From a virus: a stretch of DNA of 25,941 nucleotides. This document shows positions 1 to 25,941 of this stretch, in pieces. How positions within the stretch are numbered: the stretch's first letter is position 1; every line of letters begins with the position of its first letter. The position numbers and the translations under genes were made by a program. The stretch covers positions 1-25,941 of IMG/VR virus record IMGVR_UViG_3300044846_004664; one strand, given 5' to 3'. The notes beneath the pieces are model-generated. The model was not told the origin of the DNA. It did no database searches and saw only the letters and a program-made list of their open reading frames with translations.

Positions 1-3000
1 AACTGCGCATTCCCATCATTGACAAGCGAGAGCTTTCAGGCTCCAAAGCAATAGATTGATAACCGTCGATGTTGGTCATTCTATCGAATTTGCCAGAAGT
101 TCCAGATTGTGTCGCAAAGTCTAGCAAGTTTCTCTTGCCCTCGATACTTCCAGTTCCAAAAGTGCCTGGAGTATAGAAGTTTCCTTGTGGTCCTTTTTGA
201 ACAGATCCACCTGCTGCAAATCCACCAAGCGAACCGCTATTCAACGCTTCAAGAAATTGTGGTCCATATTTTTGAACTGCACGTTTATTGATAACATATT
301 CGCCGCCCATGAGCATGGCTGGAACGTCATCTTTAGTGCCTGAGCCTCCCATTACTTTACCGCCAGATGCAAATTGCTTAAATAAGCTGGAAATTCCAGA
401 TTTTCCTACATTAAGAGCTGAATCAAATATGTTGCCAATATTTTCTCTATTAATAGTCTTAACATAATCATAAGCTGCTGATCTTAATATATCAGCGAGA
501 CTGCCACCTTGATCAATTGCATTAGTTAATGCATCAACCATATTATCTCTAAAAGTTTTTGATGCAGATACCAAAGTATCTTCTAGTCTCATCATTTTCT
601 CTTCTTGAGTTGGCGAAATAATAGCAGATAGCCTTTCGACTAAAGGCGCTCTTTCTCTTTCTTTTGCAATGATTTTATCAAGAATTTTCAATCTTTCTTC
701 AGAAGTTTCTGCGGCAAGAGCTTCTTCTTTTAAAGCTAAGATGTCCACTAACTGATTGAGTTCAAACTGTCTAGAGACTCTATCTTCTGCTGTGATTGCT
801 TTTTTAACTTCAAGTTCTTGAATCAATAAGGCTTTTCTATTTTCTGCATTTTTAATTGTGTCTGCTGTTTGCGGACCAGCTTTTAAATTCGCAAACTTTT
901 CTGATTCTATTAAAGAAGCCGATATAGACGACGCATCGGTTGCAGATAACAAACCAAAAGCGTTTTGAGTAATTTGATCAGCAAGATCTCTAAAAACATT
1001 CGCTACTAAATTGCCAAATGTAGTCAAATTAGCGCCAGCTGATTTAAGAGAGTTTTCTAAACTACTTTTGGCATTGTCAGCTTCTTTTCCTAAAAGTTTT
1101 AATTCTTCAAAAGCATTTTGTGATCCCTCTATTAAAGGATTAGAGGGAAGAGGCGCATTTTCAATTTCTGTTTTTTGTTGTCTTAATTTATTTATTTGTT
1201 CAGAGAGTTTTTTTGATTCTGACGATTCTGGTCGATATTGAGAAACTGATGATCTTCGAACAATTTTTCCTGCAAAATCAATAATACCACTGGCTGGAAA
1301 AATTTTTTCACTTAAATAATTAGCCGCAGATGAAACTCTTTCTACAAAATAATCAGAAGCAGTTTTGCTATTTGACAGCTCCATAATAGAAGTATCAAGC
1401 CTAGAAATGTTCATCTTTCTTTCTGCTTCAGTTATTTGAGAGGCAATTGCATTAAAATCTTCTAATTTATTAGCGCCTTTAATATCGCTTTCAAGATTAA
1501 GTCCAAGTTCTAAGGCTGCGTCAGAGAATTGCTTTCTTAAATCATTGATAATAGCTTGTTTGTCAAACTCTAATTTTGCATTAATTACAGCGGTTTCTTT
1601 TTCAGCAATTTGTTTATCGATTGCAAGTGATTCTGCGGCATTTTTGCCGATTTTCTCTTTTTCTTTTTCGATTTTAAACTTTTCTAATTCTATATCTTTA
1701 GATCTTTTTGATAAATCAAATGAGCGGCTTTGATTCTCATAATAAGAGGAAACTGATTGTCTTCTCTTTTCTTCTAAGAAATCAATAGCTTCAAGGGAAG
1801 CTTTTTGAGCGTTAAGTATTGCATTATTTGATTTTTGTAGTTCGAGATTTTTTTGAATTGGCTCGTTAGTGGCTTTTAATATAGCAAGAATTGATTCAGA
1901 AGCTTTATCTTCTCCCAATTTATATTCTAGTAAGCTCTTAGCTTTAGATTCTACTTCAGCAGTATATCCACCTTGTTCTAGAATTAATCTATTGATTTCT
2001 TCTGATATTTCAGCAACTGCCGCAAAACTTTTTTCAGAAACTTGCTCAAGACCAACTTCATCTAATCGAGCATTTAAAACTTCCGAATTTCTTAAAAGAT
2101 CTACAGAAGCTTTCGCTTGTTCGAGAGTTGCTTGTTTTTGAAGTTTGATAGTTTCCAGTTTGGATTCAGCCTCGAACTTTTCTAGTTTGCTTAAACCAAG
2201 CATATCTCTTTTGATTCCAAGAGAAATTTCTTCGCTTGTAGTGCTTTCAAATAAAGATTGCTGATAAGCCAGAGACGCATCTAAACGTTTTTGCAAAACA
2301 TTTAAATTAGCTGTTTCAATAGCTTTACTTACTACTGCTGACTTATCAATATTTGCAGTTAACTGATTAAATAATTTTACTAATTCTTCTAATTCTTTTG
2401 GGTCAGTATAATCGCCAGCGTTAGCTAACGCTGTTTTAAATTGGTTCACTTGATCTAATTTGCCAGCTTTTTCTAAATTTTTATAAGCAGATTGAAAAAG
2501 ATCATTAATAAATGGTTGTAATTGATCTCCCTGAAGATTTTGCTCTTTTGCTTTTGCAAAAGCTTTTTGCGATTCTTCACTGGAATATGATCCAGCTAAA
2601 TCTGCTTCAAACATGCCTAGAAGTTCAGCTTGAGGTTTCGAAAGACCTTTAAATTTATCAACAAAAGTGCTTGAGAATTCTTCTCCTGAAGTTGAATATA
2701 TCTCTTCGCGATATTTTTTTTGCAAACCTTTACCAGCTGTATATTGTTTTTGCAATTCTTCTGGAGTAAGACCTGCCCTTTCTGCCATAAATTTTTGATT
2801 TATCCCAAAAGAAGCACCTTCAATCAACTTATTAAATTCTTTTTTACGTAGTTCTTCATTATCAGCACCCGCTGCCGCATCTGATCCAATTCTTTTTTCA
2901 ATTTCCTTTTTGCGAGCTTCAGTTAGTTTGTCGTTAAGAGTCCCACTTATTTCAAAACCTTTATTAAATTCTCCAGCGAGAATCTTTTCTCCAGCTTTTT

Positions 3001-6000
3001 CTCTAGATTTACGGAAAGACTCAGCTGTTTTCTCAGCATCTGTAGCAACTAAGCCAAGTGATTGACCAAACCATTTTAATGCTTTCGCTATACCACCCGT
3101 TAAATCAATTCCAAAAGCTTTAAGACCAGCATTTACTATTTGATAAGCTGTAATAACTTGACCTAAAATGGGTACAAATCTACCAAAAAGTGGACCAACT
3201 TTTGATATTACTCCCAGTGTTCCACCAGCAAGACCAGCTAATCTTCCTCCTCCCGCTGCTCTAGCAGCAATTGTTCCAACAACTCCACCTCTTTGAGATA
3301 TAGCTTGAGCAGCAGTTCTCGCTCCAGCAGCATTTCTAGATCCCCTTGCTGAAGAGAAATCGTTTAATAGTATTTGAGACTCTGAAAGGGGTTCTGATTT
3401 TTGTTTTTGTTTAAAATCTGTTATTTCTCGCCAAGATAAAACACTACCTGCTATTTGCGAAACTGCATATGCGGCTTTTTCTAAACCATTATCAAGATCG
3501 CCAAATGCTGCCATCGCACCTGAAGTCACAGATTGAAGCAAGAATAATTTTCCAACATAATCAGAAGTTGTTTTTTCTTTATTTTTTGTGACTTCGGTTA
3601 ATGATGTATTAGCGGTTGTAGCAGCTTTTTCTGATTTTACGTAATCAAGACCAGCTTTCGCGACTGCTTCTTTTGAATTTTTTTCTAACTTAGAGACTTC
3701 TGTGAGTTTTCTAATTTGATCTTTTAAAGCTTTAGCTTCGCTAGCGATAGTTAAATCGATTTTTGCCAAATCTAAAGTCGCAACAAAATCATTAATGGCT
3801 TTATTTAGTCTTGTAAAGGAAACTGCTTGTCCTTTTGGTCCAGATAGAGCTGTTCCAGTTATATCAAATGGCGCAAAATTAGGTATAAATCCACCTGCTG
3901 CTCCATATGTTTTAGGATCTCTTCCTTCTCTAACTGCTCGATTAACACCTTGAAATCCACCACTTGGCTCATCACGACGATTTGCTACCATTAATCCCAT
4001 TGGATTGCTGGAGCTTTTTAGTCTTGGATTTTTGTCAATGTAAATTTGAGATGCTGGCACACCAGCCGCTATTTCACGACTAATAGCATCTTGCAGTGGA
4101 TTAGCAAAGTTTGGAATATAACCAGAAGCGGCACTACGCATCATGGCATTTCTTCTCATTTCTAATCTAACATCAGGATCATTAATGGATTTATCAATTA
4201 CACTTCTTAGTTCGGCAGTAGTAATTCTTCTTTTTGCATCCGCTTTGCCAACTCCTCCAATTTGACTGAAAAACAAGCTGTTGATTTTATCAGCTTGATA
4301 TTTGTTGGTCATATTGAAATCGAAAGCTTTATTTCTCATAGCTTCCCCTTCGTCAAAAGACTCCAAATCTTCTGCTTTTTTAGTATAAAGATTAATTGAA
4401 CTTTCAAATATATTTCCAAGAGCGTCACTTCCAAACAAATATTTATCTTTTAAATCTCCAGAACTGCTAATACCTCCCAATGAGCCAAATATATCATTTG
4501 CCAATACTCTAAGAGGTTCTGCAAAAAGAGAATTCACTCTTTGTTGGAAATCTTTTTGAACTTGTTCTGCGTTTAAATTTTTAATATTACCCAAACTATT
4601 TGTTTTAATATTGGTAAATTCAATAGCTAAATTTTTATCTCTTTCTGTGACACCAGCATTTTTTAAAATTTGAATTTGAGTGTCTTTTAATTTTTTTTCA
4701 GCCACTCTACTTGTAGACTCTTTTCCTGAGATACCAATCAAGCCCAAACCTTTACCTCCAGGTAAATTAAATTGAGAAGTATCAAATGACATTTTTGGCA
4801 CATCTTCTGCTGCTTTAGCTCTAGCCTTTTGTACCATTTTTACAATTTCTATTTGTCTTGTAGTATAAGCTAATTTTCCAGAGCCTCTAACTTTACCTTC
4901 GCTTTGCAAGATATTTTCAATGTCAACAGCTTTTTTGCTCTTGACGCTATTATAGTATTTTAAATCTTCTGGATTAAAACTATCAACAACTTCTTTTGGA
5001 AGAAGAGAAGCTTTCGCAAAATTGGGGATAAAACCTCCAGCTGCATTTATTTTTTGTGCGCCAGATGGCAAACCCATAGATTTTACCATATTTCTATTAA
5101 ATATGGCAGAACCCTTACCTGCGAAATTAGGCACAATATACTCTCCAGTATGAGCTACCATTGTGCCTCTTCTACCTCCACCAAAGTTGAAGTTAGGAAT
5201 CACAACTGGCTTGTCACCACTCCTTGCTCCACCGACTCCAGATTTAATAGCTTGACTTTCTTTCGCTACGGCTGGCACATATCCACCAGCACTATTACCA
5301 ACTCTCAATCCAGAAGAAGAAGCTCTACCTCCAACATTATACACCGCTGGAGCTAGTGAGCTTGCTGTCGCTGCTGTTTTTCTAATTATAGCTTCTTGCT
5401 GAATAAGGGCGCTGGTAATTACTTGTAACTGAGCAGCCCTATTACCCTCCAAAGCAAAAAGCTTTTGTTGCATATCTACATTGCGAGATAAAATCTGCTG
5501 GATGGACATTTCAACATTTTGAATTTCTTTAGCAGCTTTTCCAATTCCAAAGAAACTTTTTAAACTCGCAAAACCAAATTGAACCAAATCTTTAGAAAGT
5601 TTCAAAATGACAGCACCAAATAGCGCCAATCCTGGACCTGAAATTATAGCCGAAACTCCTTTCGCAAGACCCCTAAACAAACTACCTAAAGCGCTTTCTT
5701 CTCCTAGAATATTCTGAACACCTTCTAATAGACCATTAAAAAACGAAAGAATGTTTTTTAAGTTATCTGTAACACCAATTTCCCCAAGTGTATTGCCTAA
5801 CTCTTGTGCGCTAATAGTAACTTTGTTAATCAAAGATTCTAGCGTCATATTTAAAACCGCATTTTTCTCGTAAGCTTGTTCACCAACTTTTTCAAGTTTT
5901 TTAAGTGTATCTTGATATTTGGATGTTTCACTGCTCATATCTTGGATAGCTGCTAATAAATTAGAGAGCTGATAAACGCCGCCAAGTTTTTTTGCAATAT

Positions 6001-6922
6001 CAGCCTGTCTCAACTGAGAAAGAGAACCAAATGATGTCGCTAAATTTTGTAAAATAGCTGTTGCTGGCAAAGCTTTTTGCGTTGCAGTATCTTCGATAAC
6101 TACACCTAAAGCATCTAAATCCTTTAAAACTGCTCTATCTTGTAGTCTAGCAAAAATTGTTTTAAAACTGTTGCCAATAACAGCTCCACCTCGTGCTGTT
6201 TTTTCTTGAACTGCTGTAATAATAGCGATCAATTCATCAAGTGAAACCCCAGCTTGATTAGCTACAGAAGCAGATCTCTTGAGACCTTCAATCAAGTCTT
6301 TTTCAGAAACAGCAAACTTTTGAGAAACAACAACTAGTTTATTCAAGATTTCTGAAGTTGTCACTCCTGCGCTTGAAAATGAGTTATATGCGGCTGTTAA
6401 ACCCTCTACTGATTTTGCAGCATCTAGTCCCGAAAGTCTTGAAAGAATCAAAGCATCATTTAATCTTTTGATAGTTTCTGTTGCCCCCAAGCCTTGTCTC
6501 GCTAATTCTGTTGCAGCTTCAGCTACTTGATCAAAAGTTTGCCCAGTATTTTTTGCAACATCAAATAACTTGCCGCCAAATTTTTGCAATTCTGAGCTAC
6601 TAATATTGAGAACGCTATTAATATTAGCTAAGCTTTTTTCCACTTTGATTGTGGTTGTTACGATACCCGTTAAAGCTTTGGCTACTCCAGCCATAATACC
6701 AGCAGAAGCTCCGAACGCAAGAACACGAGCATTTGCCGCAGCCATGGATTTTGTAAATTCATCCGCTTGACCAGTGATTCTTCCAAGTGGTTGACTCAAG
6801 GAATTAATTTGGCGAGCATTTGACCCCAAATTAATTTGAGCAGATCCAGAAGCTTTTTTCATTGCTGCCTGAATACTCTGCTCAAGTCCTACTTGTGTTA
6901 CTGGTATTTGAATAGATTGCAT
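1..6922 (-). CDS. Tail tape measure protein, TP901-type (C-terminus beyond window)
   Basis: One uninterrupted minus-strand frame starts at the ATG at 6920-6922 and is still open at base 1, giving at least 2,307 residues. The first ~350 residues have the TP901-type tape-measure core pattern: alanine-rich helices, a stretch reading NINSVLNISSSELQKFGGKL, then TAARQG-like and GGAVIGNSFKTIFARLQDR segments. Hydrophobic stretches lie near residues 415-460 and 1195-1270. Long charged coiled coil fills about 1480-2170. A late GG-x-DDVPAML-GGEYVINK motif (about residues 2190-2215) is typical of tape-measure C-terminal regions. The protein sets tail length, fills the tail tube, and is probably ejected with the DNA. 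It follows three small tail genes, as usual. Short PNFA motifs recur at residues 576-1014. Family assignment is very secure; the full length is unknown. Confidence 0.95.
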   Translation of the reverse strand, partial: MQSIQIPVTQVGLEQSIQAAMKKASGSAQINLGSNARQINSLSQPLGRITGQADEFTKSMAAANARVLAFGASAGIMAGVAKALTGIVTTTIKVEKSLANINSVLNISSSELQKFGGKLFDVAKNTGQTFDQVAEAATELARQGLGATETIKRLNDALILSRLSGLDAAKSVEGLTAAYNSFSSAGVTTSEILNKLVVVSQKFAVSEKDLIEGLKRSASVANQAGVSLDELIAIITAVQEKTARGGAVIGNSFKTIFARLQDRAVLKDLDALGVVIEDTATQKALPATAILQNLATSFGSLSQLRQADIAKKLGGVYQLSNLLAAIQDMSSETSKYQDTLKKLEKVGEQAYEKNAVLNMTLESLINKVTISAQELGNTLGEIGVTDNLKNILSFFNGLLEGVQNILGEESALGSLFRGLAKGVSAIISGPGLALFGAVILKLSKDLVQFGFASLKSFFGIGKAAKEIQNVEMSIQQILSRNVDMQQKLFALEGNRAAQLQVITSALIQQEAIIRKTAATASSLAPAVYNVGGRASSSGLRVGNSAGGYVPAVAKESQAIKSGVGGARSGDKPVVIPNFNFGGGRRGTMVAHTGEYIVPNFAGKGSAIFNRNMVKSMGLPSGAQKINAAGGFIPNFAKASLLPKEVVDSFNPEDLKYYNSVKSKKAVDIENILQSEGKVRGSGKLAYTTRQIEIVKMVQKARAKAAEDVPKMSFDTSQFNLPGGKGLGLIGISGKESTSRVAEKKLKDTQIQILKNAGVTERDKNLAIEFTNIKTNSLGNIKNLNAEQVQKDFQQRVNSLFAEPLRVLANDIFGSLGGISSSGDLKDKYLFGSDALGNIFESSINLYTKKAEDLESFDEGEAMRNKAFDFNMTNKYQADKINSLFFSQIGGVGKADAKRRITTAELRSVIDKSINDPDVRLEMRRNAMMRSAASGYIPNFANPLQDAISREIAAGVPASQIYIDKNPRLKSSSNPMGLMVANRRDEPSGGFQGVNRAVREGRDPKTYGAAGGFIPNFAPFDITGTALSGPKGQAVSFTRLNKAINDFVATLDLAKIDLTIASEAKALKDQIRKLTEVSKLEKNSKEAVAKAGLDYVKSEKAATTANTSLTEVTKNKEKTTSDYVGKLFLLQSVTSGAMAAFGDLDNGLEKAAYAVSQIAGSVLSWREITDFKQKQKSEPLSESQILLNDFSSARGSRNAAGARTAAQAISQRGGVVGTIAARAAGGGRLAGLAGGTLGVISKVGPLFGRFVPILGQVITAYQIVNAGLKAFGIDLTGGIAKALKWFGQSLGLVATDAEKTAESFRKSREKAGEKILAGEFNKGFEISGTLNDKLTEARKKEIEKRIGSDAAAGADNEELRKKEFNKLIEGASFGINQKFMAERAGLTPEELQKQYTAGKGLQKKYREEIYSTSGEEFSSTFVDKFKGLSKPQAELLGMFEADLAGSYSSEESQKAFAKAKEQNLQGDQLQPFINDLFQSAYKNLEKAGKLDQVNQFKTALANAGDYTDPKELEELVKLFNQLTANIDKSAVVSKAIETANLNVLQKRLDASLAYQQSLFESTTSEEISLGIKRDMLGLSKLEKFEAESKLETIKLQKQATLEQAKASVDLLRNSEVLNARLDEVGLEQVSEKSFAAVAEISEEINRLILEQGGYTAEVESKAKSLLEYKLGEDKASESILAILKATNEPIQKNLELQKSNNAILNAQKASLEAIDFLEEKRRQSVSSYYENQSRSFDLSKRSKDIELEKFKIEKEKEKIGKNAAESLAIDKQIAEKETAVINAKLEFDKQAIINDLRKQFSDAALELGLNLESDIKGANKLEDFNAIASQITEAERKMNISRLDTSIMELSNSKTASDYFVERVSSAANYLSEKIFPASGIIDFAGKIVRRSSVSQYRPESSESKKLSEQINKLRQQKTEIENAPLPSNPLIEGSQNAFEELKLLGKEADNAKSSLENSLKSAGANLTTFGNLVANVFRDLADQITQNAFGLLSATDASSISASLIESEKFANLKAGPQTADTIKNAENRKALLIQELEVKKAITAEDRVSRQFELNQLVDILALKEEALAAETSEERLKILDKIIAKERERAPLVERLSAIISPTQEEKMMRLEDTLVSASKTFRDNMVDALTNAIDQGGSLADILRSAAYDYVKTINRENIGNIFDSALNVGKSGISSLFKQFASGGKVMGGSGTKDDVPAMLMGGEYVINKRAVQKYGPQFLEALNSGSLGGFAAGGSVQKGPQGNFYTPGTFGTGSIEGKRNLLDFATQSGTSGKFDRMTNIDGYQSIALEPESSRLSMMGMRS

Positions 6923-6962
6923 GACCCTTTTTCCTATAAGGGATTACACTAAAAAACATTTA

Positions 6963-7934
6963 TCAACTCATCAAATCAATAAAATCTTCCATGCTCATAG
7001 AGCCTCCTCTCTTTTCAATTTCAGAAGATAAACTTAACTTTTTTGCATTCGGGTCTAAATATTCTAAATCTTCTTTTGTAGCACCAAAAACTGCTGATGC
7101 TCCAGAATCGTCTTTTGAATACTGGCTCTTTGAATTGTTTTTCTTTAGTTCAATAAAATTCAGAATAGCTTCTGGATCTTGTTTTATTCTCTCTGGAACA
7201 TCTTCGTGATACTGGAAAATGTTAAAAAATACTCTAGAGTATATTGCTAGCTTTAATTGATAAACAGATAATTGGATAATTGGTTTTCCATAGAAAGCGG
7301 AAACGTTCTCTGTTTGAGACATATACATATTGAAAAAGTCTCTCAAAACAACGCTTTGAATATTTTTTTCATTCAATCTTTGAGCAATTTCATTATTACA
7401 CTTCACAAAGTAAGAAAGCTCTTCTTCTGATATAGCAGCAAATTCTTCATCTGAAAATAAATGAGTCTTACACTCTGGATCTTGATATATTAGATATCGA
7501 ATAAATTCTTCATTAGACCTTTGAGACGCATAAGATTCTGAAGTTTTACCAATTAATTCGTACTTTTTATTTGTTAAAAATAGAAGCTCTTGGCTTTTGG
7601 AGTTTATAGATTTTTGAATTGATTGTTTCTTTGAAGGTAAGATTGTTACCTTTTGAGACTGCTTTAATCCATCTATTTCCTGTGTTAGATGAGAAATGCG
7701 AATTTCATCTTCTTCTGTCCAAATTCCATCTTCTATTAAAGAATCGAGCATCTCCTTCTCAGAAGGGATGCCCTTAGATTCTGCGATGTTTTTGTATTTA
7801 ATGTAAAATTTGTGAATATATCTTTGATCTCTAATTGAGAAATGTTTTAGATAAACCGTTTGATTGTTATACTTTATATCTGTATAACCGTCAAATATTT
7901 CTCCAACAATTCCAATATATTCTTCTTCAGACAC
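6963..7934 (-). CDS. Probable tail assembly protein (chaperone position)
   Basis: The 323-residue protein is acidic and mostly helical, with a coiled-coil stretch at about residues 75-125 and a lysine/serine-rich C-terminal third. No enzyme motif is visible. It lies directly before the tape measure gene and two bases after the stop of the preceding gene. In siphovirus-like gene orders this place is held by tail assembly chaperones, which load onto the tape measure during tube polymerisation; that role is inferred from position only. The start chosen is GTG at 7932-7934, as no ATG occurs near the head of the frame. It has no Shine-Dalgarno sequence, so it probably depends on translation of the upstream gene. 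Confidence 0.75.
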   Translation of the reverse strand: MSEEEYIGIVGEIFDGYTDIKYNNQTVYLKHFSIRDQRYIHKFYIKYKNIAESKGIPSEKEMLDSLIEDGIWTEEDEIRISHLTQEIDGLKQSQKVTILPSKKQSIQKSINSKSQELLFLTNKKYELIGKTSESYASQRSNEEFIRYLIYQDPECKTHLFSDEEFAAISEEELSYFVKCNNEIAQRLNEKNIQSVVLRDFFNMYMSQTENVSAFYGKPIIQLSVYQLKLAIYSRVFFNIFQYHEDVPERIKQDPEAILNFIELKKNNSKSQYSKDDSGASAVFGATKEDLEYLDPNAKKLSLSSEIEKRGGSMSMEDFIDLMS

Positions 7935-7936
7935 TA

Positions 7937-8698
7937 TTACACTTCGTTATTCTCAACTCTTTTCATTAGGTCATCAAATGAATCTTTGTCAGAAGCTTGA
8001 TTAAAGAACCAGAAAGCTAGAATTGTTGCCGCTTTTTTAGCAATCAAAAAGTATACATCGTCTTCAGACTCTTCTTTTTCGTAGTATTTTTCAAGCTTAT
8101 CTTCAAAAGATCCAGCGCCAAAATAAGGCTTAGGAGAGTCGTCTTCATTTTCTTGAATGTATGTCAACATGACTACATACCACAAAATAAGTCTATTTTG
8201 AGCTTTTACATCGGCAGTATGATCAAAAAGAGCTTGATAGTTAGATTCTGTCTCTACGATTTTTCTACGAACATTCGCAAGCTCTTCAGCAATTTCAGAA
8301 GATCTGGATTGTTGTTTTTCGTTTTTATTTTGTACGATTTCCAATCTTGCATATTCGGATTGAAGATCAAAGATTTTTTTATAGTTATCCACAAGCTCTC
8401 CAGCGTCATCTTCACTCATGAGACCGCCAGTATCGCTATATTTTTTAGCAAGCATAGCTTTCGTCAAAATGCCTTTTTTAATGCATCGACTCATTTCTAC
8501 ACTAAACTCCAACTCCGCATCTTCTAATTCTCTGCGTGATGGTTTTTTTAGCTTAACAATCAAAGGCTGCATTTCTTTGACCTTTTTCGTTACAGTAATT
8601 TTCTCGCCAGTTTTTTTATCAACTTTTGACGAACTCACTTCCTTCTCGACTTCTCTGTCAACAGAGAAACTATACAATTCTTTAAAACCTTTTTCCAT
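7937..8698 (-). CDS. Probable tail assembly protein (chaperone position)
   Basis: This 253-residue, strongly charged helical protein begins with a beta-like segment of about 70 residues that includes a lysine-rich VDKKTGEKITVTKKVKEM stretch. A long helix with coiled-coil character follows at about residues 115-165, then an aromatic helix (NRLILWYVVMLTYIQEN) and an acidic C-terminus. An N-terminal beta region with a helical remainder, placed two genes before the tape measure, fits a tail assembly chaperone, but no diagnostic motif is recognised. The ATG at 8696-8698 is five bases after the upstream stop, again with only an A/T-rich leader. Its last codons, GTG TAA, sit two bases before the GTG start of the next gene. 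Confidence 0.72.
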   Translation of the reverse strand: MEKGFKELYSFSVDREVEKEVSSSKVDKKTGEKITVTKKVKEMQPLIVKLKKPSRRELEDAELEFSVEMSRCIKKGILTKAMLAKKYSDTGGLMSEDDAGELVDNYKKIFDLQSEYARLEIVQNKNEKQQSRSSEIAEELANVRRKIVETESNYQALFDHTADVKAQNRLILWYVVMLTYIQENEDDSPKPYFGAGSFEDKLEKYYEKEESEDDVYFLIAKKAATILAFWFFNQASDKDSFDDLMKRVENNEV

Positions 8699-8703
8699 AA
8701 TTG

Positions 8704-8991
8704 TTATTTAAATATAAAAGAAACAGATACATTTTCCATTTCTTCAGCAAAGTTTCTTAAAGATTCGTTTCCACCGTCTAAGATCCGTTTTCTAATCCAA
8801 GCTAACTTAGCGTCATTAAAATGATTTGCGGCATCAATTACAGGATGATATTCTTTTGGAATAAGATCGTAGAGTTTGCTGTAATGAAAATCGTGATCAG
8901 CTCTCATATCCTCCAAGATTTTGAGATAGTTTTTAAACAAATTGGTCACTTCTCTTTTATGCTGATTCAATAAGTAATCGTGTGCTTGCAT
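8704..8991 (-). CDS. Small helical protein, first gene of tail minus-strand block
   Basis: The 95-residue product is predominantly helical (NQHKREVTNLFKNYLKILED, then DAKLAWIRKRILDGGNESLR) with no cysteine pairs, signal peptide or membrane segment. I do not recognise the family. It is the first gene after the strand switch, reads into the two putative tail chaperone genes, and is divergent from the neck gene that starts at 9033. The ATG at 8989-8991 is preceded by an AT-rich sequence with TATAAAAT about 8-15 bases upstream. A part in tail assembly is suggested only by its position and co-orientation. Confidence 0.7.
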   Translation of the reverse strand: MQAHDYLLNQHKREVTNLFKNYLKILEDMRADHDFHYSKLYDLIPKEYHPVIDAANHFNDAKLAWIRKRILDGGNESLRNFAEEMENVSVSFIFK

Positions 8992-9032
8992 TTTATCTAT
9001 TTTATAATAGAAAAAAAAGTGTAAATTTCAAT
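8992..9032. promoter_or_regulatory. Divergent intergenic region with candidate -10 elements
   Basis: This 41-base, almost pure A/T spacer separates two divergent genes. It holds a near-palindrome (CTATTTTATAATAG, 8997-9010) with TATAAT at 9003-9008 on the plus strand and TATAAAAT readable on the minus strand. No convincing -35 box is visible in either direction. The strand switch requires at least one promoter near here, and a late-type promoter made of a lone -10 box is plausible. The assignment is inference from composition and layout. Confidence 0.4.
9019..9024 (+). promoter_or_regulatory. GTGTAA motif 8 bases before a start codon
   Basis: GTGTAA is followed by eight A/T-rich bases and the ATG at 9033. 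The same hexamer sits 8-9 bases before three other starts in this window (12719, 18681, 25697 regions). Its role is unknown; it may be a start-proximal promoter or translation element. There is no Shine-Dalgarno sequence here. Confidence 0.35.
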
Positions 9033-9491
9033 ATGCCGAGCTTGATAAATCAAAAACTAATGAACATGGTCGAAAAAAAACTGGGAGATCTTCATGATAC
9101 CTTCTCCAGAGAAATCACCGTTTATAAAAATGCAAAAAGAATAGCCATTTCAAGCTCTAGTCAATTCAACGCTATTTATGGATCGTCTGGTAGCACAAAC
9201 AATCTTGAATACGAAAACGTAACAAAAACATTTTTGGCGCGAATTTATTATATTAAAATGGACGAGGAATTTTTCTCTAATGAGTCTAATGGAAATGGCT
9301 CTCAATCAAAAATCATTATGCCAAGCGGCTCTGTAAAAATTGTCGTTGATCCAGAAGGCTTCTTGTTTATTAAAGAAGCAAGAAAGGTTGAATTCGACGG
9401 TAAAACATTTTCTATTAGAACGGACGGCAATCCAATTGGTTTATTTAGTAACCAATATTATGAATTTTTCTTAACACCAATAGATGAGTAA
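9033..9491 (+). CDS. Probable neck (head-closure) protein
   Basis: The protein has 152 residues: an N-terminal helix, then beta-rich sequence (SGSVKIVVDPEGFLFIKEAR, KVEFDGKTFSIRTDGNP). The start at 9033 was preferred to a longer in-frame alternative at 8982, because that one would overlap the divergent gene and its extra 17 residues lie in the promoter-like spacer. Its size and fold type, and its place as first gene of a block ending in the tail tube, suggest a head-closure or stopper protein, though no family motif can be named. Its TAA overlaps the ATG of the next gene by one base (TAATG), which suggests coupled translation. Confidence 0.72.
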   Translation: MPSLINQKLMNMVEKKLGDLHDTFSREITVYKNAKRIAISSSSQFNAIYGSSGSTNNLEYENVTKTFLARIYYIKMDEEFFSNESNGNGSQSKIIMPSGSVKIVVDPEGFLFIKEARKVEFDGKTFSIRTDGNPIGLFSNQYYEFFLTPIDE

Positions 9492-10153
9492 TGGCAAAAA
9501 GAACTTTTACTAGATCTCCAGTTATACCAAAATCAGTCACTCGTAAAGCGGAGAGAGACATGATGAAAATGCTTAGATCTCAATTAGCATCGCAAATCAC
9601 CACTGAATTCGAGGCAATTAAACAACAAATGATAGATGAATTTAAAAGTCATCCCGTTTCTGTTGAAATTAAAAATGGACCATTGGCACTTAACACTTCT
9701 AATACTCTTGGAGGTTATGGAAATTTATTTTCTTTTATTGGTTTTATATATGGAGAAGACCCAATACAAGAAGTGGTTGATATTTTAAATCAAACCGCTA
9801 TATCTTTTTCCCAAAGAGGAACTTTAACAGCCACTATTAGAATGCCGTCAACTAAAATTATTTTCAAAAATACTCCTCTAAGATGGGCTACTGGAAGAAG
9901 TTGGGCAAAAGGTATTGAATCTGGAATTTCTGGTCTTGGCTATTATATTCACGAATATGGCAAAGGTTTTTCCGAAGGTGGTTTTCAATCTGAATCGAAA
10001 ATCTCTGACAGAGAAAGATCTGATCCAAGAGCAAAAGGTCAATCCAAGTCAGCACCAAAATTTAAAAACACTCCTTACATCTCTTCTTTAATCAATAAAT
10101 ATTATGCCGTATTTTCTAAAATAAGTGGCGCAAACATTAGAATTAAAATTTAA
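9491..10153 (+). CDS. Probable tail-completion / neck protein
   Basis: The 220-residue protein is very basic at its start (MAKRTFTRSPVIPKSVTRKA). A long helix at about residues 20-52 precedes a mixed region with a glycine/aromatic segment (GISGLGYYIHEYGKGFSEGG). This helix-first, HK97-gp10-like size class and the position between the putative stopper and terminator-like gene suggest a tail-completion or head-tail joining protein. That is a positional inference with no catalytic or binding motif to support it. It starts inside the stop codon of the preceding gene and ends five bases before the next ATG, so the three genes are almost certainly one transcript. Confidence 0.72.
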   Translation: MAKRTFTRSPVIPKSVTRKAERDMMKMLRSQLASQITTEFEAIKQQMIDEFKSHPVSVEIKNGPLALNTSNTLGGYGNLFSFIGFIYGEDPIQEVVDILNQTAISFSQRGTLTATIRMPSTKIIFKNTPLRWATGRSWAKGIESGISGLGYYIHEYGKGFSEGGFQSESKISDRERSDPRAKGQSKSAPKFKNTPYISSLINKYYAVFSKISGANIRIKI

Positions 10154-10158
10154 CTATT

Positions 10159-11007
10159 ATGATCGAACAATACCTTCACAAAGCAACAACATCTTTTATG
10201 CTGTGGTTTGATAATTACCTACTTAAAAAGGGTCAAGCCTTCTCAAATAAAAGCGGCAAATTCTATTACTACGCAGACGACAGATTAGATAGTCGCTATA
10301 AAGCATTTGGAAGTCCATATAAACAATGGGTAAATGATTCTTCTATTGTCGGGGCAAATATTCCGTCTGGTGTTTATGTTAATGGAAGTTTTCAACCAAG
10401 AAGCTCTAATCTATTGCTTGATTTTAATAATGGAAGAGCGTTGATGAGTGGAGTGGCTAATAGCGCTAATGTTTCTGGTTCATTTGCCGTTAAAGACTTT
10501 AATATTTATTTTACAAATGACGGAGAAGAAGATCTTATTGTAGACAAAAAATACACCCCAAATTCTCGCATCTTTTCTAATCAAGAAACTTATGTCGAGC
10601 CTTACGATAATGTTGTTCCAGCTATTTTTATCTCTAGTAGCTCGATTCAAAATGTGCCATTCTCTTTTGGTGGAGAAGATACTACTCAAATACAAATGAA
10701 AGCAGTTGTTATGGCAGAAAACTCATATCAACTAGATGGAGCATTATCAATTTTTGCAGACAGCTTTAACGAAACCTTTAGAACTGTTCCTTTTTCTGGT
10801 CATCCATCTACAGAATACGGGGACATTAAAAATGGATCATATTCTTATGAAAATCTACAAAATCAATACGCCAATGAGCCTCTTTTCTTTGTAGAAGATG
10901 TTGTTACTTCGAAGCTTACAGATAAGGCGAGGAAGTCGTTATCAAACGATTTGTTTATTGGATTTATAGACTTTGAAATTCATCAGCAAAGGTTTCCAAG
11001 GTTATAA
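10159..11007 (+). CDS. Virion protein, tail-terminator-like position
   Basis: The 282-residue protein opens with an aromatic helix (FMLWFDNYLLKKGQAF), followed by alternating beta segments rich in Tyr, Phe, Asn and Ser. I do not recognise a family. It sits directly before the tail tube gene, where a tail terminator (the protein that caps the finished tube and joins it to the neck) is usually encoded, but at 282 residues it is about twice the common terminator length. It may be a terminator with an added domain or another neck component. The start ATG is preceded by TTTAACTATT, without a Shine-Dalgarno sequence. Confidence 0.72.
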   Translation: MIEQYLHKATTSFMLWFDNYLLKKGQAFSNKSGKFYYYADDRLDSRYKAFGSPYKQWVNDSSIVGANIPSGVYVNGSFQPRSSNLLLDFNNGRALMSGVANSANVSGSFAVKDFNIYFTNDGEEDLIVDKKYTPNSRIFSNQETYVEPYDNVVPAIFISSSSIQNVPFSFGGEDTTQIQMKAVVMAENSYQLDGALSIFADSFNETFRTVPFSGHPSTEYGDIKNGSYSYENLQNQYANEPLFFVEDVVTSKLTDKARKSLSNDLFIGFIDFEIHQQRFPRL

Positions 11008-11010
11008 ATT
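11003..11010 (+). promoter_or_regulatory. Candidate late-type -10 box before tail tube gene
   Basis: TATAAATT overlaps the stop codon of the preceding gene and lies about 50 bases before the tail tube ATG. It resembles the TATAAATA box of T4-type late promoters, which need no -35 box. The 53-base gap between the two genes is the longest in this block, allowing separate, stronger transcription of the abundant tube protein. AT-rich matches of this kind are common by chance. Confidence 0.25.
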
Positions 11011-11060
11011 TTTTTCTCTTTTTTAATTAATTGATGTAAACACAATAAAGATAAACACTT

Positions 11061-12170
11061 ATGGCACGAAACAGAGTAATCTATCAATCAGAGGGTCTTT
11101 ACGTCAGTAAAGAAGCCACTTCGACAGAGAGCAGTGATCACTTTCACCTTTCTCGCGTCCAGTCGGCAAATTATAATTTTAACATTGCTCGTCAAGATAT
11201 TAACCAATATGGTGAACTTGCACGAATCGATTCTATCGTAATTGAAGCTCCAACTGTAGCTTTGGACTTTAGTTATTATGTCACGAATGGTCATAATGAG
11301 AAAAAAATTGGTTTCACTGTTGCTCCTAATGGCAGCGGAACTGGAAGTTTTGCTCAGTTTGTAGGTGGACACATTACAGGCGGCAGCGGCAGAAACTACT
11401 TTATTGTAACAACTGACGAAGGAGCTGATCTTAATGATGTCACTGGCGCTTCTGGTCTTTCTGGTCGTCAATGCATTGGCATTGGGAACGCTTACTTGAC
11501 TGACTACTCAGTTGAATTTGCTGTTGGGTCTATTCCTACTGCGACTGTAAGTTTTGAAGCTGCAAATATTAGAGGCTCAAATATTACTGGAGATAATTCT
11601 GTCGTTAGTCCAGCTATTAATACCGAAAGTGGCACTGCGTTAGATAGTTCTATTAAACTCCCTAATCCTAATAGCGACACAAGCGGTGTTGTATCGGCAT
11701 TGCGTCCTGGAGATGTTACTGTTAGCTTTGGTTCTTTTAGTGGCAGCGGTATTCTTGGTCAACTTGGAACCACTAATGGTATCCACCTTCAAAGCGCTAG
11801 CTTGTCGATTCCTCTTAGTAGAAGCCAAATTCAACGCCTTGGTTCGAAATTTGCTTATGCTCGTAATGTTGACTTCCCCGTTAACGCAACGATCTCGCTC
11901 AATGGTGTGCAAAACGAAATTGGCAGCGGTTCTTTGATGGATTTGCTTAATAGTAATCCAAAAACAGATATCACAATCACTGTCAATAAGCCAGATAATA
12001 CTAGCACCCCAGCTGTTAAATATATCATTAAACGCGCACAGCTTGATTCTTCGAGTGTTTCCAGCTCTATTGGATCAAACAAAACAGCAGACTTTACATT
12101 CTCCGCTCAAATTGGTGGTGTAAACGATACTGATGATGGTATCACGATGAGTGGTTCGTTTACTGCGTAA
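11061..12170 (+). CDS. Major tail tube protein
   Basis: The 369-residue protein is rich in Ser, Gly, Thr, Asn and Val with alternating beta strands. An N-terminal segment (RVQSANYNFNIARQDINQYG, then LARIDSIVIEAPTVALDFSY) resembles tail tube subunits, in which a two-sheet fold forms hexameric rings. Central and C-terminal repeats of the same strand type (TVSFEAANIRGSNI; LSRSQIQRLGSKFAYAR; PVNATISLNGV) suggest a two-domain or decorated tube protein, longer than the common 150-250 residues. It is the last gene of the plus-strand block, ends before a strong hairpin terminator, and has its own upstream spacer. The tube call rests on composition, the segment pattern and gene order; confidence is good but not based on a search. 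Confidence 0.8.
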   Translation: MARNRVIYQSEGLYVSKEATSTESSDHFHLSRVQSANYNFNIARQDINQYGELARIDSIVIEAPTVALDFSYYVTNGHNEKKIGFTVAPNGSGTGSFAQFVGGHITGGSGRNYFIVTTDEGADLNDVTGASGLSGRQCIGIGNAYLTDYSVEFAVGSIPTATVSFEAANIRGSNITGDNSVVSPAINTESGTALDSSIKLPNPNSDTSGVVSALRPGDVTVSFGSFSGSGILGQLGTTNGIHLQSASLSIPLSRSQIQRLGSKFAYARNVDFPVNATISLNGVQNEIGSGSLMDLLNSNPKTDITITVNKPDNTSTPAVKYIIKRAQLDSSSVSSSIGSNKTADFTFSAQIGGVNDTDDGITMSGSFTA

Positions 12171-12188
12171 CATTAACACTTATAACTC

Positions 12189-12216
12189 AAAAGGCGCTGT
12201 GAAAACAGCGCCTTTT
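12189..12216 (+). terminator. Rho-independent terminator between convergent genes
   Basis: A 12-bp perfect stem (arms 12189-12200 and 12205-12216, core AAGGCGCTGT/ACAGCGCCTT) closes a GAAA tetraloop and runs into a T-tract on the plus strand. It lies 18 bases after the tail tube stop and 25 bases before the end of the convergent minus-strand gene. On the minus strand the stem is followed by a shorter T-run (CCTTTTGAG), so it probably stops transcription from both sides, more strongly for the plus strand. Confidence 0.88.
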
Positions 12217-12241
12217 TTGTTGTTAAAATTAATAAAAAATA

Positions 12242-12721
12242 TTAAATAAACGAATGATAGTCAGCAACAGTCATTACACCATCTACTTCAATGCCGCCCA
12301 ATTGTAATGGCTCTGCTTGATACATGTTGTATTGATGAACAAGTTTATCGATTTTAGTTTCACACTCATCTACCAATGACTTGTAAACTTTTGCAACTTC
12401 GTTCTTATTCGTAAATGTCACAGAGCTATTGCCATCTCTCAAAGACAAGATATCAGAACCATCAGCGTTATTAACGAGACCTTTCAAAGCATTACGAGAC
12501 TGTTTGCGATAATAGTGAGACATATACATCTCTCTATAAATAGCCTGAGACTCTTGGTCTAGTGTCGCATTAATACCACTGTAAGATGTATTAATCCTTG
12601 TATTCAAAAGACCAATATTGGACTCTAGCCAAGCCTCAATATAAGATCGTGGCATAATGCCAGTATCACCATCAAATTCCGTTTGGAAAATCTTCGTTGC
12701 TAAACCGCTAATAACGCTCAT
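12242..12721 (-). CDS. Probable head completion / connector protein
   Basis: The 159-residue protein is mostly helical (PRSYIEAWLESNIGLLNTRI; SQAIYREMYMSHYYRKQSRN; VAKVYKSLVDECETKIDKLV) with a tyrosine-rich middle. This pattern, the size and the position two genes after the capsid protein fit a helical head-tail connector that binds under the portal; no motif proves it. It starts 14 bases after the stop of the preceding gene, with GTGTAA between, and ends facing the tail tube terminator. Confidence 0.72.
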   Translation of the reverse strand: MSVISGLATKIFQTEFDGDTGIMPRSYIEAWLESNIGLLNTRINTSYSGINATLDQESQAIYREMYMSHYYRKQSRNALKGLVNNADGSDILSLRDGNSSVTFTNKNEVAKVYKSLVDECETKIDKLVHQYNMYQAEPLQLGGIEVDGVMTVADYHSFI

Positions 12722-12729
12722 GTATTAGT

Positions 12730-12735
12730 TTACAC
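12730..12735 (-). promoter_or_regulatory. GTGTAA motif 8 bases before a start codon
   Basis: On the minus strand GTGTAA directly follows the stop codon of the 148-residue gene and is separated by eight bases (ACTAATAC) from the ATG at 12721. The spacing matches the copy before 9033 and is one base shorter than the copies before portal and PhoH. The function is unknown. Confidence 0.35.
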
Positions 12736-13182
12736 TTAGTTATTCAGTAGCTTCAACAATTTCTTATGCTCCTCGTTGTTGGGGTCAATAACAAAAGATT
12801 GAACGCTTGTTGGCATAATATTGCGTCTGCTATTTTTAGTATAAGCAGAAAATTCTCTAATAAGGTTTTGTTTGAGTAGAGGCTTTTCGAGATAAGGATT
12901 AGTTCCAATTTTGAGCGCAAGTTTTTGCATATCAGACAAAGACATTTCGCGCAGATTTTCTTCAAAAATTTCCATTTCGTTTGTGCCAAATGGACTAATT
13001 TCGGAGACTCCCAACAAAACTTCCAACTCTCTCATTTTATTAGTGAAATCTTGAGTCCCAACTAAGTTGTTGGCTTTCATTTCTTCGATTTCTTGAATAA
13101 TAGTTTTTTTAGAAGAGGCTACCGCGACATCTTCTTTAAGCATACCGTTTGTGGTTTCCATGATTTTCTTTTTTCTAGGCAT
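12736..13182 (-). CDS. Small virion-region protein of unknown function
   Basis: The 148-residue protein has a lysine-rich start (MPRKKKIMETTNG), acidic helices in the centre (MEIFEENLREMSLSDMQKLA), then a basic segment and a helical C-terminus. The EENLREMSLSDMQKLALKIG stretch is a predicted helix pair, but I do not recognise the family. It is the first gene after the two capsid-operon terminators, so it needs its own promoter; TATAAAAA lies 15-22 bases before its ATG. It is co-directional with the putative connector gene 14 bases downstream. Head completion or neck assembly is likely by position only. Confidence 0.7.
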   Translation of the reverse strand: MPRKKKIMETTNGMLKEDVAVASSKKTIIQEIEEMKANNLVGTQDFTNKMRELEVLLGVSEISPFGTNEMEIFEENLREMSLSDMQKLALKIGTNPYLEKPLLKQNLIREFSAYTKNSRRNIMPTSVQSFVIDPNNEEHKKLLKLLNN

Positions 13183-13196
13183 ACTTTATTGTAATA

Positions 13197-13204
13197 TTTT
13201 TATA
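13197..13204 (-). promoter_or_regulatory. Candidate -10 promoter box after the capsid terminators
   Basis: TATAAAAA on the minus strand lies between the capsid-operon terminators and the ATG at 13182. A promoter is expected here because the terminators would otherwise cut off the two downstream genes. It would give a very short leader of about 8 bases. No -35 box is evident. Confidence 0.35.
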
Positions 13205-13213
13205 ACAATTTTA

Positions 13214-13260
13214 AATAAAAAACCTCCCGAATTACGCTTGCAAGCAGAGGCGCGGGAGGT
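13214..13260 (-). terminator. Second terminator after major capsid gene
   Basis: On the minus strand an 8-bp stem (13253-13260 with 13222-13229, core CTCCCG/CGGGAG) encloses a loop that contains the palindrome GCTTGCAAGC (13236-13245). It ends in TTTTTTAT, a proper U-tract. It lies about 50-100 bases after the capsid stop, downstream of another hairpin. Confidence 0.8.
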
Positions 13261-13269
13261 GAGTTATGA

Positions 13270-13301
13270 GTAAAAATAACTGGGGGAGTTGCCTCCCCCA
13301 G
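13270..13301 (-). terminator. First terminator after major capsid gene
   Basis: A perfect 9-bp stem (CTGGGGGAG at 13280-13288, CTCCCCCAG at 13293-13301) with a four-base loop begins 9 bases after the capsid stop codon. On the minus strand it is followed by TTATTTTTAC, a U-rich tail. It may terminate transcription or protect the 3' end of the abundant capsid mRNA. Confidence 0.8.
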
Positions 13302-13309
13302 TGAGATTA

Positions 13310-14431
13310 TTAGAGGCTAGTAACGATCTTACCAACCAAGGCGCGGGTGTCAAGCACCATGCGACCTTCTTCCATCGAACCGAAGTAGCCGATCTTCTTC
13401 TGGCGAACGCTGTATTGGTCGTCAGCAGTAAGAGAGAATTCGGAACCATTTTCGGAATCAACAGCAACTGCACGGATCAGAGACTCGCGACCACGATCAA
13501 GACCAATGATGATCTCATCGTTATCACCAAATACTGCTGCACCAGTGGTGCCATCAGCTTTAGCAAATTGAGTATCTCCAGCAACAGTGTTAAAGATGCT
13601 ATTGAAGCGTTGACCGCGACCAAGCTCATTGATTTCCATGATCGAAACACCATAAAACTCAGGAATACCTGCCGAGTTATAGATAGCGGTTCTCATGTCA
13701 TCAGGAGCAGCAATGTCAGTCAAACTGCCTTTGGTGTTAATTGGGTTGTAAGCCATAGCGCGAAGCTCTTGAACAACTTCAGGAGAAACGATAATATCTG
13801 TCAAACCACGACCTTGGCGAGCTTCTGGAGTGCCACCGAGCCACGATGTATTGATACGCTTAGCAAGAGTGAACAGTTCGTTCAAGTCAGCTAAGAGGAA
13901 ACGACCACTGGTGTTGGCACGTTGAACGTGTTTTTTGCCATTGGTTTGAGCGTTAGCAAGAGCGCCCAACAGCAAGTTTGCCGAAGTTTTTTCTTGCTTC
14001 AGAAGGATTTCTTGAGCAAGACGGGTAAAGGTTTTGCTAATCACATCCAAACGGCTCTTGGCTGCATAACGCTTATCAAAGCTAAGCGCAGAATCAAGAG
14101 TGTAGGTGTGAATCTTCATTTCCGAAACCGTAGGCAAAACTTGGTTTTGGGGCAGACCACCAGCAGCCGATTGGCTGTAAACGGTGATGTAATCTTCTGC
14201 ATTGACATCGTAGTAGAGGTCAAGAGGGATGCTAGGATTGTCATCGGCATTGAATTGAAGAGTGGTGAACAAATTGCTCAGCGTAGGAGCATTGTTGATC
14301 ACTTCTGCCAAAACAGGACCAATGAATTCGGCAAGTGCGACTTGAGCTTCGTTCGCGATAGCGCGATTTTTCGAAGCCATAGCCTTTACAAGCTCGACTT
14401 GTTCAGGAGTTCTTTTAAGAGTAATTTTCAT
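13310..14431 (-). CDS. Major capsid protein (HK97-fold type)
   Basis: The 373-residue protein has the layout of an HK97-fold major capsid subunit: a helical N-arm (about 1-60), a beta-rich E-loop region (TLQFNADDNPSIPLDLYYDV; SEMKIHTYTLDSALSFDKRY), a long spine helix (LDVISKTFTRLAQEILLKQE), and a P-domain with TDIIVSPEVVQELRAMAY. C-terminal strands follow (NDEIIIGLDRGRESLIRAVA; SVRQKKIGYFGSMEEGRMV). It builds the icosahedral head and is probably trimmed by the protease encoded two genes upstream. It comes after the protease-scaffold and possible decoration genes and before two strong terminators. Codon use looks more GC-rich and regular than in the tape measure gene, as expected for a highly expressed gene. 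The start is the ATG at 14431, 20 bases after the upstream stop. Confidence 0.9.
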   Translation of the reverse strand: MKITLKRTPEQVELVKAMASKNRAIANEAQVALAEFIGPVLAEVINNAPTLSNLFTTLQFNADDNPSIPLDLYYDVNAEDYITVYSQSAAGGLPQNQVLPTVSEMKIHTYTLDSALSFDKRYAAKSRLDVISKTFTRLAQEILLKQEKTSANLLLGALANAQTNGKKHVQRANTSGRFLLADLNELFTLAKRINTSWLGGTPEARQGRGLTDIIVSPEVVQELRAMAYNPINTKGSLTDIAAPDDMRTAIYNSAGIPEFYGVSIMEINELGRGQRFNSIFNTVAGDTQFAKADGTTGAAVFGDNDEIIIGLDRGRESLIRAVAVDSENGSEFSLTADDQYSVRQKKIGYFGSMEEGRMVLDTRALVGKIVTSL

Positions 14432-14451
14432 GTGATTTTAAATATATAAAA

Positions 14452-15087
14452 TTAGAGACCAAGACGCACGATTGCGTAGTTACCAGTGAGTGGGTCCGAC
14501 AGATTTGCAGTGGAAACACTTGCAGTTCTGGAGCCAGTAGCCAACACCGATCCGACTTTTTGAGCATCGCTATTAGCGCAGCCAGTGACTTTACCACTAA
14601 CACCGCTAGGAAGTTTGAAGCCCGAACCAACAGCTGGAACAGCGCCAGCGAAAGCGGAAGCAGCAAGTGCAAATACACCTCTAGTCGCAACAGGAACTGC
14701 TTGACCAGGAAGCATACACATCAGCTCTTCAGCTTTTTGTGGGTAATAGAGAAGTTTCTCACCGTTTTCGTCAAACTTAGCAGTTTGGCGCAGCGTAAGA
14801 CCCAACAGGTTGTCGCCCGAAGTAGCAGGTTTCAGCGAGAGGGAAACTCTTGGATATTGATTAACACCAACGTGGGGATAGTTGGTTTTGCCGAGATAAG
14901 AAGCGTAAGCGTTGTCATACACGATAGTTTCGGTATTGAGGTCGCCCGACTCCACGGTAACGAAAACGCCAGCATCGCCTTGACCGCTATCGACAACGGA
15001 TTCGTTAATGAATCCAGTTCCCAAAGCGAACATGTTGATGACATCAGTTTCGTTATACTGTCTGAATGGTAGTGTTCTAAGTGCCAT
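14452..15087 (-). CDS. Possible head decoration / capsid accessory protein
   Basis: The 211-residue protein is rich in Ala, Gly, Ser, Val and Thr with predicted beta strands and few charges. It opens with ALRTLPFRQYNETDVINMFA and contains an LSLKPATSGDNLLGLTLRQT stretch. The low-complexity, alanine/glycine-rich second half (AASAFAGAVPAVGSGFKLPSG) suggests a surface-exposed virion protein. Its location between scaffold and capsid genes is the classic place of a decoration or cement protein that stabilises the expanded head (as lambda gpD), which is my best inference; no family-specific motif was recognised. Its GC content resembles the capsid gene, suggesting equally high expression. Confidence 0.75.
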   Translation of the reverse strand: MALRTLPFRQYNETDVINMFALGTGFINESVVDSGQGDAGVFVTVESGDLNTETIVYDNAYASYLGKTNYPHVGVNQYPRVSLSLKPATSGDNLLGLTLRQTAKFDENGEKLLYYPQKAEELMCMLPGQAVPVATRGVFALAASAFAGAVPAVGSGFKLPSGVSGKVTGCANSDAQKVGSVLATGSRTASVSTANLSDPLTGNYAIVRLGL

Positions 15088-15118
15088 ATTATTTGTTTAT
15101 TAGATTTTTTTGTTGAAA

Positions 15119-15811
15119 TTAAGAGATAATGATATTTTCTTTCGAGAAAGCTGTTTTAAACTTGTCTCTGAGAGATGGTTGTGTTTGAGATTGATGTTCG
15201 TTGTTGTTAGGAAGAGTCTCTTTAGAGGCTTCAGCTTTCTCAAGAGCTTCTTGGCTCAATTCAGCATCCGTTTTCTTTTCTTCCGAAGCTGTCGAAACGT
15301 TAAGTTTTTTAGCAACTTCTTCGTCGATACGAGCTTGGATTTGTTTTTCAAATGCGGCTTTAGCTTCTTTGTTTTTATGCTTCCACATAACAGCAAGTTT
15401 TTCTTGATACGATGCAAATGCTTCGTCGGTAGGCTCAAGAGCTTTCAAATCGGAAACCAAAACTTTACGATCATCGTCGTCAAGTTCATAGGTTTGATCG
15501 ATGGAGTCCATACGAGAATTGAAACGAGCGACAGCTTCTTCTTCTTTTTTGAAGTTTTCAAAAGCTTGAATTTTCTCCACAGCTGTTTTCAATTCGTCTT
15601 GAACTTGCTCAATCGAGGCTTTCATGTCTTCTTTTTCTTTAGCCAATTTTTCTTTTTCTTTTTCGGCTTTAGTCAAAGATTCACGATATTCTTCGTCCTT
15701 CTTTTTGATTGCTTCAGCAAAGGTTTGCGTCATATTGGCGACAGCCTCTTCCGAGAATTTCTTCTCAACAAGAAGACCCTTGAGTTCTGCAAGAATTTGT
15801 TCGATATCCAT
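15119..15811 (-). CDS. Possible nested scaffold protein from an internal start
   Basis: Within the protease-scaffold gene, an in-frame ATG at 15811 opens a 230-residue product (MDIEQILAELKGLLVEKKF and onward) that is almost exactly the coiled-coil scaffold domain. The upstream bases (AACAAAAAAGAAACTAAT) are A-rich like the leaders of other starts here. The linker just before it (NHDVKNKKETN) looks like a domain boundary. Lambda Nu3 is made in the same way from gene C. Independent translation is an inference and was not shown. Confidence 0.4.
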   Translation of the reverse strand: MDIEQILAELKGLLVEKKFSEEAVANMTQTFAEAIKKKDEEYRESLTKAEKEKEKLAKEKEDMKASIEQVQDELKTAVEKIQAFENFKKEEEAVARFNSRMDSIDQTYELDDDDRKVLVSDLKALEPTDEAFASYQEKLAVMWKHKNKEAKAAFEKQIQARIDEEVAKKLNVSTASEEKKTDAELSQEALEKAEASKETLPNNNEHQSQTQPSLRDKFKTAFSKENIIIS

Positions 15812-16696
15812 ATTAGTTTCTTTTTTGTTTTTTACATCATGATTTGACAAATGGGAAATAAAAGCTTTCATATTATTTGAAAAAGTGTTATTTTTTATGT
15901 CAAAATATAAAGTTGCATCTCTTTTGTCTTTAAAAGATATTTGATTAGAGCTTTTATTTTCAGAATAAAGACCCTTAACATCCGCAGCTGGTTTTGTTGT
16001 ATAACCAATGCCAAGAGGGTAAATATCGCCTTTAAGAAGTCTGAATAATCTAGTGCCATCTTTCATCGCTCCATTACCACCATAAGCTTTAAGCATTGGC
16101 TTCATTTCTTCAAAATGCTTAGGATTTGTAATAACTTCTGCTTCTTTTAAATCTCTACTACCAACAGCAATATCAAATTGAGAAAAGCCAATTTCCCAAC
16201 TTGCTGAAATAGCTTCGTGAAGATTATCTAATTCATCAACAGATCTTTCTATTAACTTAGCAAAGTCTTTATTGATCTGTTTATAAATAACAGCTCCAAG
16301 AGCAATGTTAAATGGGTCTTTCATTTCTCGCGCTTCATCAATCGAGATAATCCTATTAGACCCACCGTATTCACTAAATCCAGCTTTCACCAAATGACCG
16401 ACGATTTTTTCTTTTTGGTGTTCTATGTTAGTTGGTTTATGAATAAAATTATTGATAATTTTTGCGGCTAATTCTGCACTAATTCCATCGTCGTTTTTAT
16501 TAAATTGATTTACTACAGCACCGTTATATGCCACACCCATTAAGTCAATATTTTGAGAGTAATCGATATCGCTAGGCAATAAATCCTTTAAGTTTTTTAG
16601 CGAAGCTTGAGAAATGCTCATGTTGTCCTCATTTGAATATGACAAAATCGGGCAATCAAAAGTTGATGTGTATGGAAATTTTTTGTTAGTTTGCAT
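15119..16696 (-). CDS. Prohead protease fused to scaffold protein
   Basis: The protein has about 525 residues in two parts. Residues ~45-240 resemble a prohead serine protease: an NIEHQKEKIVGHLVKAGF segment with candidate catalytic His93, and AISASWEIGF with candidate Ser164 or Ser166, in the His-then-Ser order of the U9/S78-type enzymes. Residues ~295-525 are highly charged coiled coil (KKKDEEYRESLTKAEKEKEK and onward), typical of a core scaffold. A protease with a C-terminal scaffold is known from lambda gpC/Nu3. The ATG at 16696 overlaps the portal stop by 11 bases. An alternative ATG at 16621 has a good GAGGA Shine-Dalgarno sequence four bases before it, unusual in this window, so the true start is uncertain. 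The protease should cleave the scaffold and itself during head maturation. Confidence 0.8.
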   Translation of the reverse strand: MQTNKKFPYTSTFDCPILSYSNEDNMSISQASLKNLKDLLPSDIDYSQNIDLMGVAYNGAVVNQFNKNDDGISAELAAKIINNFIHKPTNIEHQKEKIVGHLVKAGFSEYGGSNRIISIDEAREMKDPFNIALGAVIYKQINKDFAKLIERSVDELDNLHEAISASWEIGFSQFDIAVGSRDLKEAEVITNPKHFEEMKPMLKAYGGNGAMKDGTRLFRLLKGDIYPLGIGYTTKPAADVKGLYSENKSSNQISFKDKRDATLYFDIKNNTFSNNMKAFISHLSNHDVKNKKETNMDIEQILAELKGLLVEKKFSEEAVANMTQTFAEAIKKKDEEYRESLTKAEKEKEKLAKEKEDMKASIEQVQDELKTAVEKIQAFENFKKEEEAVARFNSRMDSIDQTYELDDDDRKVLVSDLKALEPTDEAFASYQEKLAVMWKHKNKEAKAAFEKQIQARIDEEVAKKLNVSTASEEKKTDAELSQEALEKAEASKETLPNNNEHQSQTQPSLRDKFKTAFSKENIIIS

Positions 16697-18683
16697 TGAT
16701 CGAATGATAAAGTATGGCAGCTGAATAGTCGTCGTCAATTTCATATTCAGCAGCTGTTTCTAAAACGCTAGGCAAAGTATTTAATTGATTGATATTATCA
16801 AAGTTTTTTACACATGAAATAGCTACATCTTCCCAATTATTTATTTCATTTGATACAACAATAGATTCGCAAAGCTTATCTAGCATTGTTTTTTGGGAGT
16901 CACTCAACTCACTTAATGAGCATTCGATTTTCATCTGGTCTTCCAGCTTAGCTCTGACTTTCTCGATTTCCTTTGTAATACCCTGTATTTTCTTGACTGA
17001 AATATTTGCTTTCGTCAAAGGAATACCTGTAGTTCCTTCTGGTCTTCCAGGCGTTTTAGGAGTTTGATTTTGTTCGCCGCTATCAGGAGGAGATGGTGGA
17101 GAGATGGTTGGAATACCACCAACAATTGGATTATAGTAACCCTCTTTTCTTTGAGAAACAAATTCTGGTTGAGAAGTAGCAATTTCTTCAGATTTAGGAA
17201 ACTCGCCAGTGTGGAACATGTCCATTCCTTGTTGCGGGGTAATAATACCAAGCTCCATCAATCTAGTTGTTACTCGCATAAGTTGAGTCTTGTCTCTAAT
17301 ATCAATGTCGCGGAATTTTACAGTTGGATATTTTTTCATACCCAAGCTTCTAGCAACTCTTTTGATTTCTGGTTGAAGAAAATCGTTGACAAATGCATTT
17401 CTTGCTTCTTTAAGGCGATCCAAGAAAATCTCTGCTTTTACTTCTGTAGAGCTATACTTCTCTTCCCCAACAATAATATTTTGAAGACCTTGCTTGATGT
17501 CTTCATTAAGGACTTTATATTTTTCTGGTCCCAAAACTTTATTAAGATCAGGAATAACAAAGTCAGCTTTAGTTGTGTAATCCGAAACAAGAACTCTACC
17601 AACGCTTTCGTTCTTAAATAGCTTTTGCATCGCTACTAAGTTGTTTTGATTGATACCACCCTTGTCAGGCTCAGCTCCCATCGTAATCAATAAAATAACA
17701 TTCTCAACAGTTCTTGTGATAGCTTGATCCATTTTCTTTAATTCAAGCTTCGCGTTGATATCTTCTAGAACTGGATAGCCAAATGGAATAGCGAAAGGCT
17801 CGTAGTCTTGTTTCTTGTAAAAAACAAAGATAATTTTTTGTGGATCGAGTTTGATTTTTAATCCGTTTTGATAATAAGTTCCTTTTTCGATATCTTGCTG
17901 AACTTGTTGAGGCAAACCTCTAAGAATATCTCTATCTTCTTCAGATACTGGGTTCTGCAATCTCGCCAATTCATATTCCGAAAGAATCTTTTCGTATGCG
18001 CCTGTCTCAAAGCTAGATCCTCTTTTGGCAACAATATCAAAAGGGTTCAAAAGGATATATCTTACTGGCACTTTATTAGAAGTAGATTGTGTATCTGAAA
18101 TTTGCTGAATCAGTTTAGCATAGTCTCCTGCTTGAATTGTGCCATCGACGCGATAGAAAAAGATATTGCCACTTCTATAAAATTCTCTAAAGAACTGATC
18201 TTTTAAATGCCAAAGTTTAATTCTTTGAAACCACTGATCAAAGAAATCTCTACTTTTTCGAGAACCGCCTTCGAGATATACTTCCGTATTCGCAAATTCA
18301 GACATAATGTCAATAGAATTACGAAAAACAGCGACATTAGCATAAGCTTTTTGACAAAGTTCAATAGCCTCGCGCACGTTAACTCCATCCATTGCGTAGC
18401 TGTATGGCAAAAGTCCATTACGAATGCTGCTAAATCTATCATGTGTTCTTTGAAATGCGGATCTATTTTTTCTGCTGCCGCTTCTTGACGAACTATCGAC
18501 TCTAGAATACTCATCAGATGCTGAAGAAGTAAAGATGGACGCTTCTGAAACATAAAAAGGTTCACCAGCTAACTCTGGCTCAAATTCATTTACTTGTGAC
18601 GCTAAAGACACCTCCACTTTGGGCTTATTAAATTGCTGCCAATAATCTGATCTTTTGTTGTATTGTCTTTTGCTTTGATTCAT
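16686..18683 (-). CDS. Portal protein
   Basis: The 665-residue protein shows the portal pattern: an N-terminal region, then VREAIELCQKAYANVAVFRN (start of the conserved core), FFDQWFQRIKLWHLKDQFF and EFYRSGNIFFYRVDG. A stem/wing region follows with KMDQAITRTVENVILLITMG. It ends in a helical crown after a proline-rich linker (PTISPPSPPDSGEQNQTPKT, about 525-560). Portals form the dodecameric ring through which the terminase pumps DNA and to which the neck attaches. It lies between the large terminase and the protease-scaffold, the standard place; its last bases overlap the probable protease start. The ATG at 18683 is preceded by GTGTAATATAAAGAA, nearly the same as before PhoH. The helical C-terminal tail is acidic. 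Confidence 0.88.
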   Translation of the reverse strand: MNQSKRQYNKRSDYWQQFNKPKVEVSLASQVNEFEPELAGEPFYVSEASIFTSSASDEYSRVDSSSRSGSRKNRSAFQRTHDRFSSIRNGLLPYSYAMDGVNVREAIELCQKAYANVAVFRNSIDIMSEFANTEVYLEGGSRKSRDFFDQWFQRIKLWHLKDQFFREFYRSGNIFFYRVDGTIQAGDYAKLIQQISDTQSTSNKVPVRYILLNPFDIVAKRGSSFETGAYEKILSEYELARLQNPVSEEDRDILRGLPQQVQQDIEKGTYYQNGLKIKLDPQKIIFVFYKKQDYEPFAIPFGYPVLEDINAKLELKKMDQAITRTVENVILLITMGAEPDKGGINQNNLVAMQKLFKNESVGRVLVSDYTTKADFVIPDLNKVLGPEKYKVLNEDIKQGLQNIIVGEEKYSSTEVKAEIFLDRLKEARNAFVNDFLQPEIKRVARSLGMKKYPTVKFRDIDIRDKTQLMRVTTRLMELGIITPQQGMDMFHTGEFPKSEEIATSQPEFVSQRKEGYYNPIVGGIPTISPPSPPDSGEQNQTPKTPGRPEGTTGIPLTKANISVKKIQGITKEIEKVRAKLEDQMKIECSLSELSDSQKTMLDKLCESIVVSNEINNWEDVAISCVKNFDNINQLNTLPSVLETAAEYEIDDDYSAAILYHSINAN

Positions 18684-18692
18684 TTCTTTATA

Positions 18693-18698
18693 TTACAC
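18693..18698 (-). promoter_or_regulatory. GTGTAA motif 9 bases before portal start
   Basis: On the minus strand GTGTAA, then TATAAAGAA, precedes the portal ATG. It differs by only one base from the GTGTAA-TATATAGAA-ATG before the PhoH gene 7 kb away. Such an 18-base near-identity at two starts suggests a shared control element. The function is not known. Confidence 0.45.
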
Positions 18699-18726
18699 AA
18701 AAAAGTCCAAAAGTTAACTTTAAAAG

Positions 18727-21700
18727 TTAATCAACAAACATTGGGACAAATGTTGCCTGAACATTATCAACTGGAGCAGCCATCATGTCAAGATATACAT
18801 TCATCATCCAGTTGCCAAGAACTAGTGCTGAATAAGAGTCTTTACGAGCTTTATCCGCATTTCTTTGTTTTTTGAGATTGGAAGGCAAATCGAAAGATTG
18901 TGATCCATTGGCAGTAGTCGATACCTGAATTAAAGCGCATTGAACTTTTGTAGTGTCTACTACGGTCTTCAAATGCTCAATCAAATCAATTTGCTTGGCA
19001 TAATTATCAACATCGTCGTTGTATCTTGAGAAAGAAATTTCTTCAATAGGAATTGCCGCCGCTTTTTGTCTAGTATAATCATCATCCAAAGCAGCTCCAG
19101 CAAACCATATACGCTTGTGGTCGAAAGCGGCTTGCAGCATTTCATTCGCGGCTCTAATCCATTGTGAACTAGGCTTACGTAATATACAAATTCTGCGAGA
19201 TTCTTTATTATATTGGTTTCTTGCATAACGCAAGTCATTTGCGTATTCTTGGGGGTTATCGAAATCAACATCGATTGTTTCTATTTTGATTCCAGCCTTT
19301 TTAAATATTTCGCTTTCGTTGCAAGAGTTGATAAATTGGACACCTCCGTTATAGTCACCAACAATTGAAACAATATTAAAGTGAGTATAAAGATAGTGAA
19401 AGTAGATAATATGCTTCTTTAGATTTGCCCCCGCCAGCGCATACGAGTGAACAATTGTTCCTTGTTTTTTGTCTGGACGCAATTTAATAACGTGCATAGC
19501 GAAGTCATCAGAACCTTCACTCTCAGACCAAGATGGGTCGAAAGAAAGAATATATTCAGCATTTTTATCGCCAACGACTTCTACAGCTTGACCTTCTCCG
19601 TCTGGCACTGTACACGCTGCCATTTTACTGACTTTGAAATAGCCAGAGCTATCATCTGTAAATACAGAACCAAACTCTCTCTCAAACTGAGCTTCACTCA
19701 TTGTAGCTTTAGATTGATCAAGTAGGTTTTGATCGTAAAGTTGTTTTGGGGCGCAATCATAACTCAAATGCATAATAACTCGATGAGCATTATCAGTTTG
19801 CGAAGGATTAAGTATTAAGTTTTCGTATTGCTGGTAAAGTTTATACAAATACTCAAATTTATAAGAAGCAGATGACAAACCAATAATCTTATTGTGAGAC
19901 CATCTATGACGATCTTCTTCTGTCATTTTACCAGCAGCAATCATTTCTGTTTCTAGATCATAGATCTTTTGTCTCTCTGTTGGGTTTTCAACTACCGCCA
20001 AGAAAGGCAAGATAACCTCATTGATGATTTTTTCAGGCATCAAAAGCAACTCGTCAATAATCATTCGTTGAAAACGAAATCCCCGAAGCTTTTCTCCATC
20101 TCCCAGTGGCAGAGCTATAATTTTACTTCTCCCTAGTTCCATTACCCATTGGTCATTTGATTTTGAAACTCGCGTAATACACTGAGACAAAAATGCAGCC
20201 TTTGGACTCTTGGCGATTTCTTCAATCTTGTTAAAGATCATTCGGCTTTGTCTGAAAGACTTTGAAATAATACCTATCTGCACTCCTTGGTTTAGAATAG
20301 CGTCCATTGCCGCGAAAATGCCCGTAGTGAACGACTTGGAGAGTCCGCGAGAATTGTGGTGAACTAAACCATTGCCAATGTAACACTCTTCATTTTCGAC
20401 AGTAATATCAACCGTTTCAACTAAACATGGAGATATCGTTTTGATTTGAGAAAAAACTACTCGTTCTTCTTGGATGTCTTCGATGATTTGCTGGGTCTCA
20501 TAAGATAGGTTATTTAAGTTTTGCAATTCATTTTGTGAAAAACTTTTACCCCAAGAGCCATTTTTGCCAATGAGTTTTTTACGAGAACCTTCTTTTTTGA
20601 GAATAGATGTAAAATCTGGAATCAAATTATTTTGATAGTTTCGGATGCTTGATCTCTCAATGATTTTTTTTAAGTTCTCTTTCTTGTGGTAGACCACGAA
20701 ATCAATTGACTTTTGAAATTCTCTCAGAGATGTTTCGTCATTAGAGATGATCAAATCATAATACGGGACATCTTTGTGCTGACCTGATTGTCTCAGATTA
20801 GACTGTATTCCCATGTTGTTTAAAATCATTTTAACTTGTCTCAGTAGCTCAAGCGATGTGTTTTTCAAACCAACCTTACTATTGCTCTTCCGAAAAGAAG
20901 CGTAGCCATCAGCGTCAAATAATCCACCAATCAGTGCGCATAATTCATTTCTAGAACACTGTAACAAGCTGTCACAAATAACTTTGTTCTTTGATTTTAA
21001 AGACATGTCCCAACCAATGCTAGCTAACCATAAAGAAAGTTTTCTGCTAAATAGAGAATACTCGTAAAAGCTCAAGTTCTCACTTCTTTGACGAGAATAT
21101 ACTTTTACTTCTGTTTCTTTAATGAAATTCATACACATGTCTTGAATTTCCCTATTTTCTGAGCAATAATGAATACCATCTTGGTTAACCCACCCATCAC
21201 CTAAAACATAGCCTAGAAGATAAAACAGATATGGAGAACGCACTAATTCAGAGCCTTCTGTAATATCTCTATTACCCCAAACTTCTGTTTTGATTTTGAC
21301 TGGCAGGTAGTCGTTGATAGATAGATCTTGGATCTCCTTAAAGATAAATTGCCCATCTTTATAAGTCATTACTTTATGACCAAGTTTAGCTTTAAAAGAT
21401 TCGCCCGATTTAGTTTGAATATATAATCCTTCTTCTTGTGGGTTTTCTTTTTTATCAGATACCAAGTTTAATTCGTCTCTTGACCTAACCATGTCCCCAA
21501 CAGAGATATCTTTGATTTTCTTAAAACCTTTAGAAGACAATACGTATTCGTTTTTTTCTAAACACCAAATGCCCAAGAAGTAATCCGTCTCCATCATTGA
21601 CTTAATAGCCATATGCTGGAATGGGAATAGAGATACTCCAGATAATAACTCACAAGTGAACGATGGGTTTTCTCGTAAGAATTTATAAAGCAGTATTTTT

Positions 21701-21798
21701 GCCTTCTCTTCTTCCAAAAATCCTTTAGTTGCCAAAATCTCTTGATTGATATTAGCAAACTTTTTGTATAGTTTTTGATGTCCTTCTTCCCAAGCCAT
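18727..21798 (-). CDS. terL: Terminase large subunit interrupted by an intein
   Basis: The precursor has 1,023 residues. After removing an intein (79-482), a 619-residue two-domain terminase remains. ATPase: adenine-motif region FPFQHMAIKSMM; Walker A SRGLSKSFT (483-491), which starts at the splice junction and has Ser instead of Gly before the Lys; Walker B MIIDE (579-583); coupling motif GLSSASY (640-646). RNase H-like nuclease: candidate acids D754 (FDPSW), D815 (GDYNGG) and D987 (KDSYSALVLGNW). The enzyme cuts concatemeric DNA and drives it into the head through the portal. It starts two bases after the upstream nuclease gene and is followed by portal. Without splicing, the P-loop would be split from the rest of the ATPase and the motor would be dead. 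Confidence 0.95.
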   Translation of the reverse strand: MAWEEGHQKLYKKFANINQEILATKGFLEEEKAKILLYKFLRENPSFTCELLSGVSLFPFQHMAIKSMMETDYFLGIWCLEKNEYVLSSKGFKKIKDISVGDMVRSRDELNLVSDKKENPQEEGLYIQTKSGESFKAKLGHKVMTYKDGQFIFKEIQDLSINDYLPVKIKTEVWGNRDITEGSELVRSPYLFYLLGYVLGDGWVNQDGIHYCSENREIQDMCMNFIKETEVKVYSRQRSENLSFYEYSLFSRKLSLWLASIGWDMSLKSKNKVICDSLLQCSRNELCALIGGLFDADGYASFRKSNSKVGLKNTSLELLRQVKMILNNMGIQSNLRQSGQHKDVPYYDLIISNDETSLREFQKSIDFVVYHKKENLKKIIERSSIRNYQNNLIPDFTSILKKEGSRKKLIGKNGSWGKSFSQNELQNLNNLSYETQQIIEDIQEERVVFSQIKTISPCLVETVDITVENEECYIGNGLVHHNSRGLSKSFTTGIFAAMDAILNQGVQIGIISKSFRQSRMIFNKIEEIAKSPKAAFLSQCITRVSKSNDQWVMELGRSKIIALPLGDGEKLRGFRFQRMIIDELLLMPEKIINEVILPFLAVVENPTERQKIYDLETEMIAAGKMTEEDRHRWSHNKIIGLSSASYKFEYLYKLYQQYENLILNPSQTDNAHRVIMHLSYDCAPKQLYDQNLLDQSKATMSEAQFEREFGSVFTDDSSGYFKVSKMAACTVPDGEGQAVEVVGDKNAEYILSFDPSWSESEGSDDFAMHVIKLRPDKKQGTIVHSYALAGANLKKHIIYFHYLYTHFNIVSIVGDYNGGVQFINSCNESEIFKKAGIKIETIDVDFDNPQEYANDLRYARNQYNKESRRICILRKPSSQWIRAANEMLQAAFDHKRIWFAGAALDDDYTRQKAAAIPIEEISFSRYNDDVDNYAKQIDLIEHLKTVVDTTKVQCALIQVSTTANGSQSFDLPSNLKKQRNADKARKDSYSALVLGNWMMNVYLDMMAAPVDNVQATFVPMFVD
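20353..21564 (-). mobile_element. LAGLIDADG intein in terminase P-loop
   Basis: This 404-residue insert begins with Cys1 (CLEKNEYVLSSKGFKKIKDI, block A) and ends in GNGLVHHN, with Ser as the +1 residue. Block B has KLGH (His63) where TxxH is usual. Block F is VDITVENEECY, with Cys394 in the place often held by His. Both homing-endonuclease motifs are intact: LLGYVLGDG (Asp123) and LIGGLFDADG (Asp219), so the DNA-cleaving domain looks active. The intein splices itself out of the terminase and can copy itself into intein-free terminase genes. The boundaries are set by the Cys1 and Asn/Ser junctions and restore a continuous YFLGIW-SRGLSKS. Confidence 0.93.
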
Positions 21799-21800
21799 AT

Positions 21801-22733
21801 TTATTTAATTTCAAAGTAATTCATTTCTCCAATGTCCAAAAAGTATTGAACATCTACATTCCACATTTTTTTGCCTAACATTAATAGCTTTGGAATCAAA
21901 ATTTGACTAGAGCTTCGATTTCCAGAGAAAACAAATTGACAACAATCGCGAAAATCATGCTGCAATTGACGCATGTTATGGAATATATAGTCGATATTGT
22001 ATCTCTTAGGCGCATATTTGTTCACTTCTCTCATTGTGTAGAGATTTGCCTCTACGACAATAAACAAAAAAGATTCTGATTGGCGGCATCTTTGAAGCTC
22101 TCTATAAAACCTCTTATATTCTGTGGAGACTGTATTGCAAAAATCAGGTAAAGACTTTCTGTCTACATAGGTGTATTGAAAATCTTGACCGCTCACCGCA
22201 TAATCGCCAATGTCGAGCTTTAGTGGTTTAGAGTTTCTGAATTTTAGCGGTTGACGCTCCCTTGTATCAATTAAGATATTTACATTTCTGTAATCATTAT
22301 GAAATTCTTTGGGTAAATTTGAGCCGAATAGTGGCTTTACACCACATAACTCGCAAGCTGCACGATAACTGCCAAAAACCCTCTTGTAAACGCGCATTGG
22401 CGGCAATTCAGAAGTGAACAACTCAACGGAGCTTGGTCCATAATCGATTTCTTTTTTCTGAATGCGCTTTTTAAGCAAAGAAAGAATATACTCCTTAACT
22501 TCTTCTTGATCTGCTACGTCACACCATTCGACTAATTGATTATAGGATGCGAAATCCCTTTCAAAATAGTCTTCATAGTTTTTGAATTCAATTAGATTGC
22601 CCGAAAGTTTATTTTTTCTGGCAAAATGCTTAACATAATAATCCCCCAAAATCATATCGTGTTTTTTGATATGATGATGGAGACTTCTTAATGAGGAAAA
22701 ATCTTCCCCGCATTCTTTACAGTTAAATGACAT
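21801..22733 (-). CDS. C2H2 zinc finger - HNE repeat - ERCC4-type nuclease
   Basis: The 310-residue protein has three recognisable parts. Residues 5-25 form a classical zinc finger, C5-x2-C8-x12-H21-x3-H25. Residues ~98-134 (SSVELFTSELPPMRVYKRVF, then GSYRAACELCGVKP) match the small DNA-binding repeats associated with homing endonucleases. Residues ~152-290 are an ERCC4/XPF-type nuclease: IDTRE (155-159), GDY (176-178) and DRKSLPD (191-197), where the family consensus is ERKxxxD. The ATG at 22733, overlapping the upstream stop by 11 bases, is preferred over an upstream TTG because the zinc finger begins there. It ends two bases before terL. It probably cuts branched or specific DNA; whether it serves packaging, recombination or homing cannot be decided here. 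Confidence 0.85.
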   Translation of the reverse strand: MSFNCKECGEDFSSLRSLHHHIKKHDMILGDYYVKHFARKNKLSGNLIEFKNYEDYFERDFASYNQLVEWCDVADQEEVKEYILSLLKKRIQKKEIDYGPSSVELFTSELPPMRVYKRVFGSYRAACELCGVKPLFGSNLPKEFHNDYRNVNILIDTRERQPLKFRNSKPLKLDIGDYAVSGQDFQYTYVDRKSLPDFCNTVSTEYKRFYRELQRCRQSESFLFIVVEANLYTMREVNKYAPKRYNIDYIFHNMRQLQHDFRDCCQFVFSGNRSSSQILIPKLLMLGKKMWNVDVQYFLDIGEMNYFEIK

Positions 22734-23775
22734 GATCTTTTGAAATTCCAAGTATACGAGCTTTCCAAGCATCCATTCCCTCAAGCCTGTTTGCTTCGTC
22801 TGCCACGAGTTGTTTTTGCATTTCTGCGATTTTCACCATATTAGCTCTTTCTTCTTCGTCTTGAAAGAATTGAACCAAAGCCAAAATAGATGCATTTTCT
22901 TTTTGTTTACTCTGCATACGAGAAGCCCTATCTCCTTGAAGCTTTTTTGTCAGGTTTTCGATTCTCGTTTCACATTGATGATATTCTGAGCTTTTTGCCT
23001 TAATGATTTCGGACAATCGAACACTCATATCTTCTTGATCATTAGCAACGTCAAATACATCATTCAACTTATTCAAGTGTTTGCTGATAACCTCTAGATT
23101 GATGATTTCTTTACATACGTTCATGTAAAGGTTGATTTCGTCTGATGTGAGATCGGGTTTATCCCAAGTCAATCTAATAAATTCTTGCTCAAACAATTCG
23201 CGATCACCTTTCACAGTGTAATTGTTCATGATTTTAACGAATCGAGAATTATTCAAATTAACCATGAGCTTTTCGATACACACCCTATGTTGCCGATTAA
23301 TCTTCTCCTCCTCAAATGCTTGACCAGTTGCATCATTTACTTTTTTAAGCGCCCTCCCGAAAGACTTCGGGGCAACATAGGTTGAGATGTTTGCATCTAC
23401 ATCCTCAGATGGGTTGTAGTCTGGATTGATATCCTTGATAATGGCATGGACTGCTCGTTGCTCAAGAGAAAGAGGTTTCACCTCTTTCTTCGGGAATATC
23501 AATGATGCAATAGCCAATGACGATAGACCAAGTTCTGCTTGATCTAAAATCAATTGCTTTTGTTCTTCAGTGAAAACTAATTCTTCTTTTTTGGCGCGGC
23601 GAGAAGTATTAAATTTCATACCTGCGCCAACCATATAGTTGCGAATTTCGCGCCCTTCTTTTGAACGACCGTCTAGTTCTGGATTGTCAAATACATAACG
23701 AACAATCTCATTCAAATCGGGGCTTTTTGCAAAAGCCTCTCTTACCTTTTGTTTTTGTGCGTCAGTTAAATTCAT
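22723..23775 (-). CDS. Helix-turn-helix protein, candidate small terminase
   Basis: The 350-residue helical protein has an N-terminal part with repeated helix-turn-helix-like segments (LTDAQKQKVREAFAKSPDLN; FTEEQKQLILDQAELGLSSL). It has a long charged coiled coil in about residues 240-335 (VRLSEIIKAKSSEYHQCETR onwards). DNA-binding domain, oligomerising coil and a place just upstream of the terminase large subunit (one gene between) are what a small terminase (TerS), which recognises the phage DNA for packaging, would show. It is longer than usual (about 150-200 residues), and no TerS-specific motif was recognised. The ATG overlaps the sigma-factor stop (ATGA), so translation is coupled. Confidence 0.7.
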   Translation of the reverse strand: MNLTDAQKQKVREAFAKSPDLNEIVRYVFDNPELDGRSKEGREIRNYMVGAGMKFNTSRRAKKEELVFTEEQKQLILDQAELGLSSLAIASLIFPKKEVKPLSLEQRAVHAIIKDINPDYNPSEDVDANISTYVAPKSFGRALKKVNDATGQAFEEEKINRQHRVCIEKLMVNLNNSRFVKIMNNYTVKGDRELFEQEFIRLTWDKPDLTSDEINLYMNVCKEIINLEVISKHLNKLNDVFDVANDQEDMSVRLSEIIKAKSSEYHQCETRIENLTKKLQGDRASRMQSKQKENASILALVQFFQDEEERANMVKIAEMQKQLVADEANRLEGMDAWKARILGISKDHVI

Positions 23776-24464
23776 AAGATAATGTCGTTTTTTTCAATAA
23801 TGCTTTGGACTTTTTCTTTTAGCATTTTTTTGATATTTTTGATTTGTTTATATCCTGCTGCTCGATTTTTTTCTGTTGTTTTGAACTTCATGAATTTTGC
23901 AACATCATCATCAGTTGCGTTTTCAAAAAATAACATCATGTACACGGTATAGTGTTCTTGAGACAGTTCTTTTTTAAGAAGTTCGTTGAGCTTATTGATA
24001 GAGTTTGTAAAGTCTACGCCAGAATCTGTGAATGTGTCTATCTCTTGTTGATGGTTCTCCATTGCCAAAGGCATCTTAACGCCATAGCCTTGTCGTTTTG
24101 ATTTCGCCCATTTTGCATATTCTTTGCAAGAGGAGTCTTGCTCTTTAGATTTAGTTAGCGAACAAATATTGTCGCCCATGTTATATGGACAACTCATACA
24201 AGGTTTAACATAGTTTGTGTAATTGTTGCGCACTATGTTTTTAATCTGATGTGAAGCTATTCGTGAGACCCAAGGCTCAAGTGGTCTAGTTTGATCCCAC
24301 ATGTGCCACTTTTTAAAGATATGAGTCTTAATAACTTGAGCCACATCTTCAAAGTCGAACCAATTAATAGCGTTGAGTCTCCACTTGCTCTGAAATTTTG
24401 AAACAACAGAATCAATTATCGGATAGCATTCCTCGTATGTTTTGTTTTTCTCCTCTTGATTCAC
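23772..24464 (-). CDS. Phage sigma factor with Cys4 insertion
   Basis: The 230-residue protein has sigma-70-type region 2 at about residues 35-82 (DFEDVAQVIKTHIFKKWHMW, then RIASHQIKNIVRNN). Region 4 is a helix-turn-helix at about residues 170-220 (NATDDDVAKFMKFKTTEKNR). It should direct host RNA polymerase to phage promoters, probably those of the late genes around it, like T4 gp55. Between the two regions lies an insertion with C89-x2-C92-x8-C101-x11-C113, a probable zinc-binding knuckle that common ECF sigmas lack. The start is GTG, overlapping the upstream TGA (GTGA). It is coupled to the zinc-ribbon gene before it and to the HTH gene after it. Confidence 0.85.
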   Translation of the reverse strand: MNQEEKNKTYEECYPIIDSVVSKFQSKWRLNAINWFDFEDVAQVIKTHIFKKWHMWDQTRPLEPWVSRIASHQIKNIVRNNYTNYVKPCMSCPYNMGDNICSLTKSKEQDSSCKEYAKWAKSKRQGYGVKMPLAMENHQQEIDTFTDSGVDFTNSINKLNELLKKELSQEHYTVYMMLFFENATDDDVAKFMKFKTTEKNRAAGYKQIKNIKKMLKEKVQSIIEKNDIIL

Positions 24465-24847
24465 TTATTCTTGTTGTTTTTAAAGTCTTCTAGTGTTTGC
24501 GCTCTTCTTTTTGTTTTGGGGGCTGATTCTTCTTTCCCTGTTCCTATAATAGAAGATAGTGAGAATTTATTATAGGGACTAGACGATTCGATATCTACAG
24601 CGATTTTTCTAATAGAAGGTACGGAGCGAGATGAAGAGTAACTTTCTCCATCGTCATCATCATCATCATCATCATCAAAATCTTCATCGTCTTCATAATC
24701 GTCGTCTTCCTCTTCTTTAATTGGCTGCTTCTTTTTAGAGGATGGCATCATGGCTCCCAATGGATTACCACAAGACGAACAGAAATTTGGTTTAGCTAGA
24801 TTATACTCATGTTTTTTCCCACATTGGGAACAATAAATAGCACTCAT
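24461..24847 (-). CDS. Zinc-ribbon protein with poly-acidic segment
   Basis: The 128-residue protein has an N-terminal zinc ribbon (C6-x2-C9 and C23-x2-C26), a short basic stretch (SSKKKQ), and a run of about 20 acidic residues (45-67) encoded by an ATC/GTC-rich repeat. A Ser-rich and basic C-terminus completes it. The ATG at 24847 is preferred over an in-frame TTG at 24880. It is directly coupled by a GTGA overlap to the sigma factor and may be its partner in transcription, as small acidic gp33 is to gp55 in T4. That link is inference from position and composition. A zinc ribbon plus acidic tail also occurs in general nucleic-acid binding proteins. Confidence 0.78.
   Translation of the reverse strand: MSAIYCSQCGKKHEYNLAKPNFCSSCGNPLGAMMPSSKKKQPIKEEEDDDYEDDEDFDDDDDDDDDGESYSSSRSVPSIRKIAVDIESSSPYNKFSLSSIIGTGKEESAPKTKRRAQTLEDFKNNKNK
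24654..24677 (-). repeat. ATC/GAT trinucleotide run in the acidic segment
   Basis: An uninterrupted run of the TCA triplet on the plus strand (about eight units) encodes consecutive Asp residues. It lies inside the zinc-ribbon gene. Copy number could change by replication slippage without shifting the frame. Confidence 0.85.
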
Positions 24848-24873
24848 AACTAATAATGAGTTTTTTATTAGTT
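24848..24873 (-). promoter_or_regulatory. Start-site hairpin before the zinc-ribbon gene
   Basis: A perfect 9-bp inverted repeat (AACTAATAA, loop of 8, TTATTAGTT) ends exactly one base before the ATG at 24847 on the minus strand. In mRNA it would fold against the start codon. There is no U-tract after it, so it is not a terminator. A translational operator or a DNA operator is possible; the sequence cannot decide. Confidence 0.45.
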
Positions 24874-24899
24874 TTTTCAAGCATAAAATGTAAATTGAG

Positions 24900-24961
24900 A
24901 TAGTAGATTACACGTTTTAATATAGCGCATTTCGCTGCGAGCGTTGTGTATTATCTACTAT
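24900..24961. repeat. Long imperfect dyad between PhoH and zinc-ribbon genes
   Basis: A 9-bp outer stem (24900-24908 with 24953-24961, TAGTAGAT/ATCTACTA) continues after a two-base bulge as a TACACG/TGTGTA stem, with a small AGCG/CGCT hairpin in the loop. It fills most of the 120-base spacer, which otherwise holds only AT-rich sequence. It could be a weak terminator or operator for the transcript starting after phoH. No T-run follows on either strand, and it is not a tRNA. Confidence 0.5.
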
Positions 24962-24967
24962 AATAGT

Positions 24968-25699
24968 TTACACGTGAATGTTGTGGCTCTCTAGCTTTTT
25001 AACCAAAAAGCGGAGAATTTCACTGCGCACAATATCTTCATTTGTGAATGCGAAGGTTTGAATGCCGCGATTTTTACTCTCTTCATCGTTAAAGAGATTA
25101 AACATTGGAGAGAAGCCTGTTTTGGCGTGTCCAATATCACTTTGCATAGAGTCTCCGCAGATAATAATTTTAGATCCTTCTCCAATTCTAGTAATTAAAG
25201 TGGTCAGTTCCTTAAAGGAAAAGTTTTGCGATTCGTCAGCAATAACAATCTTATTACTCCAACTTGCACCACGCAAAAAGTTAATTGGCACTGCACTTAA
25301 TCTTCCTGTTGATTTAAGATGCGCCACATCTTGCGGCACAGCTATTTCTTCAAGCTTATCGTATAGTGGCATCAAAAATGGATCAAACTTTTCCGCGATA
25401 TCTCCTGGCAAACTGCCCAATCCCTTGTCTGCGCTTTCGATAATACTGCGGACATAGATCAATTGTTTTTCGGGGTCTTCAGACATCATCTGAATCGCGG
25501 CGTAAAGAGCCATATAAGTTTTACTGGTTCCTGCTGCCCCTGAGATGAAAATTAGTTTATTTTCGGGGTTAAGTAGTATATCCAACAACAAAACTTGTTT
25601 TGGCGTGAATTTAAAACCCTTTTTTTTGATTTTAATTCTGCTGGTTTGATTGAGTTCAATTTCAACAGAATCCGACTTGCTAAATCTTTTTTTAGGCAT
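24968..25699 (-). CDS. phoH: PhoH-like P-loop ATPase
   Basis: The 243-residue protein carries a complete PhoH-type NTPase: Walker A GAAGTSKT (54-61), RSIIESADKGLGSLPGD (84-100), Walker B IVIADESQN (151-159) and GDSMQSDIG (182-190). A basic N-terminal tail and short C-terminus surround it. PhoH proteins are ATP-binding, probably RNA-processing helicase-like enzymes and very common in marine and other phages; their role in infection is unsettled. It precedes the late transcription/packaging operon by a 120-base spacer and follows the end of another minus-strand gene by 20 bases. The ATG at 25699 is preceded by GTGTAA-TATATAGAA. Confidence 0.95.
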   Translation of the reverse strand: MPKKRFSKSDSVEIELNQTSRIKIKKKGFKFTPKQVLLLDILLNPENKLIFISGAAGTSKTYMALYAAIQMMSEDPEKQLIYVRSIIESADKGLGSLPGDIAEKFDPFLMPLYDKLEEIAVPQDVAHLKSTGRLSAVPINFLRGASWSNKIVIADESQNFSFKELTTLITRIGEGSKIIICGDSMQSDIGHAKTGFSPMFNLFNDEESKNRGIQTFAFTNEDIVRSEILRFLVKKLESHNIHV

Positions 25700-25708
25700 T
25701 TCTATATA

Positions 25709-25714
25709 TTACAC
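25709..25714 (-). promoter_or_regulatory. GTGTAA motif 9 bases before phoH start
   Basis: GTGTAA followed by TATATAGAA precedes the PhoH ATG, almost the same as at the portal gene. No Shine-Dalgarno sequence is present. The motif may serve as start-proximal promoter or ribosome-loading element; the role is not established. Confidence 0.45.
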
Positions 25715-25719
25715 CTATT

Positions 25720-25941
25720 TTACAATATCGCCTCGTCAATTGTTAGGTCTGCTGTTAAAATCCCACCAGCTTGCACTGATAAGTTTTGGCTAGATATTCT
25801 TGAATTTGATGAAGTAGAAATTGTGCCGCTCGGCAAAACGAGTATACCTGATTCGGTGAATAGATTAACTGCAAAAGGGCTAAGTGTTCCAGATTCATTG
25901 ATGAAGTTTGTTATGTTTGTTGATTTAATTGATAGTTGTTT
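25720..25941 (-). CDS. C-terminal end of an unknown, possibly virion protein (partial)
   Basis: A minus-strand frame is open from the right edge of the window to TAA at 25720-25722, giving the last 73 residues of a larger protein. The fragment is rich in Ser, Thr, Ile, Leu and Asn with short alternating strands (GTLSPFAVNLFTESGILVLP; GTISTSSNSRISSQNLSV). This is the look of tail fibre, adhesin or other beta-rich virion proteins, but the piece is too short to assign. It ends 20 bases before the PhoH start codon, in the same direction. No start codon is in the window. Confidence 0.65.
   Translation of the reverse strand, partial: KQLSIKSTNITNFINESGTLSPFAVNLFTESGILVLPSGTISTSSNSRISSQNLSVQAGGILTADLTIDEAIL

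Follow-up and report, generated by a model that had tools for sequence, protein, structure and literature searches.

Nucleases of the ERCC4 fold are best known from DNA repair in eukaryotes and archaea. Examples include archaeal Hef and XPF, Mus81, and XPF–ERCC1 (PF02732). XPF/Mus81 enzymes grip branched DNA with a (HhH)2 domain, and, to our knowledge, ERCC4 enzymes of known activity recognize the structure of their substrate, not its sequence. ERCC4-type nucleases also occur in tailed viruses of Halorubrum (Hafunaviridae), where they are stand-alone proteins of ~150 aa. As far as we know, the removal of DNA branches before or during genome packaging has been well studied in phage T4 only. Herein, endonuclease VII (gp49) binds the portal, and the purified protein frees motors stalled on Y-DNA (PMC9958956, PMC3485210). 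In HK97, gp74 stimulates cos cleavage by the large terminase TerL (PMC9410871), and HNH proteins are described as widespread in packaging machines (Kala 2014, as cited in PMC9410871).

The nuclease described here belongs to a lineage of uncultured tailed aquatic phages and lies in a window of 25,941 nucleotides, which is the whole stretch of DNA that was analyzed (IMG/VR record IMGVR_UViG_3300044846_004664). The ERCC4-type nuclease gene encodes 310 aa on the minus strand (21801..22733), with its ATG at 22733 and its stop codon ending at 21801, and is matched by Pfam and PHROG profiles; the plus-strand frame over the same interval contains many stops. Its start overlaps the 3′ end of the gene of a 350-aa protein (22723..23775, minus strand) by 11 bases, and two bases separate its stop from the ATG of terL (21798). 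The start is backed by the conserved N terminus MSFxCKEC, as the 35 aligned relatives begin alike. The motifs of the nuclease are GSYRAACELCGVKP (residues 121–134), IDTRE (155–159), GDY (176–178), and DRKSLPD (191–197). Gene boundaries, overlap, and gap had all been read correctly from the letters, though with no strand stated, and each of the proposed elements, namely C5-C8-H21-H25, the repeat, and the IDTRE/GDY/DRKSLPD motifs, is found in the translated protein.

The C-terminal part of the protein, approximately residues 152–291 (21861..22280, minus strand), is an ERCC4/XPF nuclease domain with the catalytic residues D156, D177, D191, R192, K193, and D197. Pfam ERCC4 (PF02732) matches the window protein at E=6e-9 with 36.3 bits, over the curated cut-off of 24, and the PHROG "ERCC4-type nuclease" matches at E=1.5e-11. 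All 35 aligned relatives give an ERCC4 match at E<=0.1. Across 136 distinct relatives D156, R158, G176, D177, Y178, R192, K193, and D197 are invariant; 135 have Asp at position 191, and the remaining one has Glu. The GDxnERKx3D active site, with Asp for Glu in ERK, and the IDxRE motif are thus essentially invariant. The AlphaFold model, calculated from the alignment of 35 relatives, has a pLDDT of 91 and a pTM of 0.84. Foldseek matches it to Pyrococcus Hef (1j24, E=1e-5) and DNA-bound Aeropyrum XPF (2bgw, E=6e-5), with Mus81 and XPF–ERCC1 ranking after these; the Hef/XPF-type matches span E 1e-5 to 1e-4 with a TM of ~0.5–0.6 of the target, and ERCC4 proteins of viruses match as well. Profile search and fold therefore both uphold the ERCC4 domain suspected by the sequence-only reading. 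The protein scores far under the Hef and Xpf equivalog cut-offs and is filed as an ERCC4-domain nuclease rather than as an XPF or Hef orthologue.

Two modules precede this domain. The first is a C2H2 zinc finger (residues 5–25 with C5, C8, H21, and H25; 22659..22721, minus strand), found with zf-C2H2_4 at E=4.7e-4. In the window protein alone this score lies under the curated cut-off, yet the four zinc ligands are conserved in at least 135 of the 136 distinct relatives, and the finger stands as proposed. The second is an HNE-type (PF18780) helix-turn-helix repeat at approximately residues 80–132 (22338..22496, minus strand), the helices of which are present in the model. PF18780 matches the window protein at E=0.019, under the curated cut-off, and passes it in the relative L074 over residues 80–132 (27.7 bits versus 26), which substantiates the suspected repeat. 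A genome scan placed the best PF18780 match of seven out of eight large related genomes inside the ERCC4 gene. The repeat is here a DNA-binding module of a resident gene and no mark of mobility; the DNA-binding roles of both modules are putative. Residues 1–65, which contain the finger, gave no match in the phage collection, and an origin of the finger region from phage homing genes was rejected.

With Hef, XPF, and Mus81 enzymes the phage protein has in common the ERCC4 fold and the GDY...(D/E)RKxxxD active site. It differs from them by the added N-terminal C2H2 finger and HNE repeat and, in nearly all phage members, by an ERK motif that starts with Asp rather than Glu. In addition, it has neither a helicase domain nor a C-terminal (HhH)2 domain: Pfam gives no match to either, and the nuclease domain extends to the C terminus in both the Pfam match and the model. 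The Hafunaviridae nucleases are 29–42% identical over the nuclease domain but contain neither finger nor HNE repeat and have no annotated terminase gene within the displayed 4–6 kb on either side. The small genes that precede ERCC4 in the haloviruses were considered as a split-off N terminus and rejected, with no finger or HNE repeat visible by eye. Both elements are also absent, by eye, from stand-alone ERCC4 proteins of bacterial MAGs and Halorubrum viruses (~110–220 aa). Hence, among the proteins examined, the combination of finger, HNE repeat, and ERCC4 domain seems to be confined to this phage lineage. The annotated phages of INPHARED are without this protein, the only matches being haloviral nuclease domains.

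The packaging nucleases differ in fold. T4 gp49 has an unrelated His-Me finger fold (PF02945), and its likeness to the ERCC4 protein would lie in the proposed role of removing DNA branches that stall packaging. A likeness is likewise proposed to HK97 gp74 and other HNH packaging proteins as nucleases acting with TerL in packaging, but these have the HNH fold with a different active site. Homing proteins with HNE repeats (HNH_repeat, PF18780) have one repeat copy in common with the phage nuclease, which exceeds the cut-off in relatives. Unlike homing endonucleases, the nuclease has no detectable LAGLIDADG, HNH, or GIY-YIG domain, the ERCC4 domain, finger, and HNE repeat being all that was detected, and its gene is not mobile.

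The neighboring genes form a conserved block on the minus strand. It begins with a PhoH-like ATPase (24968..25699; PF02562, E=1e-47) and continues with a zinc ribbon, a sigma-70-like factor (23772..24464; Sigma70_r2 E=1.4e-4, NCBIfam sigma E=4e-6), the 350-aa protein, the ERCC4 nuclease, terL (18727..21798), and a 665-aa protein (16686..18683). This order is found in all 13 loci displayed, with PhoH undetected in two of them (L058 and L061). The sigma-70-like factor is possibly a late-gene sigma. The 665-aa protein is a candidate portal by its conserved position and weak matches (PHROG portal E=0.07, Pfam Portal_Mu E=0.11). terL encodes a large terminase of 1023 aa, intein included, recognized by Pfam and PHROG, which retains its own acidic nuclease motifs. 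The ERCC4 enzyme is thus not simply substituting for cutting by TerL.

The 350-aa protein, conserved upstream of the nuclease, is all-helical and contains an invariant WDKPDLTxDE motif. By position only, it is a candidate small terminase; it was rejected as a recognized one, since families, PDB sequences, and fold give no match. The nearest TerLs of cultured phages (Slashvirus, Microcystis phage MaeS, SPbeta-like, and L47-like phages) are 22–27% identical. In the records of these phages that were examined, a protein of 287–343 aa lies right before terL, none of which is annotated as a nuclease. When profiles were compared, the 350-aa protein showed no significant match to the proteins that precede terL in Bacillus phage Stills/Microcystis phage MaeS or in the SPbeta-like/L47 group.

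The placement of the nuclease gene was determined in relatives fetched separately by nuclease and by terL, including two wider terL searches reaching down to ~52% TerL identity. Loci obtained with the nuclease query cannot reveal absence of the gene, whereas loci obtained with terL can. After removal of duplicates, 158 distinct terL junctions of related uncultured phages were available, and the nuclease lies directly before terL in 155 of them. Herein, 149 show an overlap of <=60 bases or a gap of <=100, and six overlap terL by 89–101 bases; the commonest spacings are overlaps of 38 or 4 bases and a distance of 2 bases. In one of the three exceptions (L211, 3071-4058), a short duplication (MTSDKH...), which may be natural or an assembly fault, disrupts the ERCC4 frame. 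In the second (L249), a free-standing LAGLIDADG gene (5367-6008) has inserted precisely where the ERCC4 gene borders on a terL that has no intein, so that the boundary of nuclease and terL is a target of real homing genes. In the third (L250), an FkbM-type methyltransferase gene (5-760) directly precedes terL at the contig edge, and save for this case none of the 158 junctions presents an empty site of the nuclease gene. L288, considered as a further exception, was discarded as an intein artefact.

The intein predicted in the neighboring terL is likewise real. It is a LAGLIDADG intein of 404 aa at terL residues 79–482 in the Walker A motif (20353..21564, minus strand), matched by Pfam LAGLIDADG_3 and Intein_splicing, and its site is empty in the relative L002. 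Two intein sites exist in the Walker A motif of terL, W|SRG in the window and SRGxSK|S in L035, L036, and L043, and the inteins at the two sites are only ~27% identical. In the pair of window and L002, the 12 bases after the insertion point are recoded synonymously (TCTCGCGGACTC versus AGCAGGGGGTTA), possibly a trace of co-conversion.

Presence of the nuclease is independent of this intein. In the first sets of relatives, every terL locus with enough upstream sequence has the nuclease, intein or not. It accompanies intein-bearing terL genes (e.g., L003, L006, L016, and L028) as well as intein-free ones, which are the majority (L005, L011, L038, L041, L052, and many more). L002 shares 98.8% DNA identity with the window over ~4 kb and encodes an identical nuclease protein next to its intein-free terL. 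Moreover, over 84 loci the protein distances of the nuclease correlate with those of TerL at r 0.94, with those of the portal at 0.965, and with those of the 350-aa protein at 0.96, compared with at most 0.13 for permuted distances. The nuclease gene is a resident one that is vertically inherited with the packaging motor and is not mobile.

A single IMG/VR scan contained 424 related stretches. In one genome, G001 (133,831 bp), the two ends are identical over 95 bp, for which reason it is probably a complete circular contig. Its gene order is largely like that of G002 (139,990 bp) with different break points, a pattern that circular permutation or terminal redundancy would produce. The proteins of G001 include a pol III alpha, a DnaB-like helicase, an SSB, a primase, a UvsX-like recombinase, and a PD-(D/E)XK exonuclease; recombinase, SSB, and exonuclease make recombination-made branched concatemers plausible. 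These replication and recombination genes are grouped ~40 kb from the nuclease locus. Three of eight large relatives contain a RuvB-like AAA+ protein (L177:205-1107, G001:60205; NCBIfam RuvB E=5e-25, RuvB_C over the Pfam cut-off), which PHROGs prefers as a clamp loader. In seven of the eight, a conserved 135-aa protein adjoins uvsX (L180:1063-1470, G001:121063); it resembles homing/HNH PHROGs and, by eye, a Vsr-like nuclease, and could be an alternative resolvase. RuvC, RusA, and endonuclease VII were not found in the relatives by a search that also missed ERCC4 in five of the eight genomes having it. The idea of the ERCC4 enzyme as sole resolvase is weakened by these false negatives and by the 135-aa candidate.

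Given its ERCC4 fold and complete active site, its constant position ahead of terL, and an inheritance shared with the motor genes and independent of the intein, the protein is most likely a resident structure-specific ERCC4 nuclease of the terminase operon that debranches concatemers for packaging; we assign this reading a probability of slightly above one half (~0.52). Branched DNA as the substrate is suggested by the ERCC4 fold family, and the timing and the coupling to packaging by the operon. Recombination-driven replication would yield branched concatemers, on which the finger and the HNE helix-turn-helix may anchor the enzyme, either by gripping duplex DNA or by holding it close to the site where packaging begins. 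The ERCC4 domain would then remove flaps, Y-forks, and Holliday-type junctions from the concatemer, so that the packaging motor could run without stalling. The nuclease may contact TerL or the portal herein. The absence of (HhH)2 from the window protein is a point against branched DNA as the substrate, and the position in the operon could reflect late co-expression only. The sequence-only reading had offered, as one of two options, a nuclease dedicated to packaging or to concatemers with branches; fold, terL linkage, and co-inheritance make it the best-supported one, the role itself remaining a probable one.

The main alternative, possible though doubtful, is a packaging cofactor that recognizes sequence in the manner of HK97 gp74. 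Finger and helix-turn-helix would read a site, and the ERCC4 domain, by itself or together with TerL, would nick or cut there and so initiate or terminate packaging. The position in the terminase operon and two DNA-binding modules that could confer sequence specificity speak for this, as does the precedent of gp74 and the HNH proteins. Against it stand the structure-directed recognition of characterized ERCC4 enzymes, the nuclease motifs kept by TerL, and the genome ends, as the matching 95-bp ends of G001 and the permutation of G001 against G002 do not suggest a fixed cos end. Unlikely as well is a general recombination or repair nuclease that processes flaps or Holliday junctions during replication and has no link to the motor, being placed in the late operon for co-expression. 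The ERCC4 fold would suit such an enzyme, as would UvsX, SSB, and the RuvB-like or clamp-loader AAA+ protein of the relatives, but the replication and recombination genes of G001 sit together far from the locus, and the nuclease gene stays in the terminase operon at 155 of 158 junctions, with TerLs down to ~52% identical. It is improbable that the protein acts as a fixed third terminase subunit, in which a finger/HNE-guided ERCC4 nuclease, travelling with the motor, would both select phage DNA and debranch it during translocation and would thereby unite in a single enzyme the jobs of small terminase, T4 gp49, and HK97 gp74. The other option of the sequence-only reading, a free-standing homing enzyme of ERCC4 fold with a link to the terL intein, has in its favor the HNE repeat, the intein of some members, and the other homing gene at the same spot in L249, but is refuted to the point of being barely credible by the fixed rather than patchy presence with and without intein (the outcome that the sequence-only reading had itself named as speaking against homing), the identical protein in L002, the co-inheritance with TerL and portal, and the lack of an empty site other than at the contig edge.

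The gene is real, conserved, and non-mobile, and the open-access PMC literature searched yielded no account of any ERCC4 nuclease with a fixed place among terminase genes. As this resident gene shows, HNE repeats are no proof of mobility. A large group of aquatic phages seems to meet the debranching problem of T4 with a repair-type fold wired to the motor gene. If true, this would provide a direct case, open to testing, for a dedicated branch cutter as a requirement of packaging, as well as a compact ERCC4 enzyme that works without a fused helicase or (HhH)2 domain.
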